64,000 bases of DNA, taken from Enterobacter huaxiensis (GTDB lineage: Bacteria; Pseudomonadota; Gammaproteobacteria; Enterobacterales; Enterobacteriaceae). The stretch is from assembly GCF_003594935.2 (NCBI RefSeq), contig NZ_CP043342.1:2542001-2606000 (forward strand), in the 5' to 3' direction. Every line of letters begins with the position of its first letter. Position 1 is the first letter of the stretch. Position numbers and translations under genes: made by a program. This document shows, piece after piece, positions 1-64,000 of this stretch. Under the pieces are notes generated by a model. It did no database searches. It had not been told where the DNA came from and worked only from the letters and a program-made list of their open reading frames with translations.

Positions 1-95
1 AAGCCTCTGAACTCCATGGCGCAATAGGCCACGATGACTAACAGAAACACCAGCCAGTGGATACCTATTTGCAGGCCTGTATATTTAGTGCGCAT
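1..95 (-). CDS. cybB: Cytochrome b561 (5' end only)
   Basis: The minus strand encodes an N-terminus starting at base 95 that runs off the left edge. About 31 residues are visible, including IHWLVFLLVIVAYCAMEF, which matches the first transmembrane helix of E. coli CybB as I recall it. CybB is an inner-membrane di-haem cytochrome b561 that exchanges electrons with the quinone pool. The position next to gapC and aldA agrees with the E. coli order. Only the first helix can be seen, so haem ligands and completeness cannot be judged. Confidence 0.85.
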   Translation of the reverse strand, partial: MRTKYTGLQIGIHWLVFLLVIVAYCAMEFRG

Positions 96-285
96 GTAAT
101 TTCCTGATGAATGACAAATACAGCGTCAACATAATCCGCTTTCCTTAAAAATTCATTAACTTTTCTGTATGGTTTTTCAGATACTTCCCCGCGCATGAAG
201 CATCTTCAATTGCCGCCCCGCCCGTCATGGTCTAAGCCTGGATGAGTTCAAACTGTCGCATCGACACGTTCACCAGGAGTAAACC

Positions 286-1287
286 ATGAGTAAAATTGGC
301 ATTAACGGATTTGGACGTATTGGACGCCTTGTTCTGCGTCGCCTTCTTGAAACCCAGGACAGCAACAGCGTCGTCGCCATCAACGACCTGACCTCCCCCA
401 AAGTGCTGGCGTATTTGCTCAAGCATGATTCCAACTACGGTGGCTTTCCGTGGAGCGTGGATTTCACGGAAGATTCGCTGATCGTTGACGGAAAAACCAT
501 CTCGGTTTACGCAGAAAAAGAGGCAAAGCATATCCCGTGGAAAGCGGCTGGGGTGGATATCGTCGTCGAATGCACCGGTTTTTATACCTCGGAAGAAAAA
601 TCCCGCGCCCATCTGGATGCCGGCGCCAAAAAGGTGCTGATCTCAGCCCCGGCGGGAGAGATGAAAACCATTGTGTTCAACGTCAACGACGACACCATTG
701 ATGCCAGCGATACCATCATTTCCGTCGCCTCCTGTACGACCAACTGCCTGGCCCCTCTGGCTAAAGCCCTCCACGACGCCTTCGGCATTAAAGTTGGGAC
801 CATGACCACCATTCATGCCTATACCGGGACGCAGGCGCTGGTGGACGGTCCGCGCGGTAAAGATCTGCGCGCCTCCCGCGCCGCAGCGGAAAATATCATC
901 CCGCACACGACCGGCGCCGCCAAAGCGATTGGCCTTGTTATCCCGGCGCTGAGCGGCAAGCTCAAAGGACACGCGCAGCGCGTGCCGGTCAAAACCGGTT
1001 CGGTGACGGAGCTGGTGGCGATTCTGGAGAAAAAGGTGACGGTAGAAGAGATCCATGCCGCGCTGAAAAAAGCCACGCAGGGGAATAAATCGTTTGGCTA
1101 TACCGACGAAGAGATCGTCTCTTCGGACGTGATTGGCTCGCACTATGGCTCGGTGTTTGACGCAACCCAGACCGAAGTCAGCGAGGCGGGCGACGTGCAG
1201 CTGGTCAAAGCCGTTGCCTGGTATGACAACGAATACGGATTCGTTACGCAGCTGGTGCGTACGCTGGATAAATACGCGTCGCTGTAA
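286..1287 (+). CDS. gapC: Glyceraldehyde-3-phosphate dehydrogenase, GapC type
   Basis: A 333-residue protein of normal GAPDH length. The N-terminus has the NAD-binding Rossmann motif [10 protein letters not shown]; the catalytic segment SCTTNC places the nucleophile at Cys150; the C-terminal WYDNEYGF segment is also present. It should convert glyceraldehyde-3-phosphate and phosphate to 1,3-bisphosphoglycerate with NAD reduction in the cytosol. An AGGAG ribosome-binding site precedes the ATG. The neighbours cybB and aldA identify it as the gapC locus rather than gapA. In E. coli K-12 gapC is a broken gene (established knowledge), whereas this copy has no frameshift or internal stop. It converges on aldA with a shared palindromic terminator. 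Confidence 0.93.
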
Positions 1288-1294
1288 AGCAAAA

Positions 1295-1314
1295 CCCCTC
1301 TCCGCGGAGAGGGG
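1295..1314. terminator. Bidirectional terminator between gapC and aldA
   Basis: A perfect 20-base palindrome, CCCCTCTCCGCGGAGAGGGG, flanked by AAAA on the left, lies between the convergent stops of gapC and aldA. The core also resembles the CCCTCTCCC/GGGAGAGGG family found elsewhere in the window, so it may be a reduced member of that repeat that serves as a terminator. Confidence 0.65.
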
Positions 1315-1322
1315 GTTCAGTA

Positions 1323-2762
1323 TTAGGACTGCAAATAGACCACCTGCGTTTGCAGATATTCATTCAGGCCATGCTTGCCGTCTGCCCCGCCAATACCGGA
1401 TTTTCGCCAGCCCGCGTGGAAGCCCTGCATGGCTTCAAAGTTTTCGCGGTTGATGTAGGTTTCGCCAAACTTCAGCCCTTTAATCGCCTTCATGGCGACG
1501 TTCAGGTCCTGCGTATAAATTGACGACGTCAGGCCGTAGTCGCTGTCGTTTGCCATCCTCAGGGCCTCTTCCAGCGTGTCGAAGACAACCACCGGCAGAA
1601 CGGGGCCAAACGTCTCTTCATGCATGATGGCCATCTCCTGGCGCACGTCCAGCAGCAGGGTTGGCGGATAGTAATAGCCTTTCCCCTCTACCGCCCTGCC
1701 GCCGAGCGCGACCGTCGCCCCTTCCTGCACCGCGCGAGCCACCTTCTGCTCCACGCGCTCCAGCGCCGCGGCGTTGATCAGCGGCCCCATGGCAATATCG
1801 GTACGCTCAGCCGGGTTGCCAAACTGCACGGCCTTCATCGCCTCGCCCAGGCGATTCACAAAGCGATCGTAAATCCCTTTCTGCACGTATACGCGCTCGG
1901 CGCAGTTACACACCTGCCCGGTATTGATCACGCGGGAATCGACAATCGCTTTGACCGCCAGCTCAAGGTTGGCGTCGTCCATCACGATGGCCGGCGCTTT
2001 GCCGCCAAGCTCAAGGCCAACCTTAGTGATATTTTTCGCCGCCGCGGCCATGATCTTCTCACCCGCGCCAACGCTGCCGGTCATGCTGACCATCGCCACT
2101 TTCGGATTACCTGCCAGCTCCTGCCCCACGGTTTCGCCGCGCCCCAGTACCAGGTTGAAGACACCTTTCGGCAGGCCGATTTCATCGACAATTTTGGCGA
2201 ACGCGATGGCGTTATTCGGCGTGAACTCGCTGGGTTTGATGACGATGGTATTACCGGTCAGCAGCGCGGGCGCAAGCTTGCGGGCAATCAGGAAGAACGG
2301 GAAATTCCACGGCAGGATGCCGGTGGTAACGCCCAGCGCGCGTTTAAAGACCAGGATGTTCTCGCCGGGACGGTCGCTCTGAATAATTTCACCTTCATAG
2401 CGACGCGCCCACTCGGCCATGTAGTCGATATAGTCGGCCGTAAAGTTCACTTCCACTTCCGCCAGCTGCTGAATTTTACCGCCTTCTGCCACGATCAGGG
2501 CGCTGATTTCGCTCACGCGCTCGCGGATGCCTGCAGAAATTTTACGCAGCCAGCTTGCGCGTTCGATAGCGGGCAGCGCCTCCCAGCCGGCCTGCGCGCG
2601 CTCGGCCGCGTCTATCGCTTTACGCGCATCCTCCGCGCTGCCGTCGGGGATACGGGAGATGACCTCTTCAGTGGCCGGGTTAATCACATCAATCCAGCCG
2701 TCACCCTGCCAGGCAACAAACTGTCCATCAATATACATAGGATGTTGTACGGGTACCGTCAT
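1323..2762 (-). CDS. aldA: Lactaldehyde/glycolaldehyde dehydrogenase AldA
   Basis: A 479-residue NAD-dependent aldehyde dehydrogenase, the same length as E. coli AldA. It carries the conserved PWNFPF segment, the general-base motif LELGGKAP and the catalytic segment GQVCNC with the nucleophile at Cys285. It oxidises L-lactaldehyde to lactate (fucose and rhamnose catabolism) and glycolaldehyde to glycolate in the cytosol. The gene is monocistronic and converges on gapC. A near-consensus CRP site lies about 100 bases upstream, in keeping with the known catabolite control of aldA. Assignment rests on protein similarity and conserved order between gapC and ydcF. Confidence 0.95.
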   Translation of the reverse strand: MTVPVQHPMYIDGQFVAWQGDGWIDVINPATEEVISRIPDGSAEDARKAIDAAERAQAGWEALPAIERASWLRKISAGIRERVSEISALIVAEGGKIQQLAEVEVNFTADYIDYMAEWARRYEGEIIQSDRPGENILVFKRALGVTTGILPWNFPFFLIARKLAPALLTGNTIVIKPSEFTPNNAIAFAKIVDEIGLPKGVFNLVLGRGETVGQELAGNPKVAMVSMTGSVGAGEKIMAAAAKNITKVGLELGGKAPAIVMDDANLELAVKAIVDSRVINTGQVCNCAERVYVQKGIYDRFVNRLGEAMKAVQFGNPAERTDIAMGPLINAAALERVEQKVARAVQEGATVALGGRAVEGKGYYYPPTLLLDVRQEMAIMHEETFGPVLPVVVFDTLEEALRMANDSDYGLTSSIYTQDLNVAMKAIKGLKFGETYINRENFEAMQGFHAGWRKSGIGGADGKHGLNEYLQTQVVYLQS

Positions 2763-2856
2763 GACCTGCTCCTGTAATTACACTGTTTTTAACAAGTAAA
2801 TGCATTGTTAAAAACTATAATTACTGGCGAGGATGCCTACTCTATCAGGCTGTTTT

Positions 2857-2872
2857 TGTGAGATATCTCATA
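2857..2872 (-). promoter_or_regulatory. CRP-like site upstream of aldA
   Basis: TGTGA-GATATC-TCATA lies in a broader palindrome (TTTGTGAGATATCTCATAAA) that differs from the CRP consensus TGTGA-N6-TCACA at one position. It is centred about 100 bases upstream of the aldA start, in the only gap between aldA and ydcF. CRP control of aldA in E. coli is established; binding here is inferred from sequence. Confidence 0.7.
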
Positions 2873-2920
2873 AAAGAAACGGGTCAGCGGTTTTAAAAAT
2901 TACAGACTGGCAACATAAGA

Positions 2921-2954
2921 TGCCCGTTTGCGGCGAAGCCAGCGCAAACGGGCA
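2921..2954 (-). terminator. Terminator after ydcF
   Basis: A perfect 12-bp inverted repeat (TGCCCGTTTGCG and its complement) with a 10-base loop begins six bases past the ydcF stop. On the minus strand it is followed by the modestly T-rich TCTTATGTT. The strong stem and location suggest transcription termination before the aldA promoter. Confidence 0.65.
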
Positions 2955-2959
2955 GGCGA

Positions 2960-3754
2960 TCACAGCAGAGAACGGCTTACCAGCGCATCGGTGAGGATCG
3001 CGTCACCGCGCAGGATATTCCACGCGTTATTCACGTCCTCAGGAATGTCCACGTGCGCGATAAAATCTTTACCCCTCGGTCCATAGCCGTTGACGTCATC
3101 GCGTAAGCGCGGGAACTCGCCCAGCACCAGCGACAGATAGCGTTCTACCGGCCAAAGCCCTTCGTTACTGCCGCAGAACTTCAGCCCGTCTTCGCTATTT
3201 TGCACAACCGGCGTGAGCCCCGGATGGCTCACCCACGTCGGCGAAGCCGCCTCATCCCGGCAGACGCGCGCAAAGGTTGCCATGGTGCGGCGCTGCATCG
3301 TCGGGTCCTGCACCACCAGCACGCGCTCTGGCCTCTGGCCGTGATGCTTCATCATTTCCCGGCTAAAGCGGGCGTTCTCGCCGCAGTTGGTTGACTGGTC
3401 TTCAACCAGAATTTTCTCGGCCGGGATTTTCCAGAATTCGCGGGCGATGTCCGCGAGGATCGCCGCCTCCGCGCGCCCCGTCGTGGGGAGCGTGTTATAG
3501 CGCGGATGTTGAGCAACCGCGGCATACAGGAAGGTGGTTGAGTGCCCAATCCCGCCGCTGATCAACAGCGGAACACCCTGTTCGGACGCGATCCGACAGG
3601 CGGCATCGATAGCAGGAATGACCGCATTCCCCGCCAGAATGACCATATCAACAGGCTGGCTGTCATGGAGTTCGTCCTGCGCCAGCCATCCTCCGACGGT
3701 GTTCACCGCATTCAGCGTGCTCTCGGGGAGAGAAGGAAAAAGTGCCAGTGTCAT
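2960..3754 (-). CDS. ydcF: YdcF family protein (DUF218)
   Basis: A 264-residue protein, close to E. coli YdcF (266). Conserved stretches include ILAGNAVIP, LLISGGIGHST, DQSTNCGENARFS and VVQDPTMQRRTMATF, typical of the DUF218 fold. The start at 3754 was chosen over an upstream in-frame ATG because AAGGAGG sits at ideal spacing and the N-terminus (MTLALFPSLPE) aligns with E. coli. E. coli YdcF has been reported to bind S-adenosylmethionine; its physiological role is unknown. It lies between aldA and the transporter block, whereas in E. coli it adjoins hrpA directly. Confidence 0.92.
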   Translation of the reverse strand: MTLALFPSLPESTLNAVNTVGGWLAQDELHDSQPVDMVILAGNAVIPAIDAACRIASEQGVPLLISGGIGHSTTFLYAAVAQHPRYNTLPTTGRAEAAILADIAREFWKIPAEKILVEDQSTNCGENARFSREMMKHHGQRPERVLVVQDPTMQRRTMATFARVCRDEAASPTWVSHPGLTPVVQNSEDGLKFCGSNEGLWPVERYLSLVLGEFPRLRDDVNGYGPRGKDFIAHVDIPEDVNNAWNILRGDAILTDALVSRSLL

Positions 3755-3978
3755 CGTGACCTCCTTACAGCGTTTTGATCCAGAGTATCGCATGCGTCCT
3801 GGGGAAACAGAGGATCTCTCCGAAAGCCAAACCGCTCGACACCCCCTCTTTGTCATTTTTTTGAAATAACCAGAAACATCTAAAAACAATTGGGTTGCAC
3901 CTGCATTTTATGCTTTTGATTATCCCTCATTCAAAACATCGTGCCATATCGTGATGATGATAAAGCAACAGTCGCTGC

Positions 3979-4125
3979 TTATTTCACCGTGATCTGACCA
4001 GTAAAGCCCCCTTCTGGCTTGCCAAATAAAACATCCCACCCTAAGTTGCTTAACAATTTAATAACCTTTTTATCACTAAAGGTTGCACCTGAAGCGCGCC
4101 AGGTGACACCTTTCATATCATCTAC
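3979..4125 (-). pseudogene. Possible gene remnant (C-terminal fragment)
   Basis: The minus strand of this otherwise non-coding gap holds an open frame ending in TAA at 3979. It reads like real protein: VDDMKGVTWRASGATFSD, then a lysine/leucine-rich stretch, then GWDVLFGKPEGGFTGQITVK at the C-terminus. The only nearby in-frame ATG in it (4114-4116) has no ribosome-binding site, and extending further 5' runs into the start of the MFS gene. I read it as the tail of a gene whose 5' part was lost when the transporter block arrived. A genuine 45-residue small protein is the alternative. I do not recognise the family. Confidence 0.33.
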
Positions 4126-4143
4126 GTGGCGGGGTTTTGGGTC

Positions 4144-5463
4144 ATGACACAACATGAAAGCACAACGACGGTCTTACGAAAAAACAAAAAGGTTCTCATC
4201 GCCAGCCTCACCGGCAGCGCTATTGAATGGTTTGACTATTTTCTCTACGGCACGGCGGCGGCGCTGGTTTTTAATAAGATATTCTTCCCGATGGTTGATC
4301 CGGTTATTGGGCTGATCCTTTCCTATCTCTCTTTCTCATTAACGTTCTTCATCCGCCCTATTGGCGGCGTCCTCTTCGCCCATATCGGGGACCGCATCGG
4401 GCGTAAGAAAACGCTGGTGCTAACCCTGTCGCTAATGGGAGGTGCAACCGTGATGATTGGCCTGCTTCCCACTTACGACATGATTGGCATGTGGGCACCG
4501 GCGCTGCTGATCCTGATGCGTATCATTCAGGGAATGGGCATTGGCGGTGAATGGGGAGGTGCCCTGCTGCTTGCCTATGAGTACGCGCCCGAGAAGCGCA
4601 AAGGCTTCTTCGGCAGTATTCCGCAGGCCGGTGTGACTATCGGAATGCTGATGGCGACCTTTATCGTGTCGCTGATGACGCTGTTCAGCGAGGAGGATTT
4701 CCTCTCCTGGGGATGGCGTATTCCCTTTCTGCTGAGTTCCGTACTGGTGCTCATTGGCCTGTGGATCCGTAAAGACATCGACGAAACGCCTGACTTCAAG
4801 AAAGTGAAAGCGTCGGGCCGGGTTGCGAAAGCGCCGCTGCGCGATACCCTGAAACACCACTGGCGCGAAGTGCTGATTGCCGCCGGGCTGAAGGTGGTTG
4901 AAACCGCGCCGTTTTATATTTTCTCGACTTTTGTGGTCAGCTACGCCACAACCACGCTCACCTATCAGAAGTCTCAGGCGCTGGAGGCCGTGACGCTGGG
5001 TGCCCTGGTCGCGACCATCATGATCCCACTCATGGGATTCCTCTCCGATAGGGTTGGCCGCCAGCGCATGTACGCCGTCAGCGTGTTTATTCTGGGCCTG
5101 TTCATCGTGCCGTGGTTTATGCTGCTCAATACCGGCACCACGTGGGGCATTGTCCTCGCCACGGTTATCGCCTTTGGCGTGCTGTGGGCGCCCGTCACGG
5201 CAGTGCTCGGCACCCTGTGCTCAGAAATATTCAGCGCTAACGTTCGCTACACGGGTATCACTCTGGGCTATCAGCTTGGGGCCGCGCTGGCAGGCGGTAC
5301 CGCACCGCTTATCGCAACGGGTTTACTGGCGAAATACGATGGCGACTGGGTGCCGGTGGCGTGGTATCTGGCGGTAACGGTAATTATCTCACTGATCGCT
5401 ATTTACTGTGCCAGCCGCGTGAAGCGTGGTTCGGTGATTCAGGCCCAGCCTGACGAAGCATGA
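4144..5463 (+). CDS. MFS transporter, metabolite:H+ symporter (MHS) family
   Basis: About 439 residues with twelve predicted membrane helices. The MHS signature is visible: EWFDYFLYGTAAAL in helix 1, the loop GDRIGRKKTL between helices 2 and 3, GEWGGALLLAYEYAPEKRKG after helix 4, and the repeated loop LSDRVGRQRMY in the second half. MHS members (ProP, ShiA, KgtP relatives) import organic acids or osmolytes with protons; the substrate cannot be told from sequence. ATG 4144 is preferred over GTG 4126 because a GGCGGGG segment precedes it at a workable distance. A strong terminator follows, so the gene is probably transcribed alone. It lies between ydcF and the efflux operon, outside the E. coli backbone order. 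Confidence 0.85.
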   Translation: MTQHESTTTVLRKNKKVLIASLTGSAIEWFDYFLYGTAAALVFNKIFFPMVDPVIGLILSYLSFSLTFFIRPIGGVLFAHIGDRIGRKKTLVLTLSLMGGATVMIGLLPTYDMIGMWAPALLILMRIIQGMGIGGEWGGALLLAYEYAPEKRKGFFGSIPQAGVTIGMLMATFIVSLMTLFSEEDFLSWGWRIPFLLSSVLVLIGLWIRKDIDETPDFKKVKASGRVAKAPLRDTLKHHWREVLIAAGLKVVETAPFYIFSTFVVSYATTTLTYQKSQALEAVTLGALVATIMIPLMGFLSDRVGRQRMYAVSVFILGLFIVPWFMLLNTGTTWGIVLATVIAFGVLWAPVTAVLGTLCSEIFSANVRYTGITLGYQLGAALAGGTAPLIATGLLAKYDGDWVPVAWYLAVTVIISLIAIYCASRVKRGSVIQAQPDEA

Positions 5464-5470
5464 GCCCCCG

Positions 5471-5497
5471 GCGGCCCGTTTCGGGCCGCTCTTTTTC
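5471..5497 (+). terminator. Rho-independent terminator after MFS gene
   Basis: An 8-bp perfect GC stem (GCGGCCCG / CGGGCCGC) with a TTT loop is followed directly by TCTTTTT. It lies eight bases after the MHS transporter stop. Confidence 0.9.
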
Positions 5498-5620
5498 CTT
5501 ATCCGTTCCCTAAACATTTGCGTAACATGCGATAATCATATTCACTTGAATTATGATTTGCGTCAGACGTAGAATCATTAGCCCGCTCACTATTCAACTT
5601 TTTCTAAGGTAAACGACGTT

Positions 5621-7273
5621 ATGCGCCTGCCCCAACGCGACCCGTATGCTCCTCGCGAGTGGCAGCCACATGAGAAACCCGCCCTGCTGGGTTCACCCTC
5701 CACCCCGGAACATCCCACGCCAAAGCGAATTGCCTACGGCATCGTTGGCCTGCTGGTGTGCCTGACCGGGGCGCTGGGTAACGCGGTCGTGACCGCTAAT
5801 CTGCAAAACTTACAGGGCACCTTCGGGGCCTGGTCGACAGAGATCGCCTGGCTGCCCGCCGTCTATGTGATGACCAACGTCTCCATCAACCTGCTGCTGG
5901 TGAAATTTCGTCAGCAGTACGGTCTGCGGGCGTTTACGGAAGGGTTCCTGGTGCTCTACGTGCTGGTCACCTTTTTTCACCTGTTCGTGAACGATCTCAG
6001 CTCTGCGCTGATGGTCCGCGCCGCGCACGGCATGGTCGCGGCCGCGCTCAGTTCGCTCGGTATCTATTATCAAATTCAGGCCTGGCCCGCGAAGCACCGG
6101 CTCAAGGCGCTGACGATTGGGATTACCGGATCGTCGCTGGCGATCCCTATGGCACGGCTGTTCTCCACCGAACTGCTCCAGCTTGACGAGTGGCGCGGGC
6201 TCTACTTCTTCGAGCTGGGGCTGGCCCTGATATCGCTGGCCTGCGTGATGGTGCTCAAGCTGCCGCCGGGCGACCGCCGTAAGGTTTTCGAGAAGAAAGA
6301 CTTCATCACCTTCTTTCTGCTGGCACCCGGTATGGCGCTACTGTGCGCGGTACTCTCCCTGGGCCGCCTGTACTGGTGGTTTGAAGCGCCGTGGATTGGC
6401 TGGTCGCTGGCGCTATCGCTGGTCCTGATCGTCTCCGCGATTATGTTTGAACATAACCGCAGCAATCCTCTGCTCAACACCCGCTGGCTGTCGAGCGGCA
6501 GTATCGTGCGCCTGGGGTTAATCATGCTGTTGATCCGCATCGTGCTGGCGGAACAGAACACCGGGGTCATCGGCTGGCTACAGTACGTCGGCCTGCAAAA
6601 TGAGCAGATGACGCACCTGGCGTGGTCTATCTTTGCCGGGATTGTCTGCGGGATTGTCACCAGCTGTTTGACGATCAAGCCCACCAGACTCGCCTGGCCC
6701 ATCATTACCTCGCTGGCGCTGATGATCGTGGCCTCATTGCTCGACAGCCGGTCGACCAACCTGACCCGTCCGGACCAGCTGATGCTGAGCCAGTTCCTGC
6801 TGGGCTTCGGCAGCGCCTTTTTCCTTGCCCCGGCAATGCTGGCCGCCATCGGCGGCGTCATCGCCGAGCCGCGCAACCTGGTGAGCTTCTCGGTGATGTT
6901 TGGCATGAGTCAGAACATCGGTGGCCTGCTCGGTTCCGCAATCCTCGGTACCTTTCAGACCTGGCGCGAGAAGTACCACTCCAGCCTGCTGGCTGACCAG
7001 CTCACTACGCTAAACCCGCTGGTGAACGAGCGCATTCAGGCCTATACCCAGATGTACCAAAGCCTGATCGGGGACAGCGCCCTGCTGGGCACGCAGGCCA
7101 TCACCCAGCTGCAAACGGTCACGACCCTTGAGGCAAACATTCTGGCTTACAACGATACTTACCTTCTGACGGCGAGCATCGCTGCCGCCACGCTGGTCTG
7201 GATTTTATGGCGCCTGTTGCGCCTGCGCATAACGGCCCGTATGGCCCTGAAGAACGCCACGGGTAACAAATAA
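5621..7273 (+). CDS. DHA2-type MFS efflux pump (14 TM) of a tripartite system
   Basis: A 550-residue polytopic protein with about 14 hydrophobic helices, the size of EmrB-type drug exporters, after a hydrophilic N-terminal arm of about 45 residues. Helix 1 contains GALGNAVVTANLQNLQG and is followed by AWLPAVYVM, resembling EmrB-family helix 1. It should drive proton-coupled export across the inner membrane together with the adaptor and outer-membrane channel encoded directly downstream. The gap to the next gene is 22 bases with an in-line ribosome-binding site, so the three genes form an operon. The substrate is unknown. The block interrupts the ydcF-hrpA neighbourhood seen in E. coli and is probably an accessory insertion. 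Confidence 0.85.
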   Translation: MRLPQRDPYAPREWQPHEKPALLGSPSTPEHPTPKRIAYGIVGLLVCLTGALGNAVVTANLQNLQGTFGAWSTEIAWLPAVYVMTNVSINLLLVKFRQQYGLRAFTEGFLVLYVLVTFFHLFVNDLSSALMVRAAHGMVAAALSSLGIYYQIQAWPAKHRLKALTIGITGSSLAIPMARLFSTELLQLDEWRGLYFFELGLALISLACVMVLKLPPGDRRKVFEKKDFITFFLLAPGMALLCAVLSLGRLYWWFEAPWIGWSLALSLVLIVSAIMFEHNRSNPLLNTRWLSSGSIVRLGLIMLLIRIVLAEQNTGVIGWLQYVGLQNEQMTHLAWSIFAGIVCGIVTSCLTIKPTRLAWPIITSLALMIVASLLDSRSTNLTRPDQLMLSQFLLGFGSAFFLAPAMLAAIGGVIAEPRNLVSFSVMFGMSQNIGGLLGSAILGTFQTWREKYHSSLLADQLTTLNPLVNERIQAYTQMYQSLIGDSALLGTQAITQLQTVTTLEANILAYNDTYLLTASIAAATLVWILWRLLRLRITARMALKNATGNK

Positions 7274-7295
7274 TGGAAATATTTCTGGAGATTGT

Positions 7296-8378
7296 ATGAG
7301 TCAGCAGGATGCCGCAAAAGAGCAGGCCAACACCCGCAAGAATGTGCGTATTGTTTCGGTTTTCACCGCCGCGGCGATCGGTATTGTCGGGGTGCTGGTG
7401 ATCCTCTACGCCTGGCAGCTGCCGCCGTTCACCCGCCACGCGCAGTTTACGGATAACGCCTACGTCCGCGGCCAGACCACGTTTATCAGCCCGCAGGTGA
7501 ACGGGTACATCACTGAGGTGAATGTTCAGGATTTCGTTCACGTCAAAAAAGGGGATGTGCTGCTGCAGATTGACGACCGTATCTATCGCCAGCGCGTCCA
7601 CCAGGCCGAGGCGCAGCTGGCGATGAAGATTGCCGCGCTCAACAACAACCTGCAGCAGCGTAAGAGCGCCGAAGCGACGATCGCGAAAAACGAGGCGGTG
7701 CTGAAAAACGCCCGCGCGCAGAGCCTGAAAACCCAGGCGGATTTAAAGCGCGTGAAGGATCTGACGGCAGACGGTTCCCTTTCCATTCGCGAGCGCGACG
7801 CGGCGCTGGCGAGTGCCGCTCAGGGCAGCGCCGACATCGACCAGGCCAAAGCGTCGCTTGAGATGTCTCGCCAGGATCTGCAGACCGTTATCGTCAACCG
7901 CGGGTCGCTGGAGGCGGACGTCGACAACGCCAAAGCCGCGCTGGAGCTGGCGCAGATCGACCTGCAAAATACCCGCATTATCGCCCCGCGTGACGGCCAG
8001 CTCGGGCAGATTGCCGTGCGCCTTGGGGCCTACGTTTCCGCCGGAACGCACCTCACCACGCTGGTGCCGCCGCAGCACTGGGTGATTGCCAATATTAAAG
8101 AGACGCAGCTGGCGAACCTGCGCGTCGGACAGCCGGTGAAATTCACCGTCGATGCGTTAAACGATAAAGCCTATCAGGGCCGCGTGGAGAGCATCTCTCC
8201 CGCAACGGGCGTGGAGTTCAGCGCAATCACGCCGGATAACGCCACCGGCAACTTCGTTAAAATTGCCCAGCGCATTCCGGTGCGCATTGAAATACTCGGC
8301 AAACCGGAAGAATACACGCTGCTGCGCCCGGGCATGTCTGTACAGGTGACGATTGACACGCGGGAGGAGAAGCAATGA
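7296..8378 (+). CDS. HlyD/EmrA-family membrane fusion protein
   Basis: A 360-residue periplasmic adaptor. One signal-anchor helix lies at about residues 24-45; the first half-lipoyl motif is in QVNGYITEVNVQDFVHVKKGDVLLQIDD; a long heptad-rich coiled coil covers about 95-215; the second lipoyl half and beta-barrel follow (IIAPRDGQLGQIAVRLGAYV). This layout matches EmrA. It should bridge the inner-membrane MFS pump and the outer-membrane channel. The stop overlaps the start of the next gene by four bases (ATGA), indicating translational coupling. Confidence 0.88.
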   Translation: MSQQDAAKEQANTRKNVRIVSVFTAAAIGIVGVLVILYAWQLPPFTRHAQFTDNAYVRGQTTFISPQVNGYITEVNVQDFVHVKKGDVLLQIDDRIYRQRVHQAEAQLAMKIAALNNNLQQRKSAEATIAKNEAVLKNARAQSLKTQADLKRVKDLTADGSLSIRERDAALASAAQGSADIDQAKASLEMSRQDLQTVIVNRGSLEADVDNAKAALELAQIDLQNTRIIAPRDGQLGQIAVRLGAYVSAGTHLTTLVPPQHWVIANIKETQLANLRVGQPVKFTVDALNDKAYQGRVESISPATGVEFSAITPDNATGNFVKIAQRIPVRIEILGKPEEYTLLRPGMSVQVTIDTREEKQ

Positions 8379-9754
8379 CGCTGCGCCCGCTCGCCAGCCT
8401 GATGATGGCGGTCATACTGGCAGGGTGCCAGTCGGTCGATGTCAAACCCGCTCAACCGTCCCTGCACATCCCGAACCAATGGCGTGCCGATGCAGGCCCC
8501 GCCAGCCCTGTAGAACAGATCTGGTGGCGAAACTTCCACGACAGCCATCTGAACCGCTATGTGGACCAGGCGCTTAAAAACAACAGCGATGTGCTGATTG
8601 CCCGCGAGCGGATCGATGAATATCAGGCGCGGGTCTACGCTGCAGACGGCAGCCTCTTTCCCTCGCTGGATGCCGGAGTCTCCGGTACGCGGGCCCGCGC
8701 GCAATCTGCCGCTACGGGGCTCCCTGTCTACAGCACGCTGTACAAAGGCAGCCTGACCGCAAGCTATGATGTCGATATCTGGGGCGTGAACCGCAGCACC
8801 GCTGCGGCTGCCGAGGCGTCGCTGGCGGCGCAGAAAGCCGCAGCCGCGGCGGCGGATTTGACGGTTGCCTCTTCGGTGGCCTCCGGGTACGTCACCCTGC
8901 TCTCGCTGGATGAACAGCTGCGCGTGACTCAATCTACCCTGACGTCCCGCGAAGCGGCGTTTAACCTTGCCAAACGGCAGTTTGAGACGGGCTACAGTTC
9001 GCGGCTGGAGCTGATGCAGTCCGACTCGGAGCTGCGCTCTACGCGGGCGCAGGTTCCGGTACTCCAGCATCAGATTGCTCAGCAGGAAAACGCGCTGAGC
9101 CTGCTGCTGGGTAATAACCCAGGCGACGTTGCGCGCGGTGAAAGCTTCGACGCGCTAACGCCGCTGAAGCTCCCCTCGCAGCTGCCTTCGACGCTGCTTA
9201 ATCGCCGTCCGGACGTCGTTCAGGCCGAGCGCCAGCTGGTTGCGGCAGACGCCTCGCTTGCCGCGTCGCGCGCCAGCCTTCTGCCGTCGATCAACCTGAC
9301 GGCGACCGGATCGCTGCAGGATCGTACCCTGTCAGGCCTGCTGGACAACCCGCTCCAGCTCTGGAGCGTGGGCGGAAGCATTCTTGCCCCGCTGTTGAAC
9401 CGACAGGCGCTGAATGCGCAGGTGGATGTTTCACAGTCCCAGCGCAATCAGGCGCTGTACGCCTACGAAAAAACCGTACGCAATGCCTTTTCAGAAGTGA
9501 ATAACAGCCTTGATGCCATTACGCGCTATCAGGAACAGCTTACCGAACTGCTGGCTCAGCAGGACGTTTCCCGGGAGACGCTGCGCATTGCGCAAAACCG
9601 CTACAACAACGGGTATTCATCCTATCTGGACGTGCTCGACGCTCAGCGTACGCTGTACTCGGTGCAGACCAGCGTGGTACAGGTAAAAAATAACCTGCTG
9701 CTGGCGCAAATTGATTTGTATAAAGCGCTGGGGGGCGGCTGGGTCAGTGCCTGA
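8375..9754 (+). CDS. NodT-family outer-membrane efflux lipoprotein
   Basis: A 459-residue TolC-like channel subunit. The N-terminus is a lipoprotein signal peptide ending in the lipobox LAGC (Cys19 or nearby), and two outer-membrane efflux repeats follow: helical hairpins with LLNRRPDVVQAERQL in the middle and NRYNNGYSSYLDVLDAQRTL near the C-terminus, both hallmarks of the RND-type OMF family. It forms the outer-membrane duct for the MFS/HlyD pair encoded upstream, with a four-base overlap to the adaptor gene. Having a dedicated channel makes this system independent of TolC in principle. Confidence 0.88.
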   Translation: MTLRPLASLMMAVILAGCQSVDVKPAQPSLHIPNQWRADAGPASPVEQIWWRNFHDSHLNRYVDQALKNNSDVLIARERIDEYQARVYAADGSLFPSLDAGVSGTRARAQSAATGLPVYSTLYKGSLTASYDVDIWGVNRSTAAAAEASLAAQKAAAAAADLTVASSVASGYVTLLSLDEQLRVTQSTLTSREAAFNLAKRQFETGYSSRLELMQSDSELRSTRAQVPVLQHQIAQQENALSLLLGNNPGDVARGESFDALTPLKLPSQLPSTLLNRRPDVVQAERQLVAADASLAASRASLLPSINLTATGSLQDRTLSGLLDNPLQLWSVGGSILAPLLNRQALNAQVDVSQSQRNQALYAYEKTVRNAFSEVNNSLDAITRYQEQLTELLAQQDVSRETLRIAQNRYNNGYSSYLDVLDAQRTLYSVQTSVVQVKNNLLLAQIDLYKALGGGWVSA

Positions 9755-9759
9755 AAACC

Positions 9760-9867
9760 TGCCCGGTGGCGCTTCGCTTACCGGTCCTACGGGCTGGGTG
9801 TTCTCCCTCTCCCTGTGGGAGAGGGTTGGGGTGAGGGCATCAGGCCGCAGTGCAGCGCCACCGGGCA
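9760..9867. repeat. Composite REP-like / CCCTCTCCC palindromic repeat
   Basis: Between the convergent efflux operon and hrpA lies a composite palindrome. The outer arms are perfect 14-base inverted repeats (TGCCCGGTGGCGCT at 9760 and AGCGCCACCGGGCA at 9854). The left arm continues as a REP-like TTCGCTTACCGGTCCTACGGG. Inside is CCCTCTCCC-TGT-GGGAGAGGG followed by TTGGGGTGAGGG (9805-9837). The same inner unit recurs at 41618, 53549 and 59398. Its position between converging genes suggests a terminator-like or REP/BIME role. Confidence 0.75.
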
Positions 9868-9873
9868 AGGGTT

Positions 9874-12800
9874 TTAACCGGAAATCTGCTCCATCGCCTG
9901 CAGGATACGCTTATCCGAAATCGGATACGGCGTGCCGAGCTGCTGGGCAAAGAAGCTGACGCGCAGCTCCTCGATCATCCAGCGGATCTCCTGCACGTCT
10001 TCATCCTCGCGACGCGCTGGCGGCAGCTTGTTCAGCCACTGCTGCCACGCCTGCTGTACGCTTTCAACTTTCAGCATCTGCACGCGGTCACGATGCGGGT
10101 CGATGGCCATTTTCTCCAGACGTTTTTCAATCGCCTGAAGGTAGCGCAGCGTATCGCCCAGACGCTTAAAGCCGTTGCCGGTGACAAAGCCGCGATAGAC
10201 CAGCCCCGCCATCTGCGCCTTCACGTCCGAGAGCCCCAGCGCCATGGTCATATCCACGCGGCCTTTCAGGCGCTTGTTGATATTGAAAACGGCGGTCAGG
10301 ATCTGCTCGACCTGTTTAGCAATCTCCACCACGGCGTCATTCAGCTCCGCGCGCACCTTGTCGTGCAGCTTCGCAAAGGCCTCTTCCGTCCAGACCGGCC
10401 CCCCCGCCTCGTGGATTAACTTATCCACGCCGCAGGAGATGCAGTCATCAATCAGGTCAAGCACCTTGCCGTATGGGTTAAAGTACAGCCCCAGTTTGGC
10501 TTTGTTCGGCAGCTTCTCGTGCAGATACTTAATCGGCGACGGGATGTTGAGCAGCAGCAGGCGACGCAGCCCGCGCCACATCATCTGCTGCTGCTCCAGC
10601 GGATTATCAAAGAGCCTAATCGCCACGCTGTCGCGCTCATCGACCAGCGCAGGCCAGGCTTTCACCTTATAGTTCCCGCGCTTCTGCTCGTAGCTTTCCG
10701 GAAGCTGACCAAAGCTCCAGATGTGCAGCCCGCTCTGCTCGATACCGTCGTCCGCCACGGCGGAGAGCGTCTCCTGAACCTTGCCTTTCAGGGCCTCTTT
10801 CAGCTCGGTCAGCGAACGGCCTTCCTGCAGCTTTTTGTTTTTGTCGTCCACCACGCGGAAGCTGATTTTCAGGTGATCGGGCACCTGATCCCAGTTCCAG
10901 TCTTCGCGGTCGATGGTGGTGCCGGTCATGCGGCGGAACTCACGTTCAAGCGCGTCCAGCAGCGGCAGCTCCAGCGGCGTGACGCGGCCTAAAAACGCTT
11001 CCGCGTAGTTTGGCGCAGGCACAAAGTTGCGGCGCACCGGCTTAGGCAGGGATTTGATCAGCGCAATCACCAGCTCGCGGCGCAGGCCGGGAATTTGCCA
11101 CTCAAAGCCGCTCTCTTCTACCTGGTTCAGCAGCGGCAGCGGGATGTGAACGGTTACGCCGTCGGCGTCCGTACCCGGCTCAAACTGATAGGTCAGCCGC
11201 AGCTTGAGGTTGCCCTGATGCCAGAAGTTCGGGTAGTCGAGCTTGCTGACCGACTCCGCCCCTTCCTTAATCAGCATGCTCTTTTCGAAGTTGAGCAGGT
11301 CAGGCGTCTCTTTGCCGGCTTTCTTCCACCAGCTGTCAAAATGGCGAGCGGAAATGACCTCGTGGCTGATGCGCTGATCGTAAAACTCAAACAGCGCCTC
11401 GTCGTCCACCAGAATGTCGCGGCGGCGGGATTTATGCTCAAGCTCTTCCACTTCGGCGCGCAGCTTCAGGTTTTCGCGGAAGAACGCATGCCGCGTCTGC
11501 CAGTCTCCCTCCACCAGCGCGTGCCGGATAAACAGCTCGCGGCTGAGTGCCGGATCGATCTGGCTGTAGTTGACCTTACGCGCGGCGACCACCGGCAGGC
11601 CGTAAACGGTCACCTTCTCGGTCGCCATCACCGCGCCCTGCGCGCGCTCCCAGTGCGGTTCGCTGTACGAGCGCTTGAGCAGGTGCTGGGCCACTGGTTC
11701 AACCCATTCCGGATCGATGCGCGCGGCAATCCGCCCCCACAGGCGGCTGGTCTCTACCAGCTCGGCAACCATGGTCCACTTCGGCGGCTTCTTGAACAGG
11801 CCAGAACCGGGGAAGATAGAGAAACGGGCGTTGCGCGCGCCGGTATACTCCTGCTTTTCGGCGTCCTTCATCCCAATGTGGGACAGCAGGCCGGTCAGCA
11901 GCGCGATATGAATTTCGCGGTACTCCGCCGGCTCGCTGTTGACCGGGATCCCCAGCTCTTTCACCACCTGGCGCAGCTGGGTGTAGATGTCCTGCCATTC
12001 GCGCACGCGCAGATAGTTGAGGAATTCGACGCGGCACTGGCGGCGGAACTGGTTCGAGGAGAGCGCTTTCTGCTGCTCGCCGAGGTAGTTCCACAGGTTC
12101 ACGAAGGCGAGGAAATCGGACTCTTTGTCGTGGAACCTGCGGTGTTTTTCGTCAGACGCCTGCTGTTTGTCCATCGGACGCTCGCGCGGGTCCTGAATGG
12201 AGAGCGCCGAGGTGATGATCATCGCCTCGCGCACGCAGCCGTGCTTCTGCGCCTCCAGCACCATACGCGCCAGACGCGGGTCAACGGGCAGCTGGCTGAG
12301 CTGGCGGCCCAGCGGCGTCAGCTTATAGACCGTCGCCTGCTCGTCGGTGGTAATGGCGCCGAGCTCTTCCAGCAGGCGTACGCCGTCCTGAATGTTGCGT
12401 TTGTCCGGCGCTTCGACGAACGGAAACGCCGCGATGTCGCCTAGCCCCAGCGCGGTCATCTGCAGAATAACGGACGCCAGGTTGGTACGCAGAATTTCCG
12501 GGTCGGTAAATTCCGGACGCGACAGGAAATCGTCTTCCGAATAAAGACGAATACAGATCCCTTCGGACACGCGGCCGCAGCGGCCCTTACGCTGGTTGGC
12601 GGAGGCCTGAGATACTGGCTCAATCGGCAGGCGCTGGACCTTGGTGCGGTAGCTGTAGCGGCTGATGCGCGCCGTGCCCGGGTCGATAACGTATTTAATG
12701 CCCGGTACGGTCAGCGAGGTTTCCGCCACGTTAGTCGCGAGCACGATGCGCCGCCCGCTGTGCGCCTGGAACACGCGGTTCTGTTCGCTGTTAGACAGGC

Positions 12801-13776
12801 GGGCATAAAGCGGCAGAATCTCGGTGTGGCGCAGGTCGCGCTTGCTGAGCGCATCGGCGGTGTCGCGAATTTCGCGCTCGCCGCTCATGAAGATCAGGAT
12901 GTCGCCCGCGCTTTCGTTACCCAGCTCGTCAACGGCGTCGAAGATGGCCTGCAGCTGGTCGCGCTCGGTATCATCCGCCTCTTCCACGATCGGGCGATAG
13001 CGCACCTCGACCGGATAGGTGCGGCCAGAGACCTCAATAATTGGCGCATTGTTGAAATGCTTCGAGAAGCGCTCAGGGTCGATGGTTGCGGAGGTGATGA
13101 TGATTTTCAGATCCGGACGACGCGGCAGCAGCTCTTTCAGGTAGCCGAGCAGGAAATCGATGTTCAGGCTGCGCTCGTGGGCTTCATCGATGATGATGGT
13201 GTCGTACTGCATCAGCAGGCGATCCTGCTGGATTTCCGCCAGCAGAATACCGTCGGTCATCAGCTTCACCATGGTGTTATCGCTGACGTGGTCGCTGAAG
13301 CGGACCTTGTATCCGATGCAGCCCCCCGGCTCCGTCTGCAGCTCTTCGGCAATACGGTTCGCCACGGTGCGCGCGGCCAGTCGACGCGGCTGGGTGTGGC
13401 CAATCAGACCTTTCACCCCGCGCCCCAGCTCCATGCAGATTTTAGGAAGCTGCGTCGTTTTTCCTGACCCCGTTTCACCTGCGACAATCACCACCTGGTG
13501 ATCGCGGACGGCCTCAAGGATGTCCTGTTTTTTCTGGCTGACGGGCAGGTTTTCCGGATAGGTAATAGCCGGACGCGCGGCTTCGCGCAGCACAACTCTC
13601 CCTGCGGCCTGTTCTATCTCTTTCGCCATCTCCTGGTAAATGGCCTGTTGTGCATCAGGATTTTTAACCTTCTTCACCCCGTGCAGGCGGCGCGCAAAGC
13701 GCTGTTTATCGCGCAGCATCAGCGTATCAAGCTGCTGCAGAAGCATCGGGAAGGTTAATTTTTGTTGTTCTGTCAT
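9874..13776 (-). CDS. hrpA: ATP-dependent RNA helicase HrpA
   Basis: A 1300-residue DEAH-box helicase, the length of E. coli HrpA. From the N-terminus: a lysine/arginine-rich lead, Walker A GETGSGKTTQLPK, TQPRRLAART (motif Ia), DEAHERSLN (motif II), ITSATIDPERFS (motif III), ATNVAETSLTVPGI and QRKGRCGRV (motif VI), then the helicase-associated HA2 and OB-like domains and the long HrpA-specific C-terminal region. HrpA acts in the cytosol; in E. coli it has been linked to mRNA processing of a fimbrial operon and to rescue of stalled or collided ribosomes. It is divergent from azoR, as in E. coli. Confidence 0.96.
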   Translation of the reverse strand: MTEQQKLTFPMLLQQLDTLMLRDKQRFARRLHGVKKVKNPDAQQAIYQEMAKEIEQAAGRVVLREAARPAITYPENLPVSQKKQDILEAVRDHQVVIVAGETGSGKTTQLPKICMELGRGVKGLIGHTQPRRLAARTVANRIAEELQTEPGGCIGYKVRFSDHVSDNTMVKLMTDGILLAEIQQDRLLMQYDTIIIDEAHERSLNIDFLLGYLKELLPRRPDLKIIITSATIDPERFSKHFNNAPIIEVSGRTYPVEVRYRPIVEEADDTERDQLQAIFDAVDELGNESAGDILIFMSGEREIRDTADALSKRDLRHTEILPLYARLSNSEQNRVFQAHSGRRIVLATNVAETSLTVPGIKYVIDPGTARISRYSYRTKVQRLPIEPVSQASANQRKGRCGRVSEGICIRLYSEDDFLSRPEFTDPEILRTNLASVILQMTALGLGDIAAFPFVEAPDKRNIQDGVRLLEELGAITTDEQATVYKLTPLGRQLSQLPVDPRLARMVLEAQKHGCVREAMIITSALSIQDPRERPMDKQQASDEKHRRFHDKESDFLAFVNLWNYLGEQQKALSSNQFRRQCRVEFLNYLRVREWQDIYTQLRQVVKELGIPVNSEPAEYREIHIALLTGLLSHIGMKDAEKQEYTGARNARFSIFPGSGLFKKPPKWTMVAELVETSRLWGRIAARIDPEWVEPVAQHLLKRSYSEPHWERAQGAVMATEKVTVYGLPVVAARKVNYSQIDPALSRELFIRHALVEGDWQTRHAFFRENLKLRAEVEELEHKSRRRDILVDDEALFEFYDQRISHEVISARHFDSWWKKAGKETPDLLNFEKSMLIKEGAESVSKLDYPNFWHQGNLKLRLTYQFEPGTDADGVTVHIPLPLLNQVEESGFEWQIPGLRRELVIALIKSLPKPVRRNFVPAPNYAEAFLGRVTPLELPLLDALEREFRRMTGTTIDREDWNWDQVPDHLKISFRVVDDKNKKLQEGRSLTELKEALKGKVQETLSAVADDGIEQSGLHIWSFGQLPESYEQKRGNYKVKAWPALVDERDSVAIRLFDNPLEQQQMMWRGLRRLLLLNIPSPIKYLHEKLPNKAKLGLYFNPYGKVLDLIDDCISCGVDKLIHEAGGPVWTEEAFAKLHDKVRAELNDAVVEIAKQVEQILTAVFNINKRLKGRVDMTMALGLSDVKAQMAGLVYRGFVTGNGFKRLGDTLRYLQAIEKRLEKMAIDPHRDRVQMLKVESVQQAWQQWLNKLPPARREDEDVQEIRWMIEELRVSFFAQQLGTPYPISDKRILQAMEQISG

Positions 13777-13923
13777 AGCGTTAACGGGCAGTGCACTGCC
13801 GGATAAATTCTCTTTTTAATGATTGATATAGAGTACCACATCAGCGCTTTTAGCGCCTTATTCAAAAATTTCGAACATAGGCTTCGATATATTGCGCTAT
13901 CCCTGCGACAGGATTGTGAATAG

Positions 13924-14586
<663 letters not shown>

Positions 14587-14592
14587 GATGTC

Positions 14593-14628
14593 ACCCTCCT
14601 GCCGCCCGGCGGGAGGGTTTTTCTTTTC
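14593..14628 (+). terminator. Rho-independent terminator after azoR
   Basis: A GC-rich stem (ACCCTCC-T-GCCG / CGGCGGGAGGGT) is followed by TTTTTCTTTT, starting seven bases after the azoR stop. Confidence 0.88.
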
Positions 14629-14676
14629 CCCCGCATTTCGTTATTATCCGCTCCCACTCTCCAGCCGGGCGGCCTG

Positions 14677-15363
14677 ATGTCTGCAATCGTCGATAACTTT
14701 ATTGCCCCACCTTGTCTCGATGAGATTGAAATTCTCTGGCAGGACGAGCATCTGCTGCTGATCGATAAACCCTCCGGCCTGCTCAGCCTGTCGGGCAAAA
14801 ACCCGCAAAACCTCGATTCCGTTCATTACCGTCTGGTGCAAAACTTCCCGGGCTGCACGCTGGTGCATCGTCTGGATTTCGGCACATCCGGCATTATGGT
14901 GATTGCGCTTAATAAAGCGATAAACGCCGCGCTTTGCCACCAGTTTAGCCAGCGCGCCGTGAATAAGGCCTATAGCGCACTGCTGTGCGGACACGTTAAG
15001 GACGACGAAGGCGTTATTGATGCGCCGATTGCCAAAGACCCGGCGCTGTTCCCGCTGATGTCGATTTGCGCCATTACGGGCAAACCGGCGCGATCCCGCT
15101 ACCGGGTGATTGAACGTTTTTATCAGGCGACGGGCTTACCGCTGACGCGGGTTGCGCTCACGCCGGAGACGGGGCGAACCCACCAGCTGCGCATTCACTG
15201 CCAGCAGTTGGGTCACCCTATATTGGGCTGCGATTTATATGGCGGTCTTGAATGGCCTGGCGCCGGGGAGGCGCCGCGGCTGATGCTGCACGCCAGCGGG
15301 CTGGATTTTGTGCATCCGGTAAGCGGCGAGGCGATTAACGCCCGTCACGCTGCACCGTTTTAA
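14677..15363 (+). CDS. RluA-family pseudouridine synthase
   Basis: A 228-residue protein with the RluA catalytic core: DKPSGLLSLSGKNP near the N-terminus (about residue 29), the catalytic segment HRLDFGTSG containing the essential Asp, and the C-terminal TGRTHQLRIHCQQLGHPILGCDLYG. It isomerises specific uridines of rRNA or tRNA to pseudouridine; the target cannot be assigned. It is close in size to RluA (219) but the sequence diverges, and no S4 domain is present, which excludes RluC/RluD type. It is separated from azoR by a terminator and converges on the yaiL homologue seven bases away. It may be an RluA paralogue. Confidence 0.85.
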   Translation: MSAIVDNFIAPPCLDEIEILWQDEHLLLIDKPSGLLSLSGKNPQNLDSVHYRLVQNFPGCTLVHRLDFGTSGIMVIALNKAINAALCHQFSQRAVNKAYSALLCGHVKDDEGVIDAPIAKDPALFPLMSICAITGKPARSRYRVIERFYQATGLPLTRVALTPETGRTHQLRIHCQQLGHPILGCDLYGGLEWPGAGEAPRLMLHASGLDFVHPVSGEAINARHAAPF

Positions 15364-15370
15364 AGGGTGT

Positions 15371-15910
15371 TTACCACATCAAATCGTCAGGGATTTTGAA
15401 GTCCGCGTACGGATCGTCTTCATCCTGCTCTTCCTGGCTTAGCGCGCTGTTTAACACAATGCTGTCGGCATCGCGCTGGGCAATTTTATCCGCCACCACC
15501 GCCGGAATGATCGCGTAGTCGCAGTCGCCGTTAGCATTGAGCACCAGGCGCGCAATCGCCAGACGGCCATTGATCAGCTGGGCCTGGGTTTGCTTGTCGA
15601 CGTCGATCTTTTTAATCAGATTGCCGTCAGTGAAGTTAAAGGTGATGTTGCCTCTTGAAACGGTAATGCGGTTCATTTCAATCAGCTGCTTGACCTGGGC
15701 TTTAAACTCTTTCGCCAGTACGGCCTGCTTCTGCTGCTCGCTCAGCAGCTTGTCGCGCTCGATCTGCGCCTTCTTGTTCTCTTCGACCGCTTCACGGGCC
15801 TCACGCGCCTGAACGCGTGATTTCTTTGCCGTGCGCTGCACTTTTGCCACTTTCTTGCTGCTGACTAAGCCCGCTTTCAGCATCTGCTCTTGTAAGGTGA
15901 GTTTTGTCAT
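15371..15910 (-). CDS. yaiL: DUF2058 family protein, YaiL homologue
   Basis: A 179-residue highly charged protein with N-terminus TLQEQMLKAGLVSSKK, a long Lys/Arg/Glu-rich coiled-coil-like region (about residues 20-75), a small beta domain (ITVSRGNITFNFTDG) and an acidic tail EEQDEDDPYADFKIPDDLMW. It matches E. coli YaiL closely as recalled, although yaiL lies elsewhere in the E. coli genome. The family is annotated as nucleoprotein or polynucleotide-associated, but the function is not established. Convergent with the RluA-type gene; the 268 bases to the next gene show no clear feature apart from a poly-A run near 16080. Confidence 0.9.
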   Translation of the reverse strand: MTKLTLQEQMLKAGLVSSKKVAKVQRTAKKSRVQAREAREAVEENKKAQIERDKLLSEQQKQAVLAKEFKAQVKQLIEMNRITVSRGNITFNFTDGNLIKKIDVDKQTQAQLINGRLAIARLVLNANGDCDYAIIPAVVADKIAQRDADSIVLNSALSQEEQDEDDPYADFKIPDDLMW

Positions 15911-16178
15911 GATTGTTTCTAAACCGGTTGGAAATTTTGGGGATTATAGCGGGAATTGTGGAGGGTGTGCCAGAGAAGTAGGCATGGCGTTTTGTTACCT
16001 GAGTCTGGTTTATTATTCATACAGCCTTTACTAACGTTAACACCTGAATAGTGGTTAAAAATTGTCAGGTCATTTTCTTAAAAAAAAAGAGCAGTTCATA
16101 AACATGATGTTGATTGAATATCTGTGTTCAATTCAAGCGTAGGCTGCCTTTCTCTTATTAAAATGATATGGAGAAAAT

Positions 16179-16610
16179 ATGGCCTTAAAAGGAACAATGA
16201 TGCTTAACGGTGCTGTTAAAGGGTCGGGTCCAATTCCTCTTGGTAAATATTGGATTGTTGACAGAGGGACTGGAGGTTTCTTTTCAGGGTTTAAGGCTAA
16301 GGTTCAGGATCAGTGGAACAAGGTGACATCTGGTGTGGAATTTGGCCGTGATGATTGGTTTGCATTATACAAGGATGACTGGGGAATTGACGATGGTACC
16401 TGGATTGAAAACGTATACCGCGGATTGTTTCGGCTGCATCCGGGTACGGTATCTGAAGGATGTATAACAATTGCCCATAATTCTGATTATGCATTGATAC
16501 GTAATGCTTTAATAAGTACGGAACGCATTCAGGTTCCCTGTATGCGTTCACTAATGGCACGCGGCTGGGTTGAGGTGAATGAAAGTGGCTATACCAACTC
16601 TTGCCCGTAA
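16179..16610 (+). CDS. DUF2778 / Tlde1-like L,D-transpeptidase effector (T6SS cargo)
   Basis: A 143-residue protein with the DUF2778 core: SGPIPLGKYWIVDR, WFALYKDD, then the active-site segment FRLHPGTVSEGC, giving candidate catalytic His87, Ser92 and Cys95. This is the L,D-transpeptidase-like motif of Tlde1, a Salmonella type VI effector that attacks the peptidoglycan stem peptide. It starts with MALKGTMMLNG and then jumps almost at once to GPIPLG; related proteins usually have about 20 more residues (including an FSGNG-like stretch) here, so this copy looks shortened. It overlaps the next gene by 32 bases and lies two genes upstream of hcp, which fits an Hcp-loaded effector. The base composition is visibly more AT-rich than the flanks. 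Confidence 0.8.
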   Translation: MALKGTMMLNGAVKGSGPIPLGKYWIVDRGTGGFFSGFKAKVQDQWNKVTSGVEFGRDDWFALYKDDWGIDDGTWIENVYRGLFRLHPGTVSEGCITIAHNSDYALIRNALISTERIQVPCMRSLMARGWVEVNESGYTNSCP

Positions 16611-16860
16611 ATGGAGCATCAGACTATTCAAAACACTCTGGTTTCTACTTATTAGCCTGATGGTAGGTCGCACGCTAGGGTCTGCTGAAATCTATCTTGA
16701 TCATGACTTCGTCTCATCTATATGTGGTTTTATTTATGGCGATGTGAATGCTGAAACAATATATGAAACATATACCAATATCGATATTTTAATCGTATTG
16801 TTCCTCGCAACGGTTATTTATCGATTAACAACACTACTACTCAATAAAATAAGGATATAA
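16579..16860 (+). CDS. Putative membrane immunity protein for the Tlde1-like effector
   Basis: A 93-residue protein with two predicted membrane helices (about residues 14-32 and 69-86) enclosing a roughly 35-residue acidic loop (SAEIYLDHDFVSSICG ... GDVNAETIYETYTN) that would face the periplasm. The gene overlaps the effector by 32 bases and ends three bases before hcp. Cell-wall-degrading effectors need a periplasmic immunity partner, and this is the only candidate in the cassette. I do not recognise a named family, so the function is inferred from position and topology. Confidence 0.6.
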   Translation: MKVAIPTLARKWSIRLFKTLWFLLISLMVGRTLGSAEIYLDHDFVSSICGFIYGDVNAETIYETYTNIDILIVLFLATVIYRLTTLLLNKIRI

Positions 16861-16863
16861 ACA

Positions 16864-17355
16864 ATGCCAATCCCTCCCTACATGTGGCTAAAAGACGACG
16901 GTGGCGCATATATTAAAGGTTCCGTAGATGTTCAGGACCGTGAAGGTAGTATTGAGATCATAGGGCTGAGCCATGGCCTTAACCTTCCGGTAGACAGCGC
17001 TAACGGCAAGATCACCGGCACACGTCAACACTCATCCATGCGGATTGAAAAGGAAGTTGATAGCTCCACGCCCTATCTCTACAAAGCAGCTTCTACCGGC
17101 CAGGCGCTTAAGAGCGCAGAAATTAAGTTCTATCATATTAATGATGCCGGACAGGAAGTCTGTTATTACAACGTATTAATGGAAAACGTAAAGGTTACTG
17201 GTGTTAACTGCAGCGTGCCGAACGTGAAAATCGCTGCCAACGAAAAAATGAACCATGTTGAAAGCGTAAGCCTGCAGTACGAAAAAATTACTTGGCGCAT
17301 CGTCGACGGAAACATCATGCATAGTGACGCATGGAATGAACGTCCTACAGCATAA
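16864..17355 (+). CDS. hcp: Hcp-family type VI secretion protein
   Basis: A 163-residue Hcp1-type tube protein. The N-terminus PIPPYMWLKDDGGAYIKGSVDVQDREGSIEI, the HSSMRIEKEVDSSTPYLYKA segment and the C-terminal VSLQYEKITWRI are typical of enterobacterial Hcp. Hcp hexamers stack to form the inner tube of the type VI secretion apparatus and carry small effectors in their lumen. No other T6SS structural gene occurs in the window, so this is an orphan hcp with a cargo/immunity pair immediately upstream and a terminator immediately downstream. Confidence 0.92.
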   Translation: MPIPPYMWLKDDGGAYIKGSVDVQDREGSIEIIGLSHGLNLPVDSANGKITGTRQHSSMRIEKEVDSSTPYLYKAASTGQALKSAEIKFYHINDAGQEVCYYNVLMENVKVTGVNCSVPNVKIAANEKMNHVESVSLQYEKITWRIVDGNIMHSDAWNERPTA

Positions 17356-17360
17356 CGCTT

Positions 17361-17387
17361 AGGGGCAAGATGCCCCTTACCCTTTCA
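17361..17387 (+). terminator. Probable terminator after hcp
   Basis: AGGGGCA-AGA-TGCCCCT forms a perfect 7-bp stem with a 3-base loop five bases after the hcp stop, followed by the pyrimidine-rich TACCCTTTCACTT rather than a pure T run. Confidence 0.6.
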
Positions 17388-17439
17388 CTTCCCACGCCAA
17401 CCTGTGCGCAACACTGTTCATGAACTTCCCTCATGTTGC

Positions 17440-17456
17440 AGTGAAATTAAGTCACT
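17440..17456. promoter_or_regulatory. Inverted repeat upstream of the mesX-like gene
   Basis: AGTGA-N7-TCACT (AGTGAAATTAAGTCACT) lies about 80 bases upstream of the DUF1852 start. Just left of it, at 17420, is TGAACTTCCCTCA, one mismatch from the MetR half-site arrangement TGAA-N5-TTCA. Either could be an operator for methionine or sulfur control of the mesX-mesD pair. This is inference only. Confidence 0.35.
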
Positions 17457-17534
17457 TCCCCTCAGCCACGGGCTAAGGCATAAATTATGCATTGATAACT
17501 TCCTGGCAACATGAACTTAGGATGCATAACCACC

Positions 17535-18509
17535 ATGAGTAAAGCTTTTACATTTACGCTTAAGCGCAGTTGCTTCGATGAGAACTATAACCCTTCCGAG
17601 AATACGCGTACCACCACCAACTTTGCCAACCTGGCGCGTGGGGAAAAGCGTCAGGAAAATCTGCGCAACACGCTCGTGATGATAAACAACCGCTTTAACG
17701 CCCTGGCGCGCTGGGATAATCCAAAAGCCGATCGTTATGCGGTTGAGCTTGAAATTATTTCCGTTGATATGAACATCGATGGAGAAAATAGCTTCCCGGC
17801 CATTGAAATACTGCAGACGTTTATTGTCGATAAAAACACCAACGAGCGCATCGAAGGTATCGTCGGGAATAACTTCTCATCCTACGTGCGCGACTATGAT
17901 TTCAGCGTATTGCTGCTCGATCACAATAAGGATCGTTCCACCTTTAGTATTCCTGAGAACTTTGGTGAACTGCACGGCAATATTTTCAAGCACTTCACCC
18001 ACTCTGCCGAATACCGGGAACACTTTAAGAAGCCGCCGGTGATCTGCCTGAGCGTCTCCAGCAAAGATACCTACCAGCGTACGGGCAACACGCACCCTGT
18101 ATTGGGCATCGAGTACCAGCCAGACGGCACATCCCTGACTGAACAATACTTTGGCAAAATGGGCCTGAAGGTCCGCTATTTCATGCCTGAGAACAGCGCG
18201 GCGCCTTTCGCCTTTTACTATTCCGGAGATCTGCTGGCGGACTATACGAATCTTGAACTGATTGGGACCATCAGCACCATGGAAACATTCCAGAAGATTT
18301 ACCGCCCTGAAATTTATAACGCTAACTCGACAGCGGGACAGTGCTATCAGCCGGATCTGAACCAGCAGGATCATTCATTAACGAAAATTGTTTATGACCG
18401 TGAAGAGCGCAGCCAGCTAGCGATCCAACAGGGCAAATATACGGAAGAGCAATTTATTAAGCCCTTCCAGCAACGTCTTGAGCAGTGGTCCCATAACTTC
18501 ACGCTTTAA
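17535..18509 (+). CDS. mesX: DUF1852 protein, MesX-like accessory of methionine synthase
   Basis: A 324-residue protein beginning MSKAFTFTLKRSCFDENYNPSENTRTTTNFANLARGE, recognised as DUF1852. In work on folate-independent methionine synthases, DUF1852 (MesX) is required by the MesD-type core-MetE enzyme and is encoded beside it. The same arrangement is present here, with 25 bases between the two genes. The biochemical role of MesX is not settled; it may help generate the methyl donor in an oxygen-dependent way. ATG 17535 is chosen over the in-frame ATG 17511 because the family N-terminus starts at MSKAF. No membrane segment or signal peptide is seen, so it should be cytosolic. Confidence 0.82.
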   Translation: MSKAFTFTLKRSCFDENYNPSENTRTTTNFANLARGEKRQENLRNTLVMINNRFNALARWDNPKADRYAVELEIISVDMNIDGENSFPAIEILQTFIVDKNTNERIEGIVGNNFSSYVRDYDFSVLLLDHNKDRSTFSIPENFGELHGNIFKHFTHSAEYREHFKKPPVICLSVSSKDTYQRTGNTHPVLGIEYQPDGTSLTEQYFGKMGLKVRYFMPENSAAPFAFYYSGDLLADYTNLELIGTISTMETFQKIYRPEIYNANSTAGQCYQPDLNQQDHSLTKIVYDREERSQLAIQQGKYTEEQFIKPFQQRLEQWSHNFTL

Positions 18510-18534
18510 TTAATCGAATAAGGTCTTTTTTATT

Positions 18535-19566
18535 ATGAAAACATTGCTCCCAACGTCAACGGCAGGCAGCCTGCCTAAGCCAACGTGGCTGGCTCAACCG
18601 GAAACCCTGTGGTCGCCGTGGAAATTACAGGACGACGAACTGATCGCCGGTAAACAGGATGCGCTGCGTTTGTCGCTGGATGAACAGGTTCGCGCCGGGA
18701 TTGATATCGTCAGCGATGGCGAGCAGACCCGTCAGCACTTCGTAACGACCTTTATTGAGCACCTCAGCGGCGTGGATTTTGAGAACCGCCAGACCGTGCG
18801 CATTCGCAACCGCTATGACGCGAGCGTGCCGACCGTGGTGGATGCGGTTGCACGCCAAAAGCCCGTTTTTGTTGACGATGCAAAGTACCTGCGTCAGCTC
18901 ACCGACAAGCCGATCAAATGGGCGCTGCCGGGCCCGATGACCATGATCGACACCCTTTATGATGCCCACTACAAAAGCCGCGAGAAGCTGGCCTGGGAAT
19001 TTGCCAAAATCCTCAATCAGGAAGCGCGCGAGCTGGAAGCCGCAGGCGTCGATATTATTCAGTTCGACGAGCCGGCCTTTAACGTCTTTTTCGATGAGGT
19101 AAACGACTGGGGTATCGCCGCGCTGGAGCGCGCCGTTGAAGGGCTGAAGTGCGAAACCGCGGTGCACATCTGCTACGGGTACGGCATTAAGGCCAATACC
19201 GACTGGAAAAAGACGCTCGGCTCCGAGTGGCGACAGTACGAAGAGGCCTTCCCTAAGCTGCAGACCTCAAACATCGACATTATTTCCCTGGAGTGCCACA
19301 ACTCCCGCGTGCCGATGGATCTGCTGGAGCTGATCCGCGGCAAAAAGGTGATGGTTGGCGCTATCGACGTGGCGACGAACCATATCGAAACGCCTGAGGA
19401 GGTCGCCGACACGCTGCACAAGGCGCTGCAGTTTGTCGATGCCGACAAGCTTTATCCGTCCACCAACTGCGGAATGGCCCCGCTCTCCCGTCAGGTTGCT
19501 AACGGCAAGCTGAAGGCGCTGAGCGCGGGCGCAGAGATTGTTCGCCGCGAGATTTTGGCAAAATAA
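18535..19566 (+). CDS. mesD: Core-MetE methionine synthase, MesD-like
   Basis: A 343-residue protein equal to only the C-terminal catalytic domain of cobalamin-independent methionine synthase (MetE is about 750). The zinc/homocysteine site is intact: His211 and Cys213 in VHICYGYG, Glu253 in SLECHNSR, and Cys312 in STNCGMAPL. The N-terminal folate-binding half of MetE is absent, so it should methylate homocysteine from a donor other than polyglutamyl methyl-folate. Pairing with DUF1852 places it in the MesD type rather than the other core-MetE families. It is cytosolic, the last gene of a two-gene operon, and converges on the arylsulfotransferase gene. Confidence 0.85.
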   Translation: MKTLLPTSTAGSLPKPTWLAQPETLWSPWKLQDDELIAGKQDALRLSLDEQVRAGIDIVSDGEQTRQHFVTTFIEHLSGVDFENRQTVRIRNRYDASVPTVVDAVARQKPVFVDDAKYLRQLTDKPIKWALPGPMTMIDTLYDAHYKSREKLAWEFAKILNQEARELEAAGVDIIQFDEPAFNVFFDEVNDWGIAALERAVEGLKCETAVHICYGYGIKANTDWKKTLGSEWRQYEEAFPKLQTSNIDIISLECHNSRVPMDLLELIRGKKVMVGAIDVATNHIETPEEVADTLHKALQFVDADKLYPSTNCGMAPLSRQVANGKLKALSAGAEIVRREILAK

Positions 19567-19576
19567 CCTCGCCCCT

Positions 19577-19601
19577 CCCGGGAGAGGCTCGCTCTCCCGG
19601 G
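19577..19601. terminator. Bidirectional hairpin between mesD and the arylsulfotransferase gene
   Basis: CCCGGGAGAG and its perfect complement CTCTCCCGGG flank GCTCG, giving a 10-bp stem between two converging genes. It lacks a T run, but placement and stem strength suggest a shared termination or transcript-stabilising element. The GGGAGAG core echoes the repeat family seen elsewhere. Confidence 0.55.
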
Positions 19602-19608
19602 AATCGCA

Positions 19609-21396
19609 TTATTCACTCACGCCGCTCAGCCACTCACCTACGCTTTCTACCGATTGCTGCGCGGGCGCACGCGAGACCGCCTGCCCATGCCCGATCACCA
19701 GCAGCGTGGGCAGACCGCGCACGCCCAGCTGGCCTGCCAGTTCCGTATTCAGATCGGCGTCCAGATAGCGGGTATCAAACCGCGCCGTCAGTGGAATCAG
19801 CTTCTCGTTCGCCAGCAGCTGCCAGAGCCTGCGGCAGTGCACGCAGCGCTCCGCCCCGACAAACAGCAGTATCGGGCCATTGCCTTCCAGCTCGCTCGAC
19901 GTGCTCACCGTTTTAAACGCGCTTTCCGCCACGCGGAACAGTTTTGGGCTGCGGCGAAGGGTGTCGTTATCCGTCGCGACGCACAGCGCATCGGCGCTTT
20001 TGCTGTAGGGCTTCACGCCTGCGACCCGCACCACGCTTTGCGCCGGGCCAGCCGCCGCCGCGCCCGGCTGGCGTAAGGTTCGAACATCCACCGGGACTAT
20101 CGGCGTTTCCCGCGGCTGAGGAAGCTGCGGGATCCAGCCATAGGGAATGCGGTACGCGCGGTACACCATGTTGTTGTTAAGCGTCTTGCCCCAGAACGGC
20201 GATACGTATTCCCAGACAATTTCATGATTGCGCGTCACTTCAAAAATACGCCCGTTGGAGCCTTCATTAATCAGCGTATTGCCGTTTTCGAGGCGCTGCA
20301 TATTGCTGATATAGGGGCTATAAAAACGATAAGAGTCGGTTGGCTGGGGAAGATCCGCTTCATACGGCGAGTAGCGCCACTCGATATCCAGCGTCACGGG
20401 GTTAATTTCGAGGATCCGCGAATAGTCGCGCCAGGCGTTTTTCACCCCGTCCGCCGAGGCCGGGTTCGGCGCGCCGTACCCCGCCCAGCCGCCGTTATCG
20501 AAAATAAGGATATTGCCCGCGCCGGGCAGACCCTGCGGGATCATGTGCGCGTGGTGCTGGCCGATGATCCAGCCGATGTGTTTTAGCGCTGGCGTGCTGT
20601 AATCCGGGCCAAGCTGCCAGACGATGTTGCCGGTCTGCTTATCGATGATGGCGATGATGTTGGACTCGCGGGCGTCCCAGATGATGTTATCCGGGTGGAA
20701 ACGGCTGTCCCCGGCGTCATACCATTTATTCGGCCCCAGCGTGGACATCGAGTTGATATGCATCCAGTCGCCCATTCCGCCGCCGCTGGCGCGCATGTTG
20801 GGGTTATTGTAAAGCGCGCTGCGCGCCGCATCGTCGAAGCCCAGCTCCTCAAAATGATCGCTGCAGCGCCATTCCCACACCACGTTTCCCTCCCAGTCGA
20901 CCTCAATAATGGTGTCGTCCAGCAGGACCTTGTCCGATATCGCCTCGTTGACCAGGTTAGTGTGGGCGAGGATCAGCGTATTCCCCCCTTCGACCTGCGG
21001 CTCCAGCCCCGGCGCGTAGTAGCCAACCGGATTGCCAGCGCGCTGATAGTCGTGGTGCGCCCGCGCCATCCAGCGGGTTTTATTGCCCGGGTCGCTCACG
21101 TTCTCATAGCGATCGAATGACCATGTCACATTGCCCTCCCAGTCAACCTGGATCAGATCGAGCATATCCTGCATACCGTAGCGCGGGTCGCGCTCGCCGC
21201 TGTGTCCGAGGATCGCCCCGCCCGGCAGAATTTTATTGGGGAAGCCGTGGAGCTCAGGCCATTCCCGCGCCACGGCACCGTTCATATCGACCAGCACCGC
21301 ACCGTGCTCGGTGGCCTGGAAAAGGGTATAGCCGCTCCACGCGCGCGCAGGATCGTAAAGCGTCGCGCCGGTCGGGAAAATGGAAGGATGACCCAT
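19609..21396 (-). CDS. Arylsulfotransferase fused to a thioredoxin-like domain
   Basis: A 595-residue two-domain protein. Residues about 1-440 form a repeated beta-propeller of the arylsulfotransferase (ASST) type, with blade motifs such as VDWEGNVTWSFDRY, VDWEGNVVWEWRCSD, NIVWQLGPD and EIVWEYVSP and several His-containing loops (RAHHDYQ, WMHINSMS, GQHHAHMIP). Residues about 490-595 form a thioredoxin-like domain with the redox motif Cys518-Val-His-Cys521 and the cis-proline loop GLPTLLV. No signal peptide is present, unlike periplasmic AssT, so it is predicted cytosolic. ASST enzymes move sulfate between phenolic acceptors without PAPS. It heads the 3' end of an operon with sulfate-ester-type ABC genes, suggesting desulfation or sulfate transfer of an imported aryl sulfate. 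The fusion is unusual in my experience. Confidence 0.75.
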   Translation of the reverse strand: MGHPSIFPTGATLYDPARAWSGYTLFQATEHGAVLVDMNGAVAREWPELHGFPNKILPGGAILGHSGERDPRYGMQDMLDLIQVDWEGNVTWSFDRYENVSDPGNKTRWMARAHHDYQRAGNPVGYYAPGLEPQVEGGNTLILAHTNLVNEAISDKVLLDDTIIEVDWEGNVVWEWRCSDHFEELGFDDAARSALYNNPNMRASGGGMGDWMHINSMSTLGPNKWYDAGDSRFHPDNIIWDARESNIIAIIDKQTGNIVWQLGPDYSTPALKHIGWIIGQHHAHMIPQGLPGAGNILIFDNGGWAGYGAPNPASADGVKNAWRDYSRILEINPVTLDIEWRYSPYEADLPQPTDSYRFYSPYISNMQRLENGNTLINEGSNGRIFEVTRNHEIVWEYVSPFWGKTLNNNMVYRAYRIPYGWIPQLPQPRETPIVPVDVRTLRQPGAAAAGPAQSVVRVAGVKPYSKSADALCVATDNDTLRRSPKLFRVAESAFKTVSTSSELEGNGPILLFVGAERCVHCRRLWQLLANEKLIPLTARFDTRYLDADLNTELAGQLGVRGLPTLLVIGHGQAVSRAPAQQSVESVGEWLSGVSE

Positions 21397-21419
21397 GTTT
21401 TGCTCCTTAGTAAAAGTTA

Positions 21420-22163
21420 TCAGGCAGAGGTAATAAGATGACGAATATGACGGCAGGCGTCGGCAAACTCGGCGTCGTCCCGCTGTCGCGGGTGCGGCAG
21501 CGTTAGGCTCACCACCTCGCGAATGCGGCCGGGACGTGGGGAAAGCACCACGACCCGGTCGGCCAGGGCGACCGCCTCTTCAACGTCATGGGTCACCAGC
21601 AGCGTGGTGGTTCCCTCGCTTCTGTGAATATGCAAAAGCGCCTGCTGCAGGGTGTGACGCGTCAGCGCATCGAGCGCGCCGAACGGCTCGTCCAGCATCA
21701 GAATTTGCGGGCGGGCAACCAGGCCGCGAGCAATAGCAACGCGCTGGGCCATCCCGCCGGAAAGCTGCGCGGGCAGCGCGCTCTCGAACTCGGTGAGCTG
21801 CACCCGCGCCAGCATCTCCCGGGCGCGCTGGCGTTTGGCGGCCCGGCTCAGTTTTTCGTCCGCCAGCCCCAGCATGACGTTGTCGATCACACTCAGCCAG
21901 GGGAACAGCCGGGGCTCCTGGAACACGATGCCGCGCTCTTTGCCCACGCCGGTGACCAACTTGCCGCTGATGCGAATTTCGCCCTGCGTCGTCTCTTCAA
22001 GGCCGACCAGCATGCGCAGAAGCGTCGACTTACCGCAGCCGCTGCTGCCCACCAGCACCACCAGTTCACCGGCAGCGATGTCGAGACTAAAATTTTGCAG
22101 CGCCGTGACCTGCTGCCAGGTTTTACGCACATGTTGAAATGAAACCAGAGTTTGGGCGGTCAT
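21420..22163 (-). CDS. Sulfonate/sulfate-ester ABC transporter ATPase
   Basis: A 247-residue ABC ATPase with Walker A GSSGCGKSTLL, signature LSGGMAQRVAIARGL, Walker B ILMLDEPFGALD and the switch His in LLVTHDVEEAV. It resembles SsuB, TauB and AtsC, which energise uptake of organosulfur compounds. Its start overlaps the permease stop by four bases, and it lies 23 bases upstream of the arylsulfotransferase gene, so all three are one transcript. The substrate is inferred from the neighbours, not from this protein. Confidence 0.87.
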   Translation of the reverse strand: MTAQTLVSFQHVRKTWQQVTALQNFSLDIAAGELVVLVGSSGCGKSTLLRMLVGLEETTQGEIRISGKLVTGVGKERGIVFQEPRLFPWLSVIDNVMLGLADEKLSRAAKRQRAREMLARVQLTEFESALPAQLSGGMAQRVAIARGLVARPQILMLDEPFGALDALTRHTLQQALLHIHRSEGTTTLLVTHDVEEAVALADRVVVLSPRPGRIREVVSLTLPHPRQRDDAEFADACRHIRHLITSA

Positions 22164-23728
22164 GATGGCTCCTGTTGGCGCCAGCGGGTGGCGCGAAGTT
22201 CCAGTAAACGTCCGGCTTTATCCAGCGCTGCGCCGGTGAGACCGACCAGCACCATGCCGCAGAGAATGGTGGGCATATCCAGCAGCTGCTGGGCGTTGAT
22301 CATCAGGCTGCCGATCCCGGCACCCGAGGACATGAAGTATTCCGCACCAATGTTGCCAAGCCAGGCGTAGATCATCGCCAGCCGCAGCCCGGCGAAAATA
22401 CCGGGCGCGGCGCCGGGAAGGATCAGCACCCTCAGGCGCGTCAGGCCGCCTAAACGCAGCACGCGCGCCGCTTCGTCCAGCTGCGGGCTGCGCTGCAGCA
22501 CGGCCTGAAGGGTGCTAAAGAACATCGGAAAGAACGAGGCCAGGGCGATAAAGACGATTTTGCCGACGTTATCGTTGCCCACCCACGCGGTCAGCAGCGG
22601 TAGCCACGCAAAAAGGGCAATATGGCGCAGCACGTTGAGCGATGGCGTCACGATCTGTCCGGTGCGCGGCCGCAGCGCCAGCAGCAGCCCGCAAAGGAGG
22701 CCACCGGCAATACCCGCCGCCCCGCCCGCAAAGGCGCGCCCGAGGCTCGCCAGCATCGCCGTCGCCAGCTCCCCGCTTGCCGCGCCCTGCATAAAGCGCT
22801 CGGCGACTGCCAGCGGCGAAGAGAACAGCGCCGCATCGATCCATCCCCATAGGCTAGCCAGCTGCCACAGCGCCAGCAGCAGGATCGGCAGCTGCAGCGC
22901 CTGCCAGCTGGCCTGCGGTTTCCATGCAAGACGCCCGACGGCGGGCTGGGGCCAGAACACCAGCCGGGAAAAGGCCCGATTCGCCGCCCACTCCATCAGC
23001 ATGCCGCTGAAGCCCACCACCGCAATGGTGACGAAAACGATATCCAGCTGGAACAGCTGACGCCCCCAGACCATCAGGTAGCCAATGCCCTCCGACGAGG
23101 CGAGCAGTTCAACAACGATCAGCGACACCCAGGCCTGAGAAAGCGCCAGCCGCAGGCCGGTAAACCAGCCGGGAAGTCCCGCGGGGATCACCAGCCAGCG
23201 CAGCCGCTGCCAGCGGGAAAAATTCATCACCCTGGCAGCCTCGCTCAGGGTATGGGGCACGCTGGCAACCGCCTGCTGCGTGTTGATCGTCATCGGCACG
23301 ATGGTGGTCTTGATGATTACCGCCAGCTTCAGGCCGTTATCGATCCCGAACAGCACCATAAAAAGCGGGATCCACCCCAGCGTCGGGATTTGCGCCAGCG
23401 CGTAAAACAGCGGCTCCACGCGACGCGCCGCGCCGGGAACCAGGCCGAACAGCGCGCCCAGCAGCGTGCCGGCGAAGGCGCCTGCCAGCAGGCCCAGCAG
23501 CAGGTGCTGCAGGCTAAACGCCCATTGGGAGAGAAGGTCTCCTGCCAGGAGCGAGAGCGCCGCGTCGGCGACCACCGAAGGCGCGGGTAAAATTTGTTCC
23601 GGCATCCAGTGGCGCTCTGCCGCGATGGACCACAGCAGCAGCAGCAGCGCGGGCAATATCCACGGCCAGCCGTTAAGTCGTACTTTCAGCCTTCCGGATG
23701 AGTCCGTTTTTAAAATTATTTGCGACAT
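22160..23728 (-). CDS. ABC permease, two SsuC/AtsB-type domains fused
   Basis: At 522 residues this is about twice the length of SsuC or TauC. Two full permease modules are visible, each with a cytoplasmic EAA loop that docks the ATPase: EAARVMNFSRWQRLRWL in the first half and EAARVLRLGGLTRLRVL in the second. A single gene thus supplies both membrane halves of the transporter, unlike the usual homodimer of separate chains. The fused layout allows the two halves to differ in substrate contact. It is coupled to the ATPase by a four-base overlap and is divergent from the binding-protein gene across a 222-base promoter gap. Confidence 0.87.
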   Translation of the reverse strand: MSQIILKTDSSGRLKVRLNGWPWILPALLLLLWSIAAERHWMPEQILPAPSVVADAALSLLAGDLLSQWAFSLQHLLLGLLAGAFAGTLLGALFGLVPGAARRVEPLFYALAQIPTLGWIPLFMVLFGIDNGLKLAVIIKTTIVPMTINTQQAVASVPHTLSEAARVMNFSRWQRLRWLVIPAGLPGWFTGLRLALSQAWVSLIVVELLASSEGIGYLMVWGRQLFQLDIVFVTIAVVGFSGMLMEWAANRAFSRLVFWPQPAVGRLAWKPQASWQALQLPILLLALWQLASLWGWIDAALFSSPLAVAERFMQGAASGELATAMLASLGRAFAGGAAGIAGGLLCGLLLALRPRTGQIVTPSLNVLRHIALFAWLPLLTAWVGNDNVGKIVFIALASFFPMFFSTLQAVLQRSPQLDEAARVLRLGGLTRLRVLILPGAAPGIFAGLRLAMIYAWLGNIGAEYFMSSGAGIGSLMINAQQLLDMPTILCGMVLVGLTGAALDKAGRLLELRATRWRQQEPS

Positions 23729-23950
23729 AGTGCTTCACGTTTAAACCCGTCATGCCGTTATAAAAACCCGCCCCGTTCCCCTTCGTCATTGCGTTACGCG
23801 AATAATCCCGATGCAACAAATGCATTTCAGCCTGCCGGACTCGCTGGCGCTGATTTAGCTCATTTTCACCTGTCCTTTTCCAATAAAAGCATTTAACAGC
23901 GGGCCGGGCGGCTCATTAGGGTGAGAAAAAACACACTGGAGTAACTTGTT

Positions 23951-25009
23951 ATGATGAAAGCATTTTTTAGCCGCGCTCTGCTGCCGCTGGTGGCCGCCTT
24001 CGCCCTGATGGGGAACGCCAGCGCCGAAGCGCTGCACGCCATTCGCATCGGCGTGCCGGATCAAAGTGCGGGCAGTAAGCCTTTTATTGAGGGCCCGGTC
24101 GGCATGGCGTACATCCGCCACCAGCTTGAGGCGGTGTTCAAACCCCAGGGCGTTGAAATTCAGTGGCAGTTCTTTAAGGGCGCAGGTCCGGCGGTGAATG
24201 AAGCGCTGGCTAACCAACAGCTTGATTTTGTCTACCTTGGCGATCTGGCGGCCATCATCGGCAAAGCGAACGGCCTTCCCACGCGCCTGCTGTTGGGCAG
24301 CCGCGGGTCTGAATCTTACCTGGCGGCGACCCGCGCCTCGGGCATAAAAAAACTGGAAGATTTAAAGGGTAAGCGGGTCGCGGTGTATCGCGGTACGGCT
24401 GACCAGCTGGCCTTCGATCGCGCCCTGCAGTCCGCGGGGCTTACGGAAAGAAATCTGCAGGTCATTAATCTCGACTGGAATGCCGGAAAAGCGGCGCTGG
24501 CGGCAGGCCGCGTGGATGCCGTCTGGGGCGGCGTGTCTCTTCTGGCGCTGCGGGGCGATAAGATCGACGTGGTGGTGAAGAGCGGGGATTCCGGTCGTCA
24601 GAACACCACCCAGGCGGGATTCCTGGGGACGCAAACCTTTATTGACGCCTGGCCGCAGGCGACGCAGCAGATTATCGACGTGCTGGTGAAAAACGCGGCA
24701 GAAATCAGCGACCCGAACAATCGTGAAGCCTGGTCGGCGGAGATGGCGCAGCAAAGCCAAATCCCTAAAGCGCTGTTCCTGGAGGAACTGCAGCCACAGG
24801 ATCTTAACTTCACCACCTCACCGCGCATCGATCCCTTCCTGACCGACAGCTTTACCAACAGCGTCGAGCAGGCGCATTCGGGGCGCCTGATCCGCAGCGC
24901 CTTCAGTGCCAAAGAGTGGTTTGACGGCGCCTTCGTCGAGCAGGCCCTTAGGGCGCAAAAGCTGGAAAACCGGTGGCCGCAGTATAATACTCAGGGCCAG
25001 CCGCTTTAA
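23951..25009 (+). CDS. Periplasmic substrate-binding protein, sulfate-ester/sulfonate type
   Basis: A 352-residue protein with a Sec signal peptide (MMKAFFSRALLPLVAAFALMG, cleavage near NASA-EA) followed by an NMT1/SsuA-like two-lobed binding fold: KGAGPAVNEALANQQLDFVYLGDLAAI and LKGKRVAVYRGTADQLAFDRAL are typical. It resembles SsuA and the sulfate-ester binder AtsR. It would deliver the substrate to the fused permease encoded divergently. Ribosome-binding site GGAG is present. The 3' end overlaps by four bases with the convergent LysR gene. Confidence 0.85.
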   Translation: MMKAFFSRALLPLVAAFALMGNASAEALHAIRIGVPDQSAGSKPFIEGPVGMAYIRHQLEAVFKPQGVEIQWQFFKGAGPAVNEALANQQLDFVYLGDLAAIIGKANGLPTRLLLGSRGSESYLAATRASGIKKLEDLKGKRVAVYRGTADQLAFDRALQSAGLTERNLQVINLDWNAGKAALAAGRVDAVWGGVSLLALRGDKIDVVVKSGDSGRQNTTQAGFLGTQTFIDAWPQATQQIIDVLVKNAAEISDPNNREAWSAEMAQQSQIPKALFLEELQPQDLNFTTSPRIDPFLTDSFTNSVEQAHSGRLIRSAFSAKEWFDGAFVEQALRAQKLENRWPQYNTQGQPL

Positions 25010-25950
25010 CTCCCCTCCTCCTGCGCCAGCAGCTGATTCTGATGCTGGCGGTCGGCATGGAGGATCGTCTCAATCATCTTTTCTACCAGCGGCGGCTGGG
25101 CAGCATGGACCGGGGAAATAATGGCAAACCGGGTTTGCATCAGCCGCCACTCTTCGGGCAGGTCGCTTATCTCCAGCTTCACCAGCCGGTGGCTGTGCTG
25201 GCACAGCGCAAAGCCATCCTCGCTGGCGAAGCTTATCGCGTGGGTGCAGGCGAGCGTAGAGAGCAGCGCATAGACGTGGTCGCACTGGATTGCGGGGGTA
25301 AAATCCTGCTGCTGGCTGAGGGTGGCCAGCACTTTGCGCACCCCCGGCGGTAAATAGGGTGCCGCAAAGGGGTAACGCAGCAGCGCCTGCACGGATACGG
25401 TATCCTGCTGCGCCAGCGGATGGTCGGCATGACAGATAAAAAAGCAGCGCTGCGGGCTCAGCGGCTGCACCCGCAGCTGGGGATCCAGCTCCGCCTGCCA
25501 GCTATCGGCCACGACAAACGGGAAGTGTTGCGTGTTCAGCGCCTGATGCAGCGTGAACCAGTTATCAATCTGAAAGCGCACCTTCGCCTGCGGCATACTG
25601 CGATGAAACGCCCCCACCGCGGCGGGGATCAGGCGAGCAGCCGGTGCCGGACCGCAGCCGAACGTCACTTCGCCGGTTTGCGCCTCCTCCGCTTCGCGCA
25701 TCTGGCTGCTGAGCTCAACGTTCAGCTCCTGAAATCGACGGGCGTAGGGCAGCAGCGTTTGTCCGTGCAGCGTCAGGGTGGCCAGTTTGCTCTGCCGGTC
25801 AAACAGGGGATGCCCGACGCTCTGCTCCAGCGCCTGAATGCTGCGGCTAAATGCAGACTGCGAGAGGCAGACCGCCTCTGCCGCGCGATTAAAACTGCCG
25901 TATTCAACCAGCGCGACGAAGTTGCGCAGTTGGCGAAAGTCTAGATGCAT
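25006..25950 (-). CDS. LysR-family regulator of the organosulfur locus
   Basis: A 314-residue LysR protein. The N-terminal winged helix-turn-helix is visible in LRNFVALVEYGSFNRAAEAVCLSQSAFSRSIQALEQSV; residues from about 90 form the effector-binding domain. It converges on the binding-protein gene with overlapping ends, which ties it to the ABC/arylsulfotransferase locus and suggests it controls it in response to a sulfur signal. It is not obviously Cbl or CysB. No operator could be picked out with confidence in the 23729-23950 gap. Confidence 0.82.
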   Translation of the reverse strand: MHLDFRQLRNFVALVEYGSFNRAAEAVCLSQSAFSRSIQALEQSVGHPLFDRQSKLATLTLHGQTLLPYARRFQELNVELSSQMREAEEAQTGEVTFGCGPAPAARLIPAAVGAFHRSMPQAKVRFQIDNWFTLHQALNTQHFPFVVADSWQAELDPQLRVQPLSPQRCFFICHADHPLAQQDTVSVQALLRYPFAAPYLPPGVRKVLATLSQQQDFTPAIQCDHVYALLSTLACTHAISFASEDGFALCQHSHRLVKLEISDLPEEWRLMQTRFAIISPVHAAQPPLVEKMIETILHADRQHQNQLLAQEEGS

Positions 25951-26018
25951 AGTCCCGGGTTATCCTTTAACGTTTTCGCTACAGTACGGGATAGCGGCCA
26001 GGTCGCGCAATCGCAGGT

Positions 26019-26951
26019 TCATCTTTGCCAGTAAAGCGGCGTGCCGAACCGCTCTACGTAATAGTCAATCACCGCCCTGACGTTAAGGGGCGGATGACGC
26101 GCGTTCGGGTAGATCGCCGCAATGGTCTGTGGCTCGGTGTTGATTCCGCATTCATGCTCCGGCAGGAGCGACACCAGCTCGCCGCTTTTTAGCCTTTCAC
26201 TCACCAGCCAGTCGGGGAACAGCACGATCCCCATTCCGCCCAGCGCGGCAATCAGCAGCGTTTCGGCGTTGTTGGAGGTCATCAGCGGCGCAACGGGATA
26301 GTGAACCCACGCCTCGCCCGGCCGACGCATCAGCCAGCGGTTAGGCCCGGACGATCCGCGGTAGACAAGGCAGCGGTGATGCGCAAAATCCTCCGGCGCC
26401 TCAGGCACGCCGTGCTTTTGCAAATAGGCCGGCGACGCCGCCAGATGATAAAACTGCTGCCCGAGCACCCGCGCGTGAAACGAGGAATCCGTCAGCGTGC
26501 CGATGCGAAACAGCACGTCGGCAGCATCCCGGTGCGGATCGATAAAGTCGTCGGTGAGCGTCAGCTCAATGTTGAGCCGCGGATAGCGCGCTGAAAGGCC
26601 GGCCAGCCCGGGAGCCACGTGCCGTTGTCCAAAAAAGACCGGGCAGTTAATTCGGATCAGGCCCGTGGGCTCCAGGGATCGCTCGTCCAGCTCCCGTCGC
26701 GCCTCCTCAAGGTTTCCCGCCATCGCCCGGGCATAGCGAATAAATAGATGCCCGCTTTCGGTCGGAATAACGGCACGCGTGTTGCGGTAAAAAAGCTGCT
26801 GGCCGAGCGCGTCCTCAAGCTGGTGGATCACGCGTGAAACCTGCGAAGCGGAGACCCCTTCCCGGCGCGCGACAACGGAGAAATTCTGCGCTTCATAAAC
26901 CTCAATGAAGATCAGCAGCGCGCGAATGCTAATGTTTCCGGCATCAATCAT
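26019..26951 (-). CDS. LysR-family regulator of adjacent DUF606 transporters
   Basis: A 310-residue LysR protein with winged helix-turn-helix IFIEVYEAQNFSVVARREGVSASQVSRVIHQLEDALG and a typical C-terminal co-inducer domain (FFGQRHVAPGLAGLSARYPRLNIEL). It is transcribed divergently from two small transporter genes 99 bases away. The long-spaced inverted repeat TAATGCA/TGCATTA begins at its start codon and is a good candidate site for self-repression and activation of the transporters. The inducer is unknown. Confidence 0.83.
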   Translation of the reverse strand: MIDAGNISIRALLIFIEVYEAQNFSVVARREGVSASQVSRVIHQLEDALGQQLFYRNTRAVIPTESGHLFIRYARAMAGNLEEARRELDERSLEPTGLIRINCPVFFGQRHVAPGLAGLSARYPRLNIELTLTDDFIDPHRDAADVLFRIGTLTDSSFHARVLGQQFYHLAASPAYLQKHGVPEAPEDFAHHRCLVYRGSSGPNRWLMRRPGEAWVHYPVAPLMTSNNAETLLIAALGGMGIVLFPDWLVSERLKSGELVSLLPEHECGINTEPQTIAAIYPNARHPPLNVRAVIDYYVERFGTPLYWQR

Positions 26952-26985
26952 TAATGCATATCCTGCACAGGTGTTTCCTGCATTA
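26952..26985. promoter_or_regulatory. Candidate LysR operator
   Basis: TAATGCA (26952) and TGCATTA (26979) form a perfect 7-bp inverted repeat, 20 bases apart, with an inner CCTG-CA-CAGG palindrome and two TNTCCTGCA direct repeats. The block abuts the start codon of the LysR gene and precedes the divergent transporter pair. Confidence 0.5.
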
Positions 26986-27050
26986 TGGCATTTTTCTCAT
27001 CGGTGGTAAGGCGTAATCTTCTCGGCCTGGAATAAGGGAGAAGAAGCACA

Positions 27051-27485
27051 ATGCAATTTTTTTTGATTTTACTGGTGATTGCCGGCGGGATGGGGCTGTC
27101 CGTTGAGGCTGGCCTGCTGGGGCCGCTGGGCGAACAGGTCGGGGATTTGTGGGCGACGTTCAGCATATTTGGCGTCGGAGCCGCACTGACGTTTCTGCTG
27201 ATGCTGTTTTTCAGCCCGCGCAACAGCCCGTCGTTTTTCGCGCAGCCGTCCTGGCAGCTGCTGGGCGGCGTGCTCGGACCGGTTTACGTGGTTATTCTGA
27301 CCATCGCCACGCCGGTCATCGGCATCGCCATGACGATGATCGGTATTCTGGCGGGACAGGTATTCAAAAGCCTGATCATCGACCACTACGGCCTGCTGGG
27401 TACACCGCACCGCAGGATCGATACGAAACGCATTATCGCGCTGGCGTTCATTATTGCCGCGCTTATTCTCGTGGCGCAGGGGTAA
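27051..27485 (+). CDS. DUF606/YdcZ-type DMT transporter, first of a pair
   Basis: A 144-residue protein with four to five hydrophobic helices, in the size range of the DUF606 (YdcZ) branch of the drug/metabolite transporter superfamily. Start MQFFLILLVIAGGMGLSVEAGLLG corresponds to helix 1. Paired DUF606 genes are common and probably form a heterodimeric transporter analogous to half-size DMT proteins. The stop is followed four bases later by the next gene. Substrate unknown; regulation presumably by the divergent LysR protein. Confidence 0.8.
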   Translation: MQFFLILLVIAGGMGLSVEAGLLGPLGEQVGDLWATFSIFGVGAALTFLLMLFFSPRNSPSFFAQPSWQLLGGVLGPVYVVILTIATPVIGIAMTMIGILAGQVFKSLIIDHYGLLGTPHRRIDTKRIIALAFIIAALILVAQG

Positions 27486-27489
27486 CGTT

Positions 27490-27948
27490 ATGACCGTCAT
27501 TATGATTATGTTAGCCGTTATCGGCGGCGCAACGCTGAGCGTCCAAGCCGCCATTAACGGACAGTTGGGCAGCCGCGTGGGCGTATTTAAAAGCGCGTTT
27601 CTCACCTTTTCCGTCGGCGCGCTGGTGACCGCCCTGCTCATTTTCTTCTTTGAGCCAAAACAGGCGGTCAGCCTGATGGACGTGCCGAAATGGCAGCTGC
27701 TTGGCGCGCTGTGCGGCGTGCCGTACATCGTCGTGATGGTGCTCGCCGTGCAGCGTATCGGCACGGCCGTCGCGACGGTGGCGGTTATCCTGGGCCAGCT
27801 GGCCATGAGCATGCTGATTGATAACTTTGGCTGGCTCAACAATGAAGCCATTCCGTTTTCAACGAGCCGCCTGGCTGCCGTCATCTGCCTGGGTATTGCC
27901 CTGTATTTTATTTACTCCAGCAATAAATCCCGCCCCGCCAGCGACTGA
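27490..27948 (+). CDS. DUF606/YdcZ-type DMT transporter, second of a pair
   Basis: A 152-residue paralogue of the upstream gene. Helix 1 contains LAVIGGATLSVQAAINGQLGSRVG, with the family feature N-G-x-L-G; later segments WQLLGALCGVPYIVVMVLAVQRIGTA and VAVILGQLAMSMLIDNFGWL align with the first protein's WQLLGGVLGPVYVVIL and GQVFKSLIIDHYGLL. ATG 27490 is chosen because it follows the upstream stop directly and begins at helix 1; the longer frame from 27454 would overlap the first gene. Its 3' end is one base from the convergent DUF3833 gene. Confidence 0.8.
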   Translation: MTVIMIMLAVIGGATLSVQAAINGQLGSRVGVFKSAFLTFSVGALVTALLIFFFEPKQAVSLMDVPKWQLLGALCGVPYIVVMVLAVQRIGTAVATVAVILGQLAMSMLIDNFGWLNNEAIPFSTSRLAAVICLGIALYFIYSSNKSRPASD

Positions 27949-27949
27949 A

Positions 27950-28477
27950 TCACGCTTTACGGGTAAAGAAGAGCGTCACCGTGGCGACGGTGACGCCAAA
28001 TTTCTTCATTTCGGTTTTATTAAACAGATGCGTTCCGTCCTGCAGGTACATCCAGTCGTCGAAGTGCAGCAGCCAGGTTTTACCGTCAGCCTTAACGTTC
28101 ATGCTGTAGCGCCAGTTGAAAGCGTTACCCGCCGCCTGGCCGGCGGCGACGCCTTCGATATCGCCAGCCGTCCCTTCATAGCGGTCTGCCGTCACGCGGC
28201 GGATGTGCCAGACGCGCTGCTGTTTTTCGCCATCGTCGTAGACAAAATGTTCGTTGAGGGTCAGCGTATCGCCAATGACATCGCCCGCGATTTCAACGTG
28301 AAAGCGGCGGATCTGCTTCCCGCTGCGATCCTGCACCATGCCCCACGCCTCGGTTTTCCCCTGGAAATAGGTGAAAATGTCCAGCTTCGGCTGCTGCTGA
28401 CGGTACTCCGTTACCTCCGTGCTGCATCCCGCCAGCAGCATCGTCAGGGCAAAAGCCGCGATCATAATTCGTTTCAT
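27950..28477 (-). CDS. DUF3833 lipoprotein, last gene of lipid operon
   Basis: A 175-residue lipoprotein: signal peptide MKRIMIAAFALTMLLAGC with the lipobox LAGC, Cys18. The mature part is a beta-rich DUF3833 domain (FQGKTEAWGMVQDRSGKQIRRFHVEIAGD, WLLHFDDWMYLQDGTHLFNKTEMKKFG), a lipocalin-like layout that may handle lipids. It ends an eight-gene run and overlaps the upstream gene by four bases. Function has not been shown to my knowledge; the role is inferred from neighbours. Confidence 0.8.
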   Translation of the reverse strand: MKRIMIAAFALTMLLAGCSTEVTEYRQQQPKLDIFTYFQGKTEAWGMVQDRSGKQIRRFHVEIAGDVIGDTLTLNEHFVYDDGEKQQRVWHIRRVTADRYEGTAGDIEGVAAGQAAGNAFNWRYSMNVKADGKTWLLHFDDWMYLQDGTHLFNKTEMKKFGVTVATVTLFFTRKA

Positions 28478-28995
28478 TGTTGACCTCCGATCAGCTGCTT
28501 ACGCAGTTCGGGATATTGGGTACGGGGATCGAGCCATATTGCCAGAAAACGCGTGCTGAACGCCGCTGGCTGCGGTGGCCCCAGTGGAGTAAAACCTGAC
28601 TGCGCGGGGGCGCGATACCAGAACTGCCCCTGCCTGTTCTTAAGCACAAACGCCAGCTGTGAACCCGTCGTGACGTTCGGCCAGAGCGTCCCCAGCATCC
28701 GAAGCCACGCTTCGCTCTGCGGCGCTTCCTGCAGAATGCCCTGCGCCCGCCATTGGTCGCGCGTTGCCTCAACCAGCTCCTCGCGGTCGATATCGCGCGC
28801 GTAGGTGATAAGCAGCGCTCGGTCTCCGTTTTCGCCGTCATAACGCCCGTCCGGCGTCAGCAGCTGCGAGGTGTAAACGGTAAAAGGCCCCCAGGTGAGC
28901 GTGGCGCTTCCCACTTTGCGCCAGCCGAGCCAGTCGGCAGCGTGGGCCGTAGAGGTAAACGCGGTAAGACAGATCATCAGCAGAACGGCTCTCAT
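28474..28995 (-). CDS. Chalcone-isomerase-like periplasmic protein
   Basis: A 173-residue protein with a Sec signal peptide (MRAVLLMICLTAFTSTAHA-AD) and a chalcone-isomerase-like core: WRKVGSATLTWGPFTVYTSQLLTPDGRY, ALLITYARDIDREELVEATRDQWRAQG. Bacterial proteins of this fold are not chalcone isomerases; plant relatives bind fatty acids, so a fatty-acid-binding role in the periplasm fits the operon. It overlaps both neighbours by four bases (ATGA-type junctions). Confidence 0.78.
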   Translation of the reverse strand: MRAVLLMICLTAFTSTAHAADWLGWRKVGSATLTWGPFTVYTSQLLTPDGRYDGENGDRALLITYARDIDREELVEATRDQWRAQGILQEAPQSEAWLRMLGTLWPNVTTGSQLAFVLKNRQGQFWYRAPAQSGFTPLGPPQPAAFSTRFLAIWLDPRTQYPELRKQLIGGQQ

Positions 28996-29477
28996 TGTTG
29001 CCTCCCCATCAGCAGGTGGAAAAACAGCATCAATACCAGCCAGCCCGGCGCCATCCAGCTGACGACGATAAAGGTCGGCTCCAGAAACTCAATCGCGCCC
29101 AGCCGTTCACCGATGAGGTAGGCCACCGGCCCGCCCACGGTTGCCAGCAGCGTTAACATCCAGCCCGGTAGCGTTGTGGTTCGCGTCAGCTGGGTCCAGA
29201 CGGTGGCAAACATCAGCCACAGCGCCACCATCCACAGGGGCATGAGGGACGCCCCCGTAAAGGCAATCAGCCCGGTCATTGCCCAGAGGGCGTCAAGCAG
29301 GCTGCCCGCGGCGGCAAGTAAAACGGCGTACAGCCTGTGCGCAGGCGACAGCATCAGGCAGGCCAGGATCGCCAGCGCGAGCCAGATGACCAGCCCCCGC
29401 TCGCGAAACAGCACCACCAGCGTCCAGTAGAGATCGAACGCGATGGCCAGCAGGAAAACCTGCCCATACTGTTTCAT
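28992..29477 (-). CDS. DUF2878 inner-membrane protein
   Basis: A 161-residue polytopic protein with about five to six hydrophobic helices beginning [24 protein letters not shown]. It belongs to DUF2878, a family found next to DUF1365 and cyclopropane-synthase-like genes. The start at 29477 is chosen because it overlaps the preceding stop by four bases, consistent with the other junctions in this operon; the longer frame to 29558 has no such support. Function unknown. Confidence 0.77.
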   Translation of the reverse strand: MKQYGQVFLLAIAFDLYWTLVVLFRERGLVIWLALAILACLMLSPAHRLYAVLLAAAGSLLDALWAMTGLIAFTGASLMPLWMVALWLMFATVWTQLTRTTTLPGWMLTLLATVGGPVAYLIGERLGAIEFLEPTFIVVSWMAPGWLVLMLFFHLLMGRQQ

Positions 29478-30694
29478 ACGCGTTCCGCAGTCAGCTGCAC
29501 CACGCTGATGGTGCGGGCGTTGAACCCGGCTTCGCAGTAGCCAAAGTAGTAGAGCCACATCCGGCGAAAGCGCTCATCAAACCCCAGCGTTTCAATCTCC
29601 TGCCAGGCGTGGACAAAGCGCTGCCGCCAGTGGGCCAGCGTGCGGGCGTAGTCTGGCCCCATATCAAAGAGGTTGCGCACGACAAAATCGGTATGGCGCG
29701 TCATCAGCTCGTTCATCGCGGTAATGCTCGGTAAAAAACCGCCGGGAAAAATGTAGCGCTGGATAAAATCGACGCTTTTGCTGTAGTCGCGGTAGCGCTG
29801 GTCCTGAATGGTGATGGCCTGAATCGCCATGCGTCCACCCGGGCGCAGACGCGCCTGGCAGGTGCGGAAGAACGTCGGGAGATAGTTCTGCCCCACCGCT
29901 TCAATCATCTCAATCGACACCAGCTTGTCGTACTGACCGGTGAGATCGCGATAGTCGCAGAGCAGCACCTCCACGCGGTCCTGCAGCCCGGCGCGAGCGA
30001 TCCGCTCCGTTGCCCAGAGATATTGCTCTTTTGAGAGCGTGGTGGTGGTTACTCTGCAGCCGTAATGGCGGGCGGCATACTCCGCCATCGCGCCCCAGCC
30101 GGTGCCGATTTCCAGCAGATGGTCCTCCGCGCTGAGCGCGAGCTGGTCGCACAGGCGCGCCATTTTTGCCTGCTGGGCCGACGTTAAATCCTGCTCCTCG
30201 GCGGTAAACAAGGCGCTGGAATAGAGCAGCTCCTTGTCCAGAAAATGGGCGTAAAAGGAGTTCCCCAGATCGTAATGGGCGGCGATATTGTCCCGCGCCT
30301 GCGCGCGCGAATTGCGTCGCATCCAGTGGCGCAGACGCTCAACCGGCCTACCGAACAGGCGAAAGCCGTTTTCCAGCCGTCCGAGCACGTCACCGTTGAG
30401 TGCCAGGAGCTGCAGAAGCGGCGTAAGCTGGGCGGTTTCCCACTCGCCGTCCATCCAGGCTTCGGATGCAGCAAGGCTACCGCCCGTTAAGACGCGCCAG
30501 TAAACCCCCGGCGTCAGGACCTGAACATCGGCGTGTAGCGCAGCGGAGGGGTCGCCAAACTGAAAGGTTTGTGCCCCTTCTCGCACGGTAAGCGATCCGC
30601 CTCGGATGCCGCTCAACAGGCGGAAAAGCAGCCAGCGCGCGACGCGAACGTTGCGCGGAATATCGGGTTCAAGCGCAAAGACGGGATCGGTCAT
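29474..30694 (-). CDS. Cyclopropane-fatty-acyl-phospholipid synthase-like methyltransferase
   Basis: A 406-residue SAM-dependent methyltransferase of the CFA synthase family. After an N-terminal domain come [25 protein letters not shown], the SAM motif [44 protein letters not shown] and [11 protein letters not shown], all hallmarks of CFA synthases acting on membrane phospholipid acyl chains. It is not the housekeeping cfa gene by context. Relatives in such operons methylate unsaturated acyl chains without necessarily closing a cyclopropane ring (for example the UfaM step of furan fatty acid synthesis). Overlaps both neighbours by four bases. Confidence 0.85.
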
Positions 30695-31413
30695 GAGCGT
30701 TCACTCCTGCTGACGGGATGGTTATGCAACGGCACGCGCTTGAGCCACAGCCTTAGCGCCTGCCAGTAAATAGCGAAAACGGTTTTGAGCGTCATCAGCG
30801 GGATCCGCACCAGCATCCGCCTCAGCGACGCGCGCGTAAGCGGCTCCCGGCGAAGCGCCAGCGTGGCGTCAAACACCTTTTCGTCCTGATGGTTCTCAAT
30901 ATGCATGTTGAGGGTGTTATCCGGGCTGTTGAAGCGCCAGTGGTAAACCATCTCCATTGGGTTAAACGGCGAGACGTGGAACGCTTTTTCCGTTGGCTGC
31001 GCGTTCTGCCCGTTCACCGCGTAGTAATGCCGCTCGTTCCAGGGCGTATTGCGCACCTCGGCGAGCACCCAGCGCAGGCTCTCTGCCCGGTCATAGCAGT
31101 AGTAAAAATTGACCGGGTTGAAATGAAACCCGAAGTAGCGCAGCTGCGTCAGGAGCATCACGCGCCCGTCGGGACGCTCACCGGTCAGGCTCTCCAGACG
31201 ATCGAGCACGTTCTCCTTTAGCGGCGCGCCCAGCGGGTAATCCGCATCGTAAAACGAGGCGGCGGCAAACCGGTTGCGGCGCACGCCAGCGGCGGGCAGC
31301 GCGTCAAGCTCGTCGAGATCCAGCCAGGCCATGAAGACGGTGTAGGTAAAGTCGTGCGCTTTCGGCTGCAGCCGGCGGTGGCGCAGCGCGCCGTGATAGA
31401 GGCAGCTGTTCAT
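30691..31413 (-). CDS. DUF1365 protein
   Basis: A 240-residue DUF1365 protein: N-terminus [28 protein letters not shown], then [37 protein letters not shown] and [17 protein letters not shown]. The family nearly always accompanies a CFA-type methyltransferase and an FAD oxidoreductase; its chemistry is unknown. The start is placed at 31413, one base after the upstream stop, rather than the longer frame, because the family begins at this Met. The C-terminal helix ([20 protein letters not shown]) is amphipathic or membrane-associated. Confidence 0.83.
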
Positions 31414-31414
31414 C

Positions 31415-32674
31415 TCAGTTGCCCTCCTCTGCCGCCAGACCGTGCACCACGTCCAGCGCGCTGCGCACGCCGTCCTCATGAAAACCGTTGTACCAGTACG
31501 CGCCGCAGAACCAGCTCCGGTTATGGCCGTTGATCTCCCCGCGCCGCGCCTGCGCGCGCCAGCTTTTCGGGTTAAACAGCGGGTGTTCATAGACAAAACG
31601 CTTCAGGACGAAACGTTCATCCACCGGCGTTTCCGGGTTCAGCGTGACGCAGAACAGCGGGCTTCCTGCGGGCAGCCCCTGCAGAATATTCATGTTATAG
31701 GTGACGCAGGCGCTGGCCCGATCCCGCTCGCTCAGCCTGTAGTTCCAGCTCGCCCAGGCGCGCTCGCGCGCCGGCAGCCAGCGTTTGTCGCTGTGCAACA
31801 CCACCTCGTTGCGCTGCCAGCCAATATCCCCCAGCACCTCACGTTCTGCGGGCGTCGGATCGTCCAGCATCGCCAGCGCCTGCCCGGAATGGCAGGCAAA
31901 GATCGCCCGATCGAAGGTGTGGCTGTCGTTGTCCAGCCGGATCGTGACGCCCCGCTCGTCGCGGCTCACCCCCTGCACGGGCGCGTTCAGGCGTAACGTT
32001 ACGCGGTTTCCGAGCTTGTCCAGCATCGCGCGGATGTACTCACGCGATCCGCCGGGCACGACGTACCACTGCGGGCGGTGCGTGACGTCCAGCAGGCCGT
32101 GATGCTCAAAGAAGCGCAGGAAAAGCGGAAGCGGAAAGCGCTTCATCTCCTGCAGCGACGAGGACCAGATGGCCGCCCCCATCGGCAGAATGTAGTGACG
32201 CGCGAAAAACGGCGTAAAACGATGCCGCTCCAGAAAGGTCTGCAGCGTAGCGTTCGGGTCAATCTCCTCCGTCAGCGCCTGTTTTGCCAGGCGATTGAAG
32301 CGCACGATCTCCTTCAGCAGCGTCCAGAACGCCGGATTGAAGATATTTCGCCGCTGAGCAAACAGCGACGTCAGGGTGTGTCCGTTGTACTCCAGCCCGG
32401 TTTTCGGGTTGTGCACCGAAAAGCTCATCTGCGTTTTCTGCCCGCTGATGCCTAACTCGCTCAGCAGGCCCATGAAGCGCGGATAGGTACGGTCGTTGTA
32501 GACGATAAAACCGGTGTCAATAGCGAAGGTTCCCTGCGGCGTGGAGACGTCTACCGTCGCGGTGTGTCCGCCCGGCGTGGCTCCGGCTTCAAACACGGTG
32601 ACCTGATGATGGCCGGCCAGCCGCCAGGCGCAGGTTAACCCGGCAATGCCGCTGCCGATAATGGCGATGTTCAT
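31415..32674 (-). CDS. FAD-dependent oxidoreductase (flavin amine-oxidase/desaturase-like)
   Basis: A 419-residue flavoprotein. The N-terminal dinucleotide motif [19 protein letters not shown] is followed by [16 protein letters not shown]; a second FAD contact lies near the middle ([17 protein letters not shown]). It resembles the amine-oxidase/phytoene-desaturase superfamily members that sit beside DUF1365 and CFA-like genes, and UfaD-type fatty-acid desaturases. It probably oxidises a methylated acyl chain. The four-base overlap with the SDR gene supports operon membership. Confidence 0.83.
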
Positions 32675-33390
32675 GAGCGCACCATCCTGCGCAGGAGCGC
32701 ATTCTGAATAAAGGCCGGGAGTGCTGACAGCAGCCGCAAAATCAGGCCAAAACTGCCGGGAAAGGCGATGTGATTTTTTTCCTTCGCCAGACCGGAACGG
32801 ATCGCCTTCACGGCGTCGTCGACGCTCACCCTACCCGGCATGGCGAAATCATTTTTTTGGGTCAGCGGCGTGTCGACAAAGCCGGGTGAGACGACGGTCA
32901 CGCCGATCCCTTTCGGTTCCCAGTCGAGGCGCAGCGTCTCGGCAAACCAGGTTAAGGCGGCTTTCGACGCGCCGTAGGCTTCGGCTCGCGGGAAGTGCAG
33001 CCAGTGCGCCATCGAGCTGACGATGACCACGCGATTCCCCGCCGCCAGCTGCAGCTGCAGTGCGGCAAGACAGTTAACCGGGCCGAGGAAATTGGTGTTC
33101 ATTACCCTCTCCACCAGCGCGGCATCTACGTCGCCGTGGTTGAGGTATTCGCAGGTTCCGGCGCAGAGGATAACGACGTCGGCGTAGCACCCCGTCAGCG
33201 CCTGGCGACAGGCGTCCCTGTCCGTAATGTCGAACAGGCGAACCGTGACGTTCGGGCTGTGCTGGTGCAGGGCTTCAAGACGCGCCGGGTCACGCCCGCA
33301 GGCAATGACGTGATAGCCGTCATCCGCATAGGACCTCGCCAGCCCGGCGCCAATGCCGGAACTCGCGCCGGTAATCAGTACGGTTTTCAT
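32671..33390 (-). CDS. Short-chain dehydrogenase/reductase
   Basis: A 239-residue SDR: cofactor motif TGASSGIGAGLARSYA, the catalytic Ser in VIVSSMAHW, the YxxxK motif in AYGASKAALTWFAETLRL, and VVSPGFVDTPL. Arg/Asp pattern after the first beta strands suggests NADP(H) or NAD(H) but cannot be settled by eye. It is the second gene of the operon, overlapping both neighbours by four bases. Substrate is inferred to be lipid-derived. Confidence 0.85.
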   Translation of the reverse strand: MKTVLITGASSGIGAGLARSYADDGYHVIACGRDPARLEALHQHSPNVTVRLFDITDRDACRQALTGCYADVVILCAGTCEYLNHGDVDAALVERVMNTNFLGPVNCLAALQLQLAAGNRVVIVSSMAHWLHFPRAEAYGASKAALTWFAETLRLDWEPKGIGVTVVSPGFVDTPLTQKNDFAMPGRVSVDDAVKAIRSGLAKEKNHIAFPGSFGLILRLLSALPAFIQNALLRRMVRS

Positions 33391-33821
33391 GATTTCACCC
33401 TGCGCTTCACGCCGCGTACCGCCCAGCCGAGCACGGGAAGATGTTCATAGATCATCTCTCCAGCGTCGTAATAGTCCCGCTGGCGCACAATCAAATCGTT
33501 TTCCGTGTCCACCACGGAACAGCCCGGCAGCTCAAGCGGATCTCCCCCGGCAATGCGCGGATGCGACCAGTGCATCGTCCATGTGACGACAAAACGGCTG
33601 TCGCCACTCAGCGGGGGGTCGATGGAAAAGCGGCAGTTGTCCACGTTAGCCAGCAGATGGGTAAAGTAGCGCTGGAGCGCAAACAGCCCGTGATGCTCAC
33701 CGAAGGGATCGATAAGCGTGGCGTCAGGGTGGTAAAGCCCTGCCAGCGCCGACGGTGGCTGGGCATCCAGCGCGGCGTAGTAATCAAAAAACCGACTGAC
33801 GACGGAGGGCAACATGCTCAT
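33387..33821 (-). CDS. SnoaL/NTF2-like protein, first gene of lipid operon
   Basis: A 144-residue NTF2-like cone-fold protein: FFDYYAALDAQPPSALAGLYHPDATLIDPFGEHHGLFALQRYFTHLL, then WTMHWSHPRIAGG. Such domains bind small hydrophobic ligands or act as isomerases or hydratases; no clear catalytic assignment is possible. It is the promoter-proximal gene of the eight-gene operon, overlaps the SDR gene by four bases, and has a GGATG ribosome-binding site before ATG 33821. In other proteobacteria this operon often follows an ECF sigma factor and ChrR; neither is present here. Confidence 0.78.
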   Translation of the reverse strand: MSMLPSVVSRFFDYYAALDAQPPSALAGLYHPDATLIDPFGEHHGLFALQRYFTHLLANVDNCRFSIDPPLSGDSRFVVTWTMHWSHPRIAGGDPLELPGCSVVDTENDLIVRQRDYYDAGEMIYEHLPVLGWAVRGVKRRVKS

Positions 33822-33899
33822 GGGTCACATCCTGGCTGTAAACAACGTGGCGTAATCGCATAATTAAAACTTACACAATCACCGTTATTTGTCCAAATT

Positions 33900-33928
33900 T
33901 GTTGGTGAATATATTTTTTTAACCAACA
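33900..33928. promoter_or_regulatory. Long-spaced inverted repeat upstream of the lipid operon
   Basis: TGTTGGT and ACCAACA form a 7-bp inverted repeat with an AT-rich 15-base spacer, about 80 bases upstream of the operon start and 150 bases upstream of the divergent hypothetical gene. It is a candidate regulator site for either side; the rest of the 33822-34079 gap shows no recognised element. Confidence 0.35.
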
Positions 33929-34079
33929 TTTACATAGGGTTAAAAATCACAACAAAAGCCATTTTTGAGATCGGGATGAGTTCCCGTGCCCGGCAGCTGC
34001 TGATTTTAAGGAAAACCTTAAGGCAAACTCGCCGTTTATCCTCCAGGCTTATCCTTTTTATTCATAAGGATGCTTCGCA

Positions 34080-34277
34080 ATGAGACGTTTCTTTCTCTCC
34101 CTCTTTTCAAGCCCGGAATCTTTGCTTCAGGTGATGACGCAGCAGGAGATCATTGAAGCCGTTGAGGACGGGGACCGCATTATTATCGATCAGGACGGAA
34201 ACGCCTCGGTGAACTACAAAAGCAATGAGGTTCGCCAGGATTTTCTGCGCCACGTCACTGCGCTGAAGAGGGCGTGA
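34080..34277 (+). CDS. Hypothetical small protein
   Basis: A 65-residue protein: an N-terminal hydrophobic/basic stretch MRRFFLSLFSSPESLLQ, then an acidic segment MTQQEIIEAVEDGDRIIIDQDGNASVNY and a basic tail. A ribosome-binding site AAGGAT lies at good spacing, and the gene ends two bases before the following gene's ATG, so the two are co-transcribed. I do not recognise a family. The coding call rests on spacing, ribosome-binding site and ordered composition. Confidence 0.6.
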   Translation: MRRFFLSLFSSPESLLQVMTQQEIIEAVEDGDRIIIDQDGNASVNYKSNEVRQDFLRHVTALKRA

Positions 34278-34278
34278 T

Positions 34279-35052
34279 ATGGGAACGGCGATATTTATGG
34301 TGCTGATGGTGTGCGGGTACTGGTATACCAGCCGCGACCTCTCGACGCGGTTTAAAATTAAGCGTTCCTTCGGCTGGGACGTGTATTTCCTCGTCGCGCT
34401 TTATGGCTGTATTTTCGTTTTACAGGGCGTGATCGCCACCGGCCTCCTCTGGCTGCTGCTGTTTGCGCTTTCAGCCGCGGACAATACTTTTCACTTTACC
34501 TCGCAGAAATATGCCGACTGGCAGATAGATTTCATGAACTGGAGTTTCCTGGGGATCCAGGCGCCGGTAGTGGTGATGCTGGCCTTCGCCATTCTGTTCT
34601 GTCTCTATCGTTCTAACTGGGCGGGCAGCGCGAGGCTCGACGGCGAGGGCCGGAAAAAACTCTACAAGCGCCTGGCGCAATCAAGCGGCATTGAACAGCT
34701 CCTTTACCAGTGCATGGAGCAAGGGGAGCTGGCGCAGGTGGCGCTGAGGTCTCGGCGAATCTATGTCGGCATGATCCATACCGCCACGCTGGAATATGAA
34801 AAGACGGCCAATATCGTGCTGATCCCGATGCTAAGCGGCTATCGCGATGAAAAAACGATGAATCTGCGCATCGAAAATAACTACAGCAGGTGGTACCACG
34901 AGCATGACATCACGCTTGATTCGGATCCCCGGAGCGCCATGGACTTCCGCAGAGTCATCTTGCTCAATCAGATTGAGAGTATTTCGCTGTTCGACCCCGC
35001 CAGCGCCAGCGCGCTGGAGATGGCGCCGGAGGAGGACAACGACGAGCGGTAG
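34279..35052 (+). CDS. Hypothetical inner-membrane protein
   Basis: A 257-residue protein with three predicted membrane segments (about residues 2-15, 31-58 and 90-112) and a roughly 140-residue soluble C-terminal part, mostly polar, ending in acidic APEEDNDER. The soluble part contains LYQCMEQGELAQVALRSRRIYVGMIH and IVLIPMLSGYRDEKT. I do not recognise the family. It is coupled to the small gene upstream and converges on the DUF1272 gene, separated by one base. Confidence 0.65.
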   Translation: MGTAIFMVLMVCGYWYTSRDLSTRFKIKRSFGWDVYFLVALYGCIFVLQGVIATGLLWLLLFALSAADNTFHFTSQKYADWQIDFMNWSFLGIQAPVVVMLAFAILFCLYRSNWAGSARLDGEGRKKLYKRLAQSSGIEQLLYQCMEQGELAQVALRSRRIYVGMIHTATLEYEKTANIVLIPMLSGYRDEKTMNLRIENNYSRWYHEHDITLDSDPRSAMDFRRVILLNQIESISLFDPASASALEMAPEEDNDER

Positions 35053-35053
35053 C

Positions 35054-35281
35054 CTACTTTGTATAGCGGCGCAGCGTGGATGCCGGGTGCTTCAGCAGCG
35101 CCGCCTCAGGACGTACCGGACGGCGGACAAGCTCACCGCTGCAGTTTGGACAGCGCCCGCTCAGCGCCTGAGTGACGCACTCGTTGCAAAAGGTGCATTC
35201 GAACGAGCAAATGTAGGCTTCGGACGTATCGGGCGGGAGATCTCTATCGCAACGTTCACAGTTAGGGCGAAGTTCAAGCAT
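35054..35281 (-). CDS. DUF1272 zinc-binding small protein
   Basis: A 75-residue protein with four CxxC-like pairs: CERC (residues 9-12), CSFECTFCNEC and CPNC, the pattern of DUF1272 (ELRPNCERCDRDLPPDTSEAYICSFECTFC is typical). It probably binds one or two zinc ions. Its role is unknown. It lies 16 bases downstream of the GNAT gene on the same strand and is probably co-transcribed. Confidence 0.85.
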   Translation of the reverse strand: MLELRPNCERCDRDLPPDTSEAYICSFECTFCNECVTQALSGRCPNCSGELVRRPVRPEAALLKHPASTLRRYTK

Positions 35282-35297
35282 GGGGTTTACCTGTTTT

Positions 35298-35822
35298 TTA
35301 GATAGACGCCTGAAGAGGCATTCTCATTATTTTCAGTACGCTTTGCTGTGATGCCGTCTCAAACAGCACTTCATTGACGCAAAGCATGCCCTGTCTCTGA
35401 TAGAACCTGTAAGCGCCTTCGTTTTGCTCGAGTACTTCCAGCCATAAAAAGCGCTTGCCGTTAATTCTGGCCAGCCGTACGGCGTGTTCAAACATCAACT
35501 TGCCATAGTGTTTTCCCGTTTCAGCTGGGTCCAGGTAAAGTTTATTTAGCAGAACCCCGACGTCGCTCGTGCCCGGTATGGCCGCTTCCCAGGTGACTTT
35601 CATAAAGCCAATCGGGCGTTCGGTTTGCGCCACGTACCAGGCTACGCCGCTCTCCTTCAGGCTTTGTTCGAGCACGGGGAGAGAATACTCGTCGTGCAGG
35701 AAATTATTCATCTCCGTTTCCGACACCCACAGAGGTTTAAAGTGGGCGGAATAGATGCGAAACCCGAGGTCGCTGAGCAAGCGTGAATCGGCTGGCGTGG
35801 CGTGTCGTAAATGAAGGGTCAT
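35298..35822 (-). CDS. GNAT-family N-acetyltransferase
   Basis: A 174-residue acetyltransferase: LRHATPADSRLLSDLGFRIYSAHF at the N-terminus, the acetyl-CoA motif A region in LYLDPAETGKHYGKLMFEHAVRLARINGKRFLWLEVLEQNEGAYRFYQRQGM. It transfers an acetyl group from acetyl-CoA to an amine; the substrate is not apparent. The start at 35822 (MTLHLRHATP) matches the family N-terminus better than the frame extending to 35864. Confidence 0.82.
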   Translation of the reverse strand: MTLHLRHATPADSRLLSDLGFRIYSAHFKPLWVSETEMNNFLHDEYSLPVLEQSLKESGVAWYVAQTERPIGFMKVTWEAAIPGTSDVGVLLNKLYLDPAETGKHYGKLMFEHAVRLARINGKRFLWLEVLEQNEGAYRFYQRQGMLCVNEVLFETASQQSVLKIMRMPLQASI

Positions 35823-35959
35823 ACGCTGAATCCTTGCTTTTCCATTTCGTTCAGTATCATGCATTTTGGCTGAGATCCCAACGGATACGCATTTCCCCCT
35901 GCCGCCGACCGGGAAAACCGTGTAAACGGCTCATTCTGCCGAGCCGATGACGCCTCGCT

Positions 35960-36547
35960 CTACGCTGCCTGCCCGGTTATTTTCTCCAGCCCACTCTTCA
36001 GCCCGTGAATAACCGCATCGACATCCATTCCCATCTGGGCATGAATGATGGCTCCGTCGATCAGTAACATAATTTCATTAAGGCGTTGTTCATCGGAAAT
36101 AGCCGTCAGGGCCGCAATTTTTTCTTTCGTCTCTAATTTATGGCTGCGGCAAATTTCTTTTATTTCGTTTTCAACCTCTTCGGATTTCGCTTCTGCGCTG
36201 GCGTTGATAAATGCGCAACCGTGGAATGAAGGCATCACAAACCACGCGTGAAGCGTTGCTGCCAGGGCATCCGACGCAGTTCTCCCTTTGTCAACATTCA
36301 GGCGCAGCGCGGTCTCAAACCAGTCTATCCATATTTCGTGCCGATAATGCAAATAGGCAAGAATGAGCAAATTTTTACTGGGGAAATGACGATAAAAAGT
36401 TACTTTCGTCACGTGAGCCTGCCTGATGATGGTATCTACACCCGTTGCTTTAAACCCCGTGGAATAAAACAGCTCATGCGCGGTTAGTACTATTTTCTCT
36501 CTGACGCTAATTTTTTCGTCTTTATTCGCAATGGATGTTTTCACCAC
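35960..36547 (-). CDS. TetR-family repressor
   Basis: A 195-residue TetR protein. The N-terminal helix-turn-helix domain is visible (KIVLTAHELFYSTGFKATGVDTIIRQAHVTKVTFYRHFPSKNLLILAYL) and the C-terminal ligand domain carries AWFVMPSFHGCAFINASAEAKS. It is transcribed divergently from the DUF1348 gene, and a perfect 18-base palindrome lies between them, so it most likely represses both. The ligand is unknown. Confidence 0.85.
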   Translation of the reverse strand: MVKTSIANKDEKISVREKIVLTAHELFYSTGFKATGVDTIIRQAHVTKVTFYRHFPSKNLLILAYLHYRHEIWIDWFETALRLNVDKGRTASDALAATLHAWFVMPSFHGCAFINASAEAKSEEVENEIKEICRSHKLETKEKIAALTAISDEQRLNEIMLLIDGAIIHAQMGMDVDAVIHGLKSGLEKITGQAA

Positions 36548-36604
36548 GTTCCAGCCTCAATTGAGTTGTTGACAGCGTTATTTTTCAGGCCTAGATTAAC
36601 GCAA

Positions 36605-36622
36605 GTAGACAGATCTGTCTAC
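36605..36622. promoter_or_regulatory. Perfect palindromic TetR operator candidate
   Basis: GTAGACAGATCTGTCTAC is a perfect 18-base palindrome in the 100-base gap between the divergent TetR and DUF1348 genes. The TAGAC half-site resembles those of several TetR repressors. Its position would overlap promoters for both genes. Confidence 0.75.
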
Positions 36623-36647
36623 ATACTATCAACCAGAGGTCATTCAG

Positions 36648-37115
36648 ATGAACACACGCCCACCGTTACCGCCCTTTACCCGTGAAACGGCTATCGAAAA
36701 AGTCAGGCTGGCAGAAGATGGCTGGAACAGCCGCGACCCCGCAAAAGTTGCCCTCGCCTACTCCGTGGATACAAAATGGCGAAACCGTGCGGAATTTGCC
36801 GCTAACCGCGAAGAAGCCCAGGCCTTCCTGGACCGCAAATGGAAAAAAGAGCTGGACTATCGCCTGATCAAAGAGCTTTGGGCGTTTACAGAAAACCGTA
36901 TTGCCGTGCGCTATGCCTATGAATGGCATGATGATTCGGGCAACTGGTTCCGTTCTTACGGCAATGAAAACTGGGAGTTTGACCAGGATGGCCTGATGAC
37001 GCGTCGTTTCGCGTGCGTAAATGACATGCCGATCGAAGAATCAGAGCGTCTGTATCACTGGCCGCTGGGCAGACGTCCAGATGACCATCCTTCTTTAAGC
37101 GATCTTGGGTTATAG
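36648..37115 (+). CDS. DUF1348 NTF2-like protein
   Basis: A 155-residue protein of the DUF1348 branch of the NTF2/SnoaL fold: [55 protein letters not shown] and [19 protein letters not shown]. The family is common beside TetR regulators; no reaction is established to my knowledge. It is predicted cytosolic and monocistronic. Induction on release of the divergent TetR protein is inferred from the palindrome upstream. Confidence 0.87.
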
Positions 37116-37210
37116 GTTGGATCGCGAGGGGATCTTCAATCACACCTCTCTGAGCATCATTCGGGGGAACGGCAGCGAGACGTCCCCTGAATGAAGATGG
37201 GCACGGGCGA

Positions 37211-37528
37211 TCAGGCAGCCTTCACGGCTCTGATTTTTTTCCCGTCAGCCGCTTCAGAGTCCGTGCGATCTGTTCCCGCCGGGGCGTTGAGATCGGGGAG
37301 CCTGCTGGTACGCAGAATATGCTGCACGGCCTCTTTCTGCTCGGCGAGATGCAGCCCAAGATCCTCAGCCTGCGCTTCATCCAGCTGTATACCGCTTTGC
37401 AACAGCCAGTCGGTGAACGCTTCCGCCATATCGAGCAGTTTGTCGTGAGCGTCAGCCTCTTTCTTGCTGGCAAATGTCATTTTCTCTTCACCTTTTCTTA
37501 CGACAACATATTTTATTTCAACAGCCAT
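37211..37528 (-). CDS. yebG: YebG family DNA-damage-inducible protein
   Basis: A 105-residue protein whose N-terminus (MAVEIKYVVVRKGEEKMTFASKKEADAHDK) closely matches E. coli YebG, followed by an acidic LAEQKEAVQHIL segment and a variable tail. YebG is an SOS-regulated cytosolic protein of poorly known function. A perfect LexA box lies 13 bases upstream of the start codon, in agreement with control in E. coli. In E. coli yebG lies elsewhere on the chromosome, so this may be a relocated or second copy. Confidence 0.9.
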   Translation of the reverse strand: MAVEIKYVVVRKGEEKMTFASKKEADAHDKLLDMAEAFTDWLLQSGIQLDEAQAEDLGLHLAEQKEAVQHILRTSRLPDLNAPAGTDRTDSEAADGKKIRAVKAA

Positions 37529-37541
37529 GATACGCCCCTTT

Positions 37542-37561
37542 TACTGTGGTTATATACAGTA
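37542..37561 (-). promoter_or_regulatory. LexA (SOS) box of yebG
   Basis: TACTGTGGTTATATACAGTA contains the full LexA consensus CTGT-N8-ACAG within a 20-base near-palindrome ending 14 bases before the yebG start codon. LexA repression of yebG is established in E. coli. Confidence 0.9.
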
Positions 37562-37702
37562 TAACAGCACCTGGCGAACGTTGCAGCCAAAATGTGTTTC
37601 GCAGGGCACATTTCCTTTCCAGCCGTACAGGGATACGCTACTCTCACAGCAGCGTTCGCAACCCAAGCGGTTCAGTGCCTGTACCCTTGCTTACCTCCTG
37701 AA

Positions 37703-37724
37703 AAATCAGATAAACATCTGATTT
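37703..37724 (+). promoter_or_regulatory. Perfect hairpin in the catA leader
   Basis: AAATCAGAT-AAAC-ATCTGATTT forms a perfect 9-bp stem with a 4-base loop, 24 bases upstream of the chloramphenicol acetyltransferase start and just before its AAAAGG ribosome-binding site. It has no following T run, so a terminator is unlikely. It may be an operator or a leader structure affecting translation. Confidence 0.5.
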
Positions 37725-37748
37725 ACGATTGCTCAAAAAGGTTAATAA

Positions 37749-38426
37749 ATGAAAAAAACAGCCCCAGAATATACCCCTGTTGACCTATCCCGCTGGGCAA
37801 GAAAGGAGCATTTCGAGGTCTTTCAGTCTTTTGCGCAATGCACGTTCAGCCAGACCGTTCAGTTAGACATTACCGGGCTGCTAAAAAATACAAAAAAGTT
37901 TGGCTGGAAATTTTACCCTACAATAATTTTTCTCCTTTCACAGGCTGTGAACCGGCATGCTGAATTCCGTATGGCCATGAAGGATGGTGAACTTATAGTC
38001 TGGAATGAAGTCCACCCCAGCTACACCATTTTCCATAATGAGACGGAAACGTTCTCATCCTTATGGAGCCCTTATGATGGCAATATTCTCCACTTCCTGG
38101 ACGCCTATTCAGCAGACGTTGCCCGCTATGGCAACAACGTTGCTTACTGGCCGAAGGGCGAGTCTCCGGAAAATATATTTTTCGTATCGGCTATCCCCTG
38201 GGTAAGTTTTACCAGTTTTGATACCAACGTCGCGAAGATGCAGAATTTTTTCACCCCCATGTTTACGCTTGGGAAATACGTTGAGCAGGAGGGGAAAATA
38301 CTGTTGCCACTCGCCGTTCTTGTCCATCACTCCGTGTGCGACGGTTTCCATGTGGCGAGAATGATCAACGAGTTACAAGAGACATGCCATGATCTGCTGA
38401 AGCATTTAGACGAACTCAATGCCTGA
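37749..38426 (+). CDS. catA: Type A chloramphenicol O-acetyltransferase
   Basis: A 225-residue protein of CAT length. The active-site motif [18 protein letters not shown] places the catalytic His at residue 193/194; other family features are [48 protein letters not shown] and the [13 protein letters not shown] segment. It acetylates chloramphenicol at the 3-hydroxyl with acetyl-CoA. The gene is flanked by chromosomal genes with no transposase, integron or plasmid marker, so it looks like an intrinsic chromosomal cat. The surrounding bases are more AT-rich than the backbone. The subtype number cannot be given. Confidence 0.9.
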
Positions 38427-38833
38427 TTCGCCTTTTGCCAGCAGGCAGGCTAGCGTAGCCACTTTTAATGGCTGTTTCCCGCCCCGTTATTACAGCCCCC
38501 TGAACGTTCTGCTGGCGTTTAAAACGTATTCACCTGTCTCTGACCAGATCGGTTATTCATCCGCGATGCCGATGCTGAATAATTCTGCTGCCGTTGTGAG
38601 TCGGTAGCGGATTTTTAAAGTTCAAAATCCATTTAGCGAAAAATCATCTACTCTTCTTAGTGCAAGGAATGAATTTCCATCCTGATGGGAATTTTTTCAC
38701 GTTTTACCGGATTTCTTTTTATAAATGGACTACCCGGCTCCTTTAGAGCACAGGTGTTGAAGGTGGTTATATTTCCTGTTTCTTCAATAAGTTCCTGGTT
38801 CCGAACGCATATATTATTTAAAGGACAACCGTT
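38427..38833. other. Intergenic gap without a convincing gene
   Basis: These 407 bases between catA and the next membrane-protein gene are AT-rich in the second half. A 62-codon frame (38419-38607) and a 63-codon minus frame (38657-38848) exist, but neither has a ribosome-binding site or a recognisable product. The last 30 bases (TATATTATTTAAAGGA) look like a promoter/ribosome-binding region for the following gene. Confidence 0.5.
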
Positions 38834-39799
38834 ATGACTCACATTCACGAAAGCGCCATAAACAGCACGACTCCCGACGCTCGTCTGACGCTGCCCGCCG
38901 CGAGCAGCAGCGCTGTATCATGGGGCGCAATCTTCGCCGGCGCAGCAGCGGCGGCCTCTCTCTCTTTGATTTTACTTATCCTGGGTGCCGGGTTAGGTCT
39001 TACGTCTGTTTCGCCATGGGAAAGTCGCGGGCTTGACGCAGGTACGGTGGGTATTGCCGCTATAGCATGGTTAACTTTCACTCAGATTGTTGCGTCAGGA
39101 ATGGGCGGCTATCTGTCCGGGCGGCTGCGCACCAAATGGGTCGATACGCGCGGCGATGAAGTCTATTTTCGCGATACTGCACATGGATTTTTAGCCTGGG
39201 CCGTCGCGGCGCTCATATCCGCTGCGCTGTTCACAAGCGCCGTAAGCTCCGTCATCGGAGGAGGTGCTAAAATCGTGGGGAATGTTGCCGGCGGAGCAGC
39301 GCTAACTACGGCGGCGGGTGCCGCGAGCATGGCTAACGGGTCCCAGGACGAACAGGGTTCGTCGATGCAGTATTTCGTCAATTCGATGTTCAGGTCGAAT
39401 GCCCCAGGCAACGCCGACGCTCCCGCATCGCCAGCCGCTCCGGCAACGCCTTCAGCATCTCAACAGCCCGTCTCTCCTGCACAGCTGAGCGAGGTGTCGG
39501 GGATATTTGTAAACAGCATTACCAGCGGGACCTTGCCCCAGGAAGATCGTCAGTATGTCGCTCGGTTGATCGCTCAAAATACGGGTATCAGCCAGCAGGA
39601 GGCTGAACAGCGGGTGCAGAGTACCTATGACAAAGCCCAGGCTAAATTAAAAGAAACGAAGGAGAAAGCTCAGCAGGCTGCGGATGCCGCACGCAAAGCC
39701 ACGAGCTATCTGATGCTCTGGACGTTCATTTCTCTGCTGGCAGGTGCCTTTGTCGCCAGCCTGTGCGCGACCTTCGGTGGTCGTCAACGTGATTTATAA
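38834..39799 (+). CDS. Hypothetical membrane protein, YrzE/TIGR04086-like layout
   Basis: A 321-residue protein. An Ala/Ser-rich N-terminus is followed by membrane segments at about residues 31-58 (WGAIFAGAAAAASLSLILLILGAGLGL), 75-100, and 118-140, then a long Ala/Pro/Gln-rich soluble part with a coiled-coil-like segment (AEQRVQSTYDKAQAKLKETKEKAQQAADAA), and a last helix near the C-terminus (LMLWTFISLLAGAFVASLCATFGG). The SWGAIFAGAAAAASLSLIL opening is common in uncharacterised proteobacterial envelope proteins. Function unknown. It has an AAAGGA ribosome-binding site and is followed by a 24-codon gene. Confidence 0.72.
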   Translation: MTHIHESAINSTTPDARLTLPAASSSAVSWGAIFAGAAAAASLSLILLILGAGLGLTSVSPWESRGLDAGTVGIAAIAWLTFTQIVASGMGGYLSGRLRTKWVDTRGDEVYFRDTAHGFLAWAVAALISAALFTSAVSSVIGGGAKIVGNVAGGAALTTAAGAASMANGSQDEQGSSMQYFVNSMFRSNAPGNADAPASPAAPATPSASQQPVSPAQLSEVSGIFVNSITSGTLPQEDRQYVARLIAQNTGISQQEAEQRVQSTYDKAQAKLKETKEKAQQAADAARKATSYLMLWTFISLLAGAFVASLCATFGGRQRDL

Positions 39800-39824
39800 T
39801 CGTTAAAAATGCGGGAGGTTTTAA

Positions 39825-39899
39825 ATGCGCTCTTTATTACTGTTCTTTCTAGGGGTACCCATTCCAATTATTATTTTGATTGCCCTGTTTTTCCACTGA
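39825..39899 (+). CDS. 24-residue hydrophobic microprotein
   Basis: A 25-codon frame (24 residues) begins at ATG 39825, behind a strong GGGAGG ribosome-binding site at ideal spacing, 25 bases after the membrane-protein gene. It encodes a single hydrophobic helix with a central proline pair: MRSLLLFFLGVPIPIIILIA, ending in FFH. The GVPIPIIILIALF pattern is familiar from very short proteobacterial membrane proteins. A strong bidirectional terminator follows 50 bases later. It probably inserts in the inner membrane and may partner the upstream protein. Confidence 0.65.
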   Translation: MRSLLLFFLGVPIPIIILIALFFH

Positions 39900-39948
39900 T
39901 GCACGTGTAGCGACAGGCCTTTTTAAACGGCACGTCATGAGAGTAGCC

Positions 39949-39982
39949 AAAACATAAATGCCCGGAAGGGCATTTATGTTTT
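39949..39982. terminator. Bidirectional Rho-independent terminator before paaY
   Basis: AAAACATAAATGCCC and its perfect complement GGGCATTTATGTTTT flank a GGAA loop, giving a 15-bp stem with A and T tracts on the two sides. It separates the converging microprotein transcript and paaY. Confidence 0.9.
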
Positions 39983-40024
39983 TCCTTTAGGGGTTATGCC
40001 AGCGCGAGCTAACTGACGCTCTTT

Positions 40025-40627
40025 TTACGTGGCAGACTTCGGGCGTAAATTCTCATCAAACGTCAGCCGCTTGCGCCCTTCTTCCCCCTCGCGCAGCGGC
40101 TCAACCTGATGCATCGTGAGCTTACAGCGCTCCACCAGCACCTGATACTCTTTTGTACCCTGCTTCTTCCACGCTATCTCCTGCGCGCTCAGCTCACGAA
40201 TCGCTTTTGCCGGGCTGCCAACGATCAGGTGGTTGGCGGGCATTTCCGCTTTCGCTTTTACAAACGCTGCCGCGCCGACGATGCTGTTCTCACCGATCGT
40301 CGCGCCGTCCATCACTACCGCGTTCATGCCCACCAGCGCGTTACGGCGGATGATGCAGCCGTGCAGAATGGCGCTGTGGCCGATATGCCCGTCCTCTTCA
40401 ACTACCGTGTCCTGCTCCGGGAAGCCATGCATTACGCAGTTATCCTGGATGTTGGCACCGTCTTTCACCACGATACGGCCAAAATCACCGCGCAGGCTGG
40501 CGTTCGGGCCAACGTAAACGCCCTTGCCCAGAATCACGTCGCCAATCAGCACCGCCGTCGGGTGCACATAGCTCTCGTCAGGAACGACCGGCGTCAGGCC
40601 GTCAATTTGATAAACCGGCATTTTCAC
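40025..40627 (-). CDS. paaY: PaaY, hexapeptide-repeat thioesterase of phenylacetate catabolism
   Basis: A 200-residue left-handed beta-helix protein with hexapeptide repeats ([41 protein letters not shown], then [31 protein letters not shown]), the gamma-carbonic-anhydrase-like layout with several His residues for a metal. PaaY hydrolyses dead-end CoA esters in the phenylacetate route, recycling CoA, and contributes to control by PaaX. It starts three bases after paaX ends, as in E. coli. Confidence 0.93.
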
Positions 40628-40630
40628 TCC

Positions 40631-41557
40631 TTATGCGATATTAAGACCACCGAAGCGCTGGAAATAGAGCGTACCGGGCGCGGGCAGCTCGCCCACGGAG
40701 GTTTCCCCCTTCTCGCTGACAAACGCCAGCGCTCCCGTCGCGACGCGCTGGTAGATGTTGATACAGAGCTGTCGCGCGCTTTGGCCCGCCCAGTGCGCAG
40801 GCAGCAGCTCCTCCGGCAGCAGCGGATCTTTCAGCACCACGCGACGGTAAAAGTGAATCAGCAGAAGCTGGATCTGGAAGCAGCGTTCCGGCGTGAGATC
40901 CCCCGGCTCGGCCTCTTTCAGCAGCGGCAGCAGCGGGCGGAACGAATTGATAAACGTCTCGTACATCGCGTTCTGCTCGGTGAGCTGCCAGCACTCTTCC
41001 ACCCGCGAACGCAGCGCCGCGCGGGACAGCGCCAGCGGCGAATGGGCCTCAAAGAAGATGACGTTTTCCGCCACGCCCGCGTCGTGGAGCAGCGACTGTA
41101 CGTCCGCCAGATGCTGCGACGGCGAGGCCATCAGGCTCGGTGCCAATGTGCCAAACCCTTGCCATATCAGCTGTTTTTTTACATCGGCCAGCGTGGTTTT
41201 ATCCAGCCCTTCTGAAAGCAGAAGCAGCCACTTGCCGTCCCAGGCGGGCAGCTCCGCGCGGTAGATTTTGCTTTCCGCACGGCGGGTCAGGCGCAGCCCT
41301 TTGTCGCTCAGGCGGTAAAAGCTGCGACGCCCGATGCGCGAAACGTCCAGCCAGCCCTCTTTGTTCAGGCGGAACAGCGCGGTACGCACGAAACGCTCGC
41401 CAAACCCCATACCCTCCAGCAGTGCCGCAAGGCTTCCGAGCCAAATTTCGCCGCCGCGATGGGAAAGCGCGTCGCCGTACAGCGAGGAGATGAGCGACGT
41501 CCCGCTGATCGGAACGGAGCTGACGGCGTGCTGGATGAAGGCATCAAGTTTATTCAT
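40631..41557 (-). CDS. paaX: PaaX repressor of the phenylacetate genes
   Basis: A 308-residue PaaX protein. The winged helix-turn-helix spans about residues 20-90 (VSSVPISGTSLISSLYGDALSHRGGEIWLGSLAALLEGMGFGERFVRTALFRLNKEGWLDV), followed by the central and C-terminal domains ending FQRFGGLNIA. PaaX represses the paa promoters until phenylacetyl-CoA binds. The start at 41557 (MNKLDAFIQHAV) matches E. coli; an in-frame ATG three codons upstream is the alternative. The C-terminus is eight or so residues shorter than the E. coli protein. Confidence 0.93.
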   Translation of the reverse strand: MNKLDAFIQHAVSSVPISGTSLISSLYGDALSHRGGEIWLGSLAALLEGMGFGERFVRTALFRLNKEGWLDVSRIGRRSFYRLSDKGLRLTRRAESKIYRAELPAWDGKWLLLLSEGLDKTTLADVKKQLIWQGFGTLAPSLMASPSQHLADVQSLLHDAGVAENVIFFEAHSPLALSRAALRSRVEECWQLTEQNAMYETFINSFRPLLPLLKEAEPGDLTPERCFQIQLLLIHFYRRVVLKDPLLPEELLPAHWAGQSARQLCINIYQRVATGALAFVSEKGETSVGELPAPGTLYFQRFGGLNIA

Positions 41558-41617
41558 GTGATTCATTCTGTTGTGATTTTTATCCTGGATGAATCATAGC
41601 ACAGGAATCTGGGGTTT

Positions 41618-41696
41618 CCCCTCACCCTAACCCTCTCCCAAAGGGAGAGGGAACGTTTTCCACCCTCTCCCTTTGGGAGAGGGCTGGGGTGAGGGA
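41618..41696. repeat. Large palindromic repeat (double CCCTCTCCC hairpin)
   Basis: Between paaX and paaK lie CCCTCACCC-TAA-CCCTCTCCC, AAA, GGGAGAGGG, a 12-base spacer, then CCCTCTCCC-TTT-GGGAGAGGG-CTGGGGTGAGGG. The outer arms are inverted copies, so the whole 79-base block is one large near-palindrome with two inner hairpins. It ends three bases before the paaK stop and is the longest member of the repeat family in the window. Confidence 0.85.
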
Positions 41697-41699
41697 AAT

Positions 41700-43022
41700 T
41701 CAACCGTTGGCCGCAACCTTGCGCAAATCAAACACCCGGCAGGCTTTCCCTTCCGAGCGCGGAATGCTGCCGCAGTTGACGATCGTCACGTCCGTTGAGA
41801 TCCCCACCATCGATTTAATGCGGTGGCGCAGCTGGTGGCACACCTGGCAGCGCTGTTCGTGTGAGAGCGTCAAGCTACTCTGTTTCAGCTCGACCTTCAC
41901 CGAAAGTGAATCAAGATGCCCGCGGCGGTTTACCTCCAGCTGGTAGTGTGGCGAGAGGTGTTCGAACTTAACGATCTCCTCTTCCAGCTGTGACGGGAAG
42001 ACGTTCACGCCGCGAATAATGAGCATGTCGTCGCTACGACCGCTGATGCGGTCCATACGCCGCATGGTGCGCGCGGTGCCCGGCAGCAGGCGCGTCAGGT
42101 CGCGGGTGCGGTAACGGATCACCGGCAGCGCCTCTTTGGTCAGGGTGGTGAACAGCAGTTCGCCCTGCTCGCCGTCCGCCAGCGGCGTGCCGTCGTTCGG
42201 GTTGACGATTTCCGGGTAGAAGTGATCTTCCCAGATGGTCGGGCCATCGGCGGTTTCCAGACACTCCATCGCCACGCCCGGCCCCATCACTTCGGACAGA
42301 CCATAAATATCGAGCGCGGTAATGCCTAAGCGCTTTTCGATCTCCCGACGCATGGCCTGCGTCCACGGCTCGGCGCCAAATACGCCGACGCGCAGGGAGC
42401 ATTTGCTGGCGTCTCCGCCCATCTGGCGCTCCAGTTCTTCAATCAGGTTAAGGCAGTAGGACGGCGTCACCATGATCATATCCGGCTGGAAGTCGCGGAT
42501 CAGCTGCGCCTGCTTCTCCGTCTGGCCGCCGGACATCGGGATCACCGTCGCGCCTAAGCGTTCGGCACCATAGTGCGCGCCCAGCCCGCCGGTAAATAGC
42601 CCGTAGCCGTAGGCCACGTGAATTTTGTCCTTCGCGCTGCCGCCCGCGGCACGCAGGGAGCGGGCCACAATGTTCGCCCAGTTGTCGATGTCGTTTTGGG
42701 TGTAACCCACCACGGTCGGTTTGCCGGTAGTGCCGGAGGAGGCATGGATACGCACGACCTGCTCCATCGGCACCGCAAAGGTGTCGAACGGGTAGTTGTC
42801 GCGCAGGTCCTGCTTGGTGGTGCACGGGAACTTTTGCAGGTCCGCCAGCTCGTTAAAGTCGTCAGGGTGAACGCCCGCCGCGTCAAACTTGCGTTTGTAC
42901 ATGGGAACGTTGCTGTAGGCGTGATGGAGCGTCCACTTCAGGCGCTCCGTCTGCAGTGCCTGCAGTTCATCAACGGACGCGGTTTCGATCGAATCAAGCT
43001 TTGTTGTATTTGTCGTGGTCAT
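41700..43022 (-). CDS. paaK: Phenylacetate-CoA ligase PaaK
   Basis: A 440-residue AMP-forming ligase. The phosphate-binding loop is HASSGTTGKPTVVGYTQND, later motifs include DIYGLSEVMGPGVAMEC and RTRDLTRLLPGTARTMRRM. It activates phenylacetate with ATP and CoA to phenylacetyl-CoA, the committed step of the pathway, in the cytosol. The start at 43022 (MTTTNTTKLDSIETASVDE) matches the E. coli N-terminus; the upstream Met at 43052 would overlap paaJ. It is the last gene of the paaABCDEFGHIJK operon. Confidence 0.96.
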   Translation of the reverse strand: MTTTNTTKLDSIETASVDELQALQTERLKWTLHHAYSNVPMYKRKFDAAGVHPDDFNELADLQKFPCTTKQDLRDNYPFDTFAVPMEQVVRIHASSGTTGKPTVVGYTQNDIDNWANIVARSLRAAGGSAKDKIHVAYGYGLFTGGLGAHYGAERLGATVIPMSGGQTEKQAQLIRDFQPDMIMVTPSYCLNLIEELERQMGGDASKCSLRVGVFGAEPWTQAMRREIEKRLGITALDIYGLSEVMGPGVAMECLETADGPTIWEDHFYPEIVNPNDGTPLADGEQGELLFTTLTKEALPVIRYRTRDLTRLLPGTARTMRRMDRISGRSDDMLIIRGVNVFPSQLEEEIVKFEHLSPHYQLEVNRRGHLDSLSVKVELKQSSLTLSHEQRCQVCHQLRHRIKSMVGISTDVTIVNCGSIPRSEGKACRVFDLRKVAANG

Positions 43023-43048
43023 TGTAGGGTGCTCACATTGTAGTTTGA

Positions 43049-44254
43049 TCAAACGCGCTCAAGGATCATGGCAATACCCTGACCCACACCGATGCACATC
43101 GTACACAGCGCATAGCGCCCGCCGCGTCGGTGCAGTTCGTTGCTCGCCGCCAGCGCCAGCCTGGCACCGCTCATTCCCAGCGGGTGGCCTAACGCAATGG
43201 CTCCCCCGTTCGGGTTGACGTGCGCGGCATCGTCCGGCAGCCCCAGCTGACGCAGCACGCCCAGCGCCTGCGATGCAAAGGCTTCATTCAGCTCAATGAC
43301 GTCCATATCGGTAATGCTTAATCCGGCGCGCTCCAGCACCCTGCGGGTAGCGGGCACCGGGCCTAACCCCATCAGACGCGGTTCCACGCCTGCGGTCGCC
43401 ATTGCCACAATACGCGTGCGCGGCACCAGACCCTGCGCGAGCGCCATCTGCTCGCTGGCGATAATCAGCGCCGCGGCGCCGTCGTTCACGCCGGAGGCAT
43501 TCCCCGCCGTGACCACACCATTTTTACGGAACGGGGTTTTCAGCGCGCTGAGCTGCTCCAGGGTGGTGTCCGCGCGCGGATGCTCATCCTCGCTCACTTC
43601 CGTCACCGCGCCTTTTTTCCCCGGCACCCGCACCGGCACAATCTCCTGCGCCAGCGCGCCGTTTTGCTGCGCCTGCGCGGTACGCTGCTGGCTGCGCAGG
43701 GCAAACGCGTCCTGATCGGCGCGGCTGATATTTAACAATTCAGCTACATTCTCCGCCGTTTCCGGCATGCTGTCAGTTCCGAATTGCTGATGCATGAGCG
43801 GATTCACAAATCGCCAGCCGATGGTGGTATCAAAAATCTCCGCCTGGCGCTGGAAAGCTGCGGTCGCTTTGCCCATCACGAAGGGCGCGCGAGACATAGA
43901 TTCAACGCCGCCGGCAATCAGCAGATCGCCATCACCGGCTTTAATGGCGCGCGCTGCAAAGCCAATCGCGTCCAGGCCGGAACCACACAGCCGGTTGATC
44001 GTGGTGCCGGATACCGTCTGCGGTAACCCCGCCAGCAGCGCCGACATGCGCGCCACGTTACGGTTATCTTCCCCCGCCTGGTTCGCGCAGCCGAAGATAA
44101 CATCGTCAATGCGCTCCAGATCCAGCTGCGGATAACGCGCCAGCAGCGCCCGCAGCGGAACAGCCCCCAGATCGTCGGCGCGAACGCCTGATAGCGCCCC
44201 GCCGTAGCGACCGACCGGGGTACGAACACCATCACAAATAAATGCGTCACGCAT
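43049..44254 (-). CDS. paaJ: PaaJ, 3-oxoadipyl-CoA/3-oxo-5,6-dehydrosuberyl-CoA thiolase
   Basis: A 401-residue thiolase with the nucleophilic Cys in [15 protein letters not shown] (about residue 90), [17 protein letters not shown], the catalytic His in [20 protein letters not shown] and the second Cys in [14 protein letters not shown]. It carries out the two thiolytic cleavages of the pathway, finally giving acetyl-CoA and succinyl-CoA. The first base of its start codon is the last base of the paaI stop codon. Confidence 0.95.
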
Positions 44255-44676
44255 CAGGCTTCTCCTGTCACACTGCCGCCAATGCGGTGAGATTTCCCGC
44301 GAAAGAGAGCGACCGTTTTCTGTTGTTGATTGTGGATTTCAATGTCGTACACGCCGGTCATTTTGCCCTGATGCTTCACCCGCGCGGTGGCGGTGAGCCT
44401 GTCCCCGGCAAATCCCGGACGCAGAAAGTCTATGGAGCAGCCCGACGCCACTGCCGCCAGCCCCTGGCTGTTGCAGGCGTAGGCGAAGGCGGTGTCCGCC
44501 AGCGAAAACAGCTGTCCGCCGTGGCAGGTTTTATGGCCGTTAAGCATCTGCGGGGTGACAGTCATCGTGACTACCGCATAGCCTTCGTCCATTTCAATGA
44601 TGTCGATGCCCAACGCCTGGGCGCAGGCGTCCTGTTCATACATGGTGCGGGCGTTGTGCCAGGCGTTATGACTCAT
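44254..44676 (-). CDS. paaI: PaaI hotdog-fold acyl-CoA thioesterase
   Basis: A 140-residue hotdog protein, the same length as E. coli PaaI, with the catalytic-loop motif NGHKTCHGGQLFSLADTAFAYACNSQG. PaaI hydrolyses ring-hydroxylated phenylacetyl-CoA esters that would otherwise trap CoA. The start at 44676 (MSHNAWHNARTMYEQDACA) agrees with E. coli and overlaps the paaH stop by 11 bases, so translation is coupled. Confidence 0.94.
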   Translation of the reverse strand: MSHNAWHNARTMYEQDACAQALGIDIIEMDEGYAVVTMTVTPQMLNGHKTCHGGQLFSLADTAFAYACNSQGLAAVASGCSIDFLRPGFAGDRLTATARVKHQGKMTGVYDIEIHNQQQKTVALFRGKSHRIGGSVTGEA

Positions 44677-46090
44677 AGCTACTCTCCAGAAGCGCACGCT
44701 GGCGCAGCAGTGAACAGGGGCGATAGCGCTCTTCGCCATAGTGACGCTGAAGGTTTTCCAGCAGCGCCAGTAAACGCTGCCAGCCCAGACGCTCGCCCCA
44801 CGCAATCGGGCCGTTTGGGTAATTCACCCCGAGGCGCATGGCGGTATCGATATCTTTCTCGCTGGCGACCCCTTTCTGCAGAGCGTCCAGCGCTTCGTTG
44901 GCGATCATTGCCACCGTGCGCCAGACCAGCAGGCCGGGGTAGTCGGCAATCTGAACCACGCGCTTGCCCTGCTGCTGCAGATAGAAAACGGCTTTTTGCG
45001 TGGCGGAATGCGGGTTACTGGCGGCAGCGGCGATGACGGCGACATCGCGTTCGATACGGTCAACGACCACCACCGGGCGGCCATGCTTCACGGCCAGCGA
45101 CTGCGCCGTTTCGCCCTGCGTTTCAACCAGCAGGACCTCATCCAGTTCCGTGACGCCGTCACTTTTTCGCTCCGCGCTCATGGGGCTGAAGCTATCGCTG
45201 ACGGCCTGCAGCCAGCTCACGCCGGGCCTGTCGCTCTGCCAGTCATAAACGCCCTTGCCGCTTTTTTTACCCAGCCTTCCCGCCAGAACCAGCTCCTGCT
45301 GCACCAGCGAGGGCAGAAAACGTCGCTCCTGCCAGAAGGCGTTGAACACGGAGCAGGTCACGGCGAAGTTGACGTCCTGACCTATCATGTCGGTCAGCTC
45401 AAGAGGCCCCATCGGAAAACCGCCGCCTTCGCGCAGCGCGGCGTCGATCGTCTCAGGCGCTGCAACCTGCTCTTCCAGCGCGCGCCAGGCCTCGGAGTAG
45501 AACGGGCGCGCCACGCGGTTAACAATAAATCCCGGCGTTGACTGGCAGCGCACCGGCTGTTTTCCCCAGTTCATGGCCAGCTCGCACAAGACATCTGCCG
45601 CTTCCGATGACGTTGCCAGCCCGCTTACCACTTCCACCAGCTTCATGACCGGTGCCGGGTTGAAAAAGTGCAGCCCCGCCACGCGCTCGGGATGGGGAAG
45701 ATCGGCGGCAATCGCCGTGACGGAGATTGATGACGTATTGCTGGTCAACAGCGTCTGCGGCGGGCAGATCTCAGCCAGCTGTTTAAACAGGGCTTTTTTG
45801 ACCTCCAGACGCTCGGACGCTGCTTCAATGACCAGGTCGGCAGCCGCAAGGGCCTGAATGTCGGTCACCGGGATCAGCCGGGCGAGGATCTGCGCGCTGG
45901 CGTCCGCGGAGAGCTTTCCGCGCGTCACCCTTGAAGCCAGGCGCTGGCGGATGCCGTCAATCGCACGCGAAATCGCGTCGGAGGCGATATCGTAAATCAG
46001 AACCTGATGGCCGTAGCTTGCCGCCACTTCGGCAATCCCCGCGCCCATCGTGCCGCTGCCAATCACCGCGACAGTGTGAATATTGACCAT
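44666..46090 (-). CDS. paaH: PaaH, 3-hydroxyadipyl-CoA dehydrogenase
   Basis: A 474-residue 3-hydroxyacyl-CoA dehydrogenase. The NAD motif VAVIGSGTMGAGIAEVAASYGH is at the N-terminus; the catalytic His lies in GLHFFNPAPVMKLVEVV; a duplicated C-terminal HAD domain follows (ALDALQKGVASEKDIDTAMRLGVNYPNGPIAWG). It oxidises 3-hydroxyadipyl-CoA to 3-oxoadipyl-CoA. The start at 46090 (MVNIHTVAVIG) follows family alignment and lies one base from the paaG stop; the frame reaching 46186 would overlap paaG. Confidence 0.95.
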   Translation of the reverse strand: MVNIHTVAVIGSGTMGAGIAEVAASYGHQVLIYDIASDAISRAIDGIRQRLASRVTRGKLSADASAQILARLIPVTDIQALAAADLVIEAASERLEVKKALFKQLAEICPPQTLLTSNTSSISVTAIAADLPHPERVAGLHFFNPAPVMKLVEVVSGLATSSEAADVLCELAMNWGKQPVRCQSTPGFIVNRVARPFYSEAWRALEEQVAAPETIDAALREGGGFPMGPLELTDMIGQDVNFAVTCSVFNAFWQERRFLPSLVQQELVLAGRLGKKSGKGVYDWQSDRPGVSWLQAVSDSFSPMSAERKSDGVTELDEVLLVETQGETAQSLAVKHGRPVVVVDRIERDVAVIAAAASNPHSATQKAVFYLQQQGKRVVQIADYPGLLVWRTVAMIANEALDALQKGVASEKDIDTAMRLGVNYPNGPIAWGERLGWQRLLALLENLQRHYGEERYRPCSLLRQRALLESSYES

Positions 46091-46091
46091 C

Positions 46092-46877
46092 TTATTTCCC
46101 CGTAAAGTTCGGCGCGCGTTTCGCCAGAAAGGCGCTGACGCCCTCGCGGTAGTCGTCGCTGCGCCCGGCAAGGCGCTGATAGTCACGTTCGAGATCGAGC
46201 TGCGCGTCCAGGGTGTTGGTTTCGGCGGCGCCGATCGCCTGCTTAATCAGCCCCAGGCCATACGTCGGCTGTGACGCGAAGTGCAGCGCCATCTGCTGCG
46301 CCGCGGCGGAGAGCTGTTCATCGTCCACCACCTGCCAGATCATCCCCCAGGCCAGCGCCTGCTCGGCGCTCAGTTTGTCACCCAGCAGCGCCAGCCCCAT
46401 CGCGCGGGCGCGCCCGGCGACGCGCGGCAGCAGCCAGGTGCCACCGCAGTCCGGCACCAGGCCGAGCTTGCTGAAGGCCATCACGAAGTGAGCGGAACGC
46501 GCCGCAATCACCATGTCGCAGCCCAGCGCCAGCGTGGCACCGGCCCCCGCCGCCACGCCGTTGACGGCGCAAATCACCGGTTTCGGCAGTTTCGCCAGGC
46601 GGCGCACCAGCGGGTTGTAAAAGGTTTCAACGGACATCCCCAGGTCCGGCGCCGGGCCGTTCGGGTCTACGTTGCGGTCGTTCAGGTCCTGCCCCGCGCA
46701 GAAGCCGCGCCCCGCCCCGGTGAGCAGCAGGCAGCGGACGGCGTCATCGCGCTCGGCCTGCTTCAGGCATTCGGAGAGCTGCTGGTGCATCACGTCGTTA
46801 AAGCTGTTTAAACGCTCGGGACGGTTCAGCGTAAGGGTCATCACGCCTTGCTCTACTTGACTCAGAATAAATTCCAC
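46092..46877 (-). CDS. paaG: PaaG, ring-1,2-epoxyphenylacetyl-CoA isomerase
   Basis: A 261-residue crotonase-fold protein with LTGAGRGFCAGQDLNDRN (oxyanion hole), VNGVAAGAGATLALGCDMVIA and SKLGLVPDCGGTWLLPRVAGRARAMGLALLG. It converts the ring epoxide to the seven-membered oxepin-CoA and also shifts a double bond later in the pathway. Two bases separate it from paaF. One residue shorter than E. coli because the initial MM is a single Met. Confidence 0.95.
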   Translation of the reverse strand: MEFILSQVEQGVMTLTLNRPERLNSFNDVMHQQLSECLKQAERDDAVRCLLLTGAGRGFCAGQDLNDRNVDPNGPAPDLGMSVETFYNPLVRRLAKLPKPVICAVNGVAAGAGATLALGCDMVIAARSAHFVMAFSKLGLVPDCGGTWLLPRVAGRARAMGLALLGDKLSAEQALAWGMIWQVVDDEQLSAAAQQMALHFASQPTYGLGLIKQAIGAAETNTLDAQLDLERDYQRLAGRSDDYREGVSAFLAKRAPNFTGK

Positions 46878-46879
46878 GG

Positions 46880-47647
46880 TTAGCGTCCTTTAAAGTCGGG
46901 GGTGCGTTTTTGTAAGAAGGCGTCGATGCCCTCGCGGCGATCGTCCGTCGCGGAAAGCAGCGTAAACAGCTGACGTTCCTGCGCCAGCCCGGCCTGCAGC
47001 CCCACCTCCTGCGACTGGCGCAGCGCCTGCTTCGCGGCCTGCAGCGCCAGCGGCGAATGGCGAGCCATCAGCGCCGCCTGCTTCAGGGCATACTCCAGCG
47101 TGAGGGAGGCCGGGAACACGTCGCTAACCAGCCCCGCGCTCAGCGCCCGCTGCGCGGTAAGGCTCTCACCGGTCAGCACCATTTTGCTGGCCAGCGATTT
47201 GCCCACGCAGCGAATCAGGCGCTGCGTCCCCCCCGCGCCGGGCATAATGCCCAGCGTGATTTCAGGCAGACCAAAGCGGGCGTTATCTCCGGCAATGACC
47301 ACGTCACACAGCAGCGCCAGCTCGCAGCCCGCCCCCAGCGCAAAGCCGTTCACGGCGGCGATCAGCGGTTTAGTGAACGCGTTGATGCGCGCCCACAGCT
47401 GCGGACGGATATCGTTCAGGGTGGCGGGCAGATCTTTTTCTGCCATTTCGTTGAGATCCGCCCCGGCGGCGAAGCAGCGCTCGTTGCCGTAAATCACCGC
47501 GACGGAGATATCGCCATCAAGCGCGGCGCGTTCGAGTTCATCCGCAACCTGCGCCAGAAGCGCGTTGTTAAGCGCGTTACGCGCCGCCGGGCGGTTAAGC
47601 GTCAGCTGCAGCACGCGGCCATGGCGGGTGATAATCAGTTCGCTCAT
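46880..47647 (-). CDS. paaF: PaaF, 2,3-dehydroadipyl-CoA hydratase
   Basis: A 255-residue enoyl-CoA hydratase with VIYGNERCFAAGADLNEMAEKD, VNGFALGAGCELALLCDVVIAGDNARFGLPEITLGIMPGAGGTQRL; the two Glu residues of the crotonase hydratase centre (LPEITLG and nearby) are present. It hydrates 2,3-dehydroadipyl-CoA to 3-hydroxyadipyl-CoA, the step before PaaH. It overlaps paaE by four bases. Confidence 0.95.
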   Translation of the reverse strand: MSELIITRHGRVLQLTLNRPAARNALNNALLAQVADELERAALDGDISVAVIYGNERCFAAGADLNEMAEKDLPATLNDIRPQLWARINAFTKPLIAAVNGFALGAGCELALLCDVVIAGDNARFGLPEITLGIMPGAGGTQRLIRCVGKSLASKMVLTGESLTAQRALSAGLVSDVFPASLTLEYALKQAALMARHSPLALQAAKQALRQSQEVGLQAGLAQERQLFTLLSATDDRREGIDAFLQKRTPDFKGR

Positions 47648-48714
47648 GCCATCCCCTTCGCGTCAAAATCGACGACCACGTCGGCGGTTAACGGCAGCGC
47701 CTGACAGCTCAACACATATCCCGCCGCCAGTTCGTCAGGTTCAAGACTGTAGTTGGTCGCCATATCGACTTTGCCGCGCAGCACTTTGCACTTGCAGGTG
47801 GCGCACACGCCGCCCTTGCAGGCGTACGGCAGATCCGCGCCCTGGCGCAGGGCCGCATCGAGAATGCTTTCGTCGTCCGCCGTCAGGGTGATTTCGCGGT
47901 CGCGACCGTCCTGGCGCACGGTCACTTTTTGCCCTTCTGCCTGCACGCTCACGGCACGCTTCACGGCCGTTCCCGGGGTGTTGAAGCGCTCAAGGTGAAT
48001 GGATTTTTCCGGCATTCCCAGCGCCTTCAGCGCCGCTTGTGCATCGTCCATCATCACCGACGGGCCGCAGATGAAGGCCTCGTCGTACTGACGGAAGTCG
48101 ATCAGCTTTTTTGCCAGCGCCTGCAGCTTTTCACCGTCGATGCGGCCGTGCAGCAGGTCGCTGTCCAGCGTCTCCTGGCTGAAGATGGACACCAGCTGCA
48201 GCCGCTGCGGATATTTGTCCTTCAGGTCCGCCAGCGCCTGGCGGAACATCATGCTCTGGCTGCTGCGGTTGCCGTAAATCAGGGTGAAATGGCTGTTTGG
48301 TTCGGTGACCAGCGTGGCGGATAAAATCGCCAGCATCGGGGTGATCCCGGAGCCTGCGGCTATCGCCAGATAGTGGCCTTCCCGTTCGGCCTGCGGCTGA
48401 TAGCCAAAATGCCCCTGTGGAACCATGACGTCCAGCGCCATGCCCTGTTTGATCTCGTCCCGGGCATAGCGGGAGAAACGCCCGCCTTCGATGGCTTTGA
48501 CCGCCACGCTGATTTCGCCCGGCGCGGCGCTGCGGCAGATGGAGTAGCAGCGGCGCAGCTCATCCCCACCAAGGTTCGCTTTCAGCGTCAGGTGTTGCCC
48601 GGGACGAAAACGGTAAGCGTCCTGCAGATCCTGCGGCACCGCGAAGGTAATCGTCACCGCGTCGCGGGTTTCGGGTTCCACTTTGGCCACGGTTAATGAA
48701 TGAAACGTTGTCAT
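47644..48714 (-). CDS. paaE: PaaE, reductase component of phenylacetyl-CoA epoxidase
   Basis: A 356-residue iron-sulfur flavoprotein, the same length as in E. coli: FAD-binding RFRPGQHLTLKANLGGDELRRCYSICRS, NAD-binding GSGITPMLAIL and the C-terminal plant-type ferredoxin motif in YACKGGVCATCKCKVLRG with four Cys ligands. It passes electrons from NADPH to the PaaABC di-iron oxygenase. The start at 48714 (MTTFHSLTVAKVEPE) follows the E. coli N-terminus. Confidence 0.95.
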   Translation of the reverse strand: MTTFHSLTVAKVEPETRDAVTITFAVPQDLQDAYRFRPGQHLTLKANLGGDELRRCYSICRSAAPGEISVAVKAIEGGRFSRYARDEIKQGMALDVMVPQGHFGYQPQAEREGHYLAIAAGSGITPMLAILSATLVTEPNSHFTLIYGNRSSQSMMFRQALADLKDKYPQRLQLVSIFSQETLDSDLLHGRIDGEKLQALAKKLIDFRQYDEAFICGPSVMMDDAQAALKALGMPEKSIHLERFNTPGTAVKRAVSVQAEGQKVTVRQDGRDREITLTADDESILDAALRQGADLPYACKGGVCATCKCKVLRGKVDMATNYSLEPDELAAGYVLSCQALPLTADVVVDFDAKGMA

Positions 48715-48721
48715 GGCAGCC

Positions 48722-49219
48722 TCAAATACATTTGAAATAGTCGAAAGGCTCACGGCAGGAATTGCAGCGATAGAGCGCTTTGCAGGCCGTTGAGCCAAAT
48801 TCACTGATAAGCGAGGTGTTAGTGCTCGCGCAGCGCGGGCAGCTCACCTCCAAAGGTGCGTGCGCGTGACAGCTGTGGCCGACGGGCGGGCTGATGCCGT
48901 ATGCCCGCAGGCGCTCGCGCGCGTCGGCCGTCATCCAGTCCGTTGTCCAGGCGGGTTCCAGCTGGAGCACAATATGCACCGGGGTAAACCCCTGCGCGCT
49001 CATCGCGTCGCGGATCGCGCCCAGCAGGTGTTCCGTCGCCGGGCAGCCCGAGTAGGTTGGCGTGAAGCCAATAACCCAACCTCCCCCCTGCGCCTTTACG
49101 CTGCGCACCATGCCTAAGTCGGTGATGGTCAGGACCGGCACTTCCGGGTCCGGGATCTGGCTTAACAGCGCCCAGATCTGCGGAATTTGCGCGGGCGCGA
49201 TATCGACGAGACGTTGCAT
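48722..49219 (-). CDS. paaD: PaaD, epoxidase maturation/assembly protein
   Basis: A 165-residue protein: an N-terminal MIP18/DUF59 domain (WALLSQIPDPEVPVLTITDLGMVRSV, FTPTYSGCPATEHLLGAIRDAM) and a C-terminal zinc-ribbon-like Cys pattern (CPRCASTNTSLISEFGSTACKALYRCNSCREPFDYFKC). PaaD is thought to help mature the metal centres of the epoxidase. The start at 49219 has an AGGAGAAC ribosome-binding site and matches E. coli. Confidence 0.94.
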   Translation of the reverse strand: MQRLVDIAPAQIPQIWALLSQIPDPEVPVLTITDLGMVRSVKAQGGGWVIGFTPTYSGCPATEHLLGAIRDAMSAQGFTPVHIVLQLEPAWTTDWMTADARERLRAYGISPPVGHSCHAHAPLEVSCPRCASTNTSLISEFGSTACKALYRCNSCREPFDYFKCI

Positions 49220-49233
49220 GGCGTTCTCCTTCC

Positions 49234-49980
49234 TTACCACTGCTGGCCGGGGTAGACGCGCTGGAGATATTGCATTTCTGCCAGCATCGGCCCCAGGTGT
49301 TCGGTGTGCAGCCCCTTCTTGCCGCCGGTGCGGTAAGCGGCGTCGTCAGGCACGCTCAGGCGGGCTTCGTGCAGTCCGGCAAAGACTTCGCTTTCCCACG
49401 GCTGACGAAGCGCACGCGGGTCAACGGCCACGCCGGTGGCAGCCAGCTCCAGCTCAACGTCGTCGGCGTCAAACAGCTCCGCCGTAAAGCGCCACAGGTC
49501 GTTAACCGCCTGCTGCATTTTTTGCGCGGAGGTTTCGGTGCCGTCGCCCAGGCGCACCAGCCAGCCGCGGCTGAAGCGCAGGTGGTAGCGCGCCTCTTTA
49601 ATCGCTTTGGCGGCGATGGCGGCAAGCTGACCGTCGCTGCTGCGGGTCAGGCGCTCGTAGAGCGCGACGTTCCACGCGTCCATCAGGTACTGGCGAACAA
49701 GGGTGTCGGCGAAGCTGCCGTTGGGCTGCTCCACCAGCAGCAAGTTGCGGAACTGACGCTCGTCGCGGCCAAAGGCCAGCGTGTCTTCATCACCCTCGCC
49801 TTCACGCTCTGCGGCGTAGGTCAGGAAGTTGCGCGCCTGCCCCAGCAGGTCGAGGCCAATGTTGGCGAGCGCGAGGTCAATCTCCAGCTCCGGCGCGTGG
49901 CCGCACCAGGCGCCCAGACGTTGGGAAAGGACCAGACCGTTGTCGCCCAGACGCAGGGCGTATGCAGATACTGTTTTCAT
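49234..49980 (-). CDS. paaC: PaaC, structural subunit of phenylacetyl-CoA epoxidase
   Basis: A 248-residue ferritin-like protein, equal in length to the E. coli subunit, with YALRLGDNGLVLSQRLGAWCGHAPELEIDLALANIGLDLLGQARNFL and the KKGLHTEHLGPMLAEMQYLQR C-terminus. PaaC pairs with PaaA to form the core of the multicomponent monooxygenase but lacks the active di-iron site. Start at 49980 (MKTVSAYALRLG) chosen by family alignment. Confidence 0.95.
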   Translation of the reverse strand: MKTVSAYALRLGDNGLVLSQRLGAWCGHAPELEIDLALANIGLDLLGQARNFLTYAAEREGEGDEDTLAFGRDERQFRNLLLVEQPNGSFADTLVRQYLMDAWNVALYERLTRSSDGQLAAIAAKAIKEARYHLRFSRGWLVRLGDGTETSAQKMQQAVNDLWRFTAELFDADDVELELAATGVAVDPRALRQPWESEVFAGLHEARLSVPDDAAYRTGGKKGLHTEHLGPMLAEMQYLQRVYPGQQW

Positions 49981-49988
49981 CCCGGACC

Positions 49989-50276
49989 TCACATGTGCTC
50001 GATGCCATCAGGGATGGTGTAAAACGTCGGATGTCGATAGACCTTGCTCTCTGCCGGGTCGAAGAATTCGCCGCTCTCTTCCGGCTGGGAGGCGACAATT
50101 TCGCTCGCCTTCACGACCCAGATAGAGCAGCCTTCGCTGCGGCGGGTATAGGCATCACGCGCGTTTTCCAGCGCCATGCGGTCGTCAGCAGCGTGAAGAC
50201 TGCCTACGTGACGGTGTGATAGCCCTTGCTTAGAACGGACAAAAACTTCATATAACGGCCAGTAGACGTTGCTCAT
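49989..50276 (-). CDS. paaB: PaaB, small subunit of phenylacetyl-CoA epoxidase
   Basis: A 95-residue protein beginning MSNVYWPLYEVFVRSKQGLSHRHVGSLHAADDRMALENARDAYTRR, as in the PaaB family. It bridges PaaAC heterodimers in the epoxidase complex. It sits between paaA and paaC with gaps of 12 and 8 bases. Confidence 0.95.
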   Translation of the reverse strand: MSNVYWPLYEVFVRSKQGLSHRHVGSLHAADDRMALENARDAYTRRSEGCSIWVVKASEIVASQPEESGEFFDPAESKVYRHPTFYTIPDGIEHM

Positions 50277-50288
50277 GGTGTATTCCTC

Positions 50289-51218
50289 TTATGCGGCCTG
50301 ACGGGCGCGTTGCTTTTCGGCATGCGCCAGGGCGGCTTCGCGCACCCACGCCCCGTCGTCCCAGGCTCTGTTTTTTGCAGCCAGACGTTCGTGATTGCAG
50401 ACCCCGCGGCCGTTTATCACCTCGTCAAATTCATGCCAGTCGATCTCGCCGAAGCGGTAGCTGCCGCTCTCCTCGTCGAAACGCAGATCGGGGTCCGGTA
50501 CGGTCATGCCGAGCATTTCCACCTGCGGAACGGTGTTATCCACGAACCGCTGGCGCAGCTCGTCGTTGCCGAAGCGTTTAATTTTCCAGGCGAGGCTGCG
50601 GGCGCTGTTCGGCGAGCTGTCGTCGTTCGGGCCAAACATCATCAGCGCGGGCCACCAGAAACGGTTGATGGCGTCCTGCAGCATCTGACGCTGAGATTCA
50701 CTCCCCTGCGCGAGCGCCATGCAGGCCTCAAAGCCCTGGCGCTGGTGGAAACTCTCTTCTTTACAGATTTTCACCATTGCACGGGCATACGGGCCGTAGG
50801 AGGTGCGGCACAGCGCCACCTGGTTGACGATGGCGGCGCCGTCCACCAGCCAGCCGATGACGCCGATGTCGGCCCAGGTCAGGGTGGGATAGTTAAAGAT
50901 GGAGGAGTATTTCATCTTGCCGTCGAGCATCTTCTGGTAGATGTCTTCCCGGGCGCAGCCCAGCGTTTCCGCCGCGCTGTAGAGGTATAAACCGTGTCCG
51001 GCCTCGTCCTGCACTTTTGCGAGCAGGATAGCCTTGCGGCGCAGCGTCGGGGCGCGGGCGATCCAGTTGCCCTCCGGCAGCATGCCGACAATCTCGGAGT
51101 GGGCGTGCTGACCAATCTGACGGATCAGCGTCTTACGGTAGGCTTCCGGCATCCAGTCCTGAGGCTCTATCGCCGTCTCCTGCGCTATGCGCTGCTCAAA
51201 GCGTTCTTCTTGCGTCAC
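50289..51218 (-). CDS. paaA: PaaA, catalytic subunit of phenylacetyl-CoA epoxidase
   Basis: A 309-residue di-iron oxygenase subunit, the same length as E. coli PaaA. Iron ligands lie in [20 protein letters not shown] and [18 protein letters not shown] (E-x-x-H motifs). It epoxidises the aromatic ring of phenylacetyl-CoA with molecular oxygen. The start is GTG at 51218: the family N-terminus [21 protein letters not shown] begins directly after it, while the upstream ATG at 51272 would add 18 non-conserved residues and cover the PaaX site. First gene of the paaABCDEFGHIJK operon. Confidence 0.94.
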
Positions 51219-51230
51219 GTTTTCACCCTT

Positions 51231-51272
51231 ATGATTCGTCAATCTGTTTAATAATGCGAAATGGTGAATCAC
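51231..51272 (-). promoter_or_regulatory. PaaX-type operator at the paaA promoter
   Basis: ATGATTCGTCAAT at the left and GGTGAATCAC at the right form spaced inverted TGATTC/GAATCA half-sites just upstream of the paaA start. A nearly identical layout stands at the paaZ promoter. TGATTCG-type half-sites fit the PaaX recognition sequence known from E. coli. Confidence 0.6.
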
Positions 51273-51331
51273 TTCGTTTCTTAAAAGTTACACAAAGGTT
51301 AAATATAACCCCAAGGAGTGTTTGCTTATTT

Positions 51332-51347
51332 TGTGATGCCGCTCGCA
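51332..51347. promoter_or_regulatory. CRP-like site between paaA and paaZ
   Basis: TGTGA-TGCCGC-TCGCA has nine of ten consensus CRP positions. It lies midway in the 284-base divergent gap, where E. coli uses CRP (and IHF) to activate both paa promoters under low glucose. Confidence 0.65.
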
Positions 51348-51444
51348 AGGCTTTTCAAATGAGGCCCGTACAGGGCCAAACATATCGCCACGTTTCATCA
51401 TGCCAGATCACAATGTTAACAATTCTTTAAAACTCAGCTTGATT

Positions 51445-51482
51445 TTTATGATTCACAATTTAACTATTTATGGTGAATTCAC
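51445..51482 (+). promoter_or_regulatory. PaaX-type operator at the paaZ promoter
   Basis: TTTATGATTCACAATTT is followed, 12 bases later, by the perfect palindrome GTGAATTCAC. The arrangement mirrors the paaA-side site and ends about 20 bases upstream of the paaZ start. Confidence 0.6.
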
Positions 51483-51502
51483 GAAACACCTGGAGATAAG
51501 CG

Positions 51503-53545
51503 ATGCAGCAGTTAGCCAGCTTCTTGTCCGGCGTCTGGCAGTCTGGCCGGGGCCGCGAGCGCAACATTCATCACGCCATCAGCGGCGAAGCTTTGTGGGA
51601 AGTCACCAGCGAAGGGCTGGATATGGCGGCGGCGCGTCGTTACGCCATCGATCGCGGCGGCGAATCCCTTCGCGCCATGACCTTTATCGAGCGTGCAGCC
51701 ATGCTGAAGGCCGTGGCAAAACATCTGCTTGAGCACAAGGCGCAGTTTTACGCGCTTTCGGCGCAAACGGGCGCGACCAAAGCCGACAGCTGGGTGGATA
51801 TCGAAGGCGGCATTGGTACCCTGTTCACCTACGCAGGCCTGGGCAGCCGCGAGCTGCCGGACGATACGCTGTGGCCAGAGGACGAGCTGATCCCCCTCTC
51901 AAAAGAGGGCGGCTTTGCGGCGCGTCACGTCCTGACGTCGAAATCCGGCGTGGCGGTGCATATCAACGCCTTCAACTTCCCGTGCTGGGGCATGCTGGAA
52001 AAACTGGCGCCAACCTGGCTTGCCGGAATGCCCGCCATCATTAAACCCGCCACCGCGACCGCGCAGGTGACGCAGGCGATGGTGAAATCCATCGTCGACA
52101 GCGGCCTGGTGCCGGACGGGGCCATCAGCCTGATCTGCGGCGGCGCGGGCGATCTGCTGAGCCAGCTCGACAGCCAGGACGTGGTGACCTTCACCGGCTC
52201 CGCCAGCACCGGCCAGACGCTGCGGGTACATCCGAACATCGTGGCGAACGCGATTCCGTTCACCATGGAAGCCGACTCGCTGAACTGCTGCGTGCTGGGC
52301 GAAGACGTCACGCCGGAGCAGCCGGAATTCGCCCTCTTCATTCGTGAAGTGGTGCGCGAAATGACCGCCAAGGCCGGGCAAAAATGTACCGCCATTCGTC
52401 GCATCATCGTGCCGCAAAGCCAGGCTGATGCCGTCAGCCAGGCGCTGATTGCCCGGCTGGAGAAGGTGGTTGTCGGCGATCCGGCGCAGGAAGGCGTGAA
52501 GATGGGCGCGCTGGTGAACGGTGAACAGCGCGCGGACGTGCAGGAAAAAGTCGACCAGCTTGTTGCCGCAGGCTGCCAGGTTCGCCTGGGCGGGAAAGCG
52601 GATCTGCAGGCGGCTGGCGCGTTCTTCCCGCCGACCCTGCTCTTCTGCCCGCAGCCGGACGAAACCCCTGCAGTGCATTCCACCGAGGCCTTTGGACCTG
52701 TGGCCACGCTGATGCCGTATCGCAATGCGGATCACGCCCTGGAGCTGGCCCGCGCGGGCGGCGGCAGCCTTGCGGGGACGCTGGTAACGGCGGATTTAGC
52801 CACCGCCCGCCGGTTTATTGCCGGTGCCGCGCGCGCCCACGGGCGTATTCAGATCCTCAACGAGGAGTCCTCAAAAGAATCTACCGGCCACGGCTCGCCG
52901 CTGCCGCAGCTGGTCCACGGCGGCCCGGGCCGTGCAGGCGGTGGTGAAGAGCTGGGCGGCCTGCGCGCGGTGAAACACTATCTTCAGCGCACCGCCGTTC
53001 AGGGCAGCCCGTCAATGCTGGCCGCTATCGGCAAGCAGTGGGTGCGCGGTGCAGAGGTTCAGGAAGATCGCGTTCATCCGTTCCGTAAATACTTCGAAGA
53101 GCTGCAGCCGGGCGACAGCCTGCTGACGCCGCGCCGTACCCTGACGGAGGCAGATATCGTCAACTTTGCCTGCCTGAGCGGGGATCACTTCTACGCCCAT
53201 ATGGACAAAATCGGCGCGGCGGAGTCGATCTTCGGCGAGCGCGTGGTGCACGGCTATTTCCTGATATCTGCCGCTGCCGGGCTGTTTGTCGATGCGGGCG
53301 TTGGCCCGGTTATCGCTAACTACGGCATGGAGAACCTGCGCTTTATCGAGCCGGTCAAACCGGGCGATACCATTCAGGTGCGCCTGACCTGCAAGCGTAA
53401 AACGCTGAAAAAACAGCGCACCGCCGATGAAAAACCGACGGGCGTGGTGGAGTGGTCCGTTGAGATATTCAACCAGCACCAGCAGGCCGTGGCGCTCTAC
53501 TCCATTCTGACGCTGGTGGCCCGCCAGCAGGGCGACTTCAGCTAA
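51503..53545 (+). CDS. paaZ: PaaZ, oxepin-CoA hydrolase / aldehyde dehydrogenase
   Basis: A 680-residue bifunctional enzyme (E. coli 681). Residues 1-510 form an aldehyde dehydrogenase with the catalytic nucleophile Cys295 in [10 protein letters not shown]; residues about 530-680 form a MaoC-type hydratase ([47 protein letters not shown], with Asp and His of the R-hydratase motif). The hydratase opens the oxepin ring and the dehydrogenase oxidises the reactive aldehyde product. It is transcribed divergently from paaA with a GGAG ribosome-binding site. tynA follows on the same strand after a palindromic repeat. Confidence 0.96.
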
Positions 53546-53548
53546 CTA

Positions 53549-53585
53549 CCCCTCACCCTAACCCTCTCCCCAACGGGGAGAGGGG
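53549..53585. repeat. CCCTCTCCC palindromic repeat after paaZ
   Basis: CCCCTCACCC-TAA-CCCTCTCCCC-AA-CGGGGAGAGGGG: one half of the 41618 palindrome, with a perfect inner hairpin. It begins four bases after the paaZ stop, where it could stop transcription or protect the mRNA end before tynA. Confidence 0.8.
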
Positions 53586-53631
53586 ATTGCTCTGTACGAG
53601 CATGTGATTTATCCCCGCTCTTTTTTTAACC

Positions 53632-53668
53632 TGGCAAGACTGACAAATAACCTGGCAGATGCAGGCAA
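53632..53668 (+). promoter_or_regulatory. Candidate FeaR site at the tynA promoter
   Basis: TGGCA-N8-AAA (53632-53647) is repeated as TGGCA-N8-CAA (53653-53668), 21 bases apart, about 70-107 bases upstream of the tynA start. The same spacing and TGNCA-N8-AAA pattern occur at feaB. FeaR is known to activate tynA and feaB in E. coli. Confidence 0.7.
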
Positions 53669-53738
53669 ACGCTTTTCGCGCGCGCCTGTCAGGATAAGGC
53701 TGTCACAACACAATAAACACAACAAGATGAGGTCTACG

Positions 53739-56015
53739 ATGGGAAGCAATTCTTCTTTTTCTGCCCGTAGAACGGCACTGGCCATGGCCGTTGCGCTGTG
53801 TTGCGCCTGGCACTCCCCTGTTTTCGCACACGGCGGCGAGGCGCATATGGTCCCGATGGACAAAACGCTGCAGGCGTTTGGCGCGGACGTGCAGTGGGAT
53901 GATTACGCACAGATGTTCACCATCACCAAAGACGGAGCCTTTGTGAAGGTCAAGCCTGGCGCGAAAACCGCCATCGTCAACGGTAAAACCCTGAAGCTGC
54001 AGGTGCCGGTGGTAATGAAAAACAAAAAAGCCTTTATCTCCGAGACCTTCATCAACGATGTCTTCCAGTCTGGTCTCGATCAGACTTTCCAGGTGGAAAA
54101 ACGTCCCCACCCTCTGAACGCCTTAACAGCAGACGAAATTAAGCAGGCCGTCGAGATCGTTAAAGCCTCTGCGGACTTCAAACCCAATACCCGCTTTACC
54201 CAGATAGCCCTTGCCGAGCCGGAAAAAGCCAAAGTCTGGAACTTCGTGCTGAACGGCACGGCGGTGGATGCCCCTCGCCAGGCCAACATCACGATGCTCG
54301 ACGGGAAGCACATCATCGAAAGCCGGGTGGATCTGAAGGATAAAAAGATCCTCAGCTGGGAGCCGATAAAAGACGCGCACGGGATGGTGCTGCTGGATGA
54401 CTTTACCGCCGTCCAGCAGATCGTTAACGAAAGCGCCGAGTTTGCCGAGGTGCTGAAAAAGCGCGGCATCACCGATACGAAGAAAGTGATCACCACCCCG
54501 CTGACCGTCGGGTACTTTGACGGCAAGGATGGCCTGAAGCAGGAAGATTGCCTGCTCAAAGTGGTGAGCTATCTGGACGTGGGCGATGGCAACTACTGGG
54601 CGCACCCGATTGAAAACCTGGTGGCGGTTGTTGACCTTGAGCAGAAGAAAATCCAGAAAATCGAAGAAGGCCCGGTGGTCCCGGTTCCGATGACCCCGCG
54701 TCCCTATGACGGCCGCGACCGTATTGAAACGGTGAAAAAACCGCTGGAGATCGTCGAGCCGGAAGGCAAGAACTACACCATCACCGGCGACACGGTGCAC
54801 TGGCAGAACTGGGATTTCCACCTGAGCCTCGACTCCCGCGTTGGGCCCACAATCTCGACCGTGACTTATAACGATAACGGCAAAAAGCGTCAGGTCATGT
54901 ATCAGGGATCGTTAGGCGGGATGATCGTACCCTATGGTGACCCGGACGTGGGCTGGTACTTCAAAGCCTATCTGGATTCCGGTGACTACGGCATGGGCAC
55001 CCTGACCTCCCCGCTGGTGCGCGGCAAGGACGTGCCGTCTAACGCCGTGATGCTGAACGAAACCATTCCGGACTACACCGGCGCGCCGATGGAGATCCCC
55101 CGCGCAATCGCCATTTTTGAGCGCTACGCCGGGCCGGAGTATAAGCACCAGGAGATGGGCCAGCCGAACGTCAGCACCGAGCGCCGCGAGCTGGTGGTGC
55201 GCTGGGTGAGTACCGTGGGCAACTACGACTATATCTTTGACTGGGTCTTCCACGAGAACGGCACCATCGGCATTGATGCAGGAGCAACCGGCATTGAAGC
55301 GGTGAAAGGCGTGCAGGCAAAAACCATGCATGACGCAACCGCCAAAGATGACACCAAATACGGCACGCTGATCGACCATAATATTGTCGGCACCACCCAC
55401 CAGCACATCTATAACTTCCGCCTGGATATGGACGTAGACGGCACCAACAACAAGCTGGTGGCGATGGACCCGGAAGTGAAACCGAACACCGCCGGGGGCC
55501 CGCGTACCAGCACCATGCAGATTAACCAGTACGATATCGACACCGAACAGCAGGCCGCGCAGAAGTTTGACCCCGGCACCATTCGACTGCTGAGCAACAC
55601 CCGTAAAGAGAACCGCATGGGCAACCCGGTGTCGTACCAGATCATCCCTTACGCGGGCGGTACGCATCCGGTGGCAACGGGGGCGAAGTTTGCCCCGGAC
55701 GAGTGGATTTACCACCGCCTGAGCTTTATGGACAAACAGCTGTGGGTGACGCGCTACCACCCGAATGAGATGTACCCGGAAGGGAAATTCCCTAACCGCT
55801 CAACGCACGATACCGGCCTGGGCCAGTACAGCAAGGATAACGAATCGCTGAACGACCAGGACGACGTGGTGTGGATGACCACCGGCACCACGCACGTTGC
55901 CCGCGCCGAGGAGTGGCCAATCATGCCTACGGAATGGGTGCATACCCTGCTCAAACCGTGGAACTTCTTCGACGAGACGCCAACGCTTGGCAAGAAAAAA
56001 GACGAACAGAAATAA
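53739..56015 (+). CDS. tynA: Copper amine oxidase TynA (tyramine/phenylethylamine oxidase)
   Basis: A 758-residue periplasmic enzyme (E. coli 757). Signal peptide MGSNSSFSARRTALAMAVALCC...VFA is cleaved near residue 30. The precursor of the topaquinone cofactor is Tyr496 in GNYDYIFDW, equal to Tyr466 of the mature E. coli enzyme; copper-ligand His residues lie in NIVGTTHQHIYNF and in the C-terminal AEEWPIMPTEWVHTLL region. It oxidises primary aromatic amines to aldehydes, ammonia and peroxide. The start at 53739 (MGSN) matches E. coli; the longer frame from 53604 includes the FeaR-site region. The N-terminal copper-amine-oxidase-like domain is present. Confidence 0.96.
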   Translation: MGSNSSFSARRTALAMAVALCCAWHSPVFAHGGEAHMVPMDKTLQAFGADVQWDDYAQMFTITKDGAFVKVKPGAKTAIVNGKTLKLQVPVVMKNKKAFISETFINDVFQSGLDQTFQVEKRPHPLNALTADEIKQAVEIVKASADFKPNTRFTQIALAEPEKAKVWNFVLNGTAVDAPRQANITMLDGKHIIESRVDLKDKKILSWEPIKDAHGMVLLDDFTAVQQIVNESAEFAEVLKKRGITDTKKVITTPLTVGYFDGKDGLKQEDCLLKVVSYLDVGDGNYWAHPIENLVAVVDLEQKKIQKIEEGPVVPVPMTPRPYDGRDRIETVKKPLEIVEPEGKNYTITGDTVHWQNWDFHLSLDSRVGPTISTVTYNDNGKKRQVMYQGSLGGMIVPYGDPDVGWYFKAYLDSGDYGMGTLTSPLVRGKDVPSNAVMLNETIPDYTGAPMEIPRAIAIFERYAGPEYKHQEMGQPNVSTERRELVVRWVSTVGNYDYIFDWVFHENGTIGIDAGATGIEAVKGVQAKTMHDATAKDDTKYGTLIDHNIVGTTHQHIYNFRLDMDVDGTNNKLVAMDPEVKPNTAGGPRTSTMQINQYDIDTEQQAAQKFDPGTIRLLSNTRKENRMGNPVSYQIIPYAGGTHPVATGAKFAPDEWIYHRLSFMDKQLWVTRYHPNEMYPEGKFPNRSTHDTGLGQYSKDNESLNDQDDVVWMTTGTTHVARAEEWPIMPTEWVHTLLKPWNFFDETPTLGKKKDEQK

Positions 56016-56022
56016 ATAACGT

Positions 56023-56046
56023 ACCGGGCGCAACGCCCGGTTTTTC
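56023..56046 (+). terminator. Rho-independent terminator after tynA
   Basis: ACCGGGCG-CAA-CGCCCGGT with an 8-bp perfect stem is followed by TTTTC, seven bases after the tynA stop. Confidence 0.9.
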
Positions 56047-56183
56047 ATCTATTTACTTGCTGAATACCACTCCCCGATTATAGTTATTTCACCTCGCGTA
56101 TTCCCATTGCATCTCTTGAACCACTTTCAGCCAGGACACGAAGTTTCCACAAACGACGTAATACATCACTGAGAGGTTTTAGG

Positions 56184-58157
56184 ATGAGATTTAATTCGAT
56201 CGTCAGGAGTCTTGCGCTGGCAGGGCTTTTTATTTCCGTCAATTCGGCTTATGCCGCAGAAGCCCCAAAGGATGCGACTGCAGCGACGCAACAAGCCAAC
56301 AACGCTCTGTTTAATCAGCTTCCCTTCTCCGACAACACTGATTTCACCGACGCCCACAAAGGATTTATTGCCCCTATTCCTCAGGATGTCATCAAAGGGG
56401 AACAAGGTAATGTTGTCTGGGACCCGCAGCAATATTCATTTATTAAAGAAGGCGATAAAGCCCCGGATTCCGTCAATCCTAGCTTATGGCGTCAATCACA
56501 GTTGATTAATATTAGCGGACTGTTCGAAGTCACCGAAGGCGTATATCAAATACGCAATCTTGACCTGTCGAATATGACCATTATCGAAGGTAAAGAAGGT
56601 ATTACCGTGGTTGACCCGCTGGTGTCGGCAGAGACGGCCAAAGTCGGGATGGATCTCTACTTTAAAAACCGCGGCAAAAAGCCCGTGGTGGCGGTGATCT
56701 ACACCCACAGCCACGTGGATCATTACGGTGGCGTGCGCGGCGTGGTTGACGAAGCGGACGTGAAGGCGGGCAAGGTGAAAATCTACGCCCCGGCCGGGTT
56801 TATGGAAGCCGCCGTCGCGGAGAACATTATGGCGGGTAACGTCATGAGCCGCCGCGCCAGCTATATGTACGGCAACCTGCTGAAACCCGATGCCAAAGGC
56901 CAGGTCGGCGCCGGTCTGGGGACGACCACTTCCGCGGGAACCGTGACCCTGATTGCGCCCACCAACATCATCGAGAAAGATGGTCAGAAAGAGGTCATCG
57001 ACGGCCTGACCTATGATTTTATGCTCGCGCCTGGCTCTGAAGCCCCGTCAGAAATGCTCTGGTATATCGAAGAGAAAAAGCTGATTGAATCCGCCGAGGA
57101 CGTGACCCATACCCTGCATAACACCTACTCGCTTCGCGGAGCGAAAATCCGTGAGCCGCTGCCGTGGTCAAAATACATCAACGAAGCGATTGTGCGCTGG
57201 GGCGATAAAGCCGAAATCATCATGGCGCAGCACCACTGGCCTACCTGGGGCAACGAAAATGTGGTCAAACTGTTGAAAAGCCAGCGCGATCTCTATCGTT
57301 ACATCAATGACCAGACCCTGCGCATGGCTAACGAAGGCCTGACGCGCGATGAGATCGCCGCCAACTTTAAGCTGCCGGATTCGCTGGCGCACACCTGGGC
57401 CAACCGAGGGTACTACGGCTCGGTAAGCCACGACGTGAAGGCAACCTACGTGCTCTATCTCGGCTGGTTCGACGGCAACCCGGCAACGCTGGATGAGCTG
57501 CCGCCAGAAGAAGGCGCGAAGAAGTTCGTTGAATATATGGGCGGCGCGGATGCGATTCTGCAAAAAGCCAAAACCGATTTCGACCAGGGCAACTACCGCT
57601 GGGTCGCGCAGGTGGTGAGCAAAGTCGTCTTCGCTGACCCGAATAACCAGGCGGCACGCAACCTTGAAGCGGATGCGCTCGAGCAGCTCGGCTATCAGGC
57701 GGAATCCGGTCCGTGGCGCAACTTCTACCTGACCGGCGCGCAAGAGCTGCGTAACGGCGTGGTAAAAGGCCCAACGCCGAATACCGCCAGCCCGGATACC
57801 GTACGGGCAATGACGCCAGAAATGTTCTTTGACTACCTGGCGGTGCATATCAACGGTGAAAAAGCGGGTACCGCGAAGTCGGTGTTTAACGTCGATCTCG
57901 GCGGCGACGGCGGCAAATATAAGCTCGAACTGGAAAACGGCGTGCTGAACCACACGGCCAAAGCCGAGGCGAAGGATGCTGACGCCACGCTGACCCTTAA
58001 CCGCGACACGCTGAACAAAATTATCCTCAAAGAGGTGACGCTCAAACAGGCCGAACAGGACGGCGACGTGAAACTCACCGGTGACGGCGCTAAACTGGAT
58101 TCAATGCTTGGATATATGGATAAATTTGATTTCTGGTTTAACATTGTGACACCGTAA
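56184..58157 (+). CDS. Linear alkylsulfatase, YjcS/SdsA-like metallo-beta-lactamase
   Basis: A 657-residue secreted enzyme. The Sec signal peptide (MRFNSIVRSLALAGLFISVNSAYA-AE) is followed by a metallo-beta-lactamase domain whose zinc motif THSHVDHYGG gives His175, His177, Asp179 and His180; further metal ligands are likely in ESAEDVTHTLHN and MAQHHWPTWG. A dimerisation region and a C-terminal SCP2-like domain (MFFDYLAVHINGEKAG onwards, about residues 535-657) complete the SdsA1/YjcS layout. It hydrolyses medium-chain primary alkyl sulfates such as dodecyl sulfate to alcohol and sulfate. It is inserted between tynA and feaB with its own terminator. Confidence 0.9.
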   Translation: MRFNSIVRSLALAGLFISVNSAYAAEAPKDATAATQQANNALFNQLPFSDNTDFTDAHKGFIAPIPQDVIKGEQGNVVWDPQQYSFIKEGDKAPDSVNPSLWRQSQLINISGLFEVTEGVYQIRNLDLSNMTIIEGKEGITVVDPLVSAETAKVGMDLYFKNRGKKPVVAVIYTHSHVDHYGGVRGVVDEADVKAGKVKIYAPAGFMEAAVAENIMAGNVMSRRASYMYGNLLKPDAKGQVGAGLGTTTSAGTVTLIAPTNIIEKDGQKEVIDGLTYDFMLAPGSEAPSEMLWYIEEKKLIESAEDVTHTLHNTYSLRGAKIREPLPWSKYINEAIVRWGDKAEIIMAQHHWPTWGNENVVKLLKSQRDLYRYINDQTLRMANEGLTRDEIAANFKLPDSLAHTWANRGYYGSVSHDVKATYVLYLGWFDGNPATLDELPPEEGAKKFVEYMGGADAILQKAKTDFDQGNYRWVAQVVSKVVFADPNNQAARNLEADALEQLGYQAESGPWRNFYLTGAQELRNGVVKGPTPNTASPDTVRAMTPEMFFDYLAVHINGEKAGTAKSVFNVDLGGDGGKYKLELENGVLNHTAKAEAKDADATLTLNRDTLNKIILKEVTLKQAEQDGDVKLTGDGAKLDSMLGYMDKFDFWFNIVTP

Positions 58158-58166
58158 CGCTCACGC

Positions 58167-58194
58167 AAAAGGGCGGTTCGTCCGCCCTTTTCTG
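58167..58194 (+). terminator. Rho-independent terminator after the alkylsulfatase gene
   Basis: AAAAGGGCGG and its complement CCGCCCTTTT around TTCGT form a perfect 10-bp stem with a T tract inside the right arm, nine bases after the stop codon. Confidence 0.9.
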
Positions 58195-58229
58195 CTTCAC
58201 GTGTTCGCCAGAAAGGGTAATAAGCATTA

Positions 58230-59336
58230 ATGGAAAAAAGAAAAAAACCGACACTTGAACGGGCCACCTGGCCAACGCGGCATGCCATGGTCATGCATGG
58301 GCTGGCGATGAACCTTCCGTGGCTGGCCTTCGTCAATATCAGCTTCGCGGTGATGATTCTGCTGCGACACGTTCTGCTTAAGGCCGGCGACCCGCTTTAT
58401 CCCCACTCGCCGCAGCTGACAAAAATAGTCGATGCCTCCATGCTTGGCATTACCCTCCTCTCAGCTGCGCTGATCCTCATGGCCTGGCGGCGCATCGCCG
58501 GTATCAGCGTGGTGTTGTTTATTTGTAGCGCCATCTGGTCGGTCTCCTGTTTCTGGTTTATCACCCAGCTGCTGCTCCCGCACGTCTGGCCGCTGTGCGT
58601 CATTTTATTACTCTCCGGCTTAACGGCGCTCTATTTTCATCCTAAGGGGTTGCTCGCCTTTGTGCTGCCGCTTTGGATCACCCTGCCGATAGCAAGCTGG
58701 GTACGAAATGATGGCCTCAACCTTCACTTCATTGTTATCTGGAGCGTCTTTACGCTGATCCTGATCTGCGGGCGTTTCATCCTGTTGAGCTGGTTTGACG
58801 AAGCCTGGCGACGCAACCAGCAAAATCAGCTGCTGATCTCCAGACTGGATGCGCTGGCGCATCAGGATCCGTTAACCAAAACCGCCAATCGCCGGAAAAT
58901 GGAAGTGGTGCTGGAAAACGCGGTAGAGCAGAAAAAAACCTTCTCGGTGATTATGCTGGATATCGATTACTTCAAACTCTACAACGACACCTACGGCCAT
59001 CAGGCGGGTGATGAATGCCTCACACGCGTAGCTCAGGTGCTGTTGAAATCGGTGCGAACCCCTGACGATGTGGTGTCACGCTACGGCGGCGAGGAGTTTG
59101 TGGTGATCCTGTTTAACTGCCCGGAAAACATCGCTGAAAAAGTTGCCTTACGAATTCAGGACGGCCTGCGCGCGGAGCCCATACCGCACGGCGCGTCAAC
59201 CGTTAGCGACCATGTCACCGTGAGCATGGGAATTGCGAGCATGGCGGAAGGGTTAGCGGGCACCGAGATCATCGCCCGTGCCGATGCGGCGCTGTATCGT
59301 GCGAAAGAGGCCGGGCGGGACCGGTGGTCGCATTAA
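58230..59336 (+). CDS. Membrane-bound GGDEF diguanylate cyclase
   Basis: A 368-residue protein. Six or so membrane helices occupy residues about 25-195, followed by a short coiled linker and a GGDEF domain: DALAHQDPLTKTANRRKMEVVLE, MLDIDYFKLYNDTYGHQAGDECL, and the active-site RYGGEEFVVILF. All catalytic residues for making cyclic di-GMP look intact. The usual inhibitory RxxD is one residue out of register (RTPDDVVSRYGGEEF), so product inhibition may be weak. The N-terminal membrane domain could sense a ligand, but I do not recognise its class. It stands alone after a terminator and before a repeat. Confidence 0.85.
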   Translation: MEKRKKPTLERATWPTRHAMVMHGLAMNLPWLAFVNISFAVMILLRHVLLKAGDPLYPHSPQLTKIVDASMLGITLLSAALILMAWRRIAGISVVLFICSAIWSVSCFWFITQLLLPHVWPLCVILLLSGLTALYFHPKGLLAFVLPLWITLPIASWVRNDGLNLHFIVIWSVFTLILICGRFILLSWFDEAWRRNQQNQLLISRLDALAHQDPLTKTANRRKMEVVLENAVEQKKTFSVIMLDIDYFKLYNDTYGHQAGDECLTRVAQVLLKSVRTPDDVVSRYGGEEFVVILFNCPENIAEKVALRIQDGLRAEPIPHGASTVSDHVTVSMGIASMAEGLAGTEIIARADAALYRAKEAGRDRWSH

Positions 59337-59340
59337 AAAA

Positions 59341-59429
59341 TGCCGGGTGGCGGCTGCGCTGACCTGGCCTACGAAATTAGCCCGGTGTGGCCTGATGCCC
59401 TCACCCTGACCCTCTCCCACGGGAGAGGG
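59341..59429. repeat. REP-like element joined to CCCTCTCCC palindrome
   Basis: TGCCGGGTGGCGGCTGCGCT...CTGGCCTACG (59341-59372) is a REP-like sequence; CCCTCACCCTGACCCTCTCCC-AC-GGGAGAGGG (59398-59429) is the palindromic unit also seen at 9805, 41618 and 53549. The composite repeats the plan of the 9760-9867 element and lies between the convergent GGDEF and feaB genes. Confidence 0.78.
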
Positions 59430-59473
59430 AACACACACTAAAAAGGCAACCTCACGGTTGCCTTTTGCTTTTA

Positions 59474-60973
59474 CTAGTAGCGCACGCAAACCGACTTGGT
59501 CTCGCACCAGCCGTCCAGCCAGTCCGGGCCAAAATCACGGCCGGTACCGGACTGCTTCATGCCGCCGAACGGCAGGTTGGCGTCGATCAGGGTATGGCTG
59601 TTTACCCACACCGTGCCCGCCTGCAGCCTGTCGGTGTACTCCAGCGCCTTGCCTATGTTTTGCGTCCAGACGCTGGCCGTCAGTCCGTACTCGGTATCAT
59701 TTGCCAGCTGCAATGCCTCTTCGCCGTCGGCCACGCGCACCAGGTTCACCACCGGACCGAACACCTCTTCCCGCGTCAGGCGCAGCGCCGCATCCGGGTT
59801 GACCACCAGCGTAGGGGAAACGTAATAACCTTTGCCCTCCGGGCCACGGTTGCCGGTGATAAGCTCCGCGCTGCGCGATTTCGCTTCATCCAGGAAGGTC
59901 TGCACTTTATCGCAGTGGGCGCGCGAAACCAGCGGGTTAATAAACGCCTGCGGCGACATACCCGGCCCCACGCTCAGGGATTTCACCGCCTGCTCAAAGC
60001 CGTTCACCAGCGTGTCGAACAGCGGCGCTTCAATATAGATACGGGAGCTAGCCGCGCAAACCTGCCCCTGATTCAGGAAGCTGCCCATCATCAGCCCTTC
60101 AATCACCCAGGCTGGATCGGCGTCTTTCAGCACGATGGCCGGGTTTTTGCCACCCAGCTCCAGGGTGACGCCCGTCAACGTATCTGCCGCCGCGCGTGCA
60201 ATCTGTTTCCCCGTGGCGGTGGAGCCGGTAAAGCTGACCTTGGCGATGCGCGGGTGTGACGTTAGCGCTGCGCCACACACCGCGCCACTTCCGGTCACGA
60301 CGTTGAACACGCCTTCCGGTACACCGGCTTCACACGCCAGCTCCGCCACGCGCAGCATGGTCAGCGGCGTGGTTTCAGACGGTTTGATAACGATCGAACA
60401 GCCTGCCGCCAGCGCGGGCATCACTTTCCACATGCCGATCATCAGCGGGAAGTTCCACGGCACAATTCCGGCTACCACGCCTACCGGCTCTTTACGGGTC
60501 CAGGCCTGATAGCGTGCGCCCTGCGGTAGCGGGATAGAGAGGTCGAGAGTTTTACCCGCAATTTTGGTGGTCAGCCCGGCGGTGTAGCGCATCCAGTTCA
60601 GGGTGCAGCCCACCTCAAAGGCGCGGGAGATGTTAATGGATTTGCCCTGCTCCAGCGTTTCGAGTTGCGCCAGCTCTTCGCCGTGCTGCTCAACCAGATC
60701 GGCAAAGCGCAGCAGGATACGCTCACGCTCCGCCGGTAATTTTCCAGCCCAGCTGCGGGCCACAAAAGCGCGCCACCCGGACATCACCGCGCGGTCCACG
60801 TCGTCAACGCTGGCATCCGCCGTGGAGGCGATCGCCTCGCCCGTCGCCGGGTTATACACGTTCAGGCGTTTCTCGCTGTCCGATGCAGCCTGACGGCCTT
60901 CAATCCACAGGCCATGCTGTCGATCCAAAAACTGCTGTACGCCGGGCAGAACGGCGATCTGTGATTCAGACAT
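59474..60973 (-). CDS. feaB: Phenylacetaldehyde dehydrogenase FeaB
   Basis: A 499-residue aldehyde dehydrogenase, the same length as E. coli FeaB (PadA). It has [29 protein letters not shown], the general-base motif [11 protein letters not shown] and the catalytic Cys306 in [11 protein letters not shown]. It oxidises phenylacetaldehyde (from TynA) to phenylacetate with NAD. An AAGGAGT ribosome-binding site precedes the ATG. It is divergent from feaR, and two perfect TGTCA-N8-AAA repeats lie 65-101 bases upstream of the start. Confidence 0.95.
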
Positions 60974-61037
60974 AGGGTACTCCTTCGTTATTCTTCGCAG
61001 GGTTTAATGCAGTCTACGAAGCCTTTCGCGTTCCCGC

Positions 61038-61074
61038 TTTTATCTCTGTGACATTCGCTTTGCCACCTGTGACA
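61038..61074 (-). promoter_or_regulatory. Candidate FeaR site at the feaB promoter
   Basis: On the minus strand TGTCA-CAGGTGGC-AAA is followed by TGTCA-CAGAGATA-AAA. Both halves fit TGNCA-N8-AAA exactly, with 21 bases between repeat starts, as expected for an AraC-family activator bound to one DNA face. Confidence 0.78.
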
Positions 61075-61213
61075 GGCTCCGCAAATCGTGATAATTCCGG
61101 CTTATAGCGCTGTTCCCGGTGAGTGTTCTTTCCTATAGTCAGCCTCATGGCTCTGACAAAATGCAACACAAATGCAACAATGCAAAAACATTGACGGTGC
61201 GGCGAGATAAACA

Positions 61214-62122
61214 ATGGCGTGTGCAAGCGAGCAGGAAAAGTATCAGCAGTGGCTGGCGCAAATTAACCAGGCGTGCGGGCGGTTCGACGCTCGCCCATTA
61301 GCGGGTGAATTTATGGGTGAACTGGAAACCAGCTACGCGCGCAGCCTCAAGTTAAGCACCGTGACCGCCGCTGGCGTTAACCTGTTTCGCACCCGTCAGG
61401 AGATTAAACACAGCAGCGACGCCTGGTTTTACACGGTGTTTCAGCTTGAAGGCAGCGCCGAGATTGAACAGGACGACCGCCGTTCGATCCTGAAAACCGG
61501 CGATATCACGCTGATCGACGCCTCGCGCCCCTGCTCCATCATCTGGCGGGAAACGTCCCGGCAGATTTCGCTCCTCGTTCCGCGGCAGATAGTCGAGCAA
61601 CAGTGCCGTTTTCAGGAGGTCAGCTGCGCGCTCACGCTCTCGCGCAGCCTGCCAACGGTTCAGCTTAGCCATCGCCTGCTGCAGGAGAGTATGGGCAATG
61701 CGGACCTGAGCGATCGGGAAAGCGAAGCCGCGCTGGAAGCGATGATCTGCCTGCTGCGCCCCGCGTTCCAGCAGCGTGAAGCCGTACAGCCGCGCAAGGA
61801 ACGGCAGTTTCAGAGCGTGTTGTCGCTGATTGATGACCATATTCAGTCCGAGGCGTTGCGCCCGGAATGGATTGCCTTAGAGAGCGGGATGTCGGTGCGC
61901 AGCCTGTACCGCATGTTTGCCGATAAAGGCCTGGTGGTCGCGCAGTATATTAAAAACCGTCGACTCGACCTCTGCGCGCAGGTACTGCGCTCCGCCGGCG
62001 ATGAGGAGAAGCTGGCGGGGATTGGCTATAGCTGGGGGTTTGCCGACCACAGCCATTTTTCAACGGCCTTCAAGCAACGCTTTGGCGTGTCGCCCGGCGA
62101 ATACCGCAAGCGGTGCCGCTAG
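61214..62122 (+). CDS. feaR: FeaR, AraC-family activator of feaB and tynA
   Basis: A 302-residue AraC-family protein (E. coli 301). The N-terminal ligand domain includes LKLSTVTAAGVNLFRTRQEIKHSSDAWFYTVFQLEG; the C-terminal double helix-turn-helix is WIALESGMSVRSLYRMFADKGLVVAQYIKNRRLDLCAQVL and IGYSWGFADHSHFSTAFKQRFGVSPGEYRK. It activates feaB and tynA in response to amine-derived aldehydes. It is divergent from feaB and its stop codon directly abuts the ydbL stop codon. Confidence 0.94.
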   Translation: MACASEQEKYQQWLAQINQACGRFDARPLAGEFMGELETSYARSLKLSTVTAAGVNLFRTRQEIKHSSDAWFYTVFQLEGSAEIEQDDRRSILKTGDITLIDASRPCSIIWRETSRQISLLVPRQIVEQQCRFQEVSCALTLSRSLPTVQLSHRLLQESMGNADLSDRESEAALEAMICLLRPAFQQREAVQPRKERQFQSVLSLIDDHIQSEALRPEWIALESGMSVRSLYRMFADKGLVVAQYIKNRRLDLCAQVLRSAGDEEKLAGIGYSWGFADHSHFSTAFKQRFGVSPGEYRKRCR

Positions 62123-62440
62123 CTACTTTTTCAGCCATCTGCCGTTAATCCCCTTCACGTATTCACCCGGCTGCGCCCGCGCAACCAGCTTCTGCCCCGC
62201 CATTTTTGCCACTTCATCCACGGGCAGGTTATTGCTGTCGGCCAGCTTTTGGTAACTTTCCGCGCGCGCGGCATTAATGCGGTTAACCAGCGCCAGCGTG
62301 TCGGCATCTTGCGCGACGGGCGCGATGTAGCCGCTCAGCGTTTCGCCCACGCGCCCTTGCGTGCGCGCATCATTCAGCGTGAGCGTCGCGGCCTGCACGT
62401 TGAACCCCAGCGCCAGAATAAGAAGTGTTAATCGTTTCAT
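62123..62440 (-). CDS. ydbL: YdbL family protein (DUF1318)
   Basis: A 105-residue periplasmic protein with signal peptide MKRLTLLILALGFNVQA and DUF1318 features (LNDARTQGRVGETLSGYIAPVAQDADTLALVNRINAARAESYQKLADSN). In E. coli it modulates the YdbH-YnbE intermembrane phospholipid bridge. It is the last gene of the ydbH-ynbE-ydbL operon, seven bases after ynbE. Confidence 0.92.
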   Translation of the reverse strand: MKRLTLLILALGFNVQAATLTLNDARTQGRVGETLSGYIAPVAQDADTLALVNRINAARAESYQKLADSNNLPVDEVAKMAGQKLVARAQPGEYVKGINGRWLKK

Positions 62441-62447
62441 GGCATCC

Positions 62448-62639
62448 TCAGAACAGATCGCTGCGGGATTTCAGCAGGGTTTCAACGTCTTTATCGACCT
62501 TAATATGGATTTCATGCTCGATTTTCACGTTCATGTTGATGGTTATCGGCTCTTTCGGCGCCGCAACTTCAATACGCGGCGTACAGCCTGTCAGCAGCGC
62601 GACAGCGACCACGGTGAGTACACCAGCCATCATTTTCAT
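62448..62639 (-). CDS. ynbE: YnbE outer-membrane lipoprotein
   Basis: A 63-residue lipoprotein with signal peptide MKMMAGVLTVVAVALLTGC (lipobox LTGC) and the conserved mature part TPRIEVAAPKEPITINMNVKIEHEIHIK. It anchors in the outer membrane and is reported to stack by beta-strand addition on the end of YdbH, completing a lipid conduit between membranes. The start overlaps the ydbH stop by three bases (ATGA). Confidence 0.93.
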   Translation of the reverse strand: MKMMAGVLTVVAVALLTGCTPRIEVAAPKEPITINMNVKIEHEIHIKVDKDVETLLKSRSDLF

Positions 62640-64000
62640 TGTTGTTCCTCACTTTCCTTGCCTGTCGAACTGCGGATACCGGGTATCACCGCATGTTGCT
62701 CAAACCATGTTTGCAGGTTGTCCCCAAAGCGCAGGCTGCGCCAGAGGGTAAACACGTTCTCTTCATGGGTGTAGTTAAGGTTCACCGAACCGCTTTTGCC
62801 ATCTACCCTGCTGGTTCCCTTGATGGTCGCCCGCAGGGTTAACATCCCCAGATTATCAACATTGAGCGTTGTCCACGACTGTGAAATTTCCATGTAGCGG
62901 AGCCAGTTAATCGCCGCGCCCGCCACCATATTATCGTTCACTATGGCATCCGCCGTATCTTTATCGATACGCAGCGTCATTGGCCCAGGGTTCGTCAGCC
63001 AGCCGTCTTTGATGATCCATTTCTCATTGTCCAGCCAAAACGGCAGCGCCCCGCTGACCGGGCCGGACAGGGTAAACTGTTTGGGGTTGACCGCGCCGAT
63101 CAGCTCGCTGGTTGAGATATTGTCCACGCGCAGCAGCGCCGGATCGTGCTGCGGCATCCTGAGCTGCTGCAGGGTAATTTTACCGCCGAGCGCCTCAACC
63201 TTCACGTTAGTCAGCAGGAGCGGGTTCTCTTCCGTCCACGGATAGTCGCCCTGCAGATCGGCGGTAATGTTCCGCGCGGTGACCAGATTTTCAACTTCAC
63301 CAATACGCAGCGTTACCGGGCCACGCGTACCCAGCGACCAGGTGCCTTCGCTAAAGCGGAAAGGCAGGACAAAATCGACGCCGTTGATCTTGTTATCGGG
63401 CATCCAGACGCTACCGGATTTCAGCACCCCGTGGCCGCCCGCTTCAAACCCCTGCTCGGCCGCCGCCGAGAAGGCAACCTGTGCGTAAAGCTCACCTTCA
63501 CGCAGCGTCATTTTCCAGTCCGGCGGGATCAGCGGCTGAAACACGGTGAGAGACTGCTTTGGCCACCAGGCCTGCCCGCGCAGGCGTTCCCCGTCCCATC
63601 GTCCGTTTACCTGTACCGGGCCAATCTTATCGGCATGAAGATCGCCTTTAAACTGGAACAGCGTGGGGTCCGTGCCGTCTACGCTGAAGGTCAATACCGA
63701 GGGCGGCAGCACGCTGCCGCCGGAGAACGCGGTTTGCCCGGCGTTGAGCGACAGGGCGCCCGTAAATTTCGGATTGGCAGGGTCACGATACCAGCGCACC
63801 GGGTTATCCAGCACCAGACGCGGCTTGCTGACTTCCATCGTGCCGTACTGGAGCCTGTCGAACCCCGTCGAGAGGTCGGTTAATTCGATAAGCTTGTCGC
63901 GCCATTCGCCTTTACCCGCGACATCCCAGCGTGCGTGCATCGGCGTAAAACCGCCCTTGCCCCAGTAGCGCCACTGCCACAGGCCGTTATCGGGTAAAAA
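62636..64000 (-). CDS. ydbH: YdbH, AsmA-like intermembrane phospholipid transporter (3' part)
   Basis: The C-terminal 454 codons of YdbH; the frame stays open to the right edge of the window (E. coli YdbH is about 879 residues). The visible part is rich in alternating hydrophobic beta-strands (VRWYRDPANPKFTGALSLNAGQTAFSG, WSLGTRGPVTLRIGEVENLV) and ends in RSSTGKESEEQQ, typical of the long beta-groove of TamB/YhdP/YdbH proteins. It spans the periplasm to carry phospholipids to the outer membrane, joining YnbE at its outer end. The signal anchor lies outside the window. Confidence 0.92.
   Translation of the reverse strand, partial: FLPDNGLWQWRYWGKGGFTPMHARWDVAGKGEWRDKLIELTDLSTGFDRLQYGTMEVSKPRLVLDNPVRWYRDPANPKFTGALSLNAGQTAFSGGSVLPPSVLTFSVDGTDPTLFQFKGDLHADKIGPVQVNGRWDGERLRGQAWWPKQSLTVFQPLIPPDWKMTLREGELYAQVAFSAAAEQGFEAGGHGVLKSGSVWMPDNKINGVDFVLPFRFSEGTWSLGTRGPVTLRIGEVENLVTARNITADLQGDYPWTEENPLLLTNVKVEALGGKITLQQLRMPQHDPALLRVDNISTSELIGAVNPKQFTLSGPVSGALPFWLDNEKWIIKDGWLTNPGPMTLRIDKDTADAIVNDNMVAGAAINWLRYMEISQSWTTLNVDNLGMLTLRATIKGTSRVDGKSGSVNLNYTHEENVFTLWRSLRFGDNLQTWFEQHAVIPGIRSSTGKESEEQQ

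Follow-up and report, generated by a model that had tools for sequence, protein, structure and literature searches.

An operon in the Enterobacter huaxiensis genome (NZ_CP043342.1) encodes what look like lipid-modifying enzymes, and it raises two linked questions, namely what its products make and what switches it on. An earlier note on the stretch analyzed here (the window, 64,000 nucleotides) had proposed that the operon makes a modified membrane acyl chain, that its last two products handle lipid in the envelope, and that the loss of a usual ECF sigma/ChrR head implies new control. We address these questions in turn; positions without a prefix are those of the window, and those prefixed C1 are those of the genome.

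Operon structure and conservation

The operon occupies 27950-33821 on the minus strand, with all eight open reading frames present as the earlier note had described them, and six of the seven junctions are indeed 4-base ATGA overlaps, the FAD/DUF1365 junction being a 1-base gap. From its first gene onward it encodes an NTF2/SnoaL-like protein (33387-33821; PF12680, E 6.6e-19), an SDR-family oxidoreductase (32671-33390; PF00106, E 1.2e-37), a UfaD-like FAD oxidoreductase predicted to desaturate a methylated acyl chain (31415-32674; PF01593/PF13450, at the ufaD position of ufaD-ufaO-ufaM, PMC7380195), a UfaO-like DUF1365 protein predicted to be a furan-forming oxygenase (30691-31413; PF07103, E 6e-85), a UfaM-like member of the CFA-like SAM methyltransferases predicted to methylate an acyl chain (29474-30694; PF02353, E 1.9e-85), a DUF2878 membrane protein (28992-29477; PF11086, E 2.6e-22), a chalcone-isomerase-fold secreted protein (28474-28995), and a DUF3833 lipoprotein with a lipocalin-like beta barrel (27950-28477; PF12915, E 1.3e-65). 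Pfam returned the family names assigned earlier (SnoaL_2/NTF2, adh_short, Amino_oxidase/NAD_binding_8, DUF1365, CMAS, DUF2878 and DUF3833). The window's own chalcone-isomerase-like protein falls below the Pfam cut-off (E 0.1); that name is carried by two operon orthologs above the cut-off and by an AlphaFold model with chalcone-isomerase-fold matches.

The operon is not a chance arrangement, since the same gene order recurs in dozens of genera and each operon gene tested shows purifying selection against a close Enterobacter (dN/dS 0.04-0.26). Among named relatives E. wuhouensis is the closest, with 96% identity for the FAD protein and 98% for the CFA-like protein. A search of 20,395 E. coli records and of phages gave no match. 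Next to the operon, a plus-strand reading frame (34279-35052) encodes a 257-aa predicted membrane protein with no Pfam match, in a flank common to Enterobacter relatives, and a further plus-strand reading frame (37749-38426) resembles, by eye only, a type A chloramphenicol acetyltransferase.

A predicted furan-fatty-acid pathway

In the FAD-DUF1365-CFA-like core the genes follow one another as ufaD, ufaO and ufaM do in the proven furan-fatty-acid set, an order that we found in essentially every examined locus and that is also that of R. palustris (PMC7380195, PMC12089945), and predicted counterparts of UfaD (FAD), UfaO (DUF1365) and UfaM (CFA-like SAM methylase) are encoded together. UfaO contains DUF1365, and in R. 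sphaeroides UfaM, UfaD and UfaO suffice for the furan product. Halomonas carries a consecutive ufaD/O/M set, and its UfaM yielded an 11-methyl-octadecenoate in E. coli. Family, order and residues lead us to predict that the Enterobacter trio corresponds to UfaM, UfaD and UfaO.

Two other products were weighed. The CFA-like protein belongs to the CMAS family and has E. coli Cfa as its closest solved structure, as would be expected if the gene encoded a second cyclopropane synthase within a redundant cyclopropane-lipid operon. True Cfa, however, relies on a bicarbonate, held by Glu239, His266 and Tyr317, to deprotonate the intermediate and close the cyclopropane (PMC11387697), and this ligand set is incomplete here: across 153 operon-type CFA-like proteins the Glu and Tyr ligands are invariant, but His266 is replaced by Gln in 152 and Cys139 by Ser in 136. 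The genome's bona fide Cfa, encoded elsewhere, has both canonical residues (His266 and Cys139), and the window's protein scores 275 bits, far below the 400-bit NCBIfam Cfa cut-off, so that a cyclopropane product seems very improbable. The replacement of His266 fits, without proving, a methylating enzyme that does not close the ring. A second alternative, which we consider unlikely though less so, is that the pathway ends at or diverges to some other modified chain (methyl-branched, methyl-diene or another oxygenated lipid), with the SDR and NTF2 proteins altering the product; the NTF2 and SDR genes do precede the D-O-M trio throughout the lineage, and R. sphaeroides requires UfaM, UfaD and UfaO alone. 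Yet the DUF1365 (UfaO) gene is itself under purifying selection (dN/dS 0.11-0.15), and R. sphaeroides forms the furan product without the three further genes of its ufaD operon. The earlier proposal of acyl-chain modification is therefore upheld, with a furan fatty acid as the most likely product on the sequence evidence.

For the last two products the evidence comes from folds. The chalcone-isomerase-like protein begins with a signal-like sequence ending AHA-AD, and a Foldseek search with its model (pLDDT 83) matched chalcone isomerases together with the fatty-acid-binding AtFAP3; the DUF3833 protein carries a lipobox (LAGC) with an invariant Cys18, and its model (pLDDT 91) matched fatty-acid-binding-protein-like, nitrobindin and lipocalin folds. 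A chalcone-isomerase fold that includes AtFAP3, alongside a lipocalin/FABP-like barrel with a lipobox, makes the suggested lipid handling in the envelope reasonable at the level of fold.

ChrR as a minority head

The observation that the operon lacks an ECF/ChrR head is correct. There is no ECF/ChrR pair upstream, ChrR (TIGR02451) has no match in the genome, and its sigma genes, whose neighbors were inspected for all but one 198-aa ECF (C1:2399765), comprise SigK-like and other ECF/anti-sigma pairs, none of them with ChrR; a sigma factor with ChrR was thus found neither at the head nor elsewhere. A Cupin_7 match at C1:912255 was rejected as ChrR, being a standalone cupin of about 110 aa that adjoins a Wzz-like gene.

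The idea that such a pair normally heads these operons and has gone missing here did not survive a wider sample. None of the 295 family genomes sampled, which include 34 with DUF1365, had ChrR over cut-off; in the class sample 15 of 369 did. All 15 carry DUF1365, linked to the ChrR gene in 14, and they make up 15 of the 114 DUF1365 carriers in the gammaproteobacterial sample. ChrR is therefore a real but minority head, and no loss need be invoked. The lineage's own head is a MerR regulator, so the part of the earlier claim that stands is new control, read here as predicted regulation in trans by an MlrA-like MerR that Enterobacter has retained, and the part that falls is its origin in ECF/ChrR loss.

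A MerR regulator left at the old site

Of the 34 family loci, 30 have an MlrA-like MerR gene upstream in the same orientation. The window genome encodes a 241-aa ortholog with 81% identity at C1:87316-88041 or, by another delimitation, C1:87322-88041, approximately 2.5 million bases from the operon. Its Pfam domains are MerR_1, MlrA_helical (PF22270, E 1.6e-27) and MlrA_C (PF22267, E 4e-21), which place it in the MlrA family, and the Pfam search found no B12-binding domain of the LitR/CarH kind; a LitR-like neighbor in another gammaproteobacterium does carry B12-binding_2. Of the PDB structures that match the regulator's DNA-binding domain, CarH ranks second (E 5.8e-12 over the HTH).

Gene order connects this distant regulator with the operon. 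Most relatives, Buttiauxella, Kosakonia, Klebsiella and Citrobacter among them, have an unbroken run of MerR, operator, the eight genes and then, as a ninth gene, RudS, a tRNA 4-thiouridine desulfidase with a link to near-UV stress; HiuH sometimes comes after MerR. In the window genome the MerR site reads Blc-MerR-HiuH-operator-RudS. Synteny thus indicates that in Enterobacter the eight-gene operon moved, and that the MerR ortholog and RudS stayed at the old site; the operon now sits elsewhere with its own operator and with flanks shared among relatives, so the move is old. Vibrionaceae relatives are mostly arranged RudS-MerR-NTF2-SDR-D-O-M, and in a tree of the concatenated trio the enteric clade sits next to these MerR-headed Vibrionaceae, while loci headed by ChrR fall outside. 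The MerR ortholog is present in 19/19 close-clade genomes with the operon vs. 18/276 others (Fisher 5e-20, a count that ignores relatedness and treats related genomes as independent), and 16 of the 17 genomes with MerR and no operon have MerR-operator-RudS. In the more distant clade, Pectobacterium loci (L073, L077, L285, L286 and others) also contain NTF2-SDR-D-O-M, with neither MerR nor operator nearby and with the last three genes undetectable.

Plasmids NZ_CP140427.1 (L314) and NZ_CP055164.1 (L315) also carry the MerR-uraH-RudS-AAA ATPase block found on the Enterobacter chromosome; in these two inspected plasmids it lies near IS26 and without the lipid genes. At 80-95% identity the MerR is present in approximately 96 plasmid records, with best matches in E. 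coli, Shigella, Klebsiella, Enterobacter, Citrobacter and Salmonella.

A shared operator-like dyad

A predicted MerR/LitR-type operator, ATTTGGACAA-N10-TTGTGTAAGT (core TGGACA-N12-TGTGTA), lies at 33869-33898 on the minus strand, 48 bp upstream of the first start codon. Across the close clade the dyad ACTTGKACAA-N10-TTGTnYAAGT (core TGKACA-N12-TGTnYA) is conserved before the NTF2 gene, and in the more distant clade, whose operons start with MerR, the region upstream of that gene holds a near-perfect ACTTGTACAA-N11-TTGTACAAGT dyad that varies slightly and has a core spacing of N13 rather than the N12 of the window. With a profile built without any Enterobacter sequence, the window site was the best in 64 kb (score 35.3 vs. 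at most 11.8 in 60 Markov controls). The 5.04-Mb genome contains exactly two zero-mismatch consensus sites, one upstream of the operon and one upstream of RudS (C1:86732-86761); since the pattern was drawn up with knowledge of both, this count speaks to exclusivity and not to discovery. Only these two perfect sites were used, because at up to 3 mismatches there were 26 matches vs. 68 in a reversed-pattern control. A simple scan for a sigma-70 promoter at the operator recognized none, and a perfect 7-bp inverted repeat just upstream of it (TGTTGGT/ACCAACA, 33928-33900) was set aside as absent in relatives.

The spacing of the dyad core equals that of class II LitR operators, T(G/A)TACA-N12-TGTA(C/T)A, where LitR is a repressor of light-inducible genes and its light-inducible cluster in Pseudomonas includes ufaM, SDR and FAD genes (PMC9758184). 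The genome combines a CarH-type MerR HTH with an operator of the TGTACA-N12-TGTACA kind, the window's half-sites deviating from TGTACA.

Proposed mechanism and inducing signal

From what the genomes hold directly (gene content and order, a conserved operator-like dyad, the presence of the regulator and synteny) we infer product, repression and inducing signal, and consider it likely that the furan-lipid operon and RudS are under one MlrA-like MerR repressor that acts in trans and is derepressible by photo-oxidative stress or near-UV. The operon would turn a monounsaturated chain on a phospholipid into a methylated furan fatty acid. In this scheme the UfaM-like enzyme would methylate the double-bond carbon, the UfaD-like FAD enzyme would desaturate the methylated chain, and the DUF1365 protein would insert O2-derived oxygen to close the furan; the last two products, a chalcone-isomerase-fold protein and a lipocalin-like lipoprotein, probably bind or move the lipid or its oxidation products in the envelope. 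The MlrA-like MerR (C1:87316-88041) is predicted to repress the operon from the dyad at 33869-33898 and would also control RudS, with light/near-UV or photo-oxidative stress relieving both.

The identity of the regulator and the nature of the signal each admit an alternative. Two further MlrA-like paralogs (37-41% identity) are encoded in the genome, and one of them, BluR-like and beside a BLUF gene (C1:2784176-2784871), has an operator-like site with 2 mismatches at its start, so that control by MlrA itself, by this paralog or by no MerR at all can be imagined; we think it rather improbable, as the 81% ortholog keeps the ancestral Blc-MerR-HiuH-RudS neighborhood with the same operator type at RudS, and presence of the operon implies that ortholog in 19/19 genomes. 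The signal is less clear-cut. Published work links RudS genes to light-responsive operons and notes a MerR-RudS pair in E. cloacae (PMC11417400), which makes near-UV, blue light or photo-oxidative stress the most likely inducer on our analysis. MlrA paralogs of Salmonella act on curli genes, however, so the signal need not be light, and an MlrA-type signal such as c-di-GMP is possible. That c-di-GMP, envelope stress or chemical oxidative stress is the inducer, with the protein acting in the manner of Salmonella MlrB or E. coli MlrA, is a competitor of some substance, if not the favored one: the regulator has MlrA_helical and MlrA_C domains without a B12-binding domain, and MlrB and BrfS act on curli genes. 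Against this, light-responsive loci of other bacteria include both RudS and this type of operator, and the genome encodes three BLUF proteins. The BLUF-linked paralog follows a BLUF-EAL gene as a BluF/BluR-like pair (L199:740-2907; G000:C1 about 2784150-2786320), and its operator-like site is weak.

A role as membrane antioxidants and scavengers has been proposed for furan fatty acids. If the proposed repressor circuit is correct, common enteric genera own an inducible membrane antioxidant, tied to tRNA thiouridine removal by one operator type. It would also supply a possible mechanism for the adaptation to UVA that has been reported for E. cloacae (cited in PMC11417400), and would mean that a "missing" regulator is findable via its operator after the gene neighborhood has been broken. 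More speculatively, and with less confidence than for the circuit itself, a B12-independent MlrA-type repressor gated by BLUF or another partner might, in response to blue light or near-UV, co-induce furan-lipid antioxidant synthesis and tRNA 4-thiouridine removal across Enterobacteriaceae, including Klebsiella and Enterobacter. In the literature searched we found no report of furan fatty acids in Enterobacteriaceae and no enteric description of a blue-light/near-UV regulon joining both outputs.

Comparison with known systems

The nearest biochemical precedents are the ufaM/ufaD/ufaO systems of R. sphaeroides, R. palustris and Halomonas, which use the same three families, in R. palustris in the same D-O-M order (PMC7380195, PMC12089945). 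In contrast with these, the Enterobacter trio sits inside an eight-gene operon with SDR, NTF2, DUF2878, chalcone-isomerase-fold and DUF3833 genes and lacks RpoE/ChrR control. The rpoE-chrR singlet-oxygen operons resemble it in that, of the 15 class genomes with ChrR, 14 have it linked to a DUF1365 gene, and differ in that ChrR is absent from the window genome and, over cut-off, from 295/295 family genomes.

MerR-type (LitR) control of ufa genes has already been published for Pseudomonas (PMC9758184), where the class II LitR (PplR/PmlR) ufaM-phrB cluster has a MerR regulator, a TGTACA-N12-TGTACA operator and SDR, FAD and UfaM genes. The Enterobacter regulator is, however, MlrA-type without B12-binding_2 and unlinked, the Enterobacter cluster contains no photolyase, and RudS is the partner target. 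Finally, the RudS (TudS-DUF1722) loci beside MerR in Enterobacter cloacae and Salmonella show the same MerR-RudS neighborhood and come with a light-response proposal (PMC11417400); DUF1365 or cyclopropane-type genes are not mentioned there, whereas here one operator type joins RudS with a predicted furan-lipid operon.
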